Shown here piece after piece: positions 1 through 64,000 of a DNA stretch of 64,000 nt. The translations under genes were made by a program, and so were the position numbers. Numbering within the stretch: position 1 is the first letter of the stretch; each line of letters begins with the position of its first letter. This stretch comes from Halobacteriovorax sp. HLS (GTDB lineage Bacteria > Bdellovibrionota > Bacteriovoracia > Bacteriovoracales > Bacteriovoracaceae). The stretch lies in assembly GCF_004006665.1 (NCBI RefSeq), contig NZ_QOCL01000002.1, positions 62,001 to 126,000 of the forward strand. Reading direction: 5' to 3'. The notes below the pieces were generated by a model. That model had not been told where the DNA came from, did not search any database, and saw nothing but the letters and a program-made list of their open reading frames with translations.

Positions 1-127
1 AAAAATACTACATAAGTATTTAAAAAACTCTGATTTATATATAGTTAAAGATGGAAGTCATGTTCCACAGATAGACTTTCCAGAACTACTTAATGAAAGA
101 ATTCTCTCTTTTATCAAAAGATATTAA
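1..127 (+). CDS. C-terminal end of an alpha/beta-hydrolase-like protein (5' end outside window)
   Basis: An open frame runs in from the window edge (codons starting at base 2) and stops with TAA at 125-127. The last 41 residues include DGSHVPQIDFPELLNE and then a hydrophobic helix, ILSFI. This resembles the final catalytic-His turn (G-H-x-P-x-x-x-x-P) and last helix of alpha/beta-hydrolase proteins. The histidine in GSHVP would be the catalytic one. The gene ends inside the 3' end of the convergent neighbour (overlap 124-127), with no terminator between them. Only the tail is visible, so the substrate cannot be inferred. Confidence 0.5.
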   Translation, partial: KILHKYLKNSDLYIVKDGSHVPQIDFPELLNERILSFIKRY

Positions 128-1353
128 ATTTCTAAATTTTTATACTTTATAAGCTCGCCAAATACTCTAAGCATTGCAGATCTTGCTTGCGCCTTTTTAT
201 ATTCAGCATGAGAGGCTTCACCTTCAGTATTTTCTTTATGAGACTTCTCATCAACAACTTGAACCTCAAAAGGATAGAAGAATCTAATATCTCTTGCAAT
301 TAGCGAAACATCTAAATTTAGAATCTTCTTTGCAAGATCATTCTCTCCACTGGCCTTAGCTTCCTTTCTCAATCTATGAAATTCTTGTAAGAATGGATTT
401 TTATATTTAATAAGTTGTCTACAAGTAAACTGAATTGCCTGATAGCTTTTAGCAGAGTGACTATTGCGTTCATTTTCTTCTATGACAGAGCACTCTGAAA
501 TCTCTCTTTCAACCGCGTTTACAAAACGATCTTCAGCGAGGTCATTTCTTAGGCTCATTTTTACAACATTTTGATACTTGTCTCTCAATGTATTTAAATT
601 AACTAAAGTGTTTACGGAACGACTAGGCTTAACATTATGTGGAATAACAATATTCTGCTTAACAAGAAAATTAACGACTCTTAATGCATCAAATTTCGTC
701 TCAGTAATAAACCTCACTCCTATTCGATCAAAGAGTTCTTCTGCGACATTTTCAGCTTTATGAAGAAGCTTTATAATTACACTTTCTCTCGTTTTCTTAG
801 ACTTAGTTTCAAAGTCAACCAGCTTTATCTTTTCATCATCAGAACAAAGATAGAGATTATCGTCAGCATCTCTTGTAATAAACTTATAAAACTTATCAAA
901 AATTTGAGTTTGAATAGCAGAAAAATAATTAGAACGAAGATCTTTGTCAGTATGTAAAATTGTGTGCATGATTTTTAAAATAATCTCTGCCCAAAGTTCA
1001 TCTTCCTTAAGAGTCCCTTCTTTCTGACCAGTCGCCATTAGAAAGAGTTCACCAATATCTGTTATCATATATAGTGAGTTAGGTATTTTTAAATCTAGAC
1101 CTTCTTCATTACCCTCTTTTAGAAAGTATCTTCGAATAAACTGCAGTGCCTCTTGAAAATTTCCAAATAACTCGGCCCTACTCACAGGATCATTAGGATC
1201 AAGACCATAACCTCGCAAGAATTTATTCACCTGAGTACTATCGCCAATAGCCCCAACAAAGAACTTTGAATCTAAAGCAGATTTTCCGCTTACAATAACA
1301 TCCAAAATTTCCCAGTCGAACATATATTGTGATAAATAATTTGGTCTAACCAT
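124..1353 (-). CDS. RelA/SpoT-like conserved protein of unknown function
   Basis: This 409-residue soluble protein has no signal peptide or membrane segment. Its middle (about residues 180-225) has a KSKKTRESVIIKL stretch followed by DRIGVRFIT. These resemble the R-x-K-S...K and D-x-x-G-x-R elements of RelA/SpoT nucleotidyltransferase domains. Near the C-terminus, FEVQVVD followed by HAEYKKAQ resembles the E-V-Q-I...H-x-x-Y-K end of the same fold. I believe it belongs to an uncharacterised family seen mainly in Myxococcales and Bdellovibrio relatives (TIGR04552-like), but I could not check this. The start is supported by AAGGAAATAGG seven bases before ATG. It is convergent with the hydrolase and divergent from pgpA. 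Whether it makes (p)ppGpp is unknown, and a clear HD hydrolase domain is absent. Confidence 0.6.
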   Translation of the reverse strand: MVRPNYLSQYMFDWEILDVIVSGKSALDSKFFVGAIGDSTQVNKFLRGYGLDPNDPVSRAELFGNFQEALQFIRRYFLKEGNEEGLDLKIPNSLYMITDIGELFLMATGQKEGTLKEDELWAEIILKIMHTILHTDKDLRSNYFSAIQTQIFDKFYKFITRDADDNLYLCSDDEKIKLVDFETKSKKTRESVIIKLLHKAENVAEELFDRIGVRFITETKFDALRVVNFLVKQNIVIPHNVKPSRSVNTLVNLNTLRDKYQNVVKMSLRNDLAEDRFVNAVEREISECSVIEENERNSHSAKSYQAIQFTCRQLIKYKNPFLQEFHRLRKEAKASGENDLAKKILNLDVSLIARDIRFFYPFEVQVVDEKSHKENTEGEASHAEYKKAQARSAMLRVFGELIKYKNLEI

Positions 1354-1398
1354 TGATAACCTATTTCCTTAATAATCCATTTAAACTACCATAAGTGT

Positions 1399-1887
1399 AT
1401 GCCAGATAAAAATAAACTTAGTGTCAAAAATCTCGATATTTTCTTTCTTTCAGTAGGAGGAGCAGGCTTCTTTCCCTGGGCCCCCGGAACCTTTGGAACC
1501 TTAGTCACAATGCCCTTCTTGTATGCACTAGGTACCACAGGCGCCCCATACTTTCTTTTTCTACCATTCCTAATCATCTCAACGGCTGGAGCTTGTTTAG
1601 TAGCGGACATTACACAAAGAAAACTAGAACTTCATGATCCATCGTGGATAGTTATAGACGAATCATTAGGTATTGCAACGACTTGGCTCTTTATCCAGAA
1701 TCAGTCGATTCTTCATTATACAGTGATTTTTGCTCTATTTCGATTTTTTGATATCATAAAAATTTGGCCTGCCAGCTACTTTGATAAGAAAGTACATCAT
1801 GGTGCTGGTACTATCTTAGACGACATAATCAGCGGAATCTTCGCAGGGATCGTCTACTTGGGACTTTGCTACCTGCGCGTCATATAA
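1399..1887 (+). CDS. pgpA: phosphatidylglycerophosphatase A
   Basis: PgpA is an inner-membrane enzyme that removes the phosphate from phosphatidylglycerophosphate to give phosphatidylglycerol. The 162 residues carry the family signatures in order: GGAGFFPWAPGTFGTL near the N-terminus, WIVIDESLG in the middle, and RFFDIIKIWPA followed by HHGAGTILDD. Hydrophobic segments lie between them. The length is typical. No convincing Shine-Dalgarno sequence precedes the ATG, and only 45 bases separate it from the divergent neighbour, so its transcript may have a very short leader. The stop codon is followed at once by the ACTTACGCA repeat array that leads into recA. Confidence 0.93.
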   Translation: MPDKNKLSVKNLDIFFLSVGGAGFFPWAPGTFGTLVTMPFLYALGTTGAPYFLFLPFLIISTAGACLVADITQRKLELHDPSWIVIDESLGIATTWLFIQNQSILHYTVIFALFRFFDIIKIWPASYFDKKVHHGAGTILDDIISGIFAGIVYLGLCYLRVI

Positions 1888-1936
1888 ACTTACGCAACTT
1901 ACGCATTTTATGCTTGACTTACGCATGACTTACGCA
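1888..1936 (+). repeat. four direct copies of ACTTACGCA (iteron-like array)
   Basis: Four exact copies of the nonamer ACTTACGCA lie at 1888-1896, 1897-1905, 1917-1925 and 1928-1936. The start-to-start spacing is 9, 20 and 11 bases, close to one, two and one helical turns. The array begins right after the pgpA stop and lies about 190 bases before the recA start. The regular spacing suggests cooperative binding of a protein to one face of the helix. The binding protein is unknown. Confidence 0.75.
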
Positions 1937-1985
1937 AATAATTAGATATAAGAAATTTTGGCCAATATAGGCAATTTCGAGAATA

Positions 1986-2036
1986 TGGACTGTTTTTTAA
2001 GAGTAATTACAAGTAATTGAATTATAAAACAGTCCA
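1986..2036. promoter_or_regulatory. two concentric inverted repeats upstream of recA
   Basis: The outer arms TGGACTGTTTT (1986-1996) and AAAACAGTCCA (2026-2036) are a perfect 11-base inverted repeat. Inside, AATTAC-AA-GTAATT (2005-2018) is a second inverted repeat with almost the same centre (near 2011). Nested symmetry of this kind fits a strong RNA hairpin or a pair of operators. The core TTAC-NN-GTAA is close to, but one base shorter than, the TTAC-N3-GTAA LexA motif I recall for Bdellovibrio. Its role is inferred only from position. Confidence 0.6.
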
Positions 2037-2057
2037 CTAATTTGCTTAAGTTTCGTC

Positions 2058-2071
2058 GTGCCTTAAGGCAC
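2058..2071. promoter_or_regulatory. 14-base perfect palindrome upstream of recA
   Basis: GTGCCTTAAGGCAC is a perfect palindrome 56 bases before the recA start. It is the third symmetric element in this short leader, after the iteron array and the concentric repeats. It could be an operator, or a hairpin in the recA leader. I could not place a convincing sigma-70 promoter relative to it. Confidence 0.45.
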
Positions 2072-2127
2072 TAACAATGATAGCGTAATTTGACCGCACA
2101 CAATTAATAAAAGGTAGGAGTAAAACA

Positions 2128-3261
2128 ATGGCTTCAAAATCCACAACTTCGGATGCAAACAAAACAAAAGCACTAGACTTAGCACTTGCTACAATTGAAA
2201 AACAATTTGGTAAGGGTGCAATCATGAAACTTGACCCACAAACTAAGCTAGAAAGAGTACCTTCTATTTCTACAGGATGTTTAGGTCTTGACCTAGCTCT
2301 TGGTGTAGGTGGAATTCCTCAAGGTCGAATCATTGAAATTTACGGGCCAGAGTCATCTGGTAAAACAACTCTAACACTACATATAGCGGCCGAGTGCCAA
2401 AAAGCTGGTGGAACAGTCGCATTTGTTGATGCAGAACATGCGCTAGATACACATTATGCTCAAAACCTTGGTGTTGATATTCCTAACACACTTATATCTC
2501 AACCAGACAGTGGTGAACAAGCTCTAGAAATTACAGATATGCTTGTACGCTCTGGTGCTGTTGATCTTTTAATTGTTGACTCTGTTGCTGCTCTTACTCC
2601 AAGAGCTGAACTTGAAGGAGATATGGGTGATTCTCATATGGGACTTCAAGCGAGACTAATGTCACAAGCTTTAAGAAAATTAACAGGATCAATTTCACGA
2701 TCAAACACTACAGTAATTTTTATTAACCAGCTTAGAATGAAAATCGGAGTTATGTTTGGTAACCCGGAAACAACAACTGGTGGTAATGCTTTAAAATTCT
2801 ACTCTTCAGTTAGACTAGACATCAGAAGAATCGGTGCAATTAAAAATGGTGACGATGTTACAGGTAACAGAACAAGAGTAAAAGTTGTTAAAAACAAAGT
2901 TGCTCCTCCATTTAAGCAAATAGAATTTGATATTATGTATGGTAGTGGTATTTCTAAGACTGGAGATGTACTAGACCTCGCTGTTGAACATGGTGTTGTT
3001 GAAAAAGCTGGAGCATGGTTCTCATATAATAATGCCAAAATTGGTCAAGGTAGAGAAAACTCAAAGAATTTTCTTACTGAGAACAGTGAGATCTTTGAAG
3101 AAATAAAACAAAAAGTTCTTGCTAAGAATGGCCTTATAAAGCTTGATGAGCCTGAGATTAATCCAGAAACAGGTGAAATTCTCGATAATGGAGCACAGGA
3201 TATCGTTGAAGAAGCTAAGCCTGCAAAGAAAACAAAAAAGACAAAGAAAACAATTCAATAA
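2128..3261 (+). CDS. recA: recombinase RecA
   Basis: RecA forms ATP-dependent filaments on single-stranded DNA, drives strand exchange and triggers LexA cleavage. Visible motifs are the Walker [10 protein letters not shown] (about residue 74), [21 protein letters not shown] (Walker B), the L1 loop region [18 protein letters not shown], and [21 protein letters not shown] (L2 region). The 377-residue length is slightly longer than E. coli RecA. The C-terminus is unusual: after a short acidic stretch it ends in a lysine-rich tail with KKTKKTKKT, where many RecA proteins are acidic. The ATG follows AGGTAGGAG with a good spacing. recX follows immediately, separated by a hairpin. Confidence 0.98.
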
Positions 3262-3274
3262 CTCTTTTAAAGTA

Positions 3275-3304
3275 CCTTGGCCCAGATGAATATCTGGCCC
3301 AAGG
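3275..3304 (+). promoter_or_regulatory. hairpin between recA and recX overlapping the recX ribosome site
   Basis: CCTTGGCCCAGAT and ATCTGGCCCAAGG can pair as a 13-base stem with one C-C mismatch and a GAAT loop. No T-run follows, so it is a poor intrinsic terminator. The right arm runs into AAGGGA (3301-3306), the Shine-Dalgarno sequence of recX, whose ATG is at 3314. Folding would therefore hide part of that site. In E. coli, recX expression is kept low by a hairpin at the same place, which makes attenuation of RecX here a reasonable inference. Confidence 0.6.
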
Positions 3305-3313
3305 GATCTTATT

Positions 3314-3814
3314 ATGAAAAAAGTCGAAGAATCTTCTCAAAAATCAGCATATTTATACTGCATAAGACTTCTCGCTAAGAGAGACTATTCCATTTATAAA
3401 ATTACAAAGAAATTAAAAGAGCGTGGCTATGATGGCGAACACATAGAGCAAGCGATTCAAGAAGTAATAGATCTAGGCTATTTAAAAGAAGAAAACTATA
3501 TCGAAGCGAGAGTTAAGGGCCTTATGCATAAAGGTTTACATCCAAGCTTCATTCAAATTAAGCTTCAAGAAGAGAAAATAAGAGTTGATGTGGATTATAT
3601 TTTAGATATTTTTTCACAGTATCCCATGTCTACATGTGAACAAGTTGATAAACTAATTAAAAAGAAGCTTCCAAGAGAGATAGATTTCAACCATCAAGAC
3701 TACGAAACAAAGCAAAAAATTAAGCAACGAGTCTTTAGGTACCTTATGAGCAAAGGGCATTCTTATTCAAAAATACAATCACAATTCGAAATAATTATTT
3801 CATCTAACCAATAA
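3314..3814 (+). CDS. recX: regulatory protein RecX
   Basis: RecX binds RecA filaments and usually limits their activity. The 166 residues show the expected all-helical tandem three-helix repeats: a first repeat around AYLYCIRLLAKRDYS / KKLKERGY, then a DLGYLKEENYIEARV segment typical of the family, and a last repeat ending FRYLMSKGHSY. Length and position directly after recA support the call. Its ribosome site AAGGGA overlaps the upstream hairpin, so translation may be held down. Confidence 0.9.
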   Translation: MKKVEESSQKSAYLYCIRLLAKRDYSIYKITKKLKERGYDGEHIEQAIQEVIDLGYLKEENYIEARVKGLMHKGLHPSFIQIKLQEEKIRVDVDYILDIFSQYPMSTCEQVDKLIKKKLPREIDFNHQDYETKQKIKQRVFRYLMSKGHSYSKIQSQFEIIISSNQ

Positions 3815-3863
3815 TTTCACTTAATCATTTTTTGTGGTAAATTTTTATTAACTAAGGATTACC

Positions 3864-5582
3864 ATGAAAATTTTAAATATATTTTTACTTTCTATCGCTA
3901 TACTTATTTCTTCATGTAAGAAGCAAGATAAAACAAATACTCTAAATGTTTCATTATCTGGTGAAATTTCTACGATAGACCCTGCTAATAGTTACGATAC
4001 TATTTCTGCCTCAATCGTTTATCAAGGATATGAACAATTATATGAGTATCATTATTTAAAGAGACCTTATACTCTGCAACCATTACTCGCAGAAGGTATG
4101 CCTACAATTGAAAATGATGGTAAGAAATATACAATTAAAATTAAGAAAAATATTCAATATCATGATGATCCTGCATTTAAAGGCAAAAAGCGTTTCGTAA
4201 CCTCAAAAGACTTTATTACACAGCTAAAAAGGCTTGCCTATCTTCCTACCAATAGTAATGGGTGGTGGTTATTTGATCAAAAAATCAAAGGGATCAACGA
4301 TTTTAGAAATAAAGTAGGAAGAGATTTTTCAAAATTTAAATCCTATAGTATTTCAGGAGTAACTGCACCTGATGATCACACCTTAGTCATTGAGCTTAAT
4401 GACCCTTACCCTCAAATGCTCTATACACTTGCAATGAGCTTCACTTCACCGATTCCGATAGAAGCTGTCGAAATGTATGAAAATAACTTAAATAATAAAA
4501 TTATAGGAACAGGCCCTTATCAATTAGATGAATGGAAATCTTCTATTAGACTAACACTAAAAAAGAATCCATATTACAGAAAGGTTTTTTACCCAGGTCA
4601 AGGTGACCGAATAGCAAATAGCAGAAACCTTCTAGCTGATTCAGGAAAGGTCATGCCATTCATAGAAAAGGTAGAATATAACGTTTATAAAGAGGCTCAA
4701 ACGAGATGGTTAAATTTTAAAGCAAAGAAAATCGACTACCTCGTAATACCAAAAGACAACTACAGCTCTGCTGTCGATCCTAATGGTAATCTTACTCCTG
4801 AGCTTGAAAAAGAAGATATAAAGTTACAAATATTTCCTACGCTAACTTACTGGTGGCTTTCATTCAATATGAATGATCCTCTTTTAGGAAAGAATAAAAA
4901 TCTAAGAAAAGCGATAGCACATGGAATTGATGTAGAAAAATACATAAAGGTCTTCACAAATAATATTGGTCAAAAGTCTAATTCAATCTATCCTCCAGGT
5001 ATACCTGGTTATGATCCATCTTCTAAACTACCTTATGAGTACAATACAGAAAAAGCTAAGATGTATTTAAGAAAAGCTGGCTTCCCTGACGGCAAGGGAC
5101 TACCTCCTCTTACTTATGATGTAAGAGGAGTTAGCGCAACCAATCGTCAACAAGCTGACTTTGTAAAATCAGAGCTATTAAAGATTGGTATCAACGTTGA
5201 AGTTGCACTAAATACATTTCCAGGATTTCTAGAGAAAGCAAGGCAGGGTAAACTTCAGTTCTGGCAAGACGGTTGGGCACTAGATTACCCAGATGCAGAA
5301 AATGTATTACAACTACTCATCACAAGAAACCATGCTCCTGGACCAAATTCAACTTTTTACTCTAATCCTAAGTTTGACAAACTTTTTAACGAGTTAAAAG
5401 TTCTTCCTAATGGAGCCAAAAAGAATGAGTTAATGAAGGAAATGGAGTCAATAATTATCGATGAGTTGCCTTGGGTGATGCAATATTACTCACGTAACTA
5501 TATCCTTTATCACGACAGATTAAATAACTATCGCCACTCTGATTTGATCTACAATAACTTTAAATATTTACGACTAAAATAG
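3864..5582 (+). CDS. peptide-type ABC transporter substrate-binding lipoprotein (OppA/DppA family)
   Basis: The 572-residue product starts with a lipoprotein signal peptide ending in LISSC, so it should be lipid-anchored on the outer face of a membrane. The mature part fits the family 5 solute-binding fold that captures oligopeptides for an ABC importer. Examples are LSGEISTIDPANSYDTIS at the N-terminus, IGTGPYQLDEW, NPYYR, LRKAIAHGID, and FWQDGWALDYPDAENVL near the C-terminus. No permease or ATPase genes lie nearby, so it is an orphan that must share a distant transporter or act in sensing. A terminator follows 35 bases after the stop. Confidence 0.88.
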   Translation: MKILNIFLLSIAILISSCKKQDKTNTLNVSLSGEISTIDPANSYDTISASIVYQGYEQLYEYHYLKRPYTLQPLLAEGMPTIENDGKKYTIKIKKNIQYHDDPAFKGKKRFVTSKDFITQLKRLAYLPTNSNGWWLFDQKIKGINDFRNKVGRDFSKFKSYSISGVTAPDDHTLVIELNDPYPQMLYTLAMSFTSPIPIEAVEMYENNLNNKIIGTGPYQLDEWKSSIRLTLKKNPYYRKVFYPGQGDRIANSRNLLADSGKVMPFIEKVEYNVYKEAQTRWLNFKAKKIDYLVIPKDNYSSAVDPNGNLTPELEKEDIKLQIFPTLTYWWLSFNMNDPLLGKNKNLRKAIAHGIDVEKYIKVFTNNIGQKSNSIYPPGIPGYDPSSKLPYEYNTEKAKMYLRKAGFPDGKGLPPLTYDVRGVSATNRQQADFVKSELLKIGINVEVALNTFPGFLEKARQGKLQFWQDGWALDYPDAENVLQLLITRNHAPGPNSTFYSNPKFDKLFNELKVLPNGAKKNELMKEMESIIIDELPWVMQYYSRNYILYHDRLNNYRHSDLIYNNFKYLRLK

Positions 5583-5616
5583 TCCACTTCTTCGCCTCAA
5601 TACGGCAATTTTTTAC

Positions 5617-5644
5617 AAAGCCCGACTAACGTTGGGCTTTTCTT
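5617..5644 (+). terminator. intrinsic terminator after the peptide-binding lipoprotein gene
   Basis: AAAGCCCGAC and GTTGGGCTTT pair around a TAAC loop (one G-T pair), followed by TTC and a T-rich stretch. It ends the transcript of the 572-residue lipoprotein gene, just before the small exported protein gene at 5712. Confidence 0.75.
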
Positions 5645-5711
5645 TAGTTCAACTGCCTTTCTATCGATAAGCTCTATAAGACTTCGGTCAACCTGCAACT
5701 TAGGAAAGATT

Positions 5712-6113
5712 ATGAAACGCAAGAACCTGCAAATTCTAATGGGTGTCATCTTTATGTTCACAGCGAGCATGGCATTTGCTCGGGATTTTATTATTTTCAG
5801 TATTGTTCAAGATTTACCAATGGGATATGAGCAAGAAGTCGTTAACAAAAACTTCTATGTAAATATTGGTAGCGAACAAGGTGTTAATGAAGGCACAACC
5901 CTAGACGTAGTAAGAACTATCTCTAGACTTGATCCCTATAAAAGAAAAGAAAGATATACATACAATATCAAGATTGGTGAATTAGAAGTGCTTCATTCCG
6001 AAAAAGGAAGTGCAATAGCGACACTTAAAGAAAGTAACGTTGGCAAGGATCAAAAAGTTTATGATATTGGCAGCTTTATGGTTGGAGATAGAGTAAACGT
6101 AAAAGTTAAGTAA
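5712..6113 (+). CDS. small exported protein, FlgT-C-like, function unknown
   Basis: The 133 residues begin with a clear Sec signal peptide (about residues 1-23, ending MAFA). The mature part holds FYVNIGSEQGVNEGTTLDVVR and later KIGELEVLHSEKGSAIATL. This resembles the small beta-rich C-terminal domain of FlgT-like flagellar assembly proteins, in which a glycine-rich 'iGseqGV..G..ldV' strand-turn is typical. The assignment is by pattern only. The ATG follows TTAGGAAAG. The gene ends exactly where the convergent 79-residue gene ends (6113/6114), with no terminator between. The preceding gene is separated by a terminator, so it has its own promoter. Confidence 0.55.
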   Translation: MKRKNLQILMGVIFMFTASMAFARDFIIFSIVQDLPMGYEQEVVNKNFYVNIGSEQGVNEGTTLDVVRTISRLDPYKRKERYTYNIKIGELEVLHSEKGSAIATLKESNVGKDQKVYDIGSFMVGDRVNVKVK

Positions 6114-6353
6114 TTACATAGTGATTGAGTGAAGATTTGTTCTTCGCTCTTTTACTAAAACGACCATCTTATCTACAGCTCTCAAGGACTTCTCTAGCTT
6201 GTCGATTATACCTTGATCAACAATCTGATCATCATCAGAAGTTATTTTCTTCAAGGCAATATTACCCATACCCTGAGCTACAACGAGTTGGTTACTTAAA
6301 TCATGTAGAAACTTTCTCTCGGCCATGGCCATTTCTTCAATTGTACTACTCAT
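6114..6353 (-). CDS. stand-alone histidine-kinase dimerisation-like helical protein
   Basis: This 79-residue protein is almost all helix. RKFLHDLSNQLVVAQG resembles the H-box of histidine kinase dimerisation domains (typically F-x-H-D-L-x-N-x-L), with His at about residue 17. A second helix with LRAVDKMVVLVKERR follows. There is no ATPase domain, sensor or receiver, so it cannot phosphorylate itself; it could be a phosphotransfer, scaffold or decoy module. The ATG is preceded by AAAGGAGC. It lies 32 bases downstream of the 87-residue gene on the same strand and may be cotranscribed with it. Assignment rests on one motif, so it is tentative. Confidence 0.55.
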   Translation of the reverse strand: MSSTIEEMAMAERKFLHDLSNQLVVAQGMGNIALKKITSDDDQIVDQGIIDKLEKSLRAVDKMVVLVKERRTNLHSITM

Positions 6354-6385
6354 AAGATGCTCCTTTAAAAAATTATTCTATCACA

Positions 6386-6649
6386 TCATTTACAAACGTA
6401 ACAAATCTTTTTGAGTTCCTTATATTTGATCAACTTAGTTCTTAATACACCTCGGCAATTCTCAATTACCTCTAAGAACATTACATACTCTTCACCGACT
6501 AGTATAGAGCCCCTTAACGGCTTACACACTTCTACAGATGTTACCCTTTGACCGTTTAGATAGCCTTTAAAATGGAAAGAGTAATAAATATCATACTTAT
6601 TTCGTATTACTTTTTTTCCACATATTGAAACTAAGACTACATTTTTCAT
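6386..6649 (-). CDS. hypothetical small protein
   Basis: I do not recognise this 87-residue protein. It is predicted to be mostly beta-strand (YDIYYSFHFKGYLNGQ, then RGSILVGEEYVMFLEVI), with five cysteines, two of them in the final CYVCK. It has no signal peptide. A strong ribosome site (AAAGGAGAG) before the ATG argues that it is real. It is divergent from the acyl-CoA synthetase gene, and the HDLSN-motif gene lies downstream on the same strand. Confidence 0.6.
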   Translation of the reverse strand: MKNVVLVSICGKKVIRNKYDIYYSFHFKGYLNGQRVTSVEVCKPLRGSILVGEEYVMFLEVIENCRGVLRTKLIKYKELKKICYVCK

Positions 6650-6756
6650 AAGCTCTCCTTTCTATCTTTTCAGTGTCTAATAGATTAAAATTATGGAAAT
6701 AATAGAAATTCGTATTGTCTTGAAATCACAGTTAATCTTTTGGAGCTTTTAAAATA

Positions 6757-8586
6757 ATGAATCTAAGTAAGAATATTCCTTCCCTATTATTAGAAAGATA
6801 TAAGAAATCACCTAATGGAAAATCTATCGGATGGATCGAAAGTAATACTATTAAAACCATCACTATGAGTGAGTATTTCTTAGAAATATCGTACTTAACG
6901 CTCAAGTTTGAAGAGATAGGAATCAAGTCTAATGACAAAATTTCGATATTAGCTGATACTTCTGCGCTCTGGAATATATATGACCTTGCTTCTTTGAGTC
7001 TAAATGCAGTAGTTGTTCCGATATACCCTACATACTTAGCTGAAGAAATAGACTTTATCCTCAATCATTCCGAATCAAAGTGCTTAATTATCGATTCCTT
7101 AGTTCAATTGAAAAAAGTCATTCAAGTACAGGAGAAGCTAGAATTCCTAAAAACCATTATTTGTATTGAAAAAATAGAAGAAAAAGAACTCACGCAGCTT
7201 TCTAATAATATACGATTTTTTCAACATGGTGAGTTTTCTAGTGCAGGTAAAGAAATACATGAAAGAAGACCTCTAAGAGTTGAAGAGTTAATTAACAGCG
7301 TACAAGATGATTCTCTCGCATCAATTGTATATACATCCGGTACAACTGGACTTCCAAAAGGCGCTCTAATTAGACATAAGGCCTTTTGGTCAATGCTAAA
7401 TAATGTAAGACAAAGCCTAAGCGCTAATATCGGCGACTCAGACAGAACATTAACATTTTTACCACTTTCTCATGTTCTAGGAAGATGTGATTCCATGCTA
7501 GGACTCTGTCTTGGATTAGAGACTATCTATGCGGAAAGTATAGAAAAACTAGTTGATAACATAAGTCTAGCAAGACCTACGATAATGATTGCCGTTCCTA
7601 GAATATTTGAAAAGATTTATACCAAGACTCTTGAAAAAATTAATCAAGAGGGACTTGTTAAAAAGAAAGTATTCGACTGGGCAAATGAAATTACGACCAA
7701 GTATTTTGATTTCCTAGATTTAGACAAATCTCCTCCTGGCTCACTTATATTGGCCAAAAATATTGCATACAAAACAGTTTTCTCTAAAATATATGATCGC
7801 TTTGGTGGCAAAATTCGATTCTTCGTATCAGGTGGCGCCCCACTTTCTCCGGAAATTATTCTATTTCTAAGAAATGCAAATTTAACTATTCTGGAAGGAT
7901 ATGGATTAACAGAGACAATTGCCCCATGCTTTCTAAATCCTGTATCAAAACAAACTGCCGGAACAGTTGGTCTCCCCCTTGGAGACACACAAATTAAGTT
8001 TGCAGATGATGGAGAAATACTTCTAAAGACTGCTGCTCTTTTTAGTGGTTACTATAAAAATGAAAGCGAATCAGATAAAGCGATGGAAGATGGCTGGTTT
8101 AAGTCTGGGGATATAGGGGAACTAGACAATAACGGATACCTCAAAATAACTGATCGAAAAAAAGACATCATCATAACCTCTGGTGGTAAGAATGTTGCCC
8201 CACAAAAAATTGAAAATATGATGAAAACTACTTCCTTCATTTCCCACTTTATGGTTATTGGAGACAAGAAAAAATATCTAACAGGCATCATTGGAATTGA
8301 AAAAGAAAGCTTCCTAAAGCATCTAGATGAACTGGAGCTTAAGTCGAACTGCACACTTGAAGAAATATCAAAAAATCAGGAAGTTAGAGCACTTATTTCT
8401 AACGAGATCTCCTTAATCAATGAAAAACTGGCAAAGTTTGAAACCATTAAAGACTTTTACATTTCACCAGTTGAATTTACCCCAGAAAATGGACTTTTAA
8501 CCCCTTCGCTAAAACTAAAAAAGAAGGTTATACTAGAGAAGTTCAAGGAAGAAATTGACGCACTATACAAGCAAAAGAAACTTTGA
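6757..8586 (+). CDS. AMP-forming long-chain acyl-CoA synthetase
   Basis: The enzyme activates fatty acids with ATP and CoA through an acyl-adenylate. The 609 residues show the ANL-superfamily motifs in order: IVYTSGTTGLPKGALI (phosphate-binding loop, about residue 190), LPLSHVLGR, SGGAPLSPEI, EGYGLTET, DGWFKSGDIGE, and the hinge and C-terminal lid ITDRKKDIIITSGGKNVAP. The length and the DRKKDII-GGKNVAP pattern fit FadD/Faa-type long-chain enzymes rather than acetyl-CoA synthetase. A TGGAG sequence lies 13 bases before the ATG, a long spacing. It stands alone and is followed by rpoZ. A role in recycling fatty acids from prey would be speculation. Confidence 0.9.
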   Translation: MNLSKNIPSLLLERYKKSPNGKSIGWIESNTIKTITMSEYFLEISYLTLKFEEIGIKSNDKISILADTSALWNIYDLASLSLNAVVVPIYPTYLAEEIDFILNHSESKCLIIDSLVQLKKVIQVQEKLEFLKTIICIEKIEEKELTQLSNNIRFFQHGEFSSAGKEIHERRPLRVEELINSVQDDSLASIVYTSGTTGLPKGALIRHKAFWSMLNNVRQSLSANIGDSDRTLTFLPLSHVLGRCDSMLGLCLGLETIYAESIEKLVDNISLARPTIMIAVPRIFEKIYTKTLEKINQEGLVKKKVFDWANEITTKYFDFLDLDKSPPGSLILAKNIAYKTVFSKIYDRFGGKIRFFVSGGAPLSPEIILFLRNANLTILEGYGLTETIAPCFLNPVSKQTAGTVGLPLGDTQIKFADDGEILLKTAALFSGYYKNESESDKAMEDGWFKSGDIGELDNNGYLKITDRKKDIIITSGGKNVAPQKIENMMKTTSFISHFMVIGDKKKYLTGIIGIEKESFLKHLDELELKSNCTLEEISKNQEVRALISNEISLINEKLAKFETIKDFYISPVEFTPENGLLTPSLKLKKKVILEKFKEEIDALYKQKKL

Positions 8587-8645
8587 CTTTATGCTCAATT
8601 TGTCATAATTATCAATATTGATATTTTTATTTAACGGAGAATCAA

Positions 8646-8858
8646 ATGGCCAGAATTACAATTGAAGATTGCTTAGAAAAAGTAGAAAACAGATATGAAC
8701 TTGTTCACTTAGCTGTTAAGAGAGTAAAGCAATTGAGAGAAGGTTCTAATCCACTTGTAAGAAGTAAAAATAAAGAAGTTGTTACTGCTTTAAGAGAAAT
8801 TGCAGCAGGTAAAGTAAAGCATGCTCCTGTTAGTGAGTATGATTCTGACGAATTCTAA
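8646..8858 (+). CDS. rpoZ: DNA-directed RNA polymerase omega subunit
   Basis: Omega helps fold and hold the beta-prime subunit of RNA polymerase. The 70 residues begin [20 protein letters not shown], a close match to the canonical start, followed by the helical ARQL-like segment [10 protein letters not shown] and [12 protein letters not shown]. The ATG follows ACGGAGA with good spacing. A strong bidirectional terminator lies 20 bases after the stop and separates it from the convergent lon gene. Confidence 0.95.
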
Positions 8859-8876
8859 GAACTTAAAATTCACATA

Positions 8877-8909
8877 TAAAAAAAAGGAGCTTCAAGCTCC
8901 TTTTTTTAT
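8877..8909. terminator. bidirectional terminator between rpoZ and lon
   Basis: An A-run, then GGAGCTTCAAGCTCC, then seven T residues forms a hairpin with a U-tract on both strands. It ends rpoZ on the plus strand and lon on the minus strand, overlapping the lon stop codon at 8906-8908. Confidence 0.9.
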
Positions 8910-11401
8910 TTTCTTTTAAATGCAATCTTTAGTACTTCATCGAAATGTTCTACAGGATAGAACTTCAGTCCCTTGCGATGTCTCTCGGGAACTTCAATAA
9001 GATCTTTTTCACAGTCTTTTGGTAAAATAATTTCTTTAATTCCTGCTCTTTTTGCAGCTAGAACCTTTTCCTTTATTCCACCAACTGGAAGGACTTTACC
9101 TGTAAGACTTAACTCACCAGTCATAGCAAGTTGAGGTCTTATTTTTTTACTTGTAGCTAGACTATATAAAGCCAGGGCCATTGTAATACCAGCACTAGGC
9201 CCATCTTTAGGAGTTGCTCCAGCAGGTAAGTGTAGGTGAACCTCGTGCTCAGATAAATAATCTTCTGGCTCTATTTCACAATCATCTTGATCATCACTTT
9301 TTTTCTTTTTAACTTTTGGTGCCTTTTTAGCTATTGCTTCCATTTCAAGTTGAAGAAGCTTTTTAACATAGCTATAAGCAAGGTTGGCTGACTCATGCAT
9401 TACATCACCTAACTGTCCAGTTAGCTTAAAGCCACCTTTTCCAGCAAGAGGTAGTGTTTCAATGAATAATATTTCTCCACCAAATGAAGTCCAGGCAAGA
9501 CCTGTCACAACGCCAGGAGGAACAAATTTTTGTGCCATATCACTTTGATATCTAGCTGGGCCTACGAAGCCCTCTAAGTCTTTCGCTAGAGGTGAAAACT
9601 TCTTGGCCTTTCTCTTGGCAGAGACTTTTAACAAGGCCGCTTTACGACATAGCTTGGCTATATATTGTTCCATCACCCTTACACCAGGCTCTCTAGCATA
9701 ATCAGATATAAGTTTCTTAATAACAGGAATACCTAATGAGAAATCAGCCTTTGATAAACCATGTTTCTTAAGTTGCTTAGGTATTACCCATTTATTAGCA
9801 ATTGAAACTTTTTCTTCAATCGTATAACCACTAAGCTCTATTACTTCCATTCTATCTAAAAGAGGTTCAGGAATATCACCTAAATAGTTCGCAGTTGCTA
9901 TAAATAAAACTTTAGATAAATCAAAAGGTATATCTAAGTAATTATCAATAAATGTAGAGTTCTGTTCAGGATCTAGAACCTCTAATAATGCAGATGCAGG
10001 ATCACCTTGAAATGACTGACCTAGTTTATCAATCTCATCTAGCATAATAACAGGGTTATTAACTTCTACTCTCTTTAAAGTTTGGATTATACGCCCTGGC
10101 ATTGCTCCTACATAAGTTTTTCTATGACCTTTTATTTCGGCCTCATCTCTCATTCCACCAAGACTAAAGCGATAAAATTTTCTTCCAAGAGATTCAGCAA
10201 TACTTCTCCCTAAGGAAGTTTTACCAACTCCAGGAGGACCTGCAAGGCATAGAATAGTTCCATCATATCCTGGCTTAAGCTTTCTCACTGCCAAGAATTC
10301 AAGAATTCTTTCTTTAGCTTTTTCTAAGCCAAAATGATCTTTTTCTAAAATTTTAGCTGCTGTTGGCATATCAACTTTATCATCAGTAGATTTATTCCAA
10401 GGAAGATCAATCATCCAGTTAATATACGTTCTTGTAACATTATACTCTGGAGAACTTTCTGGAATAACTTCTAACCTATCCATTTCTTCTTTTAAAGATT
10501 TTAAAGTATCTTCAGGTAAGCCAGCTTCTTCAATTTGTTCACGCATCTTCTTAAGGTCACGTGACTTCTCATCCTCATCCATTCCAAGTTCAGCTCTAAT
10601 CACCTTAAGCTGCTCTCTTAGAAAGTATTCTCTTTGATACTTATTAACTTTATCATTAACTTCATCAGATATTTTCTTTTGAATGTCTGCAACATCCTTT
10701 TCTCTTTTTAAGTAAACAAGAAGCTTAGCAAACCTCTTCTTAACCACAAGTGTTTCAAGAAAGTCTTGTGCCTCAGAAATATCTAATGAAATTGCAAAAG
10801 CAACAAGATCGGCCAAAGCCCCTGGTGAAGGTGGATTTAACATTGCGAGCTTCATCTCTTCATTGAAGTAAGGATTAATCTCACTAAGCTTTTTAACTTG
10901 ATTTATAACAGAGCGAGTATATGCATCAAGCTCTTCATCGGACTCTAAAATATCATCAAATACATCAATCTTAGTAATAATAAGAGAGGTCTTTTGGCTT
11001 ATACCAGATGCTCTATATCTCTTGATTCCATGAACTAAAATATTAACTGAACCATCTGGAAGCTTTAGTTTTTTTACAACCTTACAAAGTACACCTACTT
11101 TATAAATATCTTTTGGAGTAATTTCTCTAGCATCTAAATCTAATTCTTCATCTGGTACAAAGTTTCCTGTTTCATCTTTTAAATCAGACTTCACTAAGTT
11201 TAAAGCAATATAACCAGTCTTAAGAAGCTGTTCATCCAATTCAGGGGTAAACTTATCTTCTGTCAAAATTATAGGTGCAATCATTCCCGGAAAAATCGGG
11301 CTATTCATAATAGGTATAATAACAACGGATTCAGGAAAGTTAGTCTCATTGCTTTCATTTGCAGAGATTTGAACCTGATATTCGTTTTCAAAATCTGACA
11401 T
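8906..11401 (-). CDS. lon: ATP-dependent Lon protease
   Basis: Lon is a cytoplasmic AAA+ protease that degrades damaged and regulatory proteins. The 831 residues contain the N-terminal LON substrate domain (VVIIPIMNSPIFPGMI onward) and a coiled region with REYFLREQLKVIRAELG. The ATPase follows, with Walker A GPPGVGKTSLG near residue 387 and VIMLDEIDK. The C-terminal protease domain has Ser in PKDGPSAG (about 735) and Lys in GIKEKVLAAKR. A lysine/aspartate-rich insert (KKKKSDDQDD) sits just before the protease domain. The ATG follows AAGGAGACGT. The small periplasmic protein gene is 13 bases upstream and likely cotranscribed; the terminator with rpoZ closes the unit. Confidence 0.97.
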   Translation of the reverse strand: MSDFENEYQVQISANESNETNFPESVVIIPIMNSPIFPGMIAPIILTEDKFTPELDEQLLKTGYIALNLVKSDLKDETGNFVPDEELDLDAREITPKDIYKVGVLCKVVKKLKLPDGSVNILVHGIKRYRASGISQKTSLIITKIDVFDDILESDEELDAYTRSVINQVKKLSEINPYFNEEMKLAMLNPPSPGALADLVAFAISLDISEAQDFLETLVVKKRFAKLLVYLKREKDVADIQKKISDEVNDKVNKYQREYFLREQLKVIRAELGMDEDEKSRDLKKMREQIEEAGLPEDTLKSLKEEMDRLEVIPESSPEYNVTRTYINWMIDLPWNKSTDDKVDMPTAAKILEKDHFGLEKAKERILEFLAVRKLKPGYDGTILCLAGPPGVGKTSLGRSIAESLGRKFYRFSLGGMRDEAEIKGHRKTYVGAMPGRIIQTLKRVEVNNPVIMLDEIDKLGQSFQGDPASALLEVLDPEQNSTFIDNYLDIPFDLSKVLFIATANYLGDIPEPLLDRMEVIELSGYTIEEKVSIANKWVIPKQLKKHGLSKADFSLGIPVIKKLISDYAREPGVRVMEQYIAKLCRKAALLKVSAKRKAKKFSPLAKDLEGFVGPARYQSDMAQKFVPPGVVTGLAWTSFGGEILFIETLPLAGKGGFKLTGQLGDVMHESANLAYSYVKKLLQLEMEAIAKKAPKVKKKKSDDQDDCEIEPEDYLSEHEVHLHLPAGATPKDGPSAGITMALALYSLATSKKIRPQLAMTGELSLTGKVLPVGGIKEKVLAAKRAGIKEIILPKDCEKDLIEVPERHRKGLKFYPVEHFDEVLKIAFKRK

Positions 11402-11414
11402 TACGTCTCCTTAA

Positions 11415-11888
11415 TTATTTAATATCTATAACGAGTCTACCTGGTGAACTAAGGTAGAAAATATCAACATTAGCAACTTTACTAAATGTTAATTCTATTG
11501 AGAGAGATTCTTTGCTAATTGGAAAAAATTTAACTTCATCTACAAATTTACTTTTTCCAAATGAATTAATATTTTCACTTAGAGCTGTGTTGAAGAGATC
11601 CACATATAGCTTTTTTTCTCCAGATGAAATATTTCCATACACTCTTGGAATCTCGGCCGAAGTAAAATCGAAAACAATTCTTTCGTATCCTCTCTTAGAA
11701 GAGTAAGAGTGCCGCATGGCCTTTAGGGTCGAACTTCTCTTAGGTCCACCATTGTGAAAAATTCCACTGTCAAAGTAGACAGATTTCTTTGTGCTAGAAA
11801 CACGACGAATTCTTTCACCCAAAAGGTTTTGCGAATAAGAGTTAAAACTTAGAATTATAAATAAAGTTGAAAAAATCCATTTTCTCAT
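11415..11888 (-). CDS. exported AMIN-like domain protein
   Basis: The 157 residues start with a signal peptide (about 1-19). The mature part has YERIVFDFTSAEIPRVYGN, KKLYVDLFNT and a final YLSSPGRLVIDIK. The alternating strands and the 'PgRlviDl' ending are typical of AMIN domains, which bind peptidoglycan in periplasmic proteins such as AmiC and PilQ. No catalytic domain is attached, so it may be a free wall-binding module or an adaptor. It sits 13 bases upstream of lon, and a sigma-70-like promoter precedes it. Confidence 0.6.
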   Translation of the reverse strand: MRKWIFSTLFIILSFNSYSQNLLGERIRRVSSTKKSVYFDSGIFHNGGPKRSSTLKAMRHSYSSKRGYERIVFDFTSAEIPRVYGNISSGEKKLYVDLFNTALSENINSFGKSKFVDEVKFFPISKESLSIELTFSKVANVDIFYLSSPGRLVIDIK

Positions 11889-11929
11889 AGTGTAATTTCC
11901 TAATGATATCAGTCATTAACATCTATAAT

Positions 11930-11958
11930 ATTATGAAACTTTTTAGGCGGTAATCCAA
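11930..11958 (-). promoter_or_regulatory. sigma-70-like promoter for the AMIN-like gene and lon
   Basis: Read on the minus strand, TTGGAT (11958-11953) and CATAAT (11935-11930) are separated by exactly 17 bases. It lies between the matrixin gene stop and the AMIN-like gene start. It would give the lon unit its own transcription, separate from the FliA-type promoter further upstream. Confidence 0.45.
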
Positions 11959-11962
11959 GCTT

Positions 11963-13774
11963 TTATTCGAGAATTCTAGAAGAACTTAACTTTAATAGAG
12001 AAATCATCATAAATAGCACAGTAAGCAATGACGCAGAAGGTCCATTACCAGGAGGTCCAGAATTGATATCAACAATGGAGCCACAAGCGACAGGAAGAGC
12101 TGAATCGTCACTCTTTTTCTTAGTTGCTTTTAAATTATCACCATTACTAATCGTATTGGCCGTTACTGAATAAGTCTGAGCTCCATCCATACAAGAAGAG
12201 TTGTCTGTCAGTGTTCCAAAGTTCTTTTGGCTAACTTGCTTATAATCAACCCCTACTTTTTCAACTAGTCTTGTTGTTATGAAATAGAAATGCCTATCTT
12301 CATTAAAGCCTGATCTTGAAAGGGAAAATATTTCATAACTTAAAGGATGATTTTCATCCATTGAATGAACTTGATCAATATTGCTCGGAACAATTTTAAG
12401 ATTATAAATATTCTTGAGCTGAACAGTAGAAATAGGTAGGCGATGTGTAATGCTTAAATCATATTTGCCATCTGTATCAACAGGAAGGCTTGAAGCCAGA
12501 AATGGTTCATAAACAGGTGATAAGTAATCTTCATGATTAAGAATAGTAGTAACTCTTAATGGTGAGTAAAAAGGTTGAGTCGCAATTCGAACTTCTAAGT
12601 ATAGGTCTTTACCTGGAAAGTCTGCGTGTAAATCATAAAGACTTAAGTCTAAATTATAGTCATCATATAGATCATCAAAAACGAGCGCACCGTTAATACT
12701 CTTTGTATTAAAAAATCCAACATGCGAACTTCCAACATAAGTAGAGTTAGTATCTTTAGTTACAATTTGAGGAGTAAAAGTTTCTCCCTTAGAAATCATA
12801 TACTCCCTACTTACCTCCAGGCCGCACTTAATTGATACGTAACCCATATTTACCGAGCTTTGAGAATTATTCAAGCTTATTCCGTAAGGCTTACCTCTAT
12901 CATCTCCAAAGCATCTTTGAAAAAATCCACCTTTATATGAATTTCCATTGTCACAATAATTCTTTTTAACCACATTATAATATTGAGTTTTTAACCCTAC
13001 CTCATTTATAGGTTCCACATAAATAAAGTATGTATCATCAAGAGGTAGATTACTAAGTGTAAATGCACCATTATCATCGCTTACAGTAGAAGTAATGGCC
13101 TTTCCACTACTTTGACTAAAAGCTGTTACATGTGCTCCAAAAACACTCACTAATGAAGAGCCCCCTGCAGCGATCCCAGTGATATTACCTTCTGATGTTT
13201 CTCCATATAGCATCTTTAAACCACTTTTATCATCACTGTGTAAGGAGTATTGTCCTTTCTTCGTTTCAAAAAACATAGTGGCATCTCTAAGCTGACTATG
13301 ATCTAAACCTAGAGCATGACCAATTTCATGTGTCATCGCATTGCCGAGATAGTTTTTATTATATGCAGAGTTTGAAAATGAATAAGTACTACTAAGAGCG
13401 ATATCAGCTTCAACTATTTTACCAGTTACAGAGTCAGTATGAGTTGTTGTAACGGCTACTATAGAGCTATCACTAAAAAAGACATCATTACTCAATTGGT
13501 AAATGTCATTTCGTCCAGAAACTTCTCCATCATTAGATATAAGAAGATTAATTGAATTTGAAATTATTGAATTATATGAATTTACTGAACTAAAAACGAT
13601 ACTATCTACATCTGAGCTAGAGATACCTTGAACACTATTCGTTAGAAAGAAATTTATATTACTAGAACTATTCCATTTATTAAATTGTCCAGCATCACTT
13701 CTCATAACTAAATACGAATAGCTAGAAAAACAAATAAAATATGAAACGAGGATTAAGCTCCAAGACTTAAGCAT
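11963..13774 (-). CDS. secreted matrixin-type zinc metalloprotease with C-terminal membrane anchor
   Basis: The 603-residue protein has a signal peptide (about residues 1-20), then a matrixin domain with the zinc site THEIGHALGLDHS (about residue 150) followed by a Met-containing stretch (ATMFF). Residues about 205-250 look like a carboxypeptidase-regulatory/Cna-B beta-sandwich (VFGAHVTAFS / SDDNGAFTLSNLP). A long region without a recognised domain follows. The tail has a Gly/Pro linker, a hydrophobic helix and a few charged residues, like a C-terminal sorting or anchor signal. I start it at ATG 13774; a TTG one codon earlier (13777) abuts the stop of the upstream gene, and AGGAAA serves either. 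The two genes are probably translationally coupled. A FliA-type promoter drives the pair, so expression in motile cells is likely. The substrate is unknown; prey envelope is a guess. Confidence 0.85.
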   Translation of the reverse strand: MLKSWSLILVSYFICFSSYSYLVMRSDAGQFNKWNSSSNINFFLTNSVQGISSSDVDSIVFSSVNSYNSIISNSINLLISNDGEVSGRNDIYQLSNDVFFSDSSIVAVTTTHTDSVTGKIVEADIALSSTYSFSNSAYNKNYLGNAMTHEIGHALGLDHSQLRDATMFFETKKGQYSLHSDDKSGLKMLYGETSEGNITGIAAGGSSLVSVFGAHVTAFSQSSGKAITSTVSDDNGAFTLSNLPLDDTYFIYVEPINEVGLKTQYYNVVKKNYCDNGNSYKGGFFQRCFGDDRGKPYGISLNNSQSSVNMGYVSIKCGLEVSREYMISKGETFTPQIVTKDTNSTYVGSSHVGFFNTKSINGALVFDDLYDDYNLDLSLYDLHADFPGKDLYLEVRIATQPFYSPLRVTTILNHEDYLSPVYEPFLASSLPVDTDGKYDLSITHRLPISTVQLKNIYNLKIVPSNIDQVHSMDENHPLSYEIFSLSRSGFNEDRHFYFITTRLVEKVGVDYKQVSQKNFGTLTDNSSCMDGAQTYSVTANTISNGDNLKATKKKSDDSALPVACGSIVDINSGPPGNGPSASLLTVLFMMISLLKLSSSRILE

Positions 13775-13777
13775 CAA

Positions 13778-14503
13778 TTATTTCCTGTGCTTTCTCATTG
13801 AGAAAGCTGAATATGCACCCATAAATGCAAATAAAATTACTAACCAATATGGGTTAGACGCTTCTTCTTCTTTTTTATCTAGTTGTTCAGCGACAGTTCT
13901 CGAGTTACCAATACTAGCTGGTGCTCTACCTTCACTTTTAACTTTCTTTGTTGTATTTGACTTAAACACGAACAGATCAGATGATTTAGTTACGAGGCTT
14001 TCTCCCAACATCTTTTCTAGAGAATTATTTAGTGTTTTGCTTGAAATTTTTCCAAGTTTAGCATGTCCAGGAAACACTGCGGACTTATAATAAGTCTTAT
14101 CAAACTCTTTATAAATTTCATACTTCCCCATTCCAAGACCTTTAACAGAGTAGCCATAAGGTGTATTCTTAAGAATTAGTAGTGACTTTTCATCTTTAAA
14201 GAATTTCGGTGCTCCTGAAACTTTATAAACAAGTCCTTGCCATTCGCCTCCAGGATAAACCACTTTAAAATTATTCTTATTAACAATTTCACTTTGTTTT
14301 ATACCTGCGCTCTTAATTATTTTGAAGGTTGCTTCAGTTAAAATTCTTCCATCATTTATTTTTCTATACTCAAGACCTTTGAACTCACCTAGAACAACAC
14401 CGTCAGCTTCTTCTAATTGTTTATCCAAACTCAATGGAATAAAGGTTGTTGCCATTACATTGAATTGGAAATAGAAAACTGAAAGTAATAAAATTCGATT
14501 CAT
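13778..14503 (-). CDS. exported protein with C-terminal membrane anchor, partner of the matrixin gene
   Basis: I do not recognise a family. The 241 residues begin with a signal peptide (about 1-18). The mature domain contains LEEADGVVLGEFKGLEYR, FKVVYPGGEWQGLVYKVSG and SLLILKNTPYGYSVKGLG, a beta-rich pattern, then a charged linker rich in Ser/Lys/Glu. The C-terminus is one transmembrane helix (WLVILFAFMGAYSAFSM) followed by RKHRK. The helix plus basic tail is the layout of C-terminal protein-sorting signals. It lies directly upstream of the protease gene (3 bases or fewer) behind a perfect FliA-type promoter. It may assist, anchor or inhibit the protease; this is inference from pairing. Confidence 0.65.
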   Translation of the reverse strand: MNRILLLSVFYFQFNVMATTFIPLSLDKQLEEADGVVLGEFKGLEYRKINDGRILTEATFKIIKSAGIKQSEIVNKNNFKVVYPGGEWQGLVYKVSGAPKFFKDEKSLLILKNTPYGYSVKGLGMGKYEIYKEFDKTYYKSAVFPGHAKLGKISSKTLNNSLEKMLGESLVTKSSDLFVFKSNTTKKVKSEGRAPASIGNSRTVAEQLDKKEEEASNPYWLVILFAFMGAYSAFSMRKHRK

Positions 14504-14535
14504 AGATAGCCCTAAAATAATATGCCCTACTAATA

Positions 14536-14562
14536 TTATCGGCTATTTTTGTGAATTCTTTA
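14536..14562 (-). promoter_or_regulatory. FliA (sigma-28) promoter, perfect consensus, for the matrixin operon
   Basis: On the minus strand TAAA (14562-14559), a 15-base spacer and GCCGATAA (14543-14536) match the FliA consensus at all 12 positions. The first gene starts at 14503, leaving a leader of roughly 25 bases. FliA promoters normally drive late flagellar genes, and FliA-type motifs are reported for attack-phase genes of Bdellovibrio. This predicts expression of the protease pair in motile, hunting cells. Confidence 0.8.
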
Positions 14563-14603
14563 CTGAAATGATCGGTTAAATGAACATCCAACCCACTGAA
14601 ATC

Positions 14604-17189
14604 TTATTGAAATTCAATATTTCTGTCCGCAAAATTTGAGAAAACTACATTTTCATCAACTAAAATAATAGTATTTCCCTTATTTTTTAAGCTTTCTAAA
14701 AATTCACAGATCTTAAGAGTCTCTGTACTAGAAAGGCCAAAAGAGAGGTCCTCAAAAATAACGAGAGAGTTTTCAATACTAGATTGTAATTCTGACAATA
14801 GTTTCAACCTTTGTTTTTCCCCTCCAGAAAGAGAGCTCAAAGGTCTATCTAAGTTTAAGTAGTCTAAGTTCAGCAGTTTTAAGTAGTCCCAGATCCTTCT
14901 CCCTTTAGGAGTTAACTTTACACTTGGAAGAACTTCAGACAAAGGTTTGGTAAAAACCTCATTTATTGTGAAGTTTCCATCTGAAATTGTAGCGATAAAA
15001 GGCTTTAACTTCATTCCATTGCAGTCATCACATGACAATACGACATCTTCTAGAAACTGCATGTCGATATTATGAACACCCTTTCCTTCACAGCTCAGAC
15101 ACTTCCCCAAGTCAGAGTTAGGAGAAAAATGACCATCTTTAAGACCTAAATTTTTAGAAACGGCTAAAGAAGCATAGTATTTTCTAATGAAAGGAGTTAA
15201 ACCAATCATTGTACCTACAGTTGATCGCGAACTGTACCTGTTGAATTTTGAATTTAAAACTAGAACCTTATTAAAATTTACCAATCCTTTGGGTCTTGAA
15301 AATTGAACCTGCTGACTTGAAATTTTCTCCAATCCCAACACCTCAGAGACGATATTAGCAACAGCTTCAATATAATAATCTTTTTTAAGAGAATAGCTCT
15401 TTCCTCTAATTACATTTATACCTTCAATAGAAAGTGACAAATCTCTACTCTCTCCATTAAGCATAACTTTTGGCAATTTAAGCTCTTTGAGCTTGTCACC
15501 TGAAGGTGTAGGCATTTCTATTTTACTATTTCTAAATTTTCCCTGATAAACAATCTCTCCGCCAAGATGCCCGGCACCAGGACCCATGACAATAACTTCA
15601 TCACTATTTTTTTGCAAATATTCACTATGGTCTACAAGTAAAATTGTATTTAAATTCTTCTTCAGTTTCTTTAAATACTTCAACAGTACTTTTTGCTCAT
15701 CAAGATCAATTCCTAAACTTGCTTCATCTAGTACAAACAGTGAACCGGACCCTTGAAACGAAAGATACTTCACTAATAAAAGTTTTTGATAATCATTAAC
15801 TGATAGATATTTAACTTTTTTTAAAAGTTTAAGATGACCGAGACCTAAATCAACTGACACTTTCAAAATTTCAATTAATTGCTTAACTATTTTTTGAGAG
15901 TTTTTCCAGTTTAATAATTCAGCCCCTTCTTTTTCTAGGCGAACTAAAAAGTTCAACAGTTCCGAGAAAGTATATTCTAAAATGTCCTGAACACTTGTCC
16001 TTTGTTTAGTATTTATACAAAAAGATAGAAGTTCATTTTTAAGTCTTGTTCCATTGCAGCTTTGACAGAGAACCTCAGTCTTTAATGAACGAAGAAGAAT
16101 ACGAACATTCTTTTTATATCTTTTTGACTCTAAGTACTCATAGAGACTTTCAAGACCAACATATTGCCCTGAACCTTTTTCTAAAAAGTTCCATACTTTT
16201 GAAGGCAATTCACAAAAGGGTATAGTTATATCAAATCCAGATTTCTTAGCCTCCTTAAGCATTACTGGAAAGATATGCTCAAAACGAGAATAACTAAGAA
16301 AGTTAACCGCCCCTTCTTTTAGAGAAAGAGAAGTATTCTTTACTATTTTCTCTCTATCGATCTCAAGGTTCATTCCATGTCCAGAACAAACACTACAGGC
16401 ACCTAAAGGCGTAAAGGCCGAAAAGTTCTGAGGACTATCTATTTTTATACCAATAGACTCGTCACAAACAGGGCAAGACCTCTCTTTACTGATAACAAAG
16501 GAAGAAGTTACGCCCCTTAAAGGGATAAAAACCTTAAGAGACCCATTTATATTTTCTAAATTTAACTCTTTAAACTTCTTATCTAAACTCGATAACCTAG
16601 TACCTTTAATTCTAAATAGTTCCCAATACTCATCTTCATAATTAAAAGCTCTGACTTCGTCGCAGAATGATCGTGCAGGCAAGAAACTATCACCATAGAT
16701 CTTTTTAAAAGAAGTGCTCTCCATGAAAAAATGAACAGCTTCGTTCTCTAAGTCATGAGCTTCTAAAAAGTTTCTTATTTGGTTCAGTGCTATTTTTTCC
16801 ACAAATTTTTGCTTATGGGTTTTGCAATAACTATCACCGAGGCTAAAAATAAGCTTACTCAACTGATCGTTAACACCAACTAAATCAACGGCTGAAGGCC
16901 TTGAACCCACAACGGGATTAGTCTGCGCCAACCCCCACACAGGAAGAACAGGAAATATTTCATCAACATCAGCAGACTGTGGAATATCCCAAAAAAACTT
17001 AACATCCCCCGGAAAGGAGTTCATAAACCTTCTCTTAGACTCAGAAAGTAAAGTGTGAAATGCCAAGGAAGATTTTCCAGAACCAGACGGACCAGCAATA
17101 CATGTAATCGAATTAAGTGCTATAGCAAGATCTACATTCTTTAGATTATGCGTGCGAGCACCTTTAATGGAAATAAAGTTCTGAGTCAT
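14604..17189 (-). CDS. UvrA-like ABC ATPase with one degenerate ATP site
   Basis: The 861 residues have the UvrA layout: GARTHNLKN and Walker A GPSGSGKSS near residue 36, a zinc-finger pair (CPVCDE, CSVCSGHG), CQSCNGTRLKNE, then a second half with CLSCEGKG, CDDCNGMKLKP and signature SLSGGEKQRL near 786. It is shorter than normal UvrA (about 940). The first half keeps Walker A and B (FVLDEASLG) but has LSVNDYQKL where the signature should be. The second half keeps the signature but has VIRGKSYSLKK instead of a Walker A, and IFED where D-E is expected. One composite ATP site is intact and the other is broken. It is unlikely to be the main excinuclease subunit. It starts after the rpsI terminator, with GAGG before its ATG. 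Confidence 0.85.
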   Translation of the reverse strand: MTQNFISIKGARTHNLKNVDLAIALNSITCIAGPSGSGKSSLAFHTLLSESKRRFMNSFPGDVKFFWDIPQSADVDEIFPVLPVWGLAQTNPVVGSRPSAVDLVGVNDQLSKLIFSLGDSYCKTHKQKFVEKIALNQIRNFLEAHDLENEAVHFFMESTSFKKIYGDSFLPARSFCDEVRAFNYEDEYWELFRIKGTRLSSLDKKFKELNLENINGSLKVFIPLRGVTSSFVISKERSCPVCDESIGIKIDSPQNFSAFTPLGACSVCSGHGMNLEIDREKIVKNTSLSLKEGAVNFLSYSRFEHIFPVMLKEAKKSGFDITIPFCELPSKVWNFLEKGSGQYVGLESLYEYLESKRYKKNVRILLRSLKTEVLCQSCNGTRLKNELLSFCINTKQRTSVQDILEYTFSELLNFLVRLEKEGAELLNWKNSQKIVKQLIEILKVSVDLGLGHLKLLKKVKYLSVNDYQKLLLVKYLSFQGSGSLFVLDEASLGIDLDEQKVLLKYLKKLKKNLNTILLVDHSEYLQKNSDEVIVMGPGAGHLGGEIVYQGKFRNSKIEMPTPSGDKLKELKLPKVMLNGESRDLSLSIEGINVIRGKSYSLKKDYYIEAVANIVSEVLGLEKISSQQVQFSRPKGLVNFNKVLVLNSKFNRYSSRSTVGTMIGLTPFIRKYYASLAVSKNLGLKDGHFSPNSDLGKCLSCEGKGVHNIDMQFLEDVVLSCDDCNGMKLKPFIATISDGNFTINEVFTKPLSEVLPSVKLTPKGRRIWDYLKLLNLDYLNLDRPLSSLSGGEKQRLKLLSELQSSIENSLVIFEDLSFGLSSTETLKICEFLESLKNKGNTIILVDENVVFSNFADRNIEFQ

Positions 17190-17201
17190 TAAACCTCAAA
17201 C

Positions 17202-17227
17202 AAAAAAGGCCCACATACAGTGGGCCC
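17202..17227 (-). terminator. intrinsic terminator after rpsI
   Basis: On the minus strand GGCCCAC and GTGGGCC pair around a five-base loop, followed by six T residues. It ends the rplM-rpsI transcript just before the UvrA-like gene. Confidence 0.9.
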
Positions 17228-17251
17228 TTAAATAATATCTTAAAACAAATA

Positions 17252-17656
17252 TTAACGTTTCGAGAATTGGTACTTAGCTCTTGCGCCTTTAAGACCGTAC
17301 TTCTTACGCTCAACTTTTCTAGCGTCACGAGTAAGGAATCCAGCAGCTTTTAATTCTGCTCTTGAAGCAGGATCAAGCTTAAGTATTGCTCTTGAAATAC
17401 CATGTCTAACAGCACCTGCTTGACCAGTAGTTCCACCACCTTGAACATTAATGTTAAGATCATACTTATCAGCAATCTTCATCAAGTTAAGAGGTTGAGT
17501 AACAACGTATCTGTTAGTACCTTTATCAAAGTACTCTTTAAAATCTCTATTATTAACTGTAATTTTTCCTGAACCTTCTTTTACGTAGATTCTAGCAACA
17601 GAAGTTTTTCTTCTTCCTACAGCATGTGCATCGTAAGTTTTACCTTTAGTGGCCAT
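17252..17656 (-). CDS. rpsI: 30S ribosomal protein S9
   Basis: S9 is a small-subunit head protein whose C-terminal tail reaches the P-site tRNA. The 134 residues show [13 protein letters not shown] at the start, [20 protein letters not shown] in the middle, and the conserved basic end [11 protein letters not shown]. It is 14 bases downstream of rplM in the usual L13-S9 operon and is followed by a strong terminator. Confidence 0.98.
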
Positions 17657-17670
17657 TACAATATCCTTAT

Positions 17671-18111
17671 TTATTTAATTGCATAAGCTACTGGAGCTTG
17701 AGCTTCGTGAGCATGAGCCTCACCTGCAAAAACTTTTAGCTTAGTTAGTTGTTTTCTACCTAAAGAATTCTTAGGAAGCATTCCTTTAACAGCATTCATA
17801 AGAATCTGCTCAGGCTTTCTTTCTAATTGCTCTTTAGCTGTTCTAGATTTTAATCCACCAATGTGGTTTGTGTGCCAGTGATAAACTTTGTTATCCCATT
17901 TAGACCCAGTAAAAACAACCTTGTCAGCGTTGATAACGACTACAAAATCACCTGAATCAGTATGAGGCGTATACTTTGGACTGTTCTTACCTCTAAGGAT
18001 ATTTGCTATTTCGGTCGCAAGTCTTCCAACAACTTTGTCTTGAGCATCAATTAGATGCCACTTTTTGTCTGCGTCCGCTGGCTTCAATACAAAAGACTTC
18101 TGCGTGTACAT
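17671..18111 (-). CDS. rplM: 50S ribosomal protein L13
   Basis: L13 is an early-assembling large-subunit protein. The 146 residues contain [31 protein letters not shown], the [16 protein letters not shown] segment, and [19 protein letters not shown]. The ATG follows GGAAGGTAG. It is the first gene of the rplM-rpsI operon, with a near-consensus sigma-70 promoter about 85 bases upstream and two small hairpins in the leader. Confidence 0.98.
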
Positions 18112-18125
18112 AAACTACCTTCCAC

Positions 18126-18163
18126 GTAAAATATATTTACTTGTTTTACAATGCTATGCATTG
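18126..18163 (-). promoter_or_regulatory. two hairpins in the rplM leader
   Basis: In the minus-strand transcript CAATGC-ATA-GCATTG (18163-18149) is a six-base stem, and GTAAAA/TTTTAC (18149-18126) closes a second 12-base loop just before the GGAAGG ribosome site. The two stems share or abut base 18149, so they may exclude each other. L13 operons are autoregulated through their leader in other bacteria; the same here is an inference. Confidence 0.4.
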
Positions 18164-18195
18164 ATTTATCTTTACTCAAAATACGAGTGTTAGAC

Positions 18196-18225
18196 CTTAT
18201 ACTGGATTATTGGGCCTATAGTCAA
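18196..18225 (-). promoter_or_regulatory. sigma-70 promoter of rplM-rpsI
   Basis: On the minus strand TTGACT (18225-18220), an 18-base spacer and TATAAG (18201-18196) form a near-consensus promoter. Transcription would start near 18189, giving a leader of about 78 bases before the rplM ATG at 18111. Confidence 0.75.
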
Positions 18226-18291
18226 GACCAAAAAATGATCATTACGTATTTTCTTCAAATTTAATCAATTAAAATGTATATTATTTAGAGA

Positions 18292-21165
18292 CTAGAAGAA
18301 GCCTATAGATAAGTGGAACCGTCCAAAACTTTCTTCGAGACCAGAAAGATGCTTCATCCTGTGAGTCTTGATCCCGTAATCAAAATCCAATGTTCCAACA
18401 GGTGTAACATACTTAAGCGTTAAACCTACAGAACTACGTAGATCTAACATATCGATATTATTAACAAACACGCGGCCGGCATCAAAGAATGGGCCGATTA
18501 TCAATGAATCATTTACCGAATATCTCGCTTCAAACTTCAGATTAACAAAATAGGCCTTATCTCTTATAATAACGTCACCAATATCTCGACCGTCAGGCAA
18601 AATATTAATTTCATCCTCAGCATAACCTCTGACGAGGTCAACCCCATTTAATCTAAACACCTTAATAGATGGAATATAACCATCTGTTGTAATATTGCCA
18701 TCTTCGTCATAAATTGGTTGGCCATTTTCATCAAATTTTTGATTTGAAGAAAAGTTTTGCTGAACACCAAAGCTTCCACTGAAAGCAAAGACGAAATTTT
18801 GAATTGGTACATATATTCTGTTTCTCGATACCAATTTATAATAATTAACAATAATAGACTCATTATTCATAGAGCCAAAGAAAGGATTAGCAAACTCGCT
18901 AGAAAGACTAAAGAAAGCACCTTTCGTTGGCTTAATCGGATCATCTCTAAAATCTAGCGAAAACCCTGGAGTGATACCACCAATATTAAAGTCATCATTA
19001 TTAATCGCAGAACTAGCATCGTATTGATTAATTCTTTCCCATTGGTACTTTAACGAGGCCGAGAAGATTTTATTAAAACTCTTTGATAAACTTGGTGCGA
19101 TTCTATACCTGTCAGCATCAAATTCATAATACCTCTTTCTTTCAACAGCTAAAGCTACATCTCCCTCCATCTGATCACCAAAGAGGAAAGGTGCAAAATA
19201 AGGCTCCGTCATATTTGCCCTAACATAATACTCTAGCATATCCTTTTGTTCACTTTGTCTTCTTGGATCGAAAGCTCTGTAGCTTGTTCTACGGTTTACC
19301 TGTGCTCTCAAAGACCCAACTCTATTCATTCCACCGATATTATTATAGTTAGTCCCTGCAGATAATTTATAACCAAGGTCTGTTCTATATCCTGGAGCAA
19401 CATAAGCTTGACCAAAATCTTTTTCCTGAACTTGAATTAACAAGTTATAACCTTTATTACTTTTATCCCTTAGTGGCCTTATCTCAATTTTAGAAAAGAG
19501 GCCTAAAGAAGATAAACGATTTTTTAGATTCTGAACTGAAGAAGGTGTAAGGATATCTCCTTTTTGATATTTAATTTCTCTATCAAGAACAATTTTCTTT
19601 GTTTTTGAATAACCTGAGACTAACGAATTATTAAATGTTACAAGCTCACCGACTTCAACGCTTATATTTAAAGTCGCCCTGCTAAAACTCGGGTCATATT
19701 GAAGAACTTCAGAAGTTTCAAGTTTTTTAACCTCAGCAAAGAAATATCCTTTGTTCTTTAAATAAGTCGTAGTCTTTTCAATATCTTCATCTACTTTTAA
19801 TACATTCAGAGGTTTCATCTTCTTGTTTATAAGTAACTTTCGAATTTCTTCTCTATATTTTAAAGGCACACCTTCTAAATTTAATTTTTCTATTATCACT
19901 TGCTGCTTTTCTTTGATTCGATACTCAATATCCACTCTTCTTTTGTTAGGAGAAAATACAACACGAGGCGCTGAAACATTAGCCTGAACATAACCATTTT
20001 CAAGATACTTGTTTTTCAATTTCACGCTAAAAGAGTTTATGTAGTTACGATCTAAAAATCCTCTTGAAATTAGAACTGAAGAGTCGTTGAAATAAAGTTT
20101 CTGAATTTCTTCTAAAGATATTTCACTATTTCCTACAAAAGAGAGCGAATTGATAACAATTTTATCCCCTTCAGTAATATTGAAGAAGTAATTTACAAAA
20201 GATTGACCGTACTTATCAGTTCCAATGTTCTTATAAACGCTTATCTTAGTATTGAAAACTCCTACATTATCATACATAGACTTTACGATATCTATAAGAT
20301 CAGACTCCTTAAAGTAACCAAGATTAGACTTAACTCCTTCTTTGATCATATTAAGAACTTCTTGATGATTAAACATCTGATTTCCATGAAAGCTAAAACT
20401 ATGTTTCTCCCCTAAATCTACCTCTAAATTTATTTGTACTTTATTCTTTTCAACAAAAACTACAGGCAAAATGGAAACAGTTGAGGAAAAGTAACCATCA
20501 TTAAATAAGTCTGAAGAAAGCCTATCAACATCAAACTTGATATCAATTTTATTCCAAACTTTATTTTGAAATTTATTAAATCTTCTCTTTATAAGTTCCA
20601 ACGATTCATCACTCGAAGTAGAAACGATTCGAACTTCATTAACTATAGAGTATTCTCCAGTATTAACTAACATATCAATTCGTACTCTAGAGTCTCTTTC
20701 GATAAGCTTTACATGAATACTTGCATTACTATAGCCTCTTTCAACAAAGTAATTTAAAACTTGTTCTTTAGCTTTTTCAAGTTCTGAAATTTTGTAAAAA
20801 GACCCTTCTCTAATACCGACAAGCCTTTCTAGTGTTTTAGTCTCAATATCTGTTGAGTGAATAATTTGAAACAAAGAAACTTTTTTATAGTATTCAACAT
20901 TCAGACTTAGATTTTCATTATTAAATGCATAAGAAAAGCGAGCTATAGCAATATCAAAAAGCAATAAATTAAAATATTCCCTTGCATTACCTAGATTAAG
21001 GCCTTCATTAATTTTCTTTTTTACAATCCCTTCTAAGTCAGAACATTTTTGGGCGTCGCCAGAACAATTGAGAGTTAAACTCTTTACAGACTCCTCACCT
21101 TTTGCACTAGTTCCGAGAACTACAAAGGAAAATAAAATAAATATAAAGACTCTTAATATGACCAT
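18292..21165 (-). CDS. large Omp85 outer-membrane assembly protein (BamA/TamA type), partner of TamB
   Basis: Omp85 proteins insert beta-barrels into the outer membrane. The 957 residues have a signal peptide (about 1-22) and then a long series of POTRA-like repeats to about residue 580; the spacing would allow five or six. The C-terminal barrel starts near FGQAYVAPGYRTDLG, contains the conserved DLVRGYAEDE loop motif (VRGY), and ends HLSIGFF with a terminal Phe, the usual barrel signal. TamA normally has three POTRA domains and about 570 residues, so this is BamA-sized. It overlaps tamB by 13 bases and is translated last in a TPR-tamB-Omp85 operon. Whether it is the only BamA or a dedicated TamB partner cannot be told from this window. 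Confidence 0.88.
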   Translation of the reverse strand: MVILRVFIFILFSFVVLGTSAKGEESVKSLTLNCSGDAQKCSDLEGIVKKKINEGLNLGNAREYFNLLLFDIAIARFSYAFNNENLSLNVEYYKKVSLFQIIHSTDIETKTLERLVGIREGSFYKISELEKAKEQVLNYFVERGYSNASIHVKLIERDSRVRIDMLVNTGEYSIVNEVRIVSTSSDESLELIKRRFNKFQNKVWNKIDIKFDVDRLSSDLFNDGYFSSTVSILPVVFVEKNKVQINLEVDLGEKHSFSFHGNQMFNHQEVLNMIKEGVKSNLGYFKESDLIDIVKSMYDNVGVFNTKISVYKNIGTDKYGQSFVNYFFNITEGDKIVINSLSFVGNSEISLEEIQKLYFNDSSVLISRGFLDRNYINSFSVKLKNKYLENGYVQANVSAPRVVFSPNKRRVDIEYRIKEKQQVIIEKLNLEGVPLKYREEIRKLLINKKMKPLNVLKVDEDIEKTTTYLKNKGYFFAEVKKLETSEVLQYDPSFSRATLNISVEVGELVTFNNSLVSGYSKTKKIVLDREIKYQKGDILTPSSVQNLKNRLSSLGLFSKIEIRPLRDKSNKGYNLLIQVQEKDFGQAYVAPGYRTDLGYKLSAGTNYNNIGGMNRVGSLRAQVNRRTSYRAFDPRRQSEQKDMLEYYVRANMTEPYFAPFLFGDQMEGDVALAVERKRYYEFDADRYRIAPSLSKSFNKIFSASLKYQWERINQYDASSAINNDDFNIGGITPGFSLDFRDDPIKPTKGAFFSLSSEFANPFFGSMNNESIIVNYYKLVSRNRIYVPIQNFVFAFSGSFGVQQNFSSNQKFDENGQPIYDEDGNITTDGYIPSIKVFRLNGVDLVRGYAEDEINILPDGRDIGDVIIRDKAYFVNLKFEARYSVNDSLIIGPFFDAGRVFVNNIDMLDLRSSVGLTLKYVTPVGTLDFDYGIKTHRMKHLSGLEESFGRFHLSIGFF

Positions 21166-24100
21166 TGTATTTTAAAATCCACTCCAAATGATGTTGGCTC
21201 TTGATACTGCTCTTCATCACCATTATTAACTTCATATACTCCCTCAAGGGAAACATTCTTTAAGACATTATAATTGATATTCATCTCTTGCTTTTGTTCT
21301 GCTGAACCACCTACCGTACTAGAAAGAGAAAGATCGACATTACGACTTAACTTCTTTTCTAATTTAATTTTGGTTGCCGTCTTATACCTACTCGATCCAG
21401 TATCTGAGACCCCCGATTTTCCTTTTAATAATGAAGACTCGTCTTCTTGAAATTCTGGTAGCACACTTAACTTTAAACCAAGCTTCGAACTTAGTCCTTG
21501 ATTTTTTAGTAATTGATCAAATAAAAGTGTTCCAATTCCTAGTGTTGTAGCTGATCGTAAGTCTTTTTCTTCAAGCTCGTCTGATATCTCAGAAGTAAAA
21601 CCAAGTGTTAAAAGACTGAATATATCTTCTTGGTTTAAGAAAGGATCAGAAGACACAGAGAGCTGAGGATCATTGGCCATACCATAAAGATCTAAATTGA
21701 TAGAATACTGGTTAATTCGGCTACTTCCATTAAAATTAAGTTCAGGAACAAGGCCTTTCTCTTCAGTAAAGGTTAGGCTTCCTTCTTTAATAATGAATTC
21801 GTTTCCTTTAAACAATAACTTTGAAAGTCCTGGCACAACTTCTACGATACCATTTAGCTCAGGCTTATATGGTTTCCCTCTAATTCTTCCATTCCCTACC
21901 AACCTAAGATCAGTAAGAAGGTTTCTGACTATTACAGGCTTGTCGAAATCTAACAGTATATCTAAATCAAAGTAATCGAAATTAGATTTATACTTATTCT
22001 CCGGAACATATTTTTCATGAACCTGATCTCCTTTAACACTAGGAGGGGAAAGGTCCTGCAGCTCATCGTTTATTGTTCCGTTTAAGACAGTTACACTTCC
22101 ATTTAATAAGTAAGGAAACTTATTCCCCTCTAACTTCCCTTTTCCTGAAAGTAGAACACCACTTTTCTTAAAAAGCGGTAAATAACTATTCTTAAACTCA
22201 AAAGCTAAGTCTACCTCTGGATATGGTAGTACTAATTTTACGACACCATTACCATTTACATTTCCCTTACCAAAGAACCCTGAAAGTTCATTTAAGAAAA
22301 TTGAATTCTCGTCAATGACTAAATTAAAGTTCATACCTGAAAATGAAGTAGGAACATTACTTAATTTTAAAAATATATTTTCACCACTTACACTTTGATC
22401 AAAGTCAAAGTTATTGATATTACCATAAATTCTTCCTTGCCCACTAAGGTAGCCTGTAGTTTTAGATATATTACGGCTAAACAGCTCCAAGAGAGATGCA
22501 TCAACTTTGAACTTCTGCTCTAAAATTAACTCTTCTCCAAGGGAGCCTTTTCCCTCTATTTTGAAAAAATCACTTTCGTTACTTTTCAAACTGACTTGAA
22601 CTTTATCCAAAGATCCATTCACGACATGTAAAAAAGCCTCTTCTCCATCTATAAATAGTTCTTTTGACCCTTTATTGAATTTAAACTCAGACATTTTCAT
22701 ACTTACTGAAGAGTTTTTTAAATCAAAAACAGAAAAAGAGGAAGATATATTAGATTTTAAAAATCCCGAGATATCTTTTGTTTCCATATTATGATTTGAA
22801 AGAATACCAACCAACTCTCTTATATCTTTAAAATTAATAAAGGAATTAAAGTAAGACTTCTGCGTAGTATTTTTGTCAAAGTTTAAATACATATTATAAG
22901 TGGCCCTATCTCCTAATAAATTACCACTAGAAAAAACTTCTTTAGAATTATTATAAATAGTTAAAAGTGACTCTGGCACTTGAACATTTCCCAAAAAACT
23001 ATTTGTAAACTTTAAATGAGAACGTGTTGAGAAATCATCTAAAGTTCCTTTCCCATAAAACTCGCCTGAAACCTCACTTGCATAACCTAAATCTAAAAAA
23101 CGATAAACTTCTAAATCCTCTAAGTGACCATTAAATAGTTTTGCATCATATTCAAAGTACTGACTTTTTAAATTCATATTAAACTTACCAACAGCTTCTG
23201 CAGATCCGTGTCTTAGTTTAATTTGATCAAAGGTTAGTAGATTGTTTGCATAATTAAAATTAAATGAAAGAGATTCTGATTTCTCTCTAAGTATTTGAAG
23301 ATCAACCCCCTCAACAAGACCATAGACGATTAGGTCATCAGGGTTAATACCACCGCTAATTTTCACCTGTGCCTTATAAGAATAAGATAAATATGGTACA
23401 TGCAAGAATGACAAATCTTTTAAGATTGGCTTTAAGATATAAAGGGAACTTTTTAAATCTGAATAGAGCATATTTACAGAGATATTCAACTTATCTCTCT
23501 TAAAATCTAAATATCCATCGGCAAGGTACCTTGAACCTTTTGCAACACCCTTTCCATTCTTAATAGTGAGAACTAACTCTTCGAGATCCAAAGTTAACTG
23601 ACTTTTAAAGTTCTCTAAGTTGTACCCCAGAATTTCAGCATTCTTTAAATCAACATCAAAGTCAAAGTTTACATCATCTGTAATACCCTTAATTACCATA
23701 TCGAATGGGCCGCTTCCTTTAAGCTGAAGCCCTGATATTGGTCCTAACTCTTCAAAGTCGATAAACGAATCACTTACATCAACATCAATTCGTTCAGAAG
23801 AAAGTAAAGCTGTTGCACGGATCTTTGTGCTCTCCCCTGTAGCGAGATCGAAATCTAAACTTACTCCTTCATTAAGAATCTTCACAACTCCAGAGTTAAT
23901 TTTTATATATTTGTTTTCAAGGATAGGCGTTGTCTTAGGTAGTGCTAATTTGAAAGATTCAAATTTTGCTCCTTCATAAATGGAAAAAGTTACATCCTTT
24001 CCATCCCACAAGATATCAACATTACCTGTAGCACGGCCTTTTAATATATCTAAAGAATCTCGAAGTGCGAATAACATCGAATTTGTGTGTAAGTTCTTAA

Positions 24101-25196
24101 TTTTGGCATTAAGTGTATTTCTAAGAAGTTCTTTTGTCTTTAAATTAAAAACACCGACTCTGTTAAATAATTCAGCTGAACCATTATTATGCTCTACATA
24201 TGTATTTTCAATACTAAGTATGGAGTCCTTAACATCAAAGCGAGTAAATAGGCTATCTACATTTGCATACTCTGACTTTAAATCTACAATTCGTATAGAA
24301 CCGTCTACACTCTTTACCTCATTTAGATTGGTTACAACATCTGCCTTAACTTCATAAACACCACTAATATTTAACTTACTTAGTTCAATATTATTCTTAA
24401 CATACTCATTTTTCTCAATTAAACCGCGCAAGTAAACAGAACCAGCAAAATCTATATTTCGAAGAGGTTTAAAAATTAAAGCACCATCAAGAGACAGTTT
24501 CTGTGTATCTTTCCACAGCTCACTATTCTTGATCAGTAGTTTTTTAGAATTCAAATGAAAATCAAGAGATAAGAAATCAAACTTTCTGTAATTATTGTCA
24601 GGAACTAAAACTTCTGAAACTTCTAAATTATGAGCTTTTATATTAGTCTCTAAAACGTTCTTATAAAGTGTTGCATCTAAATATTCAAAGTAACCACTGG
24701 CCAGTTTAGAGTATACCGTTGACCTTTTAAGATGAACTCCTTTAATACTGACAGGAAGGTCTTCAGTTAAAATATTTTTAATTAATGGAAATATACTAGA
24801 GTACTCAATAGAATCTTTACTATTTGTATTAGGTTTATTTAATTTAAAGTTTATTTTGGCGTCTTCAAAACCAACTTGATCAATAGATAGTTTACTACTA
24901 AAGAAATCACTAATACCAAAAGCTAATGATAAACCACCAGCTACAATATCTATCTCATATACACTTCTTTCTTTGTTTCTTGCTTTGACATTTTTCAACG
25001 ATGTAGTTGGAGGAAACATTTCAATTTCAATATGAGAAAAAGTTATATCAAAATCTGTTTGCGAAGAAATTGTTTCATTAACTTCTTTGGCCAATATTTT
25101 ACCAAAATATTCAGACTGAATAAAACTCCACGTGGCCATTACAAAGAAAGACATAAAGATAGAAAAAATTATTAAAATTCTATTTAATTTATTCAA
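21153..25196 (-). CDS. tamB: TamB-like translocation/assembly protein (AsmA-like, DUF490)
   Basis: TamB spans the periplasm as a long hydrophobic beta-groove, linking inner membrane to an Omp85 protein and moving lipids or helping barrel assembly. The 1347-residue product has an N-terminal membrane anchor (LIIFSIFMSFFVMATW) and an AsmA-like start with DFDITFSHIEIEMFPPTTSL. Hundreds of residues of repeating beta-strands follow. The DUF490-type C-terminus has ITVLNGTIND-like strands, SVSSDPFLNQEDIFSLLTLG, and final strands ending FKIQWSY. It starts with TTG, eight bases inside the end of the TPR gene, and overlaps the Omp85 gene by 13 bases, so all three are translationally coupled. Confidence 0.9.
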   Translation of the reverse strand: MNKLNRILIIFSIFMSFFVMATWSFIQSEYFGKILAKEVNETISSQTDFDITFSHIEIEMFPPTTSLKNVKARNKERSVYEIDIVAGGLSLAFGISDFFSSKLSIDQVGFEDAKINFKLNKPNTNSKDSIEYSSIFPLIKNILTEDLPVSIKGVHLKRSTVYSKLASGYFEYLDATLYKNVLETNIKAHNLEVSEVLVPDNNYRKFDFLSLDFHLNSKKLLIKNSELWKDTQKLSLDGALIFKPLRNIDFAGSVYLRGLIEKNEYVKNNIELSKLNISGVYEVKADVVTNLNEVKSVDGSIRIVDLKSEYANVDSLFTRFDVKDSILSIENTYVEHNNGSAELFNRVGVFNLKTKELLRNTLNAKIKNLHTNSMLFALRDSLDILKGRATGNVDILWDGKDVTFSIYEGAKFESFKLALPKTTPILENKYIKINSGVVKILNEGVSLDFDLATGESTKIRATALLSSERIDVDVSDSFIDFEELGPISGLQLKGSGPFDMVIKGITDDVNFDFDVDLKNAEILGYNLENFKSQLTLDLEELVLTIKNGKGVAKGSRYLADGYLDFKRDKLNISVNMLYSDLKSSLYILKPILKDLSFLHVPYLSYSYKAQVKISGGINPDDLIVYGLVEGVDLQILREKSESLSFNFNYANNLLTFDQIKLRHGSAEAVGKFNMNLKSQYFEYDAKLFNGHLEDLEVYRFLDLGYASEVSGEFYGKGTLDDFSTRSHLKFTNSFLGNVQVPESLLTIYNNSKEVFSSGNLLGDRATYNMYLNFDKNTTQKSYFNSFINFKDIRELVGILSNHNMETKDISGFLKSNISSSFSVFDLKNSSVSMKMSEFKFNKGSKELFIDGEEAFLHVVNGSLDKVQVSLKSNESDFFKIEGKGSLGEELILEQKFKVDASLLELFSRNISKTTGYLSGQGRIYGNINNFDFDQSVSGENIFLKLSNVPTSFSGMNFNLVIDENSIFLNELSGFFGKGNVNGNGVVKLVLPYPEVDLAFEFKNSYLPLFKKSGVLLSGKGKLEGNKFPYLLNGSVTVLNGTINDELQDLSPPSVKGDQVHEKYVPENKYKSNFDYFDLDILLDFDKPVIVRNLLTDLRLVGNGRIRGKPYKPELNGIVEVVPGLSKLLFKGNEFIIKEGSLTFTEEKGLVPELNFNGSSRINQYSINLDLYGMANDPQLSVSSDPFLNQEDIFSLLTLGFTSEISDELEEKDLRSATTLGIGTLLFDQLLKNQGLSSKLGLKLSVLPEFQEDESSLLKGKSGVSDTGSSRYKTATKIKLEKKLSRNVDLSLSSTVGGSAEQKQEMNINYNVLKNVSLEGVYEVNNGDEEQYQEPTSFGVDFKIQWSY

Positions 25197-26775
25197 TCTC
25201 TTTTAACCTGTCTGATACCATCCGATAATTCTTATTAATCTTAAACACCTTAGAGTAAACTTTAAGAGCTTCCCTTTTATTTCCAAGCATTCTCAAAACT
25301 TCAGCCTTAAGATACCAGAAGTTTATTTTTTCTTTTTGAGTTAATGGCTCTTGCTCGAGAAACTCTTCAATTTCATTAAGAGCACCATATAAATTTTTTG
25401 ACATTATTAGTGTTTCGCACTTTAGATAAACCAATTCAACCTTAAACTTTATGGAGATATCTTCACTATCTATGAGAAGAATATTAATGAGTTTAATTGA
25501 AACCTTATAAAACCCTAGTGTGTTAAATGTGTAAATGAGATTATTGTAATTTTTCGTCAAGAATTCTTTTTGGGATAATTCGATAAACTTTTTGCTTACC
25601 CTCTCAAGATGATCTATTTCTTGAGAATTGGATATTTCTTCAGAAGAATATCTTCCAAGTTCTTTAAATAACTGTTCTTGAATTTCAGTTATACTTTTTT
25701 TGTATGTTTTTAATTTCGACCCAAGCTTTCCATGCTCTCTCTCTCCTAGTTCTTTAACAAGAGAGTGCTCTTCATCTAACTCACGCAACTGTTTTAAAAG
25801 CTTTGTAACACCAGCTAAATCATCTTGATTATTTAGGAGTTGGATTTGATTAACAAGCCTCTGAATAGTTAACTCTTTTTCTTTTCCATCACTCGCAAAT
25901 AAGTCCTCTCCTAGGTCTATTTGCTCAAAGTCAGCTCTTTCGACTCTCGGAATATTTTTTATATCATTTTCGCTCCAGCCAAAAGTATCCTTGGATTCTT
26001 TGGTCAGTAATGAGAAGCTCGCTTGCGCCAATGGCATATTTCCAAAAACTTTACAATAATGTAGTAAGTATTTTAGAACATACGCTGTCTCACTATCAAC
26101 GATTAGCAATTCGTAAATGCCTTTTAGAAATTCTTTTGCTTCTTCGATATTATAAAATTTTGAATTGCTGATAACTTTTTCTTTAACAGCAAAGGTTTGT
26201 TTTCTCCATATATCATTAGAGAAATCAACAGCACTTTTGCTATATGATAATGGTGATGAGCCTTCTTGAAGAGATCTTTCATATAGCTTTTTAAAATAGT
26301 CTATATTAAAAAGACCATAGTTAATTTCCATTCTCTCTTTGTCTGTAAGCAAATCTTCAAGTCCTTCTCTTTCTAGATTCTCAACCTCTTCGAGAAGAAG
26401 TGAGTATGACTTATATTTTAAAAATTCAGATTTAATAGAAGAAAAAAGGTTTTCTAACTTTTCTAGTTTACCTAGTGAAAGATATATTCTTTTTGCATTT
26501 TTATATATGTGTATTTTTTGATTTTTTGAAAGCTTACAAAGAGTATCTTCAAGAAATTTAATTCTTTTAAAGTTTTGCTCTAAAGACTTTTCTAGATACA
26601 AGTCTCTAAGTGAAAATTGAAGATCAGGCTGACACTGAAAAATTGTTTCCAACAACTCGCAATGTTGCGACGTGCTTAAAAAATTCGAATTAAGAAACTC
26701 TTCAATTAATCTAAGAGCTTCTCGAAACTTATTTTCATTATATGCTAAATCAATTTTTTCAATTAAATCATTCAT
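25189..26775 (-). CDS. TPR-like repeat protein of the tamB operon
   Basis: The 528 residues are almost entirely helical and contain degenerate tetratricopeptide-like repeats. The clearest are at the N-terminus (NENKFREALRLIEEFL) and C-terminus (YLKAEVLRMLGNKREALKVYSKVFK). A long coiled-coil-prone region with many Glu/Lys/Leu lies in the middle (about residues 280-380). There is no signal peptide, so it should be cytoplasmic. Its 3' end overlaps the TTG start of tamB by eight bases. That tight coupling suggests a job linked to TamB/Omp85, but no specific function can be given. Confidence 0.65.
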   Translation of the reverse strand: MNDLIEKIDLAYNENKFREALRLIEEFLNSNFLSTSQHCELLETIFQCQPDLQFSLRDLYLEKSLEQNFKRIKFLEDTLCKLSKNQKIHIYKNAKRIYLSLGKLEKLENLFSSIKSEFLKYKSYSLLLEEVENLEREGLEDLLTDKERMEINYGLFNIDYFKKLYERSLQEGSSPLSYSKSAVDFSNDIWRKQTFAVKEKVISNSKFYNIEEAKEFLKGIYELLIVDSETAYVLKYLLHYCKVFGNMPLAQASFSLLTKESKDTFGWSENDIKNIPRVERADFEQIDLGEDLFASDGKEKELTIQRLVNQIQLLNNQDDLAGVTKLLKQLRELDEEHSLVKELGEREHGKLGSKLKTYKKSITEIQEQLFKELGRYSSEEISNSQEIDHLERVSKKFIELSQKEFLTKNYNNLIYTFNTLGFYKVSIKLINILLIDSEDISIKFKVELVYLKCETLIMSKNLYGALNEIEEFLEQEPLTQKEKINFWYLKAEVLRMLGNKREALKVYSKVFKINKNYRMVSDRLKEIE

Positions 26776-26786
26776 AGTAAAATCTT

Positions 26787-26830
26787 GAGTTAAATAATCT
26801 TCTATTCAAATGAATACAATTACTTAACTC
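26787..26830. repeat. nested inverted repeat between accC and the TPR gene
   Basis: Arms GAGTTAAATAAT (26787-26798) and ATTACTTAACTC (26819-26830) pair at 11 of 12 positions. Inside them TATTC-AAAT-GAATA (26803-26816) forms a second small stem. The whole 44-base element fills the gap between the two genes. No U-tract follows, so it is not a standard terminator. It could be an RNA-processing or attenuation element that separates the acc and tam transcripts. Confidence 0.5.
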
Positions 26831-26835
26831 TTATT

Positions 26836-28179
26836 TTACTTCAATTTCTTAACTAAAAAATCGGTAGCGTAATTATTGCCCCTAAAGTCCTCATCAGAAA
26901 TAATCATTAAATGAAGGTCTCTATTAGTTTTAATTCCTTCGATAACTGTTTCTTTTAACGCTCTAGTCATTCTATTTAGACATTCTTCTCTATCGGAGCC
27001 TGTAACAATGATTTTTGCTAACATAGAATCGTAAAAAGGAGAGACATTATATCCACTATAGATAAAGTCATCCACTCTAACACCTAGACCTGCAGGCCTA
27101 TGATAATGAATAATTTGCCCTGGGCTAGGTGCAAAAGTCTTTGGGTCTTCAGCATTTAGACGACACTCAATGGAATGGCCGACAAATTTAATATCTTCTT
27201 GAGAATATTTTAGTTTCTCACCAGAAGCAGCAATAATTTGTTGAGCAATTAAGTCAACACCTGTTCTCTGTTCAGTAACAGGGTGTTCAACTTGAATTCG
27301 TGTATTCATCTCCATAAAGTAGAACTTATCTTCATCTTGATCGTATAGATACTCAACAGTTCCTACAGAGTCATAGTTTACATATTTAGCAAGCTCTACA
27401 GCAGAGTTACATATCTCTTCTCTTCTTTCTTCACTTAAAACTGGACATGGAGATTCTTCTACTACTTTTTGAAATCTTCTTTGAACAGTACAATCTCTCT
27501 CACCTAAGTGAAGAACTGTCCCATGCTTATCAGACATTATTTGAACTTCAACGTGCCTAGGGTTTGTTACAAACTTCTCAATAAATAAAGTATCATCACC
27601 AAAACCTGCCTTAGCCTCTGTTTTCAATCTAGATATAGTTACAAGCAGATCATCAATTTTTTCAATTTTTTGCATCCCACGGCCACCACCACCAGCAGAA
27701 GCTTTAACTAGAACAGGAAGACCCATTTCATTAACATTTTTGAGAATTTCCTCATCGGATCTTCCATTAACGGCAATTGGCTTCAAGACAGGAACACCAG
27801 CTTTTTCCGCTATTTCTTTGGAAATAATTTTATCACCCATTTTCTCAATGCATTCAATATTAGGGCCTATAAAAGTTAATCCCCACTTTTCACACATTTG
27901 AGCAAATTCTTTGTTCTCAGACAAGAATCCAAACCCAGGATGAATTGCATCTGCACCAGTTATTTCTGCAGCAGAAAGAATACTAGGAATATTTAAATAG
28001 CTTAAAGTTGGCTTTGCCGGACCTATACAAACAGATTCATCTGCAAGTTTAACGTGCAAAGAATTCTCATCTGCTGTCGAATGAACAGCAACTGTTTCTA
28101 TTCCAAGCTCTCTACATGTTCGAGCAATTCTTATTGCAATTTCGCCTCTATTTGCAATAAGTATTTTTTTGAATTTCAT
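26836..28179 (-). CDS. accC: biotin carboxylase subunit of acetyl-CoA carboxylase
   Basis: AccC carboxylates the biotin on AccB with ATP and bicarbonate, the first step of fatty acid synthesis. The 447 residues start KKILIANRGEIAIRIARTCRELGI and show HPGFGFLSENKEFA, the ATP-grasp loop KASAGGGGRGMQ, FIEKFV, EMNTRIQVEHPVTE and SIECRLNAEDP. Length and motifs are standard. It lies 14 bases downstream of accB in the aroQ-efp-accB-accC block, the same local order as in Bacillus and many other bacteria. Confidence 0.98.
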   Translation of the reverse strand: MKFKKILIANRGEIAIRIARTCRELGIETVAVHSTADENSLHVKLADESVCIGPAKPTLSYLNIPSILSAAEITGADAIHPGFGFLSENKEFAQMCEKWGLTFIGPNIECIEKMGDKIISKEIAEKAGVPVLKPIAVNGRSDEEILKNVNEMGLPVLVKASAGGGGRGMQKIEKIDDLLVTISRLKTEAKAGFGDDTLFIEKFVTNPRHVEVQIMSDKHGTVLHLGERDCTVQRRFQKVVEESPCPVLSEERREEICNSAVELAKYVNYDSVGTVEYLYDQDEDKFYFMEMNTRIQVEHPVTEQRTGVDLIAQQIIAASGEKLKYSQEDIKFVGHSIECRLNAEDPKTFAPSPGQIIHYHRPAGLGVRVDDFIYSGYNVSPFYDSMLAKIIVTGSDREECLNRMTRALKETVIEGIKTNRDLHLMIISDEDFRGNNYATDFLVKKLK

Positions 28180-28193
28180 AATCTATTCCGTTA

Positions 28194-28628
28194 TTACGGT
28201 TTAATTCTAAAAAGAACTTGTCCGAACTCTACATAAGTTTCATTTTCAACACAAATTTCTACAATTTCACCAGATATATCTGATTCAATTTCATTCATGA
28301 TTTTCATTGCTTCCACAATACATAAAACCTTTCCACTCGAAACCTTATCTCCAACTTTTACATATGCTGAAGCGTCTGGTGAAGGAGTTCTGTAAAACGT
28401 TCCTACAAATGGGCATGTTACATCTACCAAACCTTCCGTAGATTTTGCAGCTGCAACTACTGGCGCACTGGCAACAGGTTGAGCAATAGGCGCAACAGTC
28501 TGAACTGATTGAGCACCAGACACTGGAAAAGATATTGAAAACTTCTTTTCATCTTTTTGATATTTTAACTCACTTGCTCCAGCTTTTTTCGCTATAGCAA
28601 TAAAATCTTCTAATTCTTTAAAGTCCAT
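28194..28628 (-). CDS. accB: biotin carboxyl carrier protein of acetyl-CoA carboxylase
   Basis: AccB carries the carboxyl group between AccC and the transferase. The 144 residues begin with the helical FKELEDFIAIAKKAG segment. An Ala/Pro/Val-rich linker (about 45-65) follows, then the biotinyl domain with VTCPFVGTFYRTPSPDA and the biotin site VEAMKIMNEIE; the lysine is the attachment residue. AMKIM replaces the more common AMKLM. It is nine bases downstream of efp. Confidence 0.97.
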   Translation of the reverse strand: MDFKELEDFIAIAKKAGASELKYQKDEKKFSISFPVSGAQSVQTVAPIAQPVASAPVVAAAKSTEGLVDVTCPFVGTFYRTPSPDASAYVKVGDKVSSGKVLCIVEAMKIMNEIESDISGEIVEICVENETYVEFGQVLFRIKP

Positions 28629-28637
28629 TTTTAAGTC

Positions 28638-29216
28638 CTATGCTTTGGCCCTTTCTATATAGTCGCCAGTTCTTGTATCTATTTTTATAATTTCCCCTTC
28701 TTTCATAAAAAGAGGAACCTTTACCTGAAGCCCTGTTTCCATTATTGCTACCTTGGTTCCACCTTGAGCAGTATCACCTTTTAAGCCTGGATCAGTTTCT
28801 TTAATTTTTAAAACAACAAAGTTTGGAAGATCAATTGCAATCGGCTGCCCTTTGTAAAAAAGTAGATCAAGAGTTATTCCTTCTTGAAGATAACCAGCAG
28901 AGTCTCCAACTTGGTCAGTTGTCACATGAATTGTTTCATATGTAGTCTGATCCATAAAATTAAAACCGTCATTATCTCCGTACATATATTCAACAACTTT
29001 AAGATCTATATCTGGCTCGTACACTCCTGTTCCAACACCTGATTTAAATGTTCTATCAAAAACAGCACCAGTTTCTAAATTCTTTAACTTACAAATAGTA
29101 AATGCAGATCCCTTACCTGGGTTGGTAAAGTCTGCTTTAATGATTTGATATGGTTTATCATCAAGCTCAATCATTACTCTTTTTTTAAGCTCTGTTGTTT
29201 GTAGTTCGCGTCCCAT
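28638..29216 (-). CDS. efp: elongation factor P
   Basis: EF-P enters the ribosome E site and relieves stalling at proline runs. The 192 residues carry NPGKGSAF with Lys35 at the tip, the residue that is modified in many species, then GVGTGVYEPD, FMDQTTYE and the C-terminal OB domain ending IKIDTRTGDYIERAKA. I use ATG 29216; a TTG three codons upstream sits too close to the AGAGGA ribosome site. The PGKGS loop fits the lysine-modified class, but no epmA or epmB gene is in the window. It lies between aroQ and accB. Confidence 0.96.
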   Translation of the reverse strand: MGRELQTTELKKRVMIELDDKPYQIIKADFTNPGKGSAFTICKLKNLETGAVFDRTFKSGVGTGVYEPDIDLKVVEYMYGDNDGFNFMDQTTYETIHVTTDQVGDSAGYLQEGITLDLLFYKGQPIAIDLPNFVVLKIKETDPGLKGDTAQGGTKVAIMETGLQVKVPLFMKEGEIIKIDTRTGDYIERAKA

Positions 29217-29231
29217 AAATATCAATCCTCT

Positions 29232-29675
29232 TTATTTCACTAGCTGTGAAAGTATTCCTATTAAATATGCCTTATGTCTAAGCCCCTCCATTATGATAGT
29301 AGAGCTTTTAGCAGTCAACTTCGTCTGACGGTATGCGTCTCTTAGGTGAGTATTACTAAGATGTACTTCAATAACAGGTATTTCTAACATTTTCAAAGAA
29401 TCTAATATTGCTACTGAAGTATGTGAATATGCAGCAGGATTTATTAGGAGTGCGTCATAGTCTAGATTTAACAGAGACTGAATCTTTCCTACAATTTCGC
29501 CTTCAATATTAGATTGAAACCAGGTCGTCTCTACATCTGTAAAACCTAATTCTTTTAAAGAATTTTCTGTATACAACTCAATATCTGAAAGAGACTTATC
29601 TCCATAAACAGAAGGTTCTCGCGTACCTAGCAAGTTTAAATTAGGGCCATTTATAACCATAAATTTTTTGACCAT
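29232..29675 (-). CDS. aroQ: type II 3-dehydroquinate dehydratase
   Basis: AroQ dehydrates 3-dehydroquinate to 3-dehydroshikimate in the shikimate pathway. The 147 residues have NGPNLNLLGTREPSVYG (with the active-site Tyr), WFQSNIEGEIVGKIQ, LINPAAYSHTSVAI and EVHLSNTHLRDAYRQT with the catalytic His. The region after EVHLSN is divergent: the usual glycine-rich end is replaced by IIMEGLRHKAY. AAGGTATCAC precedes the ATG. aroE of the same pathway lies at 44.1 kb. Confidence 0.93.
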   Translation of the reverse strand: MVKKFMVINGPNLNLLGTREPSVYGDKSLSDIELYTENSLKELGFTDVETTWFQSNIEGEIVGKIQSLLNLDYDALLINPAAYSHTSVAILDSLKMLEIPVIEVHLSNTHLRDAYRQTKLTAKSSTIIMEGLRHKAYLIGILSQLVK

Positions 29676-29766
29676 GTGATACCTTGATATTTGTTCAACT
29701 ATTCAAATAGAATAATGCGTCAAAATACCAACCTATCAGTTTTTTGTAAAGATTTTTTACTTGGTT

Positions 29767-30879
29767 TTACTTAGAGAGAACCTCTAGTGCCCTGGCCGAA
29801 AGTGCTTTATGAAAGGACCATAGTTTATCTTCGAGTAGTTTATTTACCTGCTTGTCTGACCCATGCGAAGGTATCGTCTCTTCGTTAGTTATAACTTCTT
29901 CAGCAGCTGAGTTAAATTTACTATCAAATAAATTCATTAACTCATTTCTACCATTTGTTTCGTCTTGCTGAGTAGTTACTTCTTTAACCGTCTCAATAGG
30001 AAGATCTTCTTCATCTTCATCAAAGTAGGACTCACTAAGAACTCGCTCCACTTCTTGAAGCTTAAGTTTTGTTTTTATATCCGTTGGGTTTAACTCTAAT
30101 ATCTTCTCTAGAAGAGATTTAGCTTTATCCAAATAGCCCTGATTACAATAAAGATCAACTAAAGTGTGTGTTATTACTGCCGAATCAACTTTCTTTTGCT
30201 CTGGGACTTTACTCACTCTTTCAGCAACTTTAAATTCTCGAACCTCTTCTTCAGCTGATTGATCTTTGAGTGTTATCTTTGTGTTCATTGACCAATCATT
30301 TAGATCTTCAGGCTCATCAGTCGATTCTTGCTTTAAATCGAACTTAACCCACTCATCAATTTCAGAAACCTTTTCAGGAGTACTACTCATTGAATCTACA
30401 TCGAAGAGAATTTCTTTTTCTTCATCTGACTCATCATCATGAAAGCTAAATTTTAAAGGACCAAACTTAGCGTTTTCTTTTTCTAATCGTTGAACCTTTT
30501 CGGCCGCATCAACATCTTTTGGATTAACAAATAGCAAGTATTTTAGATATTCGAGGGCCTCATCATACTTTTTTAAATCTAGACAGATGTCGCTGAAAAG
30601 CTTCAGCATTCTGATATTATCTCGATTCGAGTCAACCAAAGGCTTTAGAATGTCGTACGCTTTCTTATGCTCGCCATTATCGTAATGACAAAAAGCTAAG
30701 CCAAGATGACCCAAAACATATTCTGGATTATATTTTATTCCTTGGGCCAGAGTATCAATGGCCTGACCAAGTAATCCATTTTTCCTATAATATTCGGCTA
30801 ACGGCGCAAAGACTCTAGAAGAAGGATCCTTCTCTAGAGTCATTAAATACTTTTCTAATATTTGATTACTTTGTGCCAT
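29767..30879 (-). CDS. TPR-repeat protein at the end of the pilus operon
   Basis: The 370 residues begin with several clear tetratricopeptide repeats (about 1-130: PLAEYYRKNGLLGQAIDTLAQG, LAFCHYDNGEHKKAYDIL, FSDICLDLKKYDEALEYLKYL). Another repeat lies near residue 235 (LVDLYCNQGYLDKAKSLLEKILELNP), and the linkers between are very acidic (SDEEKEILFDVD; FDEDEEDLPIE). There is no signal peptide or membrane helix. It starts three bases after pilQ, so it should be cotranscribed with it. It is not a lipoprotein, so it is not a classic PilF/Tgl pilotin. A cytoplasmic pilus-related scaffold is possible. Confidence 0.7.
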   Translation of the reverse strand: MAQSNQILEKYLMTLEKDPSSRVFAPLAEYYRKNGLLGQAIDTLAQGIKYNPEYVLGHLGLAFCHYDNGEHKKAYDILKPLVDSNRDNIRMLKLFSDICLDLKKYDEALEYLKYLLFVNPKDVDAAEKVQRLEKENAKFGPLKFSFHDDESDEEKEILFDVDSMSSTPEKVSEIDEWVKFDLKQESTDEPEDLNDWSMNTKITLKDQSAEEEVREFKVAERVSKVPEQKKVDSAVITHTLVDLYCNQGYLDKAKSLLEKILELNPTDIKTKLKLQEVERVLSESYFDEDEEDLPIETVKEVTTQQDETNGRNELMNLFDSKFNSAAEEVITNEETIPSHGSDKQVNKLLEDKLWSFHKALSARALEVLSK

Positions 30880-30882
30880 ATT

Positions 30883-32715
30883 TTACGACTGGTCAATAAT
30901 TCCAGCTTCTTCCTGGTTTACAATTCTAGGTGTTAAGAAAATTAACAACTCTTGTTTTATTGTTTCTGGTGCATACGGAGTTCTAAACAACCAACCAACT
31001 AATGGAATCTCTTTCAAAAATGGTACACCAGAATGAGCTTCTCTTTTTTCATAATTGTATACACCACCAATGACAATTGTCGAACCATTATCAACAAGAA
31101 CATTCGTTTTAACTCTTCTTTCTTGTTTATCTGGTGGTGCTGCTGCTGATGGTCTTGTACCAAATTGCTGCTTCATAAGGTCTAATTCAAGGGAGATAGA
31201 CCCTTCATTCGTCACTTGAGGTGTAACTTCAAGAATCAGAGATGCTTCTGCTTCTTCAAAAGTTGTCTCATTTGTATTTGCATCTGTTGAAACTGACTTA
31301 GAAAAACTTGTCGTTTGCTTTGTTGAAATTACTGCTTTCTTTTTATTTTGTGTTATCACTTTTGGACTTGCTACAATTTTACCTTTTGATTCAGTCTCGA
31401 GTAGCTGAAGCGAAAAATTTAAATTTAATAAACGATTAAACCTAGAAACAGTTAGACCAAAAATACTTCGTGCACTATCTCCAGTGGATGGTGCCGAACT
31501 AAATGTAAAACCAGGCCCTGCATTAGTTCCAGCAGTTGGATCATTACCAATTACTGAAGGAGGTGCATCACCAATTTGTCCAACAGGATCATAACCAAAG
31601 TTTAAACCATTTTGAAGACCAATTTCTTTCTTATAACTTTCATTAACTTCTACAATCTTTGACTCTATTAGAACTTGTGGTGTTTGAGTGTCTAAGACGC
31701 CTACTATTTTCCGAATTCTCTCAATGGTATCTGCAGTATCTTTTACAATTAAAGAGTTCGTACGAACATCTTCATTAAGTTTTCCTCTTTCAGTAATATA
31801 ACCTTCTAAAATTTTTATAAGATCCTGGGTTGTTGCATAACTTATCGGAAAAACTTTCGTTAAAAGTGGTACCTCTTTTTCTTTTAGCTTTTTAGCTTTA
31901 AATTCTTGCTCTTGCTCTTGTGCGGCTTTTTCATAAGTTGTTACCATTAAAATTACACCGTTTTTCTTTGCGACGAGTTTATTCAAACCTAATATCGTAT
32001 CAAGTGCCTGATCCCAAGGTATATTTGTTAAGTTCAATGATAACGGAGCCAACTTTTTAATGTCATCAGTAATAATGATATTGAAGCCTGATGCATCCGC
32101 AATCATATTTAAAATATCTGCAACAGGAAGATCCTTGATATTAAAAGTAATCTTCTTTCCAATGTACTTCTTTCTACCTGACAACGTTAGGTTTTCAAGA
32201 ATATCAGAAACGCTGTCTGACTTTGGAATACTTAACTTACCAATTTCTTTAATATCTTCAGTTACTTTTTCCTCATATGTTTTATTTTCTTCAATCGTTC
32301 TTTGAGAAAAGACACCAAATCGACTTTCAACTTCTAAGATAATTTTATTAGGCTCTCTCTTTAATATGCTTCGAACATTGTCCCTAAGCTGAATTGCAAT
32401 TCTAAGATCTTCTGGATTCGATGACTTCCTGTACGCAGATACAAAAACGATACTTCCACTAAATTCAGATGTATCAAAGGCCCTAATTACTCTGTCCGTT
32501 GCCTGAACGCCCTTCAAATCGATGATTATTTGCTTGTCTTCAGTTACATGAAACTTCTTTGCTTGAGCATCATTAACATCAAAAACTAGCTCTAATTGAG
32601 CAACTTCTTCTTTAATTTTGTAATCAATTTTTTCAAGAGTTGCGGCCCATATATTTGTTATGCCCGCACACATTAAGGTAAGTAAAAGCTTATTAAGAAA
32701 ACTTCTAATATTCAT
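30883..32715 (-). CDS. pilQ: type IV pilus secretin PilQ
   Basis: PilQ is the outer-membrane ring through which the pilus passes. The 610 residues have a signal peptide (ending around IWA) and an N-terminal AMIN domain (about 25-130) for peptidoglycan binding. A secretin N0/STN segment follows (FNIKDLPVADILNMIADASGF), then an N1 repeat with EVPLLTKVFPISYATTQDL and TNSLIVKDTADTIERI. The C-terminal secretin domain has QVLIESKIVEVNESYKKE, ASPKVITQNKKKA and VPFLKEIPLVGWLF. Only one AMIN domain is present, fewer than in Myxococcus. An extended -10 promoter lies in the 91-base gap behind pilP. Confidence 0.95.
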   Translation of the reverse strand: MNIRSFLNKLLLTLMCAGITNIWAATLEKIDYKIKEEVAQLELVFDVNDAQAKKFHVTEDKQIIIDLKGVQATDRVIRAFDTSEFSGSIVFVSAYRKSSNPEDLRIAIQLRDNVRSILKREPNKIILEVESRFGVFSQRTIEENKTYEEKVTEDIKEIGKLSIPKSDSVSDILENLTLSGRKKYIGKKITFNIKDLPVADILNMIADASGFNIIITDDIKKLAPLSLNLTNIPWDQALDTILGLNKLVAKKNGVILMVTTYEKAAQEQEQEFKAKKLKEKEVPLLTKVFPISYATTQDLIKILEGYITERGKLNEDVRTNSLIVKDTADTIERIRKIVGVLDTQTPQVLIESKIVEVNESYKKEIGLQNGLNFGYDPVGQIGDAPPSVIGNDPTAGTNAGPGFTFSSAPSTGDSARSIFGLTVSRFNRLLNLNFSLQLLETESKGKIVASPKVITQNKKKAVISTKQTTSFSKSVSTDANTNETTFEEAEASLILEVTPQVTNEGSISLELDLMKQQFGTRPSAAAPPDKQERRVKTNVLVDNGSTIVIGGVYNYEKREAHSGVPFLKEIPLVGWLFRTPYAPETIKQELLIFLTPRIVNQEEAGIIDQS

Positions 32716-32738
32716 TGCAACCTCGTCCTAAGGTAAAT

Positions 32739-32756
32739 AGTTTCCATCATGAAACT
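32739..32756 (-). other. small hairpin in the pilQ leader
   Basis: On the minus strand AGTTTC-ATGATG-GAAACT is a perfect six-base stem with a six-base loop, between the pilQ promoter and its ATG at 32715. It could stabilise the leader or tune translation. There is no other support. Confidence 0.3.
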
Positions 32757-32769
32757 GTAAATTACTTAA

Positions 32770-32800
32770 ATTATAGCATAAGAATTAAAATGGTTGACAA
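32770..32800 (-). promoter_or_regulatory. extended -10 promoter upstream of pilQ
   Basis: On the minus strand TGC-TATAAT (32778-32770) is an extended -10 element. TTGTCA (32800-32795) lies 19 bases upstream as a poorly spaced -35. It would give pilQ and the TPR gene extra transcription independent of pilM-pilP. Confidence 0.5.
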
Positions 32801-32806
32801 CTTTTT

Positions 32807-33277
32807 TTAGTCGCTAGATACAGGAATTATAGTTTCAAGATATTCATCTTGATCATAAACATTACGAATTTTCTCAACTAATACGATTCCACCAGGAAGA
32901 ATTGCTTTAATCTCAGCATTGTTCTCACCTAGTTTCATACCCTCTTTTAGAATATAAGATTCTTCCCCAAGTTTTCCTTGGTCATTTATGGTTTTGGCCA
33001 CAGCTCGTCTTTCATTTCCAATAAGAATACCGGTTATTTTTATTTTATCGATCGGTGTCGCATCTATTGTAGGAATATTACTAAATACAGAGCGTGTTCC
33101 AGGATAGTCTTTTTTTCCTCTGCTTCTTCTACGCAGTTCTCTTTTAAATGGATCACGTAACTCTAGCGGATTCTTAACACTGGTTTGATTATCTTTGATA
33201 AGCTTAGGCGCTTTGGCATTTACAGAAAAAGTAAAACCTATAACTATGAACGTAATTAGAATAGTTTTTTGAATCAT
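32807..33277 (-). CDS. pilP: type IV pilus alignment protein PilP
   Basis: PilP joins the PilN-PilO inner-membrane complex to the PilQ secretin. The 156 residues have an N-terminal signal sequence ending near SVNA, then a flexible basic region with LELRDPFKRE (the conserved R-D-P-F motif). A beta-rich domain follows (KIKITGILIGNERRAVAK, YILKEGMKLG, ILPGGIVLVEKI). There is no lipobox cysteine, although PilP is usually a lipoprotein. Gene order M-N-O-P-Q and two-base spacing to pilO support the call. Confidence 0.9.
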   Translation of the reverse strand: MIQKTILITFIVIGFTFSVNAKAPKLIKDNQTSVKNPLELRDPFKRELRRRSRGKKDYPGTRSVFSNIPTIDATPIDKIKITGILIGNERRAVAKTINDQGKLGEESYILKEGMKLGENNAEIKAILPGGIVLVEKIRNVYDQDEYLETIIPVSSD

Positions 33278-33279
33278 CT

Positions 33280-33936
33280 TTATCTCTTCTTTCTACGTTT
33301 ACGTGGCTTTACTACTTTTTTCTTTGTTTTATTTTTAAATTCATTTTCAATCGCTTGGATACCACGGTCTTCTTTATAATTTTCATTATAGCGGTATGTT
33401 TCAATTATAACATCACCATTAATTATCTGAAACCTTCCTCTTTGCTTTTTTTGAACATTTTCTAAAAAGAGTCTTTTTACATTAAGAATCGTCGATTCAG
33501 CACCGATCTTTTCCATCAAAAGAAGAAATTGTAGATATGTACCAGAGGCCTTAAAATTATATCTCTTTGCCATATAGAAACCTTTATCTATTTCGTCTAA
33601 AGGTGTCAGATAAATATTCTTTATATTAATTTGTTCGGCAATATTTTTTATATTTGAAAGGTTCTTAGTATCATCAATTGTATTTGGGAGCTTCTTCTGA
33701 AGATTCTCTATTTCTTTTGCGACAAGTTCAATTCTTCCCTTTGCAGCTTCAACATCTTTCAAGTAGCTATTCAATTGCTTTTTTTCTTTCTTGGCCTTTC
33801 TTATCTTGTTTTGAATGACAGGAACTTGAGCAAGCTCAGATTCAATTTTTTCATTATTTTCTAACCAATGCGTATAAACACCAAAAGCTATGTAAATGAA
33901 GATAAAATAATGTATTTTACTAATTAATAACTTCAT
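33280..33936 (-). CDS. pilO: type IV pilus alignment protein PilO
   Basis: PilO is a bitopic inner-membrane protein that pairs with PilN. The 218 residues have one membrane helix near the N-terminus (YFIFIYIAFGVYTHW), a long coiled coil (about 25-85), and a ferredoxin-like periplasmic domain with LSNIKNIAEQINIKNIYLTP and YNFKASGTYLQFLLLMEKIG. The C-terminus ends in an unusually basic Lys/Arg run after FKNK. It abuts pilN with no gap. Confidence 0.92.
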   Translation of the reverse strand: MKLLISKIHYFIFIYIAFGVYTHWLENNEKIESELAQVPVIQNKIRKAKKEKKQLNSYLKDVEAAKGRIELVAKEIENLQKKLPNTIDDTKNLSNIKNIAEQINIKNIYLTPLDEIDKGFYMAKRYNFKASGTYLQFLLLMEKIGAESTILNVKRLFLENVQKKQRGRFQIINGDVIIETYRYNENYKEDRGIQAIENEFKNKTKKKVVKPRKRRKKR

Positions 33937-34548
33937 CTATTGTTGCCAAGGGTCGAACTTATCAATTCTTCCAGAAATTGTGAATTCTTGTATTCTGTAA
34001 TTAGAGCCTGGCTCCTCTTCAACAGTTTTAGACTCACTAAGGTTTAGAGGTTGGTCAAAAAACCCTGCACTATTTGCGTTAGAAATGAACTCACCAATGC
34101 TTGAGTAGAGTACACCTCCACCTTTAATAACAATTGTTTTATCTTCTTCAATTAGAAATGAATCAAACCAAATATCTTTTGGAACTCTTCTAGCAAGTTT
34201 CTCCATTAGAAGCCCAGGATTTCTTTTCTCTTGAAGTATTAAATCAACTTGCACACTTCTCTTTTGAAGCTTAGCAACCTGCTTATTAAAAGCTTCAAGT
34301 CTGTCTTTAATATCCTTATTTCCTTTCAGTTCTTTATTTAATTTTGAATATTGGCTTCGTAATTGTACAAGCTCTTCAGTAACTTTTTCGAAGTCAGCCT
34401 TCCAAGTAGGATAAATAAACCATTCTGGGACAAAACTAAGCATCATAACAAAAGCTAAAGCTTTTAGATTTAAATCAGCAAAATCTATACCGAGAACAAC
34501 AGGCATTTTAAATGGGGCTTTCTGCTCTAGCAGATTTACCTTAATCAT
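33937..34548 (-). CDS. pilN: type IV pilus alignment protein PilN
   Basis: PilN binds PilM through its short cytoplasmic N-terminus and PilO in the periplasm. The 203 residues begin MIKVNLLEQ, a good match to the conserved M-I-x-x-N-L-L PilM-binding motif. A membrane helix, a coiled coil (about 55-110) and a domain with LLMEKLARRVPKDIWFDSFLIEE and IKGGGVLYSSIGEFISN follow. It abuts both pilM and pilO. Confidence 0.93.
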   Translation of the reverse strand: MIKVNLLEQKAPFKMPVVLGIDFADLNLKALAFVMMLSFVPEWFIYPTWKADFEKVTEELVQLRSQYSKLNKELKGNKDIKDRLEAFNKQVAKLQKRSVQVDLILQEKRNPGLLMEKLARRVPKDIWFDSFLIEEDKTIVIKGGGVLYSSIGEFISNANSAGFFDQPLNLSESKTVEEEPGSNYRIQEFTISGRIDKFDPWQQ

Positions 34549-35652
34549 TTAATCTAACCTCATCGCTAATCCTAATACGGCAGCGCCTCTATAGGCGATT
34601 TCATTTAACTGCTCTTCTTTTATATTTTTCTTGTCATAATCAATCGCTTCAAAAGGATTCATTATACTAACACTAATACCTAGTAGGGCCTCTAGACCTT
34701 CAATAAGTCCTGGAATTAAACAACTCCCACCTGTTAAGACACATTCTACAAACGACTCATCAGAAGTAGAGCTTATATAGAAATCTATCGTCTTTTTAAT
34801 TTCACTAAAGAAATTTTCAACAACGTCATCAATAATCTCGAGAATCTCTTCAGGTAAATTCCCATTTTCATCCCCATTACATTTCAAGTCTTCAGCTTCG
34901 TAATAGTTAACACCCATTTGTCTCTGAATTTCTTCAGTTATCATAACTCCACCAATATCAATCTCTTTGGTGAACATAATCTTATGATTCTTATAAATGA
35001 CAAATTCTGTTTTCTGGGCACCTAAGTCGATAAGTATCCATGACTGACTTCCATCCTCAAGCTTTTCATCGTAAACAACTTCAAAAACATTCGTAATGGC
35101 AAGAACCCCAAGGTCTATTACCTTTGGAATCAAATCAATACTCTCATAAAGTGCTTTATAACTATCTACGGTTTCACCTTTGGCAGCAGCAACAATAACA
35201 TCAACACCACCACCTTCATTTTCACCAACTATGTGAAAAGAAACTTTAGATGTCTCTACACTGAAAGGAATGTACTGCTCAACTTCCCATGAAACTTGAT
35301 CTTCAATCTCTTCATAAGAACCTCCTGCAAGCTGAAGCTTTCTAGCAACTGTATTAGGCCCTGATAGAGATATTGCAACATTAGAACAACTAGAGCCAGA
35401 CTTCTCTATAGCTTTTAATATCGCTTCTTTGAGCTCATCCTCTTTCTGGATATCATCTTCGATAATAGTTCCCTCAGGAAGTGGCTCAGAAGCATAGGCC
35501 ACAAGAGTAAACCCGGCCTCAGCGCTACCAGTCATCTGAGCAACCTTGACACTACTTAAACCGATATCCACGCCAATAATACCCTTGGAGCCAACCTTCA
35601 GGCTGCTCTTAATTTTATTTAACGCGTTAGTAATAGCTTTTTTTGTGTCCAA
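34549..35652 (-). CDS. pilM: type IV pilus actin-like ATPase PilM
   Basis: PilM is an FtsA-like cytoplasmic protein that links the motor side to PilN. The 367 residues have GIIGVDIGLSSVKVAQM (phosphate 1), VSWEVEQYIPF, ILIDLGAQKTEFVIY (phosphate 2) and ECVLTGGSCLIPGL (adenosine motif). It uses a TTG start (35652) after GGGAT; no ATG lies near the conserved N-terminus. A sigma-70-type promoter sits in the 85-base gap behind pilD, so pilMNOP(Q) can be transcribed separately. Confidence 0.95.
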   Translation of the reverse strand: MDTKKAITNALNKIKSSLKVGSKGIIGVDIGLSSVKVAQMTGSAEAGFTLVAYASEPLPEGTIIEDDIQKEDELKEAILKAIEKSGSSCSNVAISLSGPNTVARKLQLAGGSYEEIEDQVSWEVEQYIPFSVETSKVSFHIVGENEGGGVDVIVAAAKGETVDSYKALYESIDLIPKVIDLGVLAITNVFEVVYDEKLEDGSQSWILIDLGAQKTEFVIYKNHKIMFTKEIDIGGVMITEEIQRQMGVNYYEAEDLKCNGDENGNLPEEILEIIDDVVENFFSEIKKTIDFYISSTSDESFVECVLTGGSCLIPGLIEGLEALLGISVSIMNPFEAIDYDKKNIKEEQLNEIAYRGAAVLGLAMRLD

Positions 35653-35683
35653 TTTTTATCCCTATAGGAAAAGTATAATATTA

Positions 35684-35713
35684 ATTATAGCTTATTAAAA
35701 CTATTGATTTCAA
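35684..35713 (-). promoter_or_regulatory. sigma-70-like promoter of the pilMNOP unit
   Basis: On the minus strand TTGAAA (35713-35708), an 18-base spacer and TATAAT (35689-35684) lie 32 bases before the pilM TTG. The -10 is perfect and the -35 matches five of six bases (TTGACA). Confidence 0.65.
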
Positions 35714-35737
35714 GGTATTACTGCACATGCTAAGAAC

Positions 35738-36517
35738 TTAAATACTCCAGATAGAAGAAAAACTCTTAAAGGCACTTGGAAAGAATATTTGAAACACCGC
35801 AACAATAATAATAAATGGTCCAAATGCTAGTCTCGATTTCCGACTCATTTTTCCAATAGACATCATAAAAAGACTAAAGATTGCACCAAAGAAACAGCTT
35901 AAAAAAATATTATTAATAATATTTACTGGCCCTAAAATTATTCCCAAAGCAGCATATAGCTTAATATCGCCACCGCCTAATCCTACTTCTCCTTTAAGTT
36001 TGTAGAATACATAAGTAACAAAATATGGGAAAGCGAATCCCACTAAAAGCCCAAATCCAATATACTCAAGAGATCTAAAATACAAAGAATGGACCAAAAA
36101 TAATGAAGCCAAGTAAATATTGATAGAATTTGGTAAGATTTTATGTTGAATATCAATTACAAAGTGGCACAACAGAGCACAAAAAACGCTAAAGTAAAAA
36201 AAGTACAGCATCAGGTTATAAGAGCTTAAAACTGTCGGAGCAAGAATAACTGAAACCATACCTACAAATAACTCGACTGAAGGATATAAGATGCTGTAAC
36301 TGGTCTTACAATTTGAACATTTTCCTCTTAAGAAAATATAACTTACTACAGGTATATTTTCATACCAAGAAATTGTCTTTTTACAACTTGTGCAATGAGA
36401 TCTTGGAACGGCAATATTAATACCTCTAGGGACTCGGTAAATTACAGCGTTTAAAAAACTACCAACGAGAAGTCCAAAAACAAGAAATATAGCAATTAAT
36501 ATTAATTCAGGATTCAA
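35738..36517 (-). CDS. pilD: prepilin peptidase/N-methyltransferase PilD
   Basis: PilD cleaves the prepilin leader at the cytoplasmic face and methylates the new N-terminus. The 259 residues contain GSFLNAVIYRVPRG, two CxxC pairs (CTSCKK, CSNCKT) that bind zinc, and the catalytic aspartates in FVIDIQHKILPN and GGGDIKLYAALG. Several membrane helices are evident. It starts with TTG, overlapping the stop of pilI by four bases (TTGA), which indicates coupled translation. Its substrate PilA is at 39.0 kb. Confidence 0.95.
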   Translation of the reverse strand: MNPELILIAIFLVFGLLVGSFLNAVIYRVPRGINIAVPRSHCTSCKKTISWYENIPVVSYIFLRGKCSNCKTSYSILYPSVELFVGMVSVILAPTVLSSYNLMLYFFYFSVFCALLCHFVIDIQHKILPNSINIYLASLFLVHSLYFRSLEYIGFGLLVGFAFPYFVTYVFYKLKGEVGLGGGDIKLYAALGIILGPVNIINNIFLSCFFGAIFSLFMMSIGKMSRKSRLAFGPFIIIVAVFQIFFPSAFKSFSSIWSI

Positions 36518-37290
36518 TCGAAACTCTTTTTATCAAAAATAAACATTGATACAACTAATAACATTAAACAATAAAAAATTCCGTATAGAAGCCCATATGA
36601 TAGGTAGTTATCAGGAAGTGATTTTTCATAAAGTAGAAAATTCTTAATATTAAGCTTTGATAAGTCAGGTAAAGTATATTTTCCAATATTAGAGATAAAC
36701 CTTATAAACTCATTGTTTTTTGTAAAAGATAAATCATGTACTTTTGAGATGGCATGCCCACATATAAAAACTGTAATCGTATTTATAATAGAGATTGCCT
36801 GATTGGTAACCATTGAAAAAAGAATAACCACAAGAAGAACGATAGAGCTTTCAATATAGGTAAATAAGAAATTCCAAAGCAAAAGATTAGAATACTGTCC
36901 TCCTAAATAAAAAAAGAGTAACAGTGTAACGCTCATAAGAATCAAAATATTAACAAAGAGAATCCCTAACAATCCAAGAACTCTTCCAGTTAAGAATTCT
37001 TTTCTTGATATAGGTCTTGAAAGAATCATATAAAGTGTTCGATTTTCGACTTCTTTAATCAGAAGACTTGAACCCATAAAGATTGCAATTGCGATACTAG
37101 ATATTGTTGTTACTCCTAATCCGAAATCTATTGCAACCCTCGATGGAACACCATAAGTAAACTCAGTTGCGACATAGGAAACTCCGAGTAAGGCCAAACT
37201 TAACATTAGAACATTCATGAGAATTTTACTCTTGTATAGCTCTAAGAAAGTGAATCTCGCGATAACCCATACTTTGAAGTTATATTTCAT
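36514..37290 (-). CDS. pilI: ABC transporter permease of the pilus locus (PilI-like)
   Basis: The 258 residues are an ABC-2 type permease with about six membrane helices and no ATPase. NRTLYMILSRPISRKEFLTGR is the conserved cytoplasmic coupling segment of this family. In Myxococcus xanthus, pilG-pilH-pilI lie between pilA and pilD and are needed for pilus assembly; PilH is the ATPase and PilI the membrane partner. The identical position here supports the name. It overlaps pilH by 11 bases and pilD by four. The substrate is not known. Confidence 0.75.
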   Translation of the reverse strand: MKYNFKVWVIARFTFLELYKSKILMNVLMLSLALLGVSYVATEFTYGVPSRVAIDFGLGVTTISSIAIAIFMGSSLLIKEVENRTLYMILSRPISRKEFLTGRVLGLLGILFVNILILMSVTLLLFFYLGGQYSNLLLWNFLFTYIESSIVLLVVILFSMVTNQAISIINTITVFICGHAISKVHDLSFTKNNEFIRFISNIGKYTLPDLSKLNIKNFLLYEKSLPDNYLSYGLLYGIFYCLMLLVVSMFIFDKKSFD

Positions 37291-38176
37291 ATATAACCTC
37301 TTCTAAAGTTACATGACTCTTTCTTATTTCATCTATAGAAATGGAGTTTTTTACTAAGTTATTAACTAAATTATCTTTTTCATCAGGACCGACAGTTAAG
37401 CGTATTTTCTCACCAAGTGTTTCATAATCTAAAGTTTCTACGAAATCATTAATACTCTTACTATCAATGAAAATATAGAACTTTTCATCTGTGTTTTCAG
37501 AGATCAGCCTTTCTATACTCCCCTCGTACGTAAGCTGTCCTTTATTAAGAACAACTGTCTTTGTACATATTTCTTCAATATCTGAAACAATATGACTCGA
37601 GAAAAAAACAGTCTTCCCTTTTTTGTTAAGAGCAACCAAATGATCTTTTATTTCTTTTCTTCCAACAGGATCAAGTCCACTAAGAGGTTCATCCAGAATA
37701 ATTAAATCTGGGTCATGAATAAGAGTTGCGACAAACCCCAGTCTCTGCAACATTCCCTTGGAATATCCTCGTATATCTCGGTCCAGCGCATGATCTATTT
37801 TAAACTCTCTAGATAGCAATTCTGTTCTTTCTCGAATGATCCTCTTATCCAATTCAGAAATTATTGCAACATATTCAATAAACTCTCTTCCTTTTAAATA
37901 TGGATAAAAGTACGGTCTTTCTGGCAAAAAACCTATTTTCTTAAAAATTTCTTTTTTACTCTTTCCAAGCTTAGGATCGAATACAATTTCTCCTTTATCA
38001 CATGGTATAAAACCCATAATAATTTTCAAAAGAGTGGTCTTTCCTGCACCATTAGCACCTAAAAAGCCAACAATTTCACCTTCATTTATATCAAAGCTAA
38101 CTTTGTCTAAGGCATTGAAGCTCTTGCTCCAAAAGTCTTGCTTAAATGATTTAGTAATATCTTTAACTTTCAACAT
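37280..38176 (-). CDS. pilH: ABC transporter ATPase of the pilus locus (PilH-like)
   Basis: The 298 residues are a complete ABC ATPase: Walker A GFLGANGAGKTTL, Q-loop region IGFLPERPYFYP, signature YSKGMLQRLG, Walker B LIILDEPLSGLDP and the switch His in FFSSHIVSD. The C-terminal 80 residues are the extra domain common in ABC-2 exporters. Its ATG lies only 26 bases from that of the divergent pilG. Ribosome-site sequence before the ATG is weak. Confidence 0.8.
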   Translation of the reverse strand: MLKVKDITKSFKQDFWSKSFNALDKVSFDINEGEIVGFLGANGAGKTTLLKIIMGFIPCDKGEIVFDPKLGKSKKEIFKKIGFLPERPYFYPYLKGREFIEYVAIISELDKRIIRERTELLSREFKIDHALDRDIRGYSKGMLQRLGFVATLIHDPDLIILDEPLSGLDPVGRKEIKDHLVALNKKGKTVFFSSHIVSDIEEICTKTVVLNKGQLTYEGSIERLISENTDEKFYIFIDSKSINDFVETLDYETLGEKIRLTVGPDEKDNLVNNLVKNSISIDEIRKSHVTLEEVIYEI

Positions 38177-38202
38177 TTGCTTTTTCGTTTTAAACTAAAT
38201 GC

Positions 38203-39000
38203 ATGAATAAAATCAGCATTAGAAGATTTGTATATATTCCCATTATAGTTACTTTGTGTTTTTTTACAAACTTGATAAATACAAATTTGAAAAAACCTGT
38301 CTTATCAATCTCAAAAGAGGAGTCAGCATATAACTTTGGTCCTCTTTCATTAAAGATTGCATCTGCTGGCAACGAAAGATTATTGGCTAGTATTCTTTGG
38401 ATTCAAACTCTTTTAGAAAGCGATGAGGAACATTATAAAAAAGATGACGGTAATTCATGGATGTTTTATAGGTTTAATTCTATTTCTTATTTAACTCCAA
38501 ATTTCTATGAAAATTACCTCTTTGGAGGTAAATATCTCTCAATCATTAAAGACGATATCTATGGAGCAGAAACTATTTATGAAAAAGGCTTACGTATCTA
38601 TCCAGAGGATTATGAGCTAATAAAGGATGCTGCTTTTAATTATTACTTTGAGATAAAAGATTATGACAAGGCCATTACTCTCTATAAGAAAATTCTAAAT
38701 CACCCACGTATTGAAAAAGAGTTCTCTCTTTTACCTAGTATAATCGCAAAGGCCATACACAAAAGAGGAAGTCCTGAAGAAGCATATGCAGTTTTACTCA
38801 CACAGTACAAGACAACAAAAATAGAAGCGATTAAAAAGCGCTTAGCGCTTAGACTTTACTCCATCAAGGCCATCATAGATTTAGAGTGTCTTAATTCTGA
38901 AAAAAAAGACTGTAGCAATTATGATTTCTTTAACTATCCATATATTAAAAATAAGAATGGAAGCTTTTCTTCGAAATATCAATTCAAGTATTACAAATAA
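38203..39000 (+). CDS. pilG: PilG-like membrane-anchored TPR protein, divergent from pilH
   Basis: The 265 residues have one N-terminal membrane helix (VYIPIIVTLCFFTNLI), then a periplasmic helical region with TPR-like pairs (YGAETIYEKGLRIYPEDYELIKDAAFNYYFEIKDYDKAITLYKKIL). Position next to pilH/pilI between pilA and pilD suggests it is the PilG member of the PilGHI module; I have not matched the sequence itself to M. xanthus PilG. It is the only pil gene on the plus strand. There is no visible ribosome site; ATG 38203 overlaps a three-codon frame that starts at 38199 and ends at 38210. A leaderless or very short transcript is possible. Confidence 0.55.
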   Translation: MNKISIRRFVYIPIIVTLCFFTNLINTNLKKPVLSISKEESAYNFGPLSLKIASAGNERLLASILWIQTLLESDEEHYKKDDGNSWMFYRFNSISYLTPNFYENYLFGGKYLSIIKDDIYGAETIYEKGLRIYPEDYELIKDAAFNYYFEIKDYDKAITLYKKILNHPRIEKEFSLLPSIIAKAIHKRGSPEEAYAVLLTQYKTTKIEAIKKRLALRLYSIKAIIDLECLNSEKKDCSNYDFFNYPYIKNKNGSFSSKYQFKYYK

Positions 39001-39022
39001 AAAAGGCCCCTTAATAGGGGCC
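38999..39022 (-). terminator. terminator after pilA
   Basis: On the minus strand GGCCCC-TATTAA-GGGGCC forms a six-base all-GC stem followed by six T residues, 27 bases after the pilA stop. On the plus strand there is no T-run, so it mainly serves pilA. A strong terminator fits a highly expressed pilin gene. Confidence 0.9.
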
Positions 39023-39048
39023 CTTCGCTAATAAGAATTTTGTTATAA

Positions 39049-39642
39049 CTAGAAACCTCTATTTAACTCAAGAAGTCTCTTGTTTTCATCAATTGCCCAC
39101 TGAGAAGCTAGTGCGGCAGTGTTATTTGCTGAATCAACAACACCAATTGCACCTGAAACAAAGAAGTTACCGTTGGCTTCAACTTGAACACCAGTTGCTC
39201 CGTTTGTATATCTAGCAGCAACCTGAGCAGCTAATTGAGCAAGGTTGGCTTGAGTCATTGTCGCCCCCCCCACTGATCTATTAGCATCTCCACCTGTTTC
39301 AGAACCACCGTTATTACAGTTACCTGAGTTACCATCGTTGGCATCAACAACCGCATTTCCACCAGCTTCACCTGTAGGAAAACCTACAGCGTAGTAGTTA
39401 CCTGCTGTTGGAGCAGAATATCCAGCAAACCCTAGACATGTTGCAAATGCATCAAAGTCTGATTGAAGTGCAGTTTCCGCAGAATAAATCGAAGCTAACT
39501 GAAGCTTAGCTTCTGAAGTCTTCGTTTTAGATTGATATTGTTTAAAGTTAGGGATAGCAACAGCTGATAAAATACCAATAATTGCAACCACGACCATAAG
39601 CTCCACTAGCGTAAAGCCTTCTTGATTTTTCAAGCTTTTCAT
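39049..39642 (-). CDS. pilA: type IV major pilin PilA
   Basis: PilA is the pilus subunit. The 197-residue prepilin has a nine-residue leader MKSLKNQEG, the cleavage site before [18 protein letters not shown], with the conserved Glu5. A variable, Gly/Ala/Asn-rich globular domain follows, with two cysteines (in FATCLGF and SGNCNNG) that could form the pilin disulphide. I start at ATG 39642, five bases after a very strong ribosome site (GGAAGGAGG); a TTG seven codons upstream would place that site inside the gene and is rejected. The coding sequence holds a run of eight G (residues 124-127), unusual in this AT-rich DNA. It lies between pilC and pilG, with its own promoter and terminator. Confidence 0.96.
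39264..39271 (-). repeat. G8 homopolymer inside pilA
   Basis: Eight consecutive C on the plus strand (G on the coding strand) cover the codons for Val124-Gly-Gly-Ala127 of the pilin. Such tracts slip during replication; a gain or loss of one base would shift the pilin reading frame after the conserved N-terminal helix. Confidence 0.8.
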
Positions 39643-39688
39643 AAAGCCTCCTTCCTTTGCCAAATTTAGATTGGCGATTAATTTTTTA

Positions 39689-39709
39689 TTACTTCATTTA
39701 GAGAAGTAA
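39689..39709 (-). other. hairpin in the pilA leader
   Basis: TTACTTC and GAAGTAA pair as a perfect seven-base stem around a seven-base loop, within the long pilA leader. No U-tract follows on the minus strand, so it is more likely a leader-stability or control element than a terminator for pilC. Confidence 0.45.
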
Positions 39710-39801
39710 CGGATTAGTTAAGATCAGAGTCATCATCCATTTTAGAAAACCTATTTTAAAAGTATTTAGAACTCTCAAAATAAAATTTACCCTGGCCAAT
39801 G

Positions 39802-39830
39802 GTTAAGCTCTTAACTTGTTTATAATTATA
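39802..39830 (-). promoter_or_regulatory. candidate pilA promoter with an operator-like inverted repeat
   Basis: On the minus strand a perfect TATAAT (39830-39825) is followed, about ten bases on, by GTTAAG-AG-CTTAAC (39815-39802), a perfect inverted repeat that would cover the start site. The -35 region is poor, so an activator may be needed or the symmetric site may bind a repressor. The leader would be about 175 bases. The rest of the gap between pilC and pilA (39643-39913) holds nothing else I can support, and no sigma-54 site. Confidence 0.45.
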
Positions 39831-39913
39831 TCATCTTAAAGAAATGATTCTAACTTTAGTAAAATAATATTCTTTTATGAATCAATAAAACATCAGTATT
39901 TTCAACAACTTGC

Positions 39914-41134
39914 TTAGTCGGAACCTCCAGCACTCATAAACATTGGTAGATACATAGCAACTAGAATTGCTGCAATAATACCACCTAAAACGACAATAAT
40001 AATTGGCTCAATCATTTTAGTCATTCCACCAACGAGAGTATTAACTTCATCCTCAAAAACGTCAGATACCTTTTCAAGCATTTGGTCAATTTGACCAGTT
40101 TGCTCACCTACTTTAATCATCTGCGATACCATGTCAGGAAAGTAATCAATTTTCATTAGGGGTTCAGTAAGGGTTTTACCTTGGACAACTTCTTTTTTAA
40201 TATTTCGTACATCTTCTGCTATCACACCATTATCTATGGTCTCAACGCAAATATCTAAAGAATCTATTAGTGAAACACCAGCACTTAACATTGTTGCAAG
40301 TGTTCTAGAAAAAGTACTTAGATTTCCTTTGATAATTATTAGCCCAAATATAGGCATCATCATCATCATTTTATCAAAGATAATTTTCCCACTTGGTGTT
40401 TTTACATAACTATTTAGGATAACTCCTAATACAAAGAGTCCTCCAATCATTTTCATTGAATGGTCGCCTAAGAAAGCAGAAGTATCAATTACCATCTGGG
40501 TAATCCAAGGCGGTTTTTGACCAGTATCTTTTAGCATCCCGACAAACTGAGGAACAACAAATACCATCATCCCCCATATAACTAAAAAACCCACCATGGT
40601 TACGATAAATGGATACATCATAGCAGACTTAATTTGGGCCTTCGTCTTTTCTTGCTTTTCCATATGAATTGAGAGCTTATTCAGAATCTCGTCAAGAATA
40701 CCACCAGTCTCACCTGCTTTAACAAGATTACAATAGAGCTTATTAAAGCCCTTTTGCTTTTCCATAGCTTCAGCAATAGTCTGTCCCTCTCCAACTTCTC
40801 TTGCAATGTTCTTTACGGCCTTTTTTAAAACAGGCTGTTTTTCGGACTTATAAATGATTTCTAGTGAGGATAAAATAGGAACACCTGCATTAATCATAAT
40901 TGCTAATTGCTTAGTAAAATTTGCAAGTTCCTTAGGACCAAAAGGCGCAGCAAATCCTTTATCAACCATCCACTCCCCGAGGTCAAATTCGAGAATCGAA
41001 GGAGGCATGATTTTCTTGGCCCTAATTTTTTCATTACGAAGTAATCTTCTAACTTCTTTTTCAGAATTAGCCTGAACAGAGCCAGAAACTCTCTTTCCAT
41101 CTTTATTAAAACCTTCGTATCTCCAATTCGCCAT
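39914..41134 (-). CDS. pilC: type IV pilus inner-membrane platform protein PilC
   Basis: PilC is the platform that the PilB and PilT motors turn to add or remove pilins. The 406 residues begin WRYEGFNKDGKRVSG and contain two GspF-type domains: LANFTKQLAIMINAGVPILSSLE, and in the second half FSRTLATMLSAGVSLIDSLD. The PDMVSQMIKVGEQTGQID segment and a C-terminal membrane helix (MIEPIIIVVLGGIIAAILVAMY) follow. Length and order after pilT are standard. In M. xanthus the pilSR regulators follow pilC; here pilA comes next. Confidence 0.96.
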   Translation of the reverse strand: MANWRYEGFNKDGKRVSGSVQANSEKEVRRLLRNEKIRAKKIMPPSILEFDLGEWMVDKGFAAPFGPKELANFTKQLAIMINAGVPILSSLEIIYKSEKQPVLKKAVKNIAREVGEGQTIAEAMEKQKGFNKLYCNLVKAGETGGILDEILNKLSIHMEKQEKTKAQIKSAMMYPFIVTMVGFLVIWGMMVFVVPQFVGMLKDTGQKPPWITQMVIDTSAFLGDHSMKMIGGLFVLGVILNSYVKTPSGKIIFDKMMMMMPIFGLIIIKGNLSTFSRTLATMLSAGVSLIDSLDICVETIDNGVIAEDVRNIKKEVVQGKTLTEPLMKIDYFPDMVSQMIKVGEQTGQIDQMLEKVSDVFEDEVNTLVGGMTKMIEPIIIVVLGGIIAAILVAMYLPMFMSAGGSD

Positions 41135-41139
41135 CTAAA

Positions 41140-42276
41140 CTATCCTCTTTCTTTCACACCAAGTTGTTTAGCGAGCTCTTCAGGGTTTGTTGAATAACTC
41201 ATGGCCGTATCTGTATCAATTAATCCAGCGTCAACATGCTTCTTTATCGTTTGATTCATTGTCATCATCCCAGACTTATCTTGACCAATTTGCATTTGAG
41301 AGTAAATTTGGTGAATTTTATCTTCTCGAATTAAGTTTCGTATCGCAGGTGTTGGAACAAGAACTTCAAGACCGAGACATCGACCTGGCTCGAATGACTT
41401 AGGAAGTAACTGTTGAGAAACTACCCCTTGAAGAACGAAACTCAATAGTGTTCTAATCTGAGATTGCTGATGCGCAGGGAAAACATTTATAACCCTATTT
41501 ATTGTTTGAATACAACTATTCGTATGAAGCGTACCGAAAACAAGGTGACCTGTTTCAGCAATTGTTAAGGCAGCTTCGATCGTCTCTGGATCCCTCATCT
41601 CTCCAACAAGTACAATGTCAGGATCTTGTCTTAGCAATGATTTTATAGCATTTTCGAAAGACAGGGAATCAGTTCCAATTTCTCTTTGATTAACTATGCA
41701 ACTTTTATGAGGGTGAACAAATTCAACAGGGTCTTCTAACGTTATAATATGTCCTGCTTCGTTTTCGTTAAGTCTATCAATTAGAGCTGCAAGTGTAGTC
41801 GACTTACCAGAGCCTGTTGGACCAGTTACAAGAATAAGTCCATTAGTAACATCGGTCATTTCTAATAGAACATTTGGTAATCTAAGAGATTTAAAATCAG
41901 GAATAATAGAAGGTATTTGCCTAAAAACCGCGGCAACTCCACCTTTAGAATAAAAAACATTTGATCTGAATCTTGCAAGTCCCTTTATACCAAAAGAAAA
42001 GTCCAGCTCTAGGTTCTTTTCTAATTCATTCTTTTGCTCTTCAGTAAGAATTTGATAAACCAATCTTTTACTATCAGCTGCTGATAACGCAGGGATTTTA
42101 ACCCTGACAATTTCTCCATTGACTCTTAATCCAGGAGGGGTCCCAACAGTAAGGTGTAAATCAGATGCACCGCTTTCTACCATTAACTTAAATAGTTGTT
42201 GAATCTTTACCGAATCAGCACCCGCTTGTTTGGTTTTAGTAAAGGTTTTATCTGCTTTGGTCGAGTCTCCACTCAT
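41140..42276 (-). CDS. pilT: type IV pilus retraction ATPase PilT
   Basis: PilT drives pilus retraction and twitching. The 378 residues show GASDLHLTVGTPPGLRVNG, Walker A GPTGSGKSTTLAAL, the Asp box TLEDPVEFVH, Walker B DPDIVLVGEMRDPETI, the His box TGHLVFGTLHTN, and the retraction-specific AIRNLI motif (TPAIRNLIREDK). It has a short extra N-terminus before the conserved domain. The gene sits 12 bases after pilB and five before pilC. Confidence 0.97.
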   Translation of the reverse strand: MSGDSTKADKTFTKTKQAGADSVKIQQLFKLMVESGASDLHLTVGTPPGLRVNGEIVRVKIPALSAADSKRLVYQILTEEQKNELEKNLELDFSFGIKGLARFRSNVFYSKGGVAAVFRQIPSIIPDFKSLRLPNVLLEMTDVTNGLILVTGPTGSGKSTTLAALIDRLNENEAGHIITLEDPVEFVHPHKSCIVNQREIGTDSLSFENAIKSLLRQDPDIVLVGEMRDPETIEAALTIAETGHLVFGTLHTNSCIQTINRVINVFPAHQQSQIRTLLSFVLQGVVSQQLLPKSFEPGRCLGLEVLVPTPAIRNLIREDKIHQIYSQMQIGQDKSGMMTMNQTIKKHVDAGLIDTDTAMSYSTNPEELAKQLGVKERG

Positions 42277-42288
42277 AGTCTTACTCCA

Positions 42289-43965
42289 TTAAAATTTATC
42301 TGCACTTGAATTATTCAACGCTTCTTCAAGAGTTGTTTCGCCCTTTGCAACTTTTGTCAAAGCACACATTCTAAGTGTCTTCATTCCATCTTTAATTGCT
42401 TGTTTCTTTATTTCGTCTGATGATGCATGTTTTAAAATCAATTCTTTAACTTTGACAGATAGATCCATAACTTCATAGATTGCAACACGACCCTTATAGC
42501 CAGTGTTGTTACACATATCGCATCCTTTACCCTTATATATTTTTATCTTAGAAGCAGAGCTTGGAGCGATACCACAGGCAACAATCTCCTCAACGGTTAC
42601 TTTTTCATCAACCTCTTTGCAGCTCTCACAAATTTTTCGACAAAGTCTCTGCGCAACGACAACATTAAGTGCACCAGTGACAAGAAATGGTTCAATTCCC
42701 ATATTTAACAATCTCGTAACAGTTGAAGGTGCATCATTTGTGTGTAAAGTTGATAAAACCATGTGACCAGTTAGCGCCGCTTCAACAGCAATTTCCCCAA
42801 CCTCTAAATCTCTAATTTCCCCAACCATGATAATATCAGGATCTTGTCTCAAAAAGGCCTTCAGAGCAAAAGGAAAGGTAAGACCTACTTCCTTTTTGAC
42901 ATTAACCTGATTTATTCCTTCTAAGTTAAATTCAACAGGATCTTCTGCTGTAGAAATATTATTCCCGATTACATTTAACTCTGCTAAGGCAGAGTAGAGA
43001 GTCGTCGTTTTACCAGAACCAGTTGGCCCCGTAACCAAACACATTCCGTAAGGTTGATGTATCCCTTCTTTAAAAACCTTTAACTGCGCAGGCTCAAAAC
43101 CTAATTTTGTCATATCAAGCTGTAAGTTTGATTGATCAAGTAGTCTTAAAACTATTTTTTCTCCAAAGAGCGTTGGTAAACTAGAAACTCTATAATCAAT
43201 TGCTTTACCACCAACAGAGAGCTTTATTCTTCCATCCTGAGGTTTTCTTTTTTCAGAAATATCCATTTGCGCCATAATTTTTAATCTTGAAGTCATTGGT
43301 GCCATAAGCGATTTAGGAGGTTTCGCAACTTCCATCAAAGTACCATCAACTCGAAATCGTACTCTAAAATTATGTTCGTACGGTTCAACATGGATATCTG
43401 AAGCTTTTCTGACATATGCATCAGCAAGAATTCTATTCACAAATCTAATTACATCTTCACCAATATCTTCTTCATTAACATTTTCATCTGGATTGACTTC
43501 ATTTGCTTTAACTTCTCTAATCGTCTCTAAGAGTTCATCAATAGACTCAGTGACACGTTCAAATATTTTTCCCCAAGACGAAATATTAGTTAAGATAAAC
43601 TCGACAGGATGTTGAAATATTGTTTGCAACTCGGCCTTTAATTCGGCGACAGAAGGATCAAAGATAGCAAGACTAACGGCCTTAGCTGTCTTTTGTATCG
43701 GCAACACTCTATATTTTAATACATCAGATTTTTTAATTAGCTTTATTGTTCTATCAGGTATCTTAGCCTTTGATAGATCTATGAAGGTAAGTCCGTAGTT
43801 TTCAGCTACTTGCTTAGCAAATTTTGTATCATCAAAAAATGACAGGTCAAGTAAACCAATTTCAGAAATTTTCGAAGGATCTTTTTCCAGTAAAAGTGGA
43901 CGCAAATCTTTAATCGGGATCATTCCCGTTTTACCAATCACGTCTGCAAATTCTTTCCTGAACAT
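42289..43965 (-). CDS. pilB: type IV pilus assembly ATPase PilB
   Basis: PilB powers pilus extension. The 558 residues have an N-terminal GspE-type domain (to about 150) with FIDLSKAKIPDRTIKLI, then ATPase motifs RKASDIHVEPYE, GPTGSGKTTTLY, TAEDPVEFNLEGINQV, DPDIIMVGEIRDLE and TGHMVLSTLHTND. A zinc-binding tetracysteine follows (CRKICESC ... CDMCNNTGYKGR). The ATG follows GGTGAC. A FliA-type promoter lies 34 bases upstream, so pilB-T-C may be expressed together with motility genes. Confidence 0.97.
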   Translation of the reverse strand: MFRKEFADVIGKTGMIPIKDLRPLLLEKDPSKISEIGLLDLSFFDDTKFAKQVAENYGLTFIDLSKAKIPDRTIKLIKKSDVLKYRVLPIQKTAKAVSLAIFDPSVAELKAELQTIFQHPVEFILTNISSWGKIFERVTESIDELLETIREVKANEVNPDENVNEEDIGEDVIRFVNRILADAYVRKASDIHVEPYEHNFRVRFRVDGTLMEVAKPPKSLMAPMTSRLKIMAQMDISEKRKPQDGRIKLSVGGKAIDYRVSSLPTLFGEKIVLRLLDQSNLQLDMTKLGFEPAQLKVFKEGIHQPYGMCLVTGPTGSGKTTTLYSALAELNVIGNNISTAEDPVEFNLEGINQVNVKKEVGLTFPFALKAFLRQDPDIIMVGEIRDLEVGEIAVEAALTGHMVLSTLHTNDAPSTVTRLLNMGIEPFLVTGALNVVVAQRLCRKICESCKEVDEKVTVEEIVACGIAPSSASKIKIYKGKGCDMCNNTGYKGRVAIYEVMDLSVKVKELILKHASSDEIKKQAIKDGMKTLRMCALTKVAKGETTLEEALNNSSADKF

Positions 43966-43998
43966 AAGTCACCGTAAATAAAAGTCTCTATATATATC

Positions 43999-44025
43999 TT
44001 ATCGGATATATTAAAATTTTATTTA
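43999..44025 (-). promoter_or_regulatory. FliA (sigma-28) promoter of pilBTC
   Basis: On the minus strand TAAA (44025-44022), a 15-base spacer and TCCGATAA (44006-43999) match the FliA consensus TAAA-N15-GCCGATAA at 11 of 12 positions. It lies in the 110-base gap behind aroE and would give a leader of about 27 bases before the pilB ATG. It is the second FliA-type promoter in the window. Confidence 0.7.
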
Positions 44026-44075
44026 AGAATTTTAAGTGGTTAGAGTTTTCCGCAGTAAAGAACTCAAGTATTGAC

Positions 44076-44732
44076 CTAATCCCAGAAATCTAGAGCAAAT
44101 TTAGCCTGGAGCTTTAATAGTTCTAGCCCGTCAACATATGAGTACTTGTTTTGAATTATTTTAGCCTGCTTGCTACTTGAGTAATTATAGTCCCAAAAAA
44201 TTGTATCTTTAGACAAAGCTCCTTCATAAAGAAACTCTCTTGAGCACGTATTTATAATTAATCCATTATTCAAATTCGAGAGATCTAATTTGGTAATATC
44301 ACCACAAGATCGTCTCGAATATTGCCTATATTGTAGCTTCAAAGAGTTTAGAGCTGCGATGGTGATTGAGGCCATAGAACCATCTCCAAGAATTACTATT
44401 GATTTATCAGTGTAACTTCTAAGTAATTGCTCCACGGCCATAAAGTCTGTATTAGTTCCGAAATACTGATTCCCTTCTTTTTTAATGCAATTTATTGCAC
44501 CAAGGGCCTCTATTTCTCGATCAAGTATTACATCTTTAAGAAATTGCTTTTTATAAGGCGCTGTAATACTAAGTCCATCAACTAAGTTAAAAAAATATTC
44601 TAATTTAGGTATTTTTGATTCTTCTTCAAAGTCAAAAAGAGAATAATCAACGGGCTCACCTAGAATTTCCTCATACATTTGCTGTGATTTACTATGAGAA
44701 ATATTTCTACCAACAAGTCCTAATTTTCTCAT
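44076..44732 (-). CDS. aroE: compact shikimate dehydrogenase
   Basis: AroE reduces 3-dehydroshikimate to shikimate with NADPH. The 218 residues contain GLVGRNISHSKS (substrate-binding serines), SITAPYKKQF with the catalytic Lys, GAINCI and FGTNTDF with the catalytic Asp. A short nucleotide-binding segment, IVILGDGSMASITIAAL, has G-D-G-S-M-A-S in place of G-x-G-G-x-x-x-A. The end DGLELLKLQAKFALDFW matches the family's C-terminal helix, so the gene is not broken; it is about 50 residues shorter than usual, mostly in the nucleotide domain. It lies two bases after ribF. Confidence 0.85.
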   Translation of the reverse strand: MRKLGLVGRNISHSKSQQMYEEILGEPVDYSLFDFEEESKIPKLEYFFNLVDGLSITAPYKKQFLKDVILDREIEALGAINCIKKEGNQYFGTNTDFMAVEQLLRSYTDKSIVILGDGSMASITIAALNSLKLQYRQYSRRSCGDITKLDLSNLNNGLIINTCSREFLYEGALSKDTIFWDYNYSSSKQAKIIQNKYSYVDGLELLKLQAKFALDFWD

Positions 44733-44734
44733 TT

Positions 44735-45649
44735 CTAACTCTTAAAATAAGCTTTTGCGTGGGAAACATCATTAGAGATTTGTTCAACCAATTCATTCAC
44801 GCTTGAAAACTTCTTCTCATCTCTTACCCGCTTATGAAACTTCACCTTTAGCTCTTCACCATAGATGTCTTCTGAAAAATCGAAAATATTTGTTTCAACC
44901 GTCTTAAGATTAGTTTCATTAAAAGTAGGATTGATCCCTATATTGGTAATAGAGTGATAAATCATTCCTCGAACTTCAACAGTTGTTATATAAACACCAA
45001 AAGCTGGTGTTATTCTCTCATCATTGTACTCAATATTTGCAGTAGGAAAGCCAATCTGTCTTCCTCTTCCCGCTCCTTTTACAACAGTACCACTAAGGAA
45101 GAATTCTCTTCCTAGCAGCTTATTCGCATGCTCAACATCTCCCTCATTAATTGATTTTCTAATTCGAGAAGATGAAATATCCGACTCTGATTTTTTAAAT
45201 TCATCTAGTTTAACAATATTTATTTCCGAGCAATAACTTTGAACAAAAGAGAAATCACCTTTCTTGTTCGCACCAAATGTAAAATCATGCCCCATGTAAA
45301 TAAACTTCACTTGCTTACTCTTCAACAAGTAGTCCTCAAGAAATTGACTTGGACTCAGTGTGCTTAGATCACGAGTAAACGGGATCTCGTAAAAGTAATC
45401 TACTCCTAAGTTTTTTAAAAGTTCATATTTCTCAGAGTAGGTATTAATAAGGAAATTATCCTTCGGACTTAAAATCCTCATCGGATGAGGATTAAAAGTA
45501 ATAAGAACGAATTTTGTTCCATTTTCTTTACACAAACTACTTATCGATTTGATAATACTTTGATGTCCAAGATGAACGCCATCAAAGTTACCCATTGTAA
45601 TTGAAATAGTTTCGTTAGAAATTTCTTTAAGACTACTTATCTTTTTCAT
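44735..45649 (-). CDS. ribF: bifunctional riboflavin kinase/FAD synthetase
   Basis: RibF phosphorylates riboflavin to FMN and adenylates FMN to FAD. The 304 residues have the N-terminal nucleotidyltransferase domain (ITMGNFDGVHLGHQSII, LITFNPHPMRIL, YMGHDFTFGANKKGD, and SSSRIRKSINEG). The C-terminal kinase domain has GAGRGRQIGFPTANI, GVYITTVEV and ITNIGINPTFN. It is three bases downstream of batD and two upstream of aroE, so it is part of that long operon although unrelated in function. Confidence 0.96.
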   Translation of the reverse strand: MKKISSLKEISNETISITMGNFDGVHLGHQSIIKSISSLCKENGTKFVLITFNPHPMRILSPKDNFLINTYSEKYELLKNLGVDYFYEIPFTRDLSTLSPSQFLEDYLLKSKQVKFIYMGHDFTFGANKKGDFSFVQSYCSEINIVKLDEFKKSESDISSSRIRKSINEGDVEHANKLLGREFFLSGTVVKGAGRGRQIGFPTANIEYNDERITPAFGVYITTVEVRGMIYHSITNIGINPTFNETNLKTVETNIFDFSEDIYGEELKVKFHKRVRDEKKFSSVNELVEQISNDVSHAKAYFKS

Positions 45650-45652
45650 TAT

Positions 45653-47302
45653 TTATTCTATTAGTTTTCGTAATTCATTAATATGTTTTCTGTTCACTTT
45701 TAAAGTTTTATGAATACCCTCTGAATAAGTACCTCTCTCAAGGGCATCTAGCAACATTAAAAGATGATCTTTAGCTTGGTCCGAAAGTGAACTTGCTCCC
45801 AGTTTCTCAGTTGCAGTTTTTTGTTCATCACCTGGAAGATAATTAATTAATGCATAAATAGTAGAGTAACTACAGTTTTTTGATATTGCTTCTTTTACAA
45901 GACGCTTTATATTTTCATTAGATGACTTTTTGCCAGTAATAAAGAAGCTTATTACTACAAGAATGATTGCCATAACTAACGAAATATTTAATCTTAAAGG
46001 CGTTAGGCTAGAAGTTACACTCTTACCAAGCCCTATGCCGACGATCCCCTTATTAGGAATTGACTCTTGCGGCTTCTCATCTTTTACATCCTCTCCTGCT
46101 GAAACCTCAGGGCGAGTGAAGCTTCTAGCGGTTGTATTTGCACCAGAAACAATCATCTCAGGAACAGGAATCTCAGTCGTCACATATACATTTTGATCTG
46201 GATCAAAATACGCGACCTTTGTAGTTGAAGGTTCAAGTTTAAATCCTGCTCGAGGTAAGAAAGTATATTCAAAAATCTTTTTCTGGACCTGCTTATCAAC
46301 AGGCTGAATCTCACCTTTTGTATCGAATTCCTCCAAGCTTTCATGAGAAAATATTTTAGGAGGATCAAATGCTTCGAGAGCACCAACTCCCTTAACCTCC
46401 AACTTTGCTTCAATGGCCTCATTCACTAAAAATTTATTTCTTGGAACAGTTAAATTAAACTCATGTTTACCTACAAGACCTGTGAAATAAGGAGGAACAT
46501 TTTCAGAAGGCAGTGACATCACATTTATTTTAACTTTTGAGCTATTGAAACTTCTCGTTCGATATTGTCCTAACTGTAGACCAAAGCCAAATGCTCCTCG
46601 ATTCCTAGAACTTGCATACTGTACTTTTAACTTTAAAGGATCAATTGTTGCTTCACCAGGCTTTTGCGCAAAGAGTCTCGCAGAATACTTAAGCGTTCTT
46701 CGATACATCTCTCCTTGATAACGTACAGTCTCTACAACTTCATTAACTATATGAAATCTCTTCAAAAACTTAGAAAGTGTTGGATATTTCTCTACCTCAC
46801 TTCCAAGAACACCAATCTTGAAATATAAATAATAGTTAACATCAAACCCTTCACCGACATATACATCTGTTTTGCTTGGTACAGCTAAAACAAATATATC
46901 CTTAGCTCGCTGAGGTTCTTTCAATACGTTGATACTTAAATTCTTAAGTTTCTCTTTCTTACCTCCGCCGAAGTCTACTTCGATGTTTCTAATATAGTTT
47001 TGTCCAGAGTATTGTGATTGTACGCTATATACAATATTGACTTCCTTCTTCGTTGCGAATTTTCCGTTCAAAATAGTTGTCTTAATAGACACACCCTGAT
47101 TACTTTTACCAAGAACTTCAAAACGTCCCGGATCAAAAGATATATACGGATCCTCATCACCGCTAAGCTGAATCTTAAAGATCAAGTCAAAAGGCTCGTT
47201 TACGATCGGAGATGAAGGTTGAATAAATACATTAACCTTCTCTGATCCGTAAGAACTAAAGACACCTAAGGTTAATAGCAATAAAAGTAATAATTTCTTC
47301 AT
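45653..47302 (-). CDS. batD: BatD-like membrane protein of the Bat operon
   Basis: The 549 residues have a signal peptide (MKKLLLLLLLTLGVFSSYG), then several Ig-like beta-sandwich domains as in BatD/oxygen-tolerance family proteins. Segments include VFIQPSSPIVNEPFDLIF, VPSKTDVYVGEGFDVNYYLYF, LTVPRNKFLVNEAIEAKLEVKG and FLPRAGFKLEPS. A membrane helix near residue 450 (LRLNISLVMAIILVVISFF) and a cytoplasmic helical tail follow. I start at ATG 47302, four bases after the batB stop; an in-frame TTG at 47344 lies inside batB and lacks the signal peptide start. It acts with the VWA proteins upstream. The pathway's exact role is unsettled in the literature. Confidence 0.85.
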   Translation of the reverse strand: MKKLLLLLLLTLGVFSSYGSEKVNVFIQPSSPIVNEPFDLIFKIQLSGDEDPYISFDPGRFEVLGKSNQGVSIKTTILNGKFATKKEVNIVYSVQSQYSGQNYIRNIEVDFGGGKKEKLKNLSINVLKEPQRAKDIFVLAVPSKTDVYVGEGFDVNYYLYFKIGVLGSEVEKYPTLSKFLKRFHIVNEVVETVRYQGEMYRRTLKYSARLFAQKPGEATIDPLKLKVQYASSRNRGAFGFGLQLGQYRTRSFNSSKVKINVMSLPSENVPPYFTGLVGKHEFNLTVPRNKFLVNEAIEAKLEVKGVGALEAFDPPKIFSHESLEEFDTKGEIQPVDKQVQKKIFEYTFLPRAGFKLEPSTTKVAYFDPDQNVYVTTEIPVPEMIVSGANTTARSFTRPEVSAGEDVKDEKPQESIPNKGIVGIGLGKSVTSSLTPLRLNISLVMAIILVVISFFITGKKSSNENIKRLVKEAISKNCSYSTIYALINYLPGDEQKTATEKLGASSLSDQAKDHLLMLLDALERGTYSEGIHKTLKVNRKHINELRKLIE

Positions 47303-47306
47303 ATTT

Positions 47307-49118
47307 TCACCAATCTTTCTTTTCAGTTCTCTTGTCTTTACCAATTGTTGTTTTCAAGTAGCGTTTTTGCAAGCCTCTATCATCATTCATTATTTGCTTA
47401 AGTGTCGCAGGGACTTTCTTCATCTTCCGCTTCTTTCTAATTTCATCTTCTTTTTGTTTTACAGTTTTCTTCTTTTCTTTTTTATCTTTGTCTCCATCAC
47501 TCTTGTCTTTATCTTTATTCTTTTTTTCTTTATCTTTATTCTGTTCATCATTACTCTTCTTCTTTTCTTTATCTTTTTTCTTTTCTTTATCTTTTTGCGA
47601 ATTCTTCTGTTTTTGCTCACTATTCTTCTTATTATTTTGGTCTTGCTCTTTGTCCTTATCACTCTGATTTTCGTTCTGCTTATTATCTTTTTTATCTTTT
47701 TGATCTTCTTGGTCTTTCTGATCATCCTTCTTCTGTTTTTTTTGATTTTTCTTTTGATCTTTCTGTCTCAATCCCATCAAAGTATTATTCTCTAATATTT
47801 TCTTTTGTTGATCCGTTAAATTTTGTCGAGACATTAATTCATCAAACAATGGTACTGCTTTTGAAAATTCCCCATTTTGAATCATAGATGTTGTCATATT
47901 TAAAAGAGCTTCATTAGAAATTGTTTTGGGATTTGTTGCTATTTCCTCATAAAGAATTTGAGCACTCTTGCTATCTTTTAATCTTATTAAATTCTCAGCA
48001 AGCTTTAGTTTTTGAGAAGTATCCAATTCACCCTTTTTCAATTTTTCCTTTAGCATATCTGTATTAATCTCAAGAGCAGACTTAGGCTTTTCAACCTCTT
48101 GAGCTTCAACATTATTAAAACCAGTTAACGTTAATAAAACCAGTAAACTAACAAAGGTCTTTCGTATTGAAACTAAATAAGAAAAACATAAAATAATGAT
48201 AGATATAACAATTATTCGATACGTCAAGACTGGTCGTATACGAACTTCACCACTTGCCATTTTAGACTTAAACCTTCCTCGAAAAAAGGTAAGTATTTCT
48301 TCGGTCGGTAATGAATATGATAGTGATATCCAATATTTTGAATTCTTTGTTTTTTCAACAAAGCTCTTTATATTTGACTCACTTAAGCTTGAAACAACAT
48401 CTTCCCCATTATATCTCTTATAGCCTCTAAAGCTACCATCCTGAGTTCTAATAGGGATCGGTCCTCCTTTTAGAGTACCTACACCAACAATGGCTAAATT
48501 AACTTCTGATGGGATAGTCATACCTTGCAAACTATCGTGCTCCTCTCCATCCGTTATAACAAGAAGGTTTCCACCTTTATAATCAGAGTTAAGTGAAAAG
48601 TATCCAATCGCTTCTTTAATCGCAACTGATAATTGAGAACCTCCACTTATTATTGCAGGATTATCTAGACCATTTAGAATTGAATCTAATAGATCTATAT
48701 CGTCAGTAAATGGAACCACTCTTTTATGCGTATCAGAGAAAACAATCACAGAGACTTGATGACCTGCAGCTCTTTTAACAAAGTGCCTGGCCATCATTAA
48801 TGCTTTCTTAAACCGATTAGGTCTCACATCTTCAACCAACATACTCAAAGACTTATCGATCAAGATAATTGTTCGTTGATCAGGAATGTCCGAGTTTATT
48901 TTTTCTTCTTTACCCCTCAGGTCCAAAGTCGCAACGATTAGTAATGAAAACGCTAGGAACTTTAAAAATGAAGCGATTTTAGAGGATTTAGATCTATCCA
49001 AAAACCAGTGATCTTTAACCCAAGCAAAATACTTGTCTTCATATTTCTTAAGTAGAAAGAAGCTTATTATTAAGATTACAAGTACAAATGGGAAATATGA
49101 CCAGTATACAAAGCTCAT
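47307..49118 (-). CDS. batB: BatB-BatC-like fusion: VWA membrane protein with TPR and a Lys/Asp-rich tail
   Basis: The first 330 residues are a BatB-type protein: an N-terminal membrane helix, a VWA domain with the MIDAS motif LIDKSLSMLVED and VITDGEEHD, then a membrane helix (IIVISIIILCFSYLVSI). Residues about 350-430 are TPR-like (KLAENLIRLKDSKSAQILYEEIA). From about 440 to 570 the sequence is almost only Lys, Asp, Glu, Gln, Asn and Ser. It ends in a less biased patch (LKQIMNDDRGLQKRYLKTT). In Bacteroides these parts are separate batB and batC genes. It overlaps batA by four bases. Confidence 0.82.
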   Translation of the reverse strand: MSFVYWSYFPFVLVILIISFFLLKKYEDKYFAWVKDHWFLDRSKSSKIASFLKFLAFSLLIVATLDLRGKEEKINSDIPDQRTIILIDKSLSMLVEDVRPNRFKKALMMARHFVKRAAGHQVSVIVFSDTHKRVVPFTDDIDLLDSILNGLDNPAIISGGSQLSVAIKEAIGYFSLNSDYKGGNLLVITDGEEHDSLQGMTIPSEVNLAIVGVGTLKGGPIPIRTQDGSFRGYKRYNGEDVVSSLSESNIKSFVEKTKNSKYWISLSYSLPTEEILTFFRGRFKSKMASGEVRIRPVLTYRIIVISIIILCFSYLVSIRKTFVSLLVLLTLTGFNNVEAQEVEKPKSALEINTDMLKEKLKKGELDTSQKLKLAENLIRLKDSKSAQILYEEIATNPKTISNEALLNMTTSMIQNGEFSKAVPLFDELMSRQNLTDQQKKILENNTLMGLRQKDQKKNQKKQKKDDQKDQEDQKDKKDNKQNENQSDKDKEQDQNNKKNSEQKQKNSQKDKEKKKDKEKKKSNDEQNKDKEKKNKDKDKSDGDKDKKEKKKTVKQKEDEIRKKRKMKKVPATLKQIMNDDRGLQKRYLKTTIGKDKRTEKKDW

Positions 49119-50104
49119 GAAACTCCCTCTCTAAAAAATATTTTCCTAGATAATTCACAAACTATTAACAAGAAAACTCCAAAGACTAGAAACTTCAGAT
49201 ATATTTCTTTATATATAACCTTAGCTGATGAATCAATTTCAGACCTTTCTAACTTCTCAATTTCAGCTAATACATCTTTTAAGGCCTGCTCATTTTGAGC
49301 GGCAAAAGACTTACCATTCGTTATACGAGAAATCTCTTCAAGTGTTTTAAAGTCAATAGATCCTCCTGGAATAGTCTGGTAACGCTTTCTTCCAAACACA
49401 TTCTTTCCATAAGGAATCTTAGCGTCTAAACTTCCACCCATCCCAATTGTATAAACTTTAATGCCTTGGGCCTTAGCTTCCTCTGCCGCTTGAATTGGCG
49501 TGAGAAAACCAACATTACTTACACCATCTGTAAGAAGTACTATAACTTTACTTTTTGCAAGAGACTGAGCTCCTCTAGCGACAGCAAGACCTAGAGCATC
49601 TCCAATATTAGTACCACTCCCAAGCATTCCACCAACATCGATCTGAGCAACCATTTGCCGTATTAATTTCAAATCTGTACTGAGTGGTAATAGAGTGAAC
49701 GCTTTTTCTGAAAACATGATAATCCCAATTCTATCAGTAGGACGTAAAGCGACAAACTCACCTATTTTCTCTTTTGCTACTTCTAATCGGTTAGGTGTAA
49801 AATCTTCTGCAAGCATAGATCTAGAAACATCGACGACAAAGAAAATATCATTCACTTCAATTTTATTTTTAGCAAAGCCTTGAGGTATTCTTGGTTGTGT
49901 TAATGAATAACTTATAAATAGCCAACCGACAGCTCCAACGATCCAAACTAAAACTCGGCGTAATTGAGATGCTTCCTCCTTTATTCCTCCAGGTAGAAAT
50001 ATCTCACTCTTTTTTAAAATATTAAAATACGACAAAGACCAAATAGTTAAGCCAACTAATCCCCAAACGGCCATTAGCAGGTTCGTAAATTCAATTCCTT
50101 TCAA
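49115..50104 (-). CDS. batA: BatA-like VWA membrane protein
   Basis: The 329 residues have two N-terminal membrane helices (LLMAVWGLVGLTIW and VLVWIVGAVGWLFI), a VWA domain with a complete MIDAS site (FVVDVSRSMLAEDF, GSGTNIGDALGLA, VLLTDGVSNVG), and a C-terminal membrane helix (FLVFGVFLLIVCE). It starts at TTG 50104, after a GAGGAGG ribosome site, overlapping the upstream gene by 14 bases. It fits the Bat/MoxR operon, where VWA proteins are thought to work with a MoxR ATPase as chaperones or metal-insertion factors. Confidence 0.88.
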   Translation of the reverse strand: MKGIEFTNLLMAVWGLVGLTIWSLSYFNILKKSEIFLPGGIKEEASQLRRVLVWIVGAVGWLFISYSLTQPRIPQGFAKNKIEVNDIFFVVDVSRSMLAEDFTPNRLEVAKEKIGEFVALRPTDRIGIIMFSEKAFTLLPLSTDLKLIRQMVAQIDVGGMLGSGTNIGDALGLAVARGAQSLAKSKVIVLLTDGVSNVGFLTPIQAAEEAKAQGIKVYTIGMGGSLDAKIPYGKNVFGRKRYQTIPGGSIDFKTLEEISRITNGKSFAAQNEQALKDVLAEIEKLERSEIDSSAKVIYKEIYLKFLVFGVFLLIVCELSRKIFFREGVS

Positions 50105-50870
50105 ACATCCTCCTCAACTCATCAAATGAGTCATTGACTTGAAGTTGTTCAAAGTCGCTCCATTCTTTTTTGTACTGGATTTTAGCGATTGAGTCAAAGA
50201 AGTGTAGAATCGGAGGTGTTTCGCCACCAAGGTGATTCACCCACTCCTCTCTTTTTAAATATATGTCCTCTAAATCTTTCCTAGTCTGAGCATTTTGAAA
50301 GACTTGATTCCAATGATCATCTCTCATTCTTTTTTCTTTATTGATCTTAGATCTTATATAAACTTTACGTCCTAGTATAAAACCTATCGGTATTGAAAAA
50401 ACGACAAACACGATATAGAGATAAATACTTCTTTCTTTTAAGAAGTCATTGAATGACTGGTTTACAACAATAAACTCTTTACCACCTTCATTTTCTTGAG
50501 GATCAATATTTTCAAAACTAAAAGGAATCGTTAGACTCTTATAGTTCCATATATAGAATTCCCGAGGCGTATAGCTTTTTTTCAATATGGCCTTAGCATG
50601 AATTTCTAAAACTTCTTCATTATTTTCGGAATACTTTATAGAATATACTTTTGCTATGTAAAAGAAACTTAAAAAGTCTTTTTGTTCGAGCTCACTTTTA
50701 AACAGCTCAAGATCTTCATTTGGAATAGGCCAGACTCTAATATAACTATCAAATGACTCCCCTTCTGTAATTTCAGACTCATTCTTTAAACTTTTAAATT
50801 GGCCCTGAATCTCATAAGCAATAGAGTTAGTCAGAGAGAGAAAAAAAATGATCGTGACAATAAATCTCAC
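50091..50870 (-). CDS. exported membrane protein of the Bat/MoxR operon
   Basis: The 259 residues have a signal peptide (about 1-18), a periplasmic beta-rich domain with EITEGESFDSYIRVWPIP, one membrane helix near residue 160 (IYLYIVFVVFSIPIGFILG), and a cytoplasmic helical tail with NAQTRKDLEDIYLKREEWV. I do not recognise a named family. Position between the DUF58 and batA genes matches the small membrane proteins (DUF4381-like) found there in many Bat operons. It overlaps both neighbours. Confidence 0.65.
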   Translation of the reverse strand: MRFIVTIIFFLSLTNSIAYEIQGQFKSLKNESEITEGESFDSYIRVWPIPNEDLELFKSELEQKDFLSFFYIAKVYSIKYSENNEEVLEIHAKAILKKSYTPREFYIWNYKSLTIPFSFENIDPQENEGGKEFIVVNQSFNDFLKERSIYLYIVFVVFSIPIGFILGRKVYIRSKINKEKRMRDDHWNQVFQNAQTRKDLEDIYLKREEWVNHLGGETPPILHFFDSIAKIQYKKEWSDFEQLQVNDSFDELRRMFERN

Positions 50871-51706
50871 ATCATCTCCTTAATAAAAGATTCCAGGTAA
50901 CGTTCCTGAACTCTTAGTTTTTTTATCCTCTTCCCTAAAGCATCTTCTATCTTATCTGCACTTCTTTTATGAACACGACTCATTTCGCCTTTATTCTTAT
51001 TACTTGTGAAGACTTCATACGTTTCTCCAATAGCTTCATCTAAGGGAGACAAAATTCGAAAGCAATGAATATGTTTTCTATAGCTCATTTTCTTTAATTC
51101 TTCTAAGTTACTAAATTCTACGAAATCAGAAAGAAAAACAACTTCCTTATTTCGACGTAAATATTTCATCATATTTTGAAAGACTTCTTGAGAAGGAGCA
51201 TTGTTTTGGTAAGGATAAGAAAGATTAATTTTACCCTTAGTATCCAAGACATTTATTTTCTCCAGCTTTGATAATAAAAGTGCAATTCCTTTTTCTCCAG
51301 TAGACTTAGGTAAGTTCTCAATTTTTTCACCAGCAATTATTACTTGAACATAGTCATTTGTTTCACTAGAGAGCAAGAAAAGAAGGCAGCAAATCTCCAA
51401 AGCAGCTTGAAGCTTTGAAACTCCTTTATATCCCATAAACATTGATGGCGATAAATCTAAAACTACAACAATCTCGACATTTCGCTCTTCTTCAAAAGTT
51501 TTTATAAAAGTATTTTGTGTTTTTGCTGATACTTTCCAATCAATAAAACGTACATCATCACCATGTGAATAAACCATATGTTCTTTAAACTGTAGACCAC
51601 TACCTTTGAAATGTGATTTAAGCATTCCTATCGAAAAGCTATTTGAGTTCTTAAATAGAGTACTCTTTATACTACCGACAAGTCTGCGTACTTCTTGTAA
51701 ATTCAT
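50867..51706 (-). CDS. DUF58 protein, VWA-like partner of MoxR
   Basis: The 279 residues carry the DUF58 hallmark YSHGDDVRFIDWKVSAKT followed by FIKTFEEERNVEI, then a VWA-like fold (VVLDLSPSMFMGYKG, VVFLSDFVEF). It has no membrane segment. DUF58 genes nearly always follow moxR; the two overlap here by one base. It is expected to act with the ATPase in the cytoplasm. Confidence 0.9.
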   Translation of the reverse strand: MNLQEVRRLVGSIKSTLFKNSNSFSIGMLKSHFKGSGLQFKEHMVYSHGDDVRFIDWKVSAKTQNTFIKTFEEERNVEIVVVLDLSPSMFMGYKGVSKLQAALEICCLLFLLSSETNDYVQVIIAGEKIENLPKSTGEKGIALLLSKLEKINVLDTKGKINLSYPYQNNAPSQEVFQNMMKYLRRNKEVVFLSDFVEFSNLEELKKMSYRKHIHCFRILSPLDEAIGETYEVFTSNKNKGEMSRVHKRSADKIEDALGKRIKKLRVQERYLESFIKEMM

Positions 51707-52653
51707 TATACTAGTTTTTCTGCAATTTTCTTTGCTATGTGCGAACCTTGAAGATTATCAATTGATGCTTCATAAGTTAAAATCATTCTATGTCCTAGAA
51801 CTCCTGGAACGATCTTTAACAAATGCTCAGGAGAGACAAATTCTTTATTATCCATATAGGCAATAAACCTACTGATTTTATGTAGCCAAATACAAGCTCT
51901 TGGGGAGCCTCCTGCAAGTATAGCCCCATCATATCTTTTATCAAATAATTCATTCCCAGGTCTTGTTGCATGTACAATTTTAACTATTAAGTCTTTTATC
52001 TTGTCATCAACATAAACATTTTCAACTTCACTCTTCATGTTTAAAACATCATCCGTTGATAAGATTGCATCAAGCTCAGCTAGAGGATTCCCTGTATGAG
52101 AAAGAATACTTTTCTCAGCTTCGAAATCTGGATACTTAACCTCAAGCTTCATCATAAATCTATCTAACTGGGCCTCTGGTAATTGATAGGTTCCTTCTTG
52201 ATCAATAGGGTTTTGAGTAGCAAGAACTACGAAAGGACTCGATAACTTATGTGTTTCGTCACCAATTGTAACTTGTTTTTCGGCCATAGCTTCAAGAAGA
52301 GCAGCCTGCACCTTTGCAGGAGAACGGTTAATTTCGTCCGCGAGTAAAAGTTGAGTAAAGATTGGTCCAAACTTAGTTGAAAACTCTTCTCTTTGTTGAG
52401 AGTAAATCATAGTCCCAATCAAATCAGAGGGTAATAAATCAGGAGTGAATTGAATTCTCTTGTACGATAAGTCACATAATTTACTCATCGTTGAAACACT
52501 CATAGTCTTACCTAGTCCTGGCATTCCTTCAATTAACAAATGACCTTCACATACAAGTGCAGCTAAAATTGCATCAAGCATATCATCTTGACCATAGATA
52601 ACTTCTTTTGCCTTTGCGAGTGCTTCAATAGACTTTTCTCTAACAGTGCTCAT
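51706..52653 (-). CDS. MoxR-family AAA+ ATPase
   Basis: MoxR ATPases are chaperone-like proteins that work with VWA partners. The 315 residues show Walker A EGMPGLGKTMS, FTPDLLPSDLIGT, Walker B LLADEINRSPAKVQAALLEAM, sensor-1 VLATQNPIDQEGTYQLPEAQLDRF, and the C-terminal lid with GGSPRACIWLHK. It heads the run moxR, DUF58, membrane protein, batA, batB-C and batD, and lies eight bases after the methyltransferase gene. Confidence 0.95.
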   Translation of the reverse strand: MSTVREKSIEALAKAKEVIYGQDDMLDAILAALVCEGHLLIEGMPGLGKTMSVSTMSKLCDLSYKRIQFTPDLLPSDLIGTMIYSQQREEFSTKFGPIFTQLLLADEINRSPAKVQAALLEAMAEKQVTIGDETHKLSSPFVVLATQNPIDQEGTYQLPEAQLDRFMMKLEVKYPDFEAEKSILSHTGNPLAELDAILSTDDVLNMKSEVENVYVDDKIKDLIVKIVHATRPGNELFDKRYDGAILAGGSPRACIWLHKISRFIAYMDNKEFVSPEHLLKIVPGVLGHRMILTYEASIDNLQGSHIAKKIAEKLV

Positions 52654-52661
52654 AAACTTCC

Positions 52662-53834
52662 TTATTCATAAACTTGGTATAATAAATATTTTATATAAAA
52701 TTCGTTGCTTTCAAAAGAGCTAAACGGATGATCAAACCCTTGAACACCCACGTCTAACATTTTAACTGTCCTACCTATTCGTGTTGCGGCCTTTATCACA
52801 GATGAGTCCAAGTCCTTAAGAGAAACACCATGTGTACAGCTAGCTGCAACATAAAAACCTTTATCATTAATAAGTTTAATTGCTTTAGCATGCAACTTTT
52901 CATAGCCACCTAACGCCTTTTTCAAGTTTTTCTCACTTTTACTAAAAGCTGGTGGATCGTTAACAATTATATCAAATCTTTCGTGATTTTGAATACATAG
53001 ATCTAAGTGAGAAAAAACATCTCTTCTTATAAATTCTCCCCTATTAGGAAAACCATTCACATCAAGTACATGATCAATATTCTCAGACATATCAGCTTGA
53101 TCAACAAATGTTACATTATCTACTCCGGCCCGTAGTAAATGAAGCCCCCAACTGCCTGTATAACAAAATAAGTCCATTCCATTTTTTAAAGGTGCTATAC
53201 GACCAAGAAAAGTCTCCATCTTTAATCTATTTTCTCGATGATCAAAGTAATATCCTACTTTTTGTAGTGTTGAGTTTGATATTGTATATTTAAAATTATT
53301 TTCGTTAACCAATATATCTTCTGTAAAACTATTTTCATAAGTTGGTAGTACTTCGTTATCTCTGTATTTTTTATTGTCTAAGAAAGACACTTTTTTTTGA
53401 GGATACAGAGAGGCCACATAATCTATTATTTCATTTCTATGAATATCTATACCGGCCGTATTAATTTGAACTAAAACACAATTTTCGAAAACATCTATAA
53501 TCAAGCCAGGAAGCTGATCTGAATCACCATAACAAAGGCGATAGTTTTTATAATCTAGAAACTGAACTCTTCTATCGTAACTCTTTCTAAGAAGAGTTGT
53601 TATTATTTCAAGAGGAGGAGTATTGATAGAGAAATCTTTAATCGCCACAACTTTTCTCAGTATTGGTCCCTTAATCACAAATGGATTAATAAATGCATAA
53701 TACAGTTCATTTACAGTAATCCACTCACCCGGCCTAAAAGATTTGATATTATCTTCTATGTCTTTTAGGTAAAAATCACTACGCCCAATAAGCAGGCGTG
53801 ATGTAGCCTGCTTACTCAAATTTATATTTCTCAA
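52662..53834 (-). CDS. RlmI-type 23S rRNA cytosine-C5 methyltransferase family protein
   Basis: The 390 residues have an N-terminal PUA-like RNA-binding domain (INLSKQATSRLLIGR, PGEWITV, to about 80). The SAM-binding domain has GMDLFCYTGSWGLHLLRAG, VTFVDQAD, FDIIVNDPPAFSKSEK (the D-P-P-A-F motif) and VAASCTHGVS, where the Cys is in the expected catalytic place. This is the RlmI/RlmK-type layout. It starts at TTG 53834 after AGAGGAT; no alternative start fits the PUA domain. The exact target base is not certain. Confidence 0.88.
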   Translation of the reverse strand: MRNINLSKQATSRLLIGRSDFYLKDIEDNIKSFRPGEWITVNELYYAFINPFVIKGPILRKVVAIKDFSINTPPLEIITTLLRKSYDRRVQFLDYKNYRLCYGDSDQLPGLIIDVFENCVLVQINTAGIDIHRNEIIDYVASLYPQKKVSFLDNKKYRDNEVLPTYENSFTEDILVNENNFKYTISNSTLQKVGYYFDHRENRLKMETFLGRIAPLKNGMDLFCYTGSWGLHLLRAGVDNVTFVDQADMSENIDHVLDVNGFPNRGEFIRRDVFSHLDLCIQNHERFDIIVNDPPAFSKSEKNLKKALGGYEKLHAKAIKLINDKGFYVAASCTHGVSLKDLDSSVIKAATRIGRTVKMLDVGVQGFDHPFSSFESNEFYIKYLLYQVYE

Positions 53835-53844
53835 GTTATCCTCT

Positions 53845-56800
53845 TTATCTTATTCTAATGTGTGGAAAAAATTCATTTGCTGTTTTTAAAAAACTATTTC
53901 TATTATCAAGAATTAACCAATCAATAAAATCATCGAGGTTACTCTTCTTGGTAAATAAGAACATCATCTTATAAAAGTCATCGTATGTAGGGTTAGAGAC
54001 ACACTCGCCTTCCTCAAGGGGGCAAGTCGCAGATACTGTAGTTTTCTTTAAGAAATCCCAAACCATTTCATTTTTCACAGCACCTTGATTTATTATCCTC
54101 AAGTGTTCAGCTATTTCTTCAAAACTATCATTATCAAGACGGTTAAGATATTTATTGGAGCCTTTAACAAATCTACTTACCGCATTTACTCTTGTTTTTT
54201 CCACAATATTCCTAACGATAAGATCATCTCCACCTAGCTCATACAATGATGTCTTTATACCAGCATAAGTAATATTAAGGATTTCCCAATAATCCCTACG
54301 AGTCTTTTCAGCAGAGAGCATGTCATAGAAAAAGCTTACTATAGTATTTGCAGGAGAAATCATGTTTCTAAGGTAGTCCTCTTCACCAAGCTGCTTTGAA
54401 ATTAATACATGCTTTCTTAAGAATTTAGTTGAAATACTTAGTAGTTCATAAACTGAGTGTTCTTTGAATTCTTTGCTATCACCCTGTCCAAAAACAAACT
54501 CCTCACTTCCAAGATAAGTGGATAAGTACAATACTTTACTAACAAGTTCTTCCAGAAGACGCATTTCTTGATAACTTAGACTTTCTAACCAATCAACACT
54601 TGTATCAATTAGTGTAGCTCCATCATTATCCCTATTCAAAATTTCAAAAGTTTCGTTAAATACATCTTTTAGATCTTTAATATTAGCATTAGCGAATAAG
54701 TAATCATTGACTCTTTTAAATTGGTCCTTATTTATAAACTCAACAAACTCCTCTCGACTCCTACCCACTCGGTCATGAACTACTCGCCCCATATTACTAA
54801 AAGAAGCCATCTCTGAGAAATAACCAAGTGCTCTACCATTGTGTTTCAACAATAGGTCTTTATCCAGTGGCCAGAATGTAACCTCCTGAGCTTCTTTTGA
54901 AGAAGAGCCCACCATACTTAACAAGAAGGTTTGCATATACTTACCATAGACAAGTTTAGGTTCAAGTCCATTACCGTTATTCACATCAACAAGACCATCG
55001 TAGGCCCAGAGAGCATTTCGCGCCATTCGTTTTTCGTCTTTACTCATTTTCTTACCACATCTGACGACTGGGGCGTTTACACACAAGCTCATTAATTTCT
55101 GCTTATCTTTAACAATATCCGTGTAATCATCTCCTTTAACAATTGCGTTGAGATACTGGACACCAAGATAGTTATAATCAAAGGCAACATTTCTGATAAC
55201 CAAATCAATTCTCTCAGATGTAGTTAACTTGTACTTCTCTTTATCTGCATTTAGGCGTGGCCTATGCTTAACTAAAACATTATTTACAGCTAAACTCTTA
55301 TCACTTAAGTCATATAGATAATTAAAGGTATCCACCAATGTTAACCTTTTCTTCTCAGTTTTTTCTGCATCAAGAGGTATATCAATCCCATCTCCATAAA
55401 CTGCTGCTTCTAGTATGTAATCTATCGCTCGTCCTTCTTTGTCTTCATGTTTCTTTATTAACTGACTAGTCAGTAGAGATAAGTTTTTCTTAATAACACT
55501 TTTCTCTGGACACACATTCGCCCCAACACCTGTATTAATAAATTTCTCACAACTATAATTAGAGTCTTCAACATAAGAACTTTCCTTATAATTTCTCAAC
55601 CAGTTAGAATAATCTAAGAACAGGCCAGGTAACTTATTCTGTACGACCTCTACTCTTGATTGATTACTAGTTAGCTTTCGTAGTAAAGTATTTCTAAAGC
55701 TAATATCGTCATTAGAACCAAGCCAATACTCACTTAAGCTGATAACCTGATTTAATATATCCTTCCCTTTAGTTTTCTCTTCCCCTATAGAAAGGAGATA
55801 CTTATCAAAGAAAGAAAATAGGTCTGACAAAGATTTTCCACTTGCTTCATAATTAGTTCTCAATTCGACTGCACTTGCCAAACTCCATTCAATCATCGAA
55901 GGCGATAATACCCCCCCATTTTTGAAGAAGTGATCGACTTCGCGACTAGGATAGTTGTCTAGATATTCAGTGATAAAATCATTAATTCCCATTGTTATTG
56001 TTTTAAGAGCATATGAGCTTTGAACACTTTCACATTTTTTAGGATAATTTAGAATTACGCTCTGTAGATCCCCAAGCTTAGAAATTTCTTTTGCACACTC
56101 ATAGCTTTCTGAACCATCAAAGCCACTCATTGAAAGTGAATAATCCACTCTAGGTAGCGAATAAAAATCACTTTCATATGTCACACTCAAGCTACTTATT
56201 TGGTCATCAACAAAACTCTCTCCAGACGTTATTACTCTTAATAGCTCTACGATATGATCGCGTGAGAAAAACTTTTTATAATCAGACAAGATCTTGTCGC
56301 CATGAAAAACTTTAGAAAAGTTTTTAAATGCCTGATAGGTTTGTTCCTTTTGATGCTCATCCTTTATATATGCATCTCTTAAAACTAGCCAATTCGAAGA
56401 CATTTCTTTTAAAAATAAGGAATAAAACTCAAACAACCTTATATAGTCAGTATCATCATCTAAATGTCTATCAATAAAGTTAAATAGAAAGTTTCTTTCT
56501 TGTGTACTCCAAAACAACCAAACCTTACTCCAAGCATAGATGTCAGGACTCTTTGATTCAGAAATAAGCTCATTCGCAAGAACGGCCATCGATTTATACA
56601 TTTGATCATCTGATTTTTTTAGAATTCTTAAAATTACATCATAAAATGGTGCTGCATTTTCTATAACGACTCGATTAACTTCGTTACCTACATTAAAGAT
56701 CTCTCCGCCCAACAAAGATACTAAGTAGTCATAATTGCTGTCTGTAATATTGATAATATACTTTGATAATTCTAATGACTGATTATGTGACAATATTCCC

Positions 56801-57945
56801 ATCAAATATGTAATTGTATTCGATAGCTCAAGTGTATGATTTACGTTTCTTCGCTGGCTATACTCATAGTAGTTCACAACACCTTTTGCACTGGTTACAT
56901 TAGGGCATATCTTTTGAGCATACTTTGTAGCCTCGACAGATAAGAGAAGCTTTTCAAAAAACCTTTCTTTTTCTCCTACCTCGAGAAGTGTCATTGTTTC
57001 ATTAACGAGAGATTTAATATCAAGGTTAAAATCTATTTCATTGGAATCACATCTAATCTCATTAACATATAATCCATTTAAAACCTTAAAATCTCTTACC
57101 ATTTGTTTTTGCTTTACAACTGGTACTGATAAAGTTTCAAGCAAGTACTCATATGTAACAGATTCATCATCAAGCCAAGACTTTATCCACGATTTCCCAT
57201 TATTAGCCTGTGTTAAAAATAGTCTCTTAATCATCTTTAAGTCTGTCGAATCTAGACCGCTGATATATTTTTCGGCCATCTTAGATACCAACATGACACG
57301 CAAAGATTTGAAAAAGTCTGTATCGTTAAATTTATTTATTTCTTTTCTTAGCTCTTCTGAGTCATCTCTTGATGCATTATTGAAATTATCTATGACCAAT
57401 GACAACTCCATCAAGATTTTAGGATTTCGATTAAGTATATCAAAAAAGTTCTTTATCTCGGCCTTTGTAGGCGTTATCGACCTACTTAGGCAGTCTTCAT
57501 CACTTGGATTTTCTGAACATTTAAATAACTTATTAAGGCCATCATAGAAATTAGTATCAGTCAAAGCAGTAAGTACACGTCCAAGATCATCGAGCGCATC
57601 ATCTTTATCTAACTCTCTATAATAGGTAATAAATCGATCTCTACGTTCTCTATCCGCAAAGAAGATATCGTCAATTGGGTTTAGTATTGTATTCCAATCT
57701 GTCTCATTAATTTGTTTCAAGGCAGAGTACATTTCAACAAACTTTCTATCCCAACTGGTACATACAAAAAGATTTGTTATGTTTTTATGCTTTAAAAAAC
57801 CTTCATAAAAAGTAATATCAGAACACGCTTTTAACTGATCCCTATCTCGTGTAGTTCTATCCCTGTCAGATGTTACCTCTGGGGCGTCTTGCTTAAAACA
57901 AGATAAAGGAAGTAATAAAAAAGCGAGTATGATAAGATTTTTCAT
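53845..57945 (-). CDS. giant lipoprotein of unknown function (1366 residues)
   Basis: I do not recognise this protein. It starts with a lipoprotein signal peptide ending LLPLSC (Cys16), followed by a charged linker with DRDRTTRDRDQ. The remaining 1330 residues look mainly helical with no membrane helix, low in Gly/Pro and rich in Asp, Glu, Leu, Asn and Tyr. There is a scattering of cysteines (KLFKCSENPSDEDCL, SYECAKEIS, ATCPLEEGEC) that could form periplasmic disulphides. The coding strand contains a G7 run at 55911-55917. One base separates it from the upstream exported-protein gene, so the two are cotranscribed. It may be a large surface or periplasmic scaffold; no catalytic motif is visible. 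Confidence 0.7.
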   Translation of the reverse strand: MKNLIILAFLLLPLSCFKQDAPEVTSDRDRTTRDRDQLKACSDITFYEGFLKHKNITNLFVCTSWDRKFVEMYSALKQINETDWNTILNPIDDIFFADRERRDRFITYYRELDKDDALDDLGRVLTALTDTNFYDGLNKLFKCSENPSDEDCLSRSITPTKAEIKNFFDILNRNPKILMELSLVIDNFNNASRDDSEELRKEINKFNDTDFFKSLRVMLVSKMAEKYISGLDSTDLKMIKRLFLTQANNGKSWIKSWLDDESVTYEYLLETLSVPVVKQKQMVRDFKVLNGLYVNEIRCDSNEIDFNLDIKSLVNETMTLLEVGEKERFFEKLLLSVEATKYAQKICPNVTSAKGVVNYYEYSQRRNVNHTLELSNTITYLMGILSHNQSLELSKYIINITDSNYDYLVSLLGGEIFNVGNEVNRVVIENAAPFYDVILRILKKSDDQMYKSMAVLANELISESKSPDIYAWSKVWLFWSTQERNFLFNFIDRHLDDDTDYIRLFEFYSLFLKEMSSNWLVLRDAYIKDEHQKEQTYQAFKNFSKVFHGDKILSDYKKFFSRDHIVELLRVITSGESFVDDQISSLSVTYESDFYSLPRVDYSLSMSGFDGSESYECAKEISKLGDLQSVILNYPKKCESVQSSYALKTITMGINDFITEYLDNYPSREVDHFFKNGGVLSPSMIEWSLASAVELRTNYEASGKSLSDLFSFFDKYLLSIGEEKTKGKDILNQVISLSEYWLGSNDDISFRNTLLRKLTSNQSRVEVVQNKLPGLFLDYSNWLRNYKESSYVEDSNYSCEKFINTGVGANVCPEKSVIKKNLSLLTSQLIKKHEDKEGRAIDYILEAAVYGDGIDIPLDAEKTEKKRLTLVDTFNYLYDLSDKSLAVNNVLVKHRPRLNADKEKYKLTTSERIDLVIRNVAFDYNYLGVQYLNAIVKGDDYTDIVKDKQKLMSLCVNAPVVRCGKKMSKDEKRMARNALWAYDGLVDVNNGNGLEPKLVYGKYMQTFLLSMVGSSSKEAQEVTFWPLDKDLLLKHNGRALGYFSEMASFSNMGRVVHDRVGRSREEFVEFINKDQFKRVNDYLFANANIKDLKDVFNETFEILNRDNDGATLIDTSVDWLESLSYQEMRLLEELVSKVLYLSTYLGSEEFVFGQGDSKEFKEHSVYELLSISTKFLRKHVLISKQLGEEDYLRNMISPANTIVSFFYDMLSAEKTRRDYWEILNITYAGIKTSLYELGGDDLIVRNIVEKTRVNAVSRFVKGSNKYLNRLDNDSFEEIAEHLRIINQGAVKNEMVWDFLKKTTVSATCPLEEGECVSNPTYDDFYKMMFLFTKKSNLDDFIDWLILDNRNSFLKTANEFFPHIRIR
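55911..55917 (-). repeat. G7 homopolymer inside the giant lipoprotein gene
   Basis: Seven C on the plus strand (G on the coding strand) encode part of a Gly-Gly-Val stretch near residue 676. Together with the G8 in pilA, it is one of two G/C runs of seven or more that I saw in the window, both in genes for envelope or surface proteins. Confidence 0.7.
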
Positions 57946-57946
57946 A

Positions 57947-58747
57947 TTAGTTTTTCATTCCTCTCATCATGTACTTTTGGGCCTTTCCCTTATTTACTTC
58001 GAAGTTGGAAAATTCAATTACTGATTTCACTGTACGTGAATCTGTTTTATTATTTACCATTATTTCTTGAGTTGTCGAAATTTCGACCTTCTTTGGAAAA
58101 CCAAAACCTTCAACTGTCTGATATGTGAACTCATTATCTATAGTTGAGATCTGAACTCCTTGAATTAATTTTGTCGTCATTTTATTCACGACCCACTTGT
58201 TATTACTCCAGCTTTTTGATGTTAAATCAAAGACTGTAGAATTTACACCAGTAGGACTAAAAGTTTTAAACTCCTCAAGCATCCCATTTTTCTTAAATTT
58301 TAATTGTATTTCTGATACAGGGCTCGATCCTACACGGTCCTTTCCCTTTATTGCAGTAACCCCAGGACTATTAAAATAATCCAAAGCATAACCTCTCACC
58401 CTTGGCGATAGTTTCAGGGGTATCACAAAATCTAATCGATTTTTAATCATCTGTTTAAGTTGATACTTTACTTCTTGAAATCCGTTTGGAAATCCTTCAA
58501 CTCTGATTTGGTATTGACCAGGAAACATCCAGTACACTTTAAAATACAGATCCTCCATTTTTCCAAAATTCTGCCTCTTATTTAAAGTTTCTTTTAAGTT
58601 TGAAACTCTTATCTCAAAGACCAAATCTTTCAACCCGAAATTTTCAGGATGGTAATAACGAATATCGAATTCATTTATTTCAGGAATTTCTCGAGCTGTT
58701 ACACTAGTGCACAATAAGCTTATAAAAACTATCAACAAGTACTTCAT
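57947..58747 (-). CDS. exported beta-rich protein paired with the giant lipoprotein
   Basis: The 266 residues have a signal peptide (ending near VTA). The mature protein is a run of long strands (FGLKDLVFEIRVS, DLYFKVYWMFPGQYQIRVEGF, ISTIDNEFTYQTVEGFGFPKKVEIS), a pattern like the half-barrel of LolA/LolB lipoprotein carriers. It has no lipobox. The single-base gap to the giant lipoprotein gene suggests a shared job, for example delivery or folding of that lipoprotein. The LolA comparison is structural guesswork. Confidence 0.6.
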   Translation of the reverse strand: MKYLLIVFISLLCTSVTAREIPEINEFDIRYYHPENFGLKDLVFEIRVSNLKETLNKRQNFGKMEDLYFKVYWMFPGQYQIRVEGFPNGFQEVKYQLKQMIKNRLDFVIPLKLSPRVRGYALDYFNSPGVTAIKGKDRVGSSPVSEIQLKFKKNGMLEEFKTFSPTGVNSTVFDLTSKSWSNNKWVVNKMTTKLIQGVQISTIDNEFTYQTVEGFGFPKKVEISTTQEIMVNNKTDSRTVKSVIEFSNFEVNKGKAQKYMMRGMKN

Positions 58748-58809
58748 TTATATCTACCTTTATTAACGAGTATCTAAACTCTTATAATATTTTACAACGT
58801 ATTATAAAC

Positions 58810-60162
58810 TCATGAAATGATTGAAATTCTTTCCTTCCAATTATCTAGGTAATGTATATCTATTCTCTTTTCTTTCTTAAATATAACTTTACCTGGTGCA
58901 CCTTTTACAGGCTTTAAATTCTTTACTTGAGTATAAACCACCGGTATCTGTGTCTGCGGGAAACGACTAAATTCCCTCAAGGCTGAACCTATTAATTCTA
59001 ATATCTTAGCATCTAAGTTTATACTCTTCGGGTTTTTTAAGAATATGTGGCAGCTGGTTTCTCCATCAATGTGAAACCAATAATCTTCTTTCTTAGACCA
59101 TGTATTTCTTAACCAGTCGTTAGATTTTGCATCCATACCAACGGCCATTCGTAACTCATTTCCCAAGTCTATTATTTTTTTATTGACACCAATTACCTGA
59201 TCTCTCTTATCAATCTTTACGCTTTTCCAGACAGGCTCTATTGTTTTACCAAGACCTTTAACAACAAAAACGTCTCCATTAACCCATTTTTTTAATTCAT
59301 TGGAAGTATCATTCAACCTCTTTTCCAGTAGACCTTCAGCTGACTTAAAGGATTTTATTTTTTTATAAATAATATCTCTTCTTTTGAACTTATTAACACT
59401 TGTGTCGATTTTAAATTTAATTCCACAAATTTTAAATTCATAATCCATAGGTATTGAGTATGAATCCGACTGGATCATCTCCGTCATTTCTCTCCACTTT
59501 CTCACTTTCTTTAAATCTGACTCTATATTGATCAGTTTTCTTTGGAAGAATTTTTTCTTACGCTTAGGAAAGGTTTGAATATCAACATTTTTTTCGAGTG
59601 AAGCGATATAGTGTTCTTCATTAAAACTGCCCTTAGCTTCTCTTTCTGCTTTATTACTACCAACATCTAAAGCATGAAAAATATCAAAAATAGAAATCTC
59701 TTCAAAACATACCTCCCAACCAGACCAACTTCGAAAAACTCTTTTCCCTTCATCAGAATTTTCATAATAGGCAAAGTATAGCTCCCGACCTTTCCAAAAA
59801 AGAAAGAAGTCACAACGTAGAGTTCTCTTTGTAAAAGATATCTTCATTAGACGGTCTTCATTCTCAACAGATATTTTCTGTATTATTCCACCCTGAAGGT
59901 ATTTGCGACAAAACTCTATAAATCGATCCCTAATTCTGTACTTTGAAGGAATATTCTTATTACCTACAAAAAGCCCTTCATAGTTCTGTCCCCTACCAAT
60001 ATACAGAAAGACAGTCTTTCCAGGTAAGCGTGCAGATACAACAATATAGTGAGGGCTAGAATATATCTTTTGCATAACAGCAGTACAAACTCGCTGGTCA
60101 ATATGACATAAAGTGGTATATTCTTGGACTGAATTTATTAAATCTTTTACAGTTTGTATCAT
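58810..60162 (-). CDS. rqcH: RqcH/NFACT-family ribosome quality-control protein
   Basis: RqcH-type proteins bind split 50S subunits carrying stuck peptides and add alanine tails. The 450 residues fit NFACT: an N-terminal domain with IVVSARLPGKTVFLYIGR and the Asp-Arg pair at residues 103-104 (ENEDRLMKISF), matching the catalytically important D-R of RqcH. A coiled-coil middle follows (about 200-300), then an NFACT-R domain with KKEDYWFHIDGETSCHIFL, IPVVYTQVKNLKPVKGAPG and GKVIFKKEKRIDIHYL. It is about 100 residues shorter than Bacillus RqcH. I start at ATG 60162; a TTG three codons upstream (60171) is less likely. Its ATG shares CATG with the mutS2 start on the other strand. Confidence 0.8.
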   Translation of the reverse strand: MIQTVKDLINSVQEYTTLCHIDQRVCTAVMQKIYSSPHYIVVSARLPGKTVFLYIGRGQNYEGLFVGNKNIPSKYRIRDRFIEFCRKYLQGGIIQKISVENEDRLMKISFTKRTLRCDFFLFWKGRELYFAYYENSDEGKRVFRSWSGWEVCFEEISIFDIFHALDVGSNKAEREAKGSFNEEHYIASLEKNVDIQTFPKRKKKFFQRKLINIESDLKKVRKWREMTEMIQSDSYSIPMDYEFKICGIKFKIDTSVNKFKRRDIIYKKIKSFKSAEGLLEKRLNDTSNELKKWVNGDVFVVKGLGKTIEPVWKSVKIDKRDQVIGVNKKIIDLGNELRMAVGMDAKSNDWLRNTWSKKEDYWFHIDGETSCHIFLKNPKSINLDAKILELIGSALREFSRFPQTQIPVVYTQVKNLKPVKGAPGKVIFKKEKRIDIHYLDNWKERISIIS

Positions 60163-62521
60163 GGCTCTCAATTTATTAAAAAAAAATTCTAAATTTCTTG
60201 AATATCTAGATTGGAACGAAATACTAGAAATTCTCTTATCCTATTCTTATTTTGATTATACCAAAGAGAAGTTAAAGAATCTTTTGGAATATCGTAATAA
60301 TGATGAAATTAATGCTGAGTTAAACCTAATTGATCAATATATTGACCAGCGGGATAATTACGACATTCATCTAAAAGATGTCTTCGAATGTCTGCCATCG
60401 ACTAATCAAATAGAAACTTATCTTAAGGCAATACAAAAAGGCGTCATTTTAAACCTTGCTGAGTTGAACTCTGTATGCAAATTGCTAGAAACATACTCCA
60501 CAACACAAAAGTACTTTCAAGACTTTAATATAACACACGAACACTGCGACCAGGGGACAAAGAGTAAAATCAGAAACAACTTTGTAAATCCCTTTAGAAA
60601 ACTTGTCTATAAAAATGGAGAAGAGCATCTTGAAAATCATCCAATAATCTCCAAGCTCTATAAAGAAGTTAAAGAACTCGAGTTTACTCTTCGCCAGCAG
60701 GTAATGAATATTTCCCGAGAAGAGAAGTACACCAAGGCACTTCAGTTAAATGAGTACGATATTATTAATGACAGATATGTTCTCGCTGTTAGATCTGACA
60801 CTTATAACTCAGAACTTGGAGTTATTATTGCGAAGTCTAACACAGGAATGACTTTATTTGTTGAACCCTATCCGCTAAGAGAAAAAAGTAACTTAAGAAT
60901 ACGACTACTTGCTCAAGTCGATGCTATTATTAACGAAATCTGCCAGGGATTCTGCTCAACCCTCTTAACATTTGATCGCACACCTTTAAATATTTTACAC
61001 TTTTATTTCAAGTTAGATTTACTTAAAACAAAATCAGGATTTAGTGAAAGTTTAAACCTATGTCGTCCGACATTAAATATTGAATCAAAAATAGATATAA
61101 AGGGTTTTTTCCATCCATTAATTGAAAATCCAATATTAAATGATATTTCCATAGGACCAAGTAAAAAAGGTCTTATTATATCTGGACCGAACACTGGCGG
61201 AAAAACGGTAACTCTTAAGTCTGTTTCCATATGTCTTCTAATGAGCTACATGGGTCTCTATGTACCCGCTCAAAGTTGTGACCTGTACTTACCAGAAGGT
61301 CTATACTATTTCTCTCATGATCAGCAAGATTTAAGCAGTGGTCTTAGTTCTTTTGCATCAGAAGCTAAGAATTATCTTGAACTCCTAAAGGATATAGAGC
61401 CTACTTCCATTATCATCGTAGATGAGATTTTCAACTCTACAAGTTCGGAGGAAGCTTCGGCCCTAGCAATTTCTTTTCTAGAGGAGATCCATAAAAAGAG
61501 TGACGCTAAAGTTATTATTTCAACACATCATCAATTCTTTAAGACATATATTCATAGCTCCAAAGATTACATATCATCTCATGTAGGTTTTGATGTTGAA
61601 AACAGTAAGCCAACATATAAATTACTTTTCGGCTCGCCTGGTAGTTCTATGGCATTTCAAATCTTTGAAATTTTGGCCAGTAAATTTAATTTAATCAACT
61701 CCATCTCTGAAAGAGCAGAGAAGATTTTAGACCGTAAGCAAGTTTCATACGAACAATTACTACAAGAATTATCGGGAAAAAAATCAGAGTTAGACAGACT
61801 ACTCCTTGAAAACAGACAGCTGAATAATGAACTCAAAAATAAGAACAAGTCTATGGAGGGACTTGTTCATCTTGAAAAAGAACGTCTTGTTAATGAGTAT
61901 AAGAAGAAGTTGAATAAAGTAATTTCTAAAGCAGAACATTTACTTCATGAAACAAGAAAAGGAAATATTAAAAACGAAAAACACTTTTCAAAAAAAGTAA
62001 GTACTCTGAGTGACGAATTACCTGATCCAAGAAAAACTAAATTTGCTCAGGCACTTGCCGTTGATTACAAAGAAGATCCAATAAGTATTTCTTCCGTATC
62101 AATTGGTGATCAACTTCTTGCGAAGCCTTTTAACAAAGTTGTTACTGTACAATCTATAAATGAAAGAAAAAAAGAAATTCAAGTTCTAAATGGAAAAATG
62201 AGTATTTGGATGGCTTCAAAGAACCTTTATCCTACTCATCATAAGCGAGTGGCAAAAGAAGTTCAGATAAATATTACCCGTACAGTCCATGGAAAACTAG
62301 AAATTGATGGAAGAGGTTTGAGGCTTGAAGAGTTTCAAAGACTTGTTGAAGACACACTTCATGAACTCATCTCTGGAGATATTCCTTTTTTGAATATTGT
62401 TCATGGCCATGGGGAAGGTGTTTTAAAGAAATGGCTTAGAGGATACTTAACTTCTTTTAAAGAGATAGAATTTTCTTCAGAAGAAGGAAATGATGGAGCA
62501 ACAAGAGTAACACTTATCTAA
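60161..62521 (+). CDS. mutS2: MutS2 family ATPase/endonuclease
   Basis: MutS2 is not a mismatch-repair protein; in Bacillus it senses collided ribosomes and splits them. The 786 residues have the MutS2 N-terminus (YLDWNEILEILLSYSYFDY), a core with DRYVLAVRSD and GMTLFVEPYPL, and the ATPase with Walker A GPNTGGKTVTLKS, SGLSSFASEAKNYLELL and IIIVDEIFNSTSSEE. A coiled coil and the C-terminal Smr domain follow (EIDGRGLRLEEF and NIVHGHGEGVLKKWLRGYL). I start at ATG 60161, the first that matches the family; an upstream GTG (60113) would lie deep inside the divergent gene. No good ribosome site precedes either. It overlaps lepB by eight bases at the 3' end. Confidence 0.93.
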   Translation: MALNLLKKNSKFLEYLDWNEILEILLSYSYFDYTKEKLKNLLEYRNNDEINAELNLIDQYIDQRDNYDIHLKDVFECLPSTNQIETYLKAIQKGVILNLAELNSVCKLLETYSTTQKYFQDFNITHEHCDQGTKSKIRNNFVNPFRKLVYKNGEEHLENHPIISKLYKEVKELEFTLRQQVMNISREEKYTKALQLNEYDIINDRYVLAVRSDTYNSELGVIIAKSNTGMTLFVEPYPLREKSNLRIRLLAQVDAIINEICQGFCSTLLTFDRTPLNILHFYFKLDLLKTKSGFSESLNLCRPTLNIESKIDIKGFFHPLIENPILNDISIGPSKKGLIISGPNTGGKTVTLKSVSICLLMSYMGLYVPAQSCDLYLPEGLYYFSHDQQDLSSGLSSFASEAKNYLELLKDIEPTSIIIVDEIFNSTSSEEASALAISFLEEIHKKSDAKVIISTHHQFFKTYIHSSKDYISSHVGFDVENSKPTYKLLFGSPGSSMAFQIFEILASKFNLINSISERAEKILDRKQVSYEQLLQELSGKKSELDRLLLENRQLNNELKNKNKSMEGLVHLEKERLVNEYKKKLNKVISKAEHLLHETRKGNIKNEKHFSKKVSTLSDELPDPRKTKFAQALAVDYKEDPISISSVSIGDQLLAKPFNKVVTVQSINERKKEIQVLNGKMSIWMASKNLYPTHHKRVAKEVQINITRTVHGKLEIDGRGLRLEEFQRLVEDTLHELISGDIPFLNIVHGHGEGVLKKWLRGYLTSFKEIEFSSEEGNDGATRVTLI

Positions 62522-63275
62522 TTTTTTCACCTATTCTAGCGCTTCTAAAAATAAAACTCCCACCATCAGTAGGAAAAACCACTGACATCCAAACAAACTC
62601 AGCTCTCCCCTTAATATACTCCACCGGAACAGTTGACCAAAACCTAGAATCAAATGAAAAGTCGCGATTATCGCCCATAACATATACATGGCCAGGCTTA
62701 ACGGTAATCTTATCCTTATCTTTTGAATAATAATTATCACTATCTTGCTGTATAATATGTGGAATTTCGCCAAAGTATTCTTCAAAAAAGTTCAACTTAT
62801 ATTTCTTATATTTTTTATTCATATCTACAAGGTATTTATCACCCTTAATTGGTAGAGTTTTAATTTGAACATCATTTAGGTATAAAACTTTATCTTTAAT
62901 TTCAATAGTATCACCCGGTAAACCAACAACTCTCTTTATATAATTTATTGAAGGGTCTTTCGGAAATTTAAATACTATTATATCTCCACGCTTAGGTAAT
63001 TCTTGCTTCGTTAAGTACTTTGGATTTAAATTAATATCACCTAGAGTAAAGTCACTAAAAGGTAGTTTTGCGCCATAGGCAAACTTATTAACAATTATGT
63101 AATCACCAATTTTTAGAGTAGGAATCATAGAGCCTGTAGGTATTCTATAAGGCTCAAAGAGTGAAGAGCGAAAAACCATAATTACAAAGATTATTGTAAC
63201 GATTAAAACCAACTCTTTTACAATTCGATTGTTTTTACGAGGTGCCTTTGCCTCCTCAAAACCAAGATCTTCCAC
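62514..63275 (-). CDS. lepB: signal peptidase I
   Basis: LepB cleaves signal peptides of exported proteins at the outer face of the inner membrane. The 253 residues have one N-terminal membrane helix, the catalytic Ser in PYRIPTGSMIPTLKIGDYIIV, the catalytic Lys in YIKRVVGLPGDTIEI, and the C-terminal box YVMGDNRDFSFDSRFWSTV. It starts at GTG 63275, which shares its first base with the TAG stop of the upstream PBP gene (TAGTG). Its 3' end overlaps mutS2 convergently. Confidence 0.96.
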   Translation of the reverse strand: MEDLGFEEAKAPRKNNRIVKELVLIVTIIFVIMVFRSSLFEPYRIPTGSMIPTLKIGDYIIVNKFAYGAKLPFSDFTLGDINLNPKYLTKQELPKRGDIIVFKFPKDPSINYIKRVVGLPGDTIEIKDKVLYLNDVQIKTLPIKGDKYLVDMNKKYKKYKLNFFEEYFGEIPHIIQQDSDNYYSKDKDKITVKPGHVYVMGDNRDFSFDSRFWSTVPVEYIKGRAEFVWMSVVFPTDGGSFIFRSARIGEKIR

Positions 63276-64000
63276 TAAGTATCCTTATCTAATTCTTTAT
63301 TCTTAGCCTTAGTAAGGTTGTCATTTAAAGGATTAACTTTCTTAAAGTAGTATTCAATTATATTTTTTGCAAGATAAGTTGATTTTACGTACCACTTCTT
63401 AACATTAATATTCATAACAGCAACAGAAATTCCTTTCCCTAAGGAAGAATTGACAGGCATTGCATAGGATGTAAACCAATCTCTTTTTCCATAAGGAACA
63501 CCACCGGTAATAGAGCCTGTTTTCCCTCCGACCAATAATTCCTTTTTCAATTTTCTATTAAGTCTTCTAAATGGGCCTCTGGCCGTCCCAATCTTAACAG
63601 TTAAACCCATTAAGTCCTGCATCTGCCTAGCCGTTCCAACTTCCATAACTCTCTTTGTTTTAAGTTGTGGTGTCCAAATTGGTTTATTTGTAGTTAAGTC
63701 CGTAACTTGTGTAACAAATCTTGGATAATTCAAAACACCATCATTAGCAACTACAGAAGAAAGTACTGCCGCATGAATAGGAGAGATCATTGTTTCCGAA
63801 TTAAATCCCGATGCTTTTTCAGCTAATTCATACTCGGTTTCTGAGATTTCAAAAGATGACTTAGACAAGTTAATCTCTTCCATTAGCTTTTCGTTAAAGC
63901 CAAAGTCAGAGGCCATATCAAAAAGCCTTTCTGAACTTGATTCATTTATTGCAGCCTTTCCGAAGATTACATTATTTGAATAAGCAAATGCTTTAGCCAA
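63275..64000 (-). CDS. penicillin-binding protein, C-terminal transpeptidase part (5' end outside window)
   Basis: The visible 241 residues are the end of a transpeptidase domain. FAYSNNVIFGK is the S-x-N motif and LLVGGKTGSITGG the K-T-G motif with its usual strand; the S-x-x-K serine lies beyond the window. MISPIHAAVLSSVVANDG and ARQMQDLMGLTVKIGTA are typical of the PBP fold. After the domain there is a charged tail (KAKNKELDKDT). Class A or B cannot be decided from this piece. It is coupled to lepB by a one-base stop/start overlap. Confidence 0.85.
   Translation of the reverse strand: MAKAFAYSNNVIFGKAAINESSSERLFDMASDFGFNEKLMEEINLSKSSFEISETEYELAEKASGFNSETMISPIHAAVLSSVVANDGVLNYPRFVTQVTDLTTNKPIWTPQLKTKRVMEVGTARQMQDLMGLTVKIGTARGPFRRLNRKLKKELLVGGKTGSITGGVPYGKRDWFTSYAMPVNSSLGKGISVAVMNINVKKWYVKSTYLAKNIIEYYFKKVNPLNDNLTKAKNKELDKDT

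What the first reader, a model, noticed from the sequence alone, without database searches (positions are those of the whole stretch)
14536..14562. Perfect FliA promoter in front of a secreted matrixin protease operon
The minus strand has TAAA-N15-GCCGATAA with all 12 consensus bases and exact spacing, about 33 bases before the first gene. FliA normally controls late flagellar genes, so a protease pair under it would be made only in motile cells. In a predator that would mark it as an attack-phase weapon or a tool for exit or entry through prey envelope.
Basis: partly seen in the sequence, partly recalled or inferred. Interest (0 to 1): 0.75.

Follow-up and report, generated by a model that had tools for sequence, protein, structure and literature searches.

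The report
Attack-phase promoter before protease–inhibitor pair
In marine predatory bacteria, the switch normally used for late swimming genes has been fixed across a whole family in front of a gene pair that looks like a secreted tissue-dissolving protease and its own inhibitor, and the switch appears to be built so that stray RNA made from the gene upstream cannot be translated.

Summary
In detail: TAAA-N15-GCCGATAA lies at 14562-14536 (minus), 32 nt before a start codon, once in 64 kb and three times in the 3.84-Mb genome. The window is from Halobacteriovorax or a close relative. It is no chance match: a FliA-type site precedes the homologous gene in 96 of 100 loci from about 40 genera, but not the other genes of the locus, nor most homologues from other families of the phylum.

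The first gene (241 aa, in no family library) is predicted to fold as an NTR/TIMP domain, the fold of animal matrix-metalloproteinase inhibitors, with a C-terminal membrane anchor. The second is an MMP-like matrixin with no prodomain. So FliA drives a probable inhibitor-protease operon; attack-phase timing follows from Bdellovibrio literature, not from data here.

A new layer: in many relatives the promoter spacer and -10 pair with the Shine-Dalgarno region of gene 1 (arm-swap z -13.5; SD occlusion in 41% of loci against 10-12% in controls). FliA RNA would lack the 5' arm; read-through RNA would hide the SD, as in phage T4 gene e. In this window that signal is only marginal (p about 0.05), and a DNA-level role is not excluded.

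The parts
14559..14562 (-). -35 element TAAA of the FliA-type promoter (TAAAGA; relatives TAAAGT, TTAAGT or TCAAGT)
14536..14543 (-). -10 element GCCGATAA; expected transcript start about 7 nt downstream, near 14529 (inferred from sigma-28 promoter geometry, not measured)
14541..14546 (-). 5' arm ATAGCC of the inverted repeat: end of promoter spacer plus start of -10; would not be in RNA started at this promoter
   Evidence: in this window marginal on its own (p 0.05, 0.067), strong over relatives
14506..14511 (-). 3' arm GGCTAT, overlapping the presumed Shine-Dalgarno (AGGG, 14513-14510) just before the ATG
13778..14503 (-). gene 1, 241 aa: signal peptide, NTR/TIMP-fold domain (residues 20-167), disordered linker with RAPAS, C-terminal transmembrane helix and basic tail; probable inhibitor of the matrixin
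14435..14449 (-). TTFIP (residues 19-23): predicted mature N-terminus after signal peptidase (VMA|TTFIP); residue 20 aligns with TIMP residue 2
13913..13927 (-). RAPAS (residues 193-197) in the disordered linker before the membrane helix; R and A nearly invariant in the family
11963..13777 (-). gene 2, 604-aa secreted matrixin (MMP-like catalytic domain residues 22-195, no prodomain; beta-rich domains; C-terminal hydrophobic helix). The stop of gene 1 and its start almost touch (TAATTGATG)
13298..13330 (-). zinc-binding motif HEIGHALGLDH (residues 150-160)
14604..17189 (-). UvrA-like gene directly upstream on the same strand, no terminator found between it and gene 1: presumed source of read-through RNA

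Best explanation
A FliA (sigma-28) promoter at 14562-14536 transcribes a two-gene operon: a membrane-anchored, TIMP/NTR-fold inhibitor-like protein and a prodomain-less, MMP-like secreted matrixin. Co-expression lets the cell make an enzyme that is active from the start while holding it in check at its own envelope; by analogy with B. bacteriovorus, FliA activity would confine this to the motile attack phase. In many members of the family the promoter's spacer and -10 are also complementary to the Shine-Dalgarno region: RNA started at the FliA promoter begins in the loop and is free for translation, whereas read-through RNA from the upstream uvrA-like gene carries both arms and hides the Shine-Dalgarno, so the pair would not be translated without FliA. 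Shown by computation: promoter and its conservation, gene pairing, folds of both proteins, the conserved inverted repeat. Inferred: FliA binding, phase of expression, inhibition of gene 2's product by gene 1's, the RNA-level action of the repeat. My confidence by step: FliA promoter 0.9; gene 1 binds or inhibits the matrixin 0.6; SD-hiding in read-through RNA across the family 0.5 (for this exact window 0.4).
For: Promoter: 96/100 loci above the 95% shuffle level, spacer 14-15 between TNAAGT and CCGA.AA in all 81 best cases, reverse strand 3, coding 0; in 12 named Bacteriovoracaceae/Halobacteriovorax loci gene 1 scores 8.8-13.4 while matrixin, AMIN and lon genes score at most 8.8, medians near 4-5; FliA present, 268.9 bits against cut-off 189.6; outside the class the gene pair persists but the site is mostly absent. 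Regulon: other near-perfect sites of this genome precede PilB-like, HD-GYP, ClpP, kinase and channel genes; B. bacteriovorus attack-phase promoters have TTAAG-N16-CCGATA in 92/140 (PMC3627812). Pair: matrixin follows gene 1 in 92/100 loci and next to it in about 13 of 20 from other families. Fold of gene 1: AF2 pLDDT 78, about 90 in the domain; best matches agrin NtA Z 10.7, TIMP-3 Z 10.0, TIMP-1 Z 9.5, first non-NTR row Z 6.5; model residue 20 aligns with TIMP residue 2, and the small residue before 19 and T/S/V/I/M at 20 are conserved. Matrixin: PF00413, residues 22-195 superpose on MMP-8 from its mature N-terminus at 79/80, Z 16.2, so no prodomain. Repeat: leader MFE mean z -2.15 against -0.23 and -0.41 in neighbouring control stretches; native arms pair better than swapped ones, 0 of 5000 permutations, z -13.5; covariation score 0.358 against 0.195 shuffled, 0/500; SD occlusion 41% of loci at p<=0.05 against 10%, 12%, 10% for matrixin, amin/lon/uvrA and flagellin starts.
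Against: No transcript or binding data. Flagellin genes of this genome, the classical FliA targets, carry at best weak versions of the motif, so the motif is assigned to FliA partly by analogy with Bdellovibrio. The loci are related by descent, so counts of loci overstate independence. For the window itself the hairpin is marginal (p 0.05, 0.067, z -1.05 to -1.57). G-T cells in the stem are not favoured over A-C cells (19 and 24, both 0.78 of expectation), so the repeat could act in DNA. Gene 1 lacks the cysteines that define TIMPs and has no sequence match to them. A strong terminator after rpsI (17229-17205) leaves only the uvrA-like gene as a source of read-through.
Confidence: 0.6

Rival explanations
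1. The inverted repeat acts in DNA: a dyad operator over the -10 and start site for a repressor or activator that adds control to the FliA promoter.
For: The inner stem is centred on the start region at a fixed 13-nt spacing, GA..AAG..GTA in the loop is conserved, and G-T is not favoured over A-C in the stem.
Against: Arms change sequence together, with up to four pair types (five counting G-T) at one position, all pairing, and vary in length up to 14 bp; a regulator would have to change specificity repeatedly. Pairing reaches into the Shine-Dalgarno and goes with SD occlusion.
Confidence: 0.25
2. Gene 1's product is not an inhibitor but a substrate, anchor or folding partner of the matrixin; for example it is clipped in the RxPAS linker and shed, like Listeria Tim, which is cleaved by its metzincin.
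For: Conserved R-x-P-A-S in a disordered juxtamembrane linker; Listeria Mtz cleaves the TIMP-like lipoprotein Tim (PMC8235301).
Against: The NTR fold, the TIMP-like mature N-terminus and the missing prodomain of the enzyme all suit an inhibitor. The two roles are not exclusive.
Confidence: 0.3
3. The promoter is read by the housekeeping sigma factor (GATAAT resembles a sigma-70 -10) and the FliA resemblance is incidental.
For: The -10 contains GATAAT; most flagellins here lack a strong FliA site.
Confidence: 0.07
4. The inverted repeat is a terminator or 3'-end protector for the upstream uvrA-like mRNA.
For: It lies 60-100 nt after the uvrA stop in loci with that gene; a few loci have T-runs after the 3' arm (L154).
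Against: Most loci, the window included, have no U-tract; the terminator scan finds nothing there.
Confidence: 0.1

Closest known systems
FliA attack-phase regulon of Bdellovibrio bacteriovorus (PMC3627812, PMC5430801)
   Same: Near-identical promoter (TTAAG-N16-CCGATA); FliA used far beyond flagella, proteases included
   Different: Different class; this operon and its family-wide promoter are not described there; expression not measured here
Tannerella potempin-KLIKK protease pairs, incl. PotA-karilysin (PMC7296668; PDB 8B2Q)
   Same: Inhibitor gene directly before the gene of a secreted MMP-like protease
   Different: Potempins are lipoproteins; here signal peptide plus C-terminal membrane helix; no sequence match; FliA control; fold of PotA was not compared directly
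Listeria Mtz-Tim metzincin/TIMP-like pair (PMC8235301)
   Same: Secreted metzincin paired with a membrane-bound protein predicted to resemble TIMP
   Different: Reverse gene order, lipoprotein anchor, CI/Cro-type switch of phage origin
Animal TIMPs / NTR domains (TIMP-1, -3, agrin NtA)
   Same: Predicted OB-type NTR fold, mature N-terminus x-T/S aligned with TIMP residues 1-2
   Different: No cysteines at positions 1 and 3, no second TIMP domain, membrane anchor, about 10-13% identity
Phage T4 gene e, soc, 49 and I-TevI leaders (PMC3014915)
   Same: Late promoter lies in the DNA of the 5' arm of a hairpin that hides the Shine-Dalgarno in longer early transcripts
   Different: Here chromosomal, developmental sigma factor, conserved across bacterial genera; untested

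Membership tests
FliA (sigma-28) promoter | TAAA-N15-GCCGATAA elements at exact spacing | tested here: met
FliA (sigma-28) promoter | FliA sigma factor encoded in the genome | tested here: met
   268.9 bits against cut-off 189.6
FliA (sigma-28) promoter | site conserved at orthologous position | tested here: met
FliA (sigma-28) promoter | same motif at flagellin genes of the organism | tested here: inconclusive
   weak sites: 10 of 37 above the 95% level; by my count from the list 22 of 37 best sites lie 69-104 nt upstream
FliA (sigma-28) promoter | transcription start and FliA dependence | not testable with these tools
   needs RNA work
Matrixin (peptidase M10) | HExxHxxGxxH and fold of the catalytic domain | tested here: met
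   PF00413 42.7 bits over cut-off 24; invariant H150 E151 H154 G157 H160 M168 in alignment; MMP-8 Z 16.2 over 153 residues
Matrixin (peptidase M10) | prodomain with cysteine switch (most animal MMPs) | tested here: not met
   catalytic domain starts at residue 22, right after the signal peptide
TIMP | NTR fold | tested here: met
   predicted model only
TIMP | N-terminal Cys1 and conserved disulfides, sequence similarity | tested here: not met
   mature start TTFIP; no PDB sequence hit
TIMP | inhibits a matrixin | not testable with these tools
   needs protein assay
Potempin-like immunity/inhibitor operon | inhibitor gene directly upstream of its protease | tested here: met
   92/100 loci
Potempin-like immunity/inhibitor operon | lipoprotein signal | tested here: not met
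   no cysteine at the predicted cleavage site in the window; C-terminal membrane helix instead
T4 gene e-type read-through control | promoter in the 5' arm, SD in the 3' arm of a conserved hairpin | tested here: met
   over the family; marginal in the window
T4 gene e-type read-through control | longer transcripts exist and are poorly translated | not testable with these tools
   needs RNA and reporter work

The most novel reading that the evidence does not exclude
In Bacteriovoracia the FliA promoter doubles as the 5' arm of a Shine-Dalgarno-hiding hairpin, so that only RNA started by the attack-phase sigma factor can be translated. This T4-like 'start-site-gated' translation would recur in the FliA regulon (also at L019, L027, L008) and keep a prodomain-less MMP and its TIMP-fold partner silent outside the attack phase.
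Probability: 0.4. Interest if true: 0.82.

Novelty: new variant of a known kind. Interest (0 to 1): 0.68.

Why it matters
It gives a concrete, family-wide target of the predator's attack-phase sigma factor, and a bacterial protease-inhibitor pair built on the same two folds as animal MMPs and TIMPs, present across much of a phylum of predators and relatives. If the hairpin reading holds, it shows a cellular developmental programme using a trick known from phage T4, in which the choice of promoter decides whether an mRNA can be translated, and it makes a simple reporter test possible.

Tried and rejected
Matrixin alone as a genome-contig query found nothing; the 29-row alignment was too diverse for that tool, a 9-row one worked. 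Perfect-consensus search at flagellins failed: they carry weaker sites. Counting <=1-mismatch sites against the reversed pattern (56 to 10) is not clean, since 31 of the 56 lie in ORFs or lack a near start, so I did not use it as proof. A second upstream box (CCYGATAAAATNAG before the -35) was seen by eye and not pursued; a tandem promoter was considered. G-T against A-C asymmetry as a test of RNA-level selection gave no difference. Paper searches for bacterial cases of promoter-embedded SD hairpins found none beyond phage T4, which is weak evidence of novelty because the library is open-access only. Complex prediction of gene 1 with the matrixin was not available.

Full report
Observation. 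The minus strand at 14562-14536 reads TAAAGAATTCACAAAAATAGCCGATAA, all 12 FliA consensus bases with N15 spacing, unique in the window and absent from 100 shuffles. The whole genome (3,844,771 bases, 16 contigs) has three perfect sites and none of the reversed pattern; all three stand 6-35 nt before an ORF on the same strand: this operon, a cyclic-nucleotide-type K+ channel gene (L002) and a sensor kinase (L003). The start codon is 32 nt after the -10. The named homologues are Halobacteriovorax marinus and other Bacteriovoracaceae/Halobacteriovorax records, so the window is Halobacteriovorax or a near relative.

What the genes are. Gene 1 (13778-14503, 241 aa) has no Pfam, NCBIfam or PDB sequence match. 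Gene 2 (11963-13777, 604 aa) is a matrixin (PF00413) with HEIGHALGLDH. The order uvrA-like, gene 1, matrixin, AMIN, lon is kept in the 12 named loci, the uvrA-like gene not found in three of them. Gene 1 occurs once in 110 of 129 genomes of the class and the matrixin follows in 92 of 100 loci examined. Distant gene-1 homologues exist in 36 of 112 sampled genomes of other families of the phylum; of 20 looked at, 14 have a matrixin-type HExxHxxGxxH frame on the same strand, 13 of them directly downstream.

The promoter is conserved. I scored TNAAGT-N12..17-CCGANAA upstream of gene 1 in 100 loci: 96 exceed the 95% level and 81 the 99% level of dinucleotide shuffles, with spacer 14 or 15 in all 81; the reverse strand gives 3 and coding sequence 0 above the 99% level. 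In the 12 named loci gene 1 scores 8.8-13.4; the matrixin, AMIN and lon starts score at most 8.8 and mostly near 4-5, and one uvrA-like start reaches 13.4. In 20 loci from other families the site is mostly missing (18 of 20 score 6.2 or less). So the protein pair is older, and FliA-type control appears specific to this class. Loci are not independent, as one genus contributes about 25 genomes, but about 40 genera are represented.

Is it FliA? The genome has a FliA gene well above the family cut-off. In B. bacteriovorus the same motif marks 92 of 140 attack-phase promoters (PMC3627812), and FliA is essential and drives the Tad operon in a heterologous test (PMC5430801). In this genome other near-perfect sites precede genes whose products I read as PilB-like ATPase, HD-GYP proteins, ClpP, response regulators and kinases (names by inspection). 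Against: flagellin genes show only weak forms of the motif (10 of 37 above the 95% level), though 22 of 37 best sites cluster 69-104 nt upstream (my count). That the operon is attack-phase specific is therefore an inference.

Gene 1 looks like a TIMP. AlphaFold2 with 13 homologues gives pLDDT about 90 over the core. Foldseek's best rows are agrin NtA and TIMP-1 at E about 0.01, probability 1.00; VIA-align gives agrin NtA Z 10.7 (2.9 A, 115 residues), TIMP-3 Z 10.0, TIMP-1 Z 9.5, and the listed rows stay within NTR domains down to Z 6.6, with an OB-fold protein first at 6.5. Model residue 20 aligns with TIMP residue 2. The signal peptide would end at Ala18, giving a mature start T-T-F-I-P; position 18 is A/S/G in 98 of 100, position 20 is T, V, S, I or M in 92, position 21 F or Y in 90. 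In TIMPs the free N-terminus binds the catalytic zinc and residue 2 enters the S1' pocket (established knowledge); the same insertion is proposed here and is not shown. TIMP's cysteines are absent, so this is not a TIMP by membership. The matrixin model superposes on mature MMPs from residue 22, matching MMP-8 from residue 79/80, with karilysin at Z 15.7, so there is no room for a prodomain; an inhibitor partner is then a sensible control.

A hairpin built into the promoter. In many relatives the sequence from promoter spacer to -10 is complementary to the leader just before the start codon, for example CTCCGGTATGTCC-(13 nt)-GGACATACCGGAG in L145. MFE z of the leader is -2.15 on average against -0.23 (upstream) and -0.41 (coding). 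Native arms pair at -10.8 kcal/mol on average and swapped ones at -6.9; 0 of 5000 permutations reach the native sum (z -13.5). On 18 ungapped loci 76% of cells pair against 66% in shuffles, covariation score 0.358 against 0.195, and sliding the partner lowers every measure but one count. The cost of opening the SD region rises from 4.0 (FliA RNA) to 7.6 kcal/mol (RNA with both arms), against 5.5 with the 5' part shuffled. With a blind geometry 41% of gene-1 starts show p<=0.05, against 10%, 12% and 10% for matrixin, amin/lon/uvrA and flagellin starts. In the window the change is 2.3 to 7.4 kcal/mol with p 0.05 or 0.067: marginal alone. Three other FliA-like sites of this genome show the same effect (L019 p 0.000, L008 and L027 p 0.017).

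Reading of the hairpin. RNA started at the FliA promoter begins in the loop and cannot form the stem; RNA running in from the uvrA-like gene, which ends about 100 nt upstream with no terminator between, can. Phage T4 gene e works exactly so: late promoters lie in the DNA of the 5' strand of an inhibitory structure (PMC3014915). Caution: G-T cells are not favoured over A-C cells in the stem, so a DNA-level dyad is not excluded, and the ribosomal-protein genes further upstream are closed off by a terminator.

Verdict. Kind: new variant of a known kind (FliA attack-phase control; bacterial metzincin-inhibitor pairs; T4-type leader).

Noticed in passing
window 13913-13927; L005; L019: R-x-P-A-S occurs in the linker of gene 1 and, among the own-genome stretches scanned, otherwise only in two other proteins behind FliA-like sites (an OmpA-like protein, L005, and a membrane protein, L019). 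PAS followed by a hydrophobic residue resembles an MMP cleavage site (from memory); a shared processing motif is possible.
   Followed up: partly
window 12074-12088: The matrixin C-terminus has an invariant Cys-Gly (ACGS/T[IV]), a G/P-rich stretch and a hydrophobic helix: a possible C-terminal sorting or lipidation signal.
   Followed up: no
window 14563-14577 and relatives L051-L073: A recurring box CCYGATAAAATnAG directly before the -35 (window AACCGATCATTTCAG), like a second -10; tandem promoter or activator site.
   Followed up: no
G000 sites L002, L006, L008, L024, L027, L016, L018: Near-perfect FliA sites before channel, ClpP, PilB-like, HD-GYP and response-regulator genes: a candidate attack-phase regulon of this species.
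   Followed up: partly
L019 (G000:C3:519709): Another FliA-like promoter with a strong SD-hiding inverted repeat (z -5.45, p 0.000).
   Followed up: partly
window 17205-17229: Strong intrinsic terminator between rpsI and the uvrA-like gene (10-bp stem).
   Followed up: no
G000, L031-L038: Eight flagellin genes with weak or degenerate FliA sites (TAAAG-N15-NCGATAA type), which is odd for the usual main targets of FliA.
   Followed up: partly
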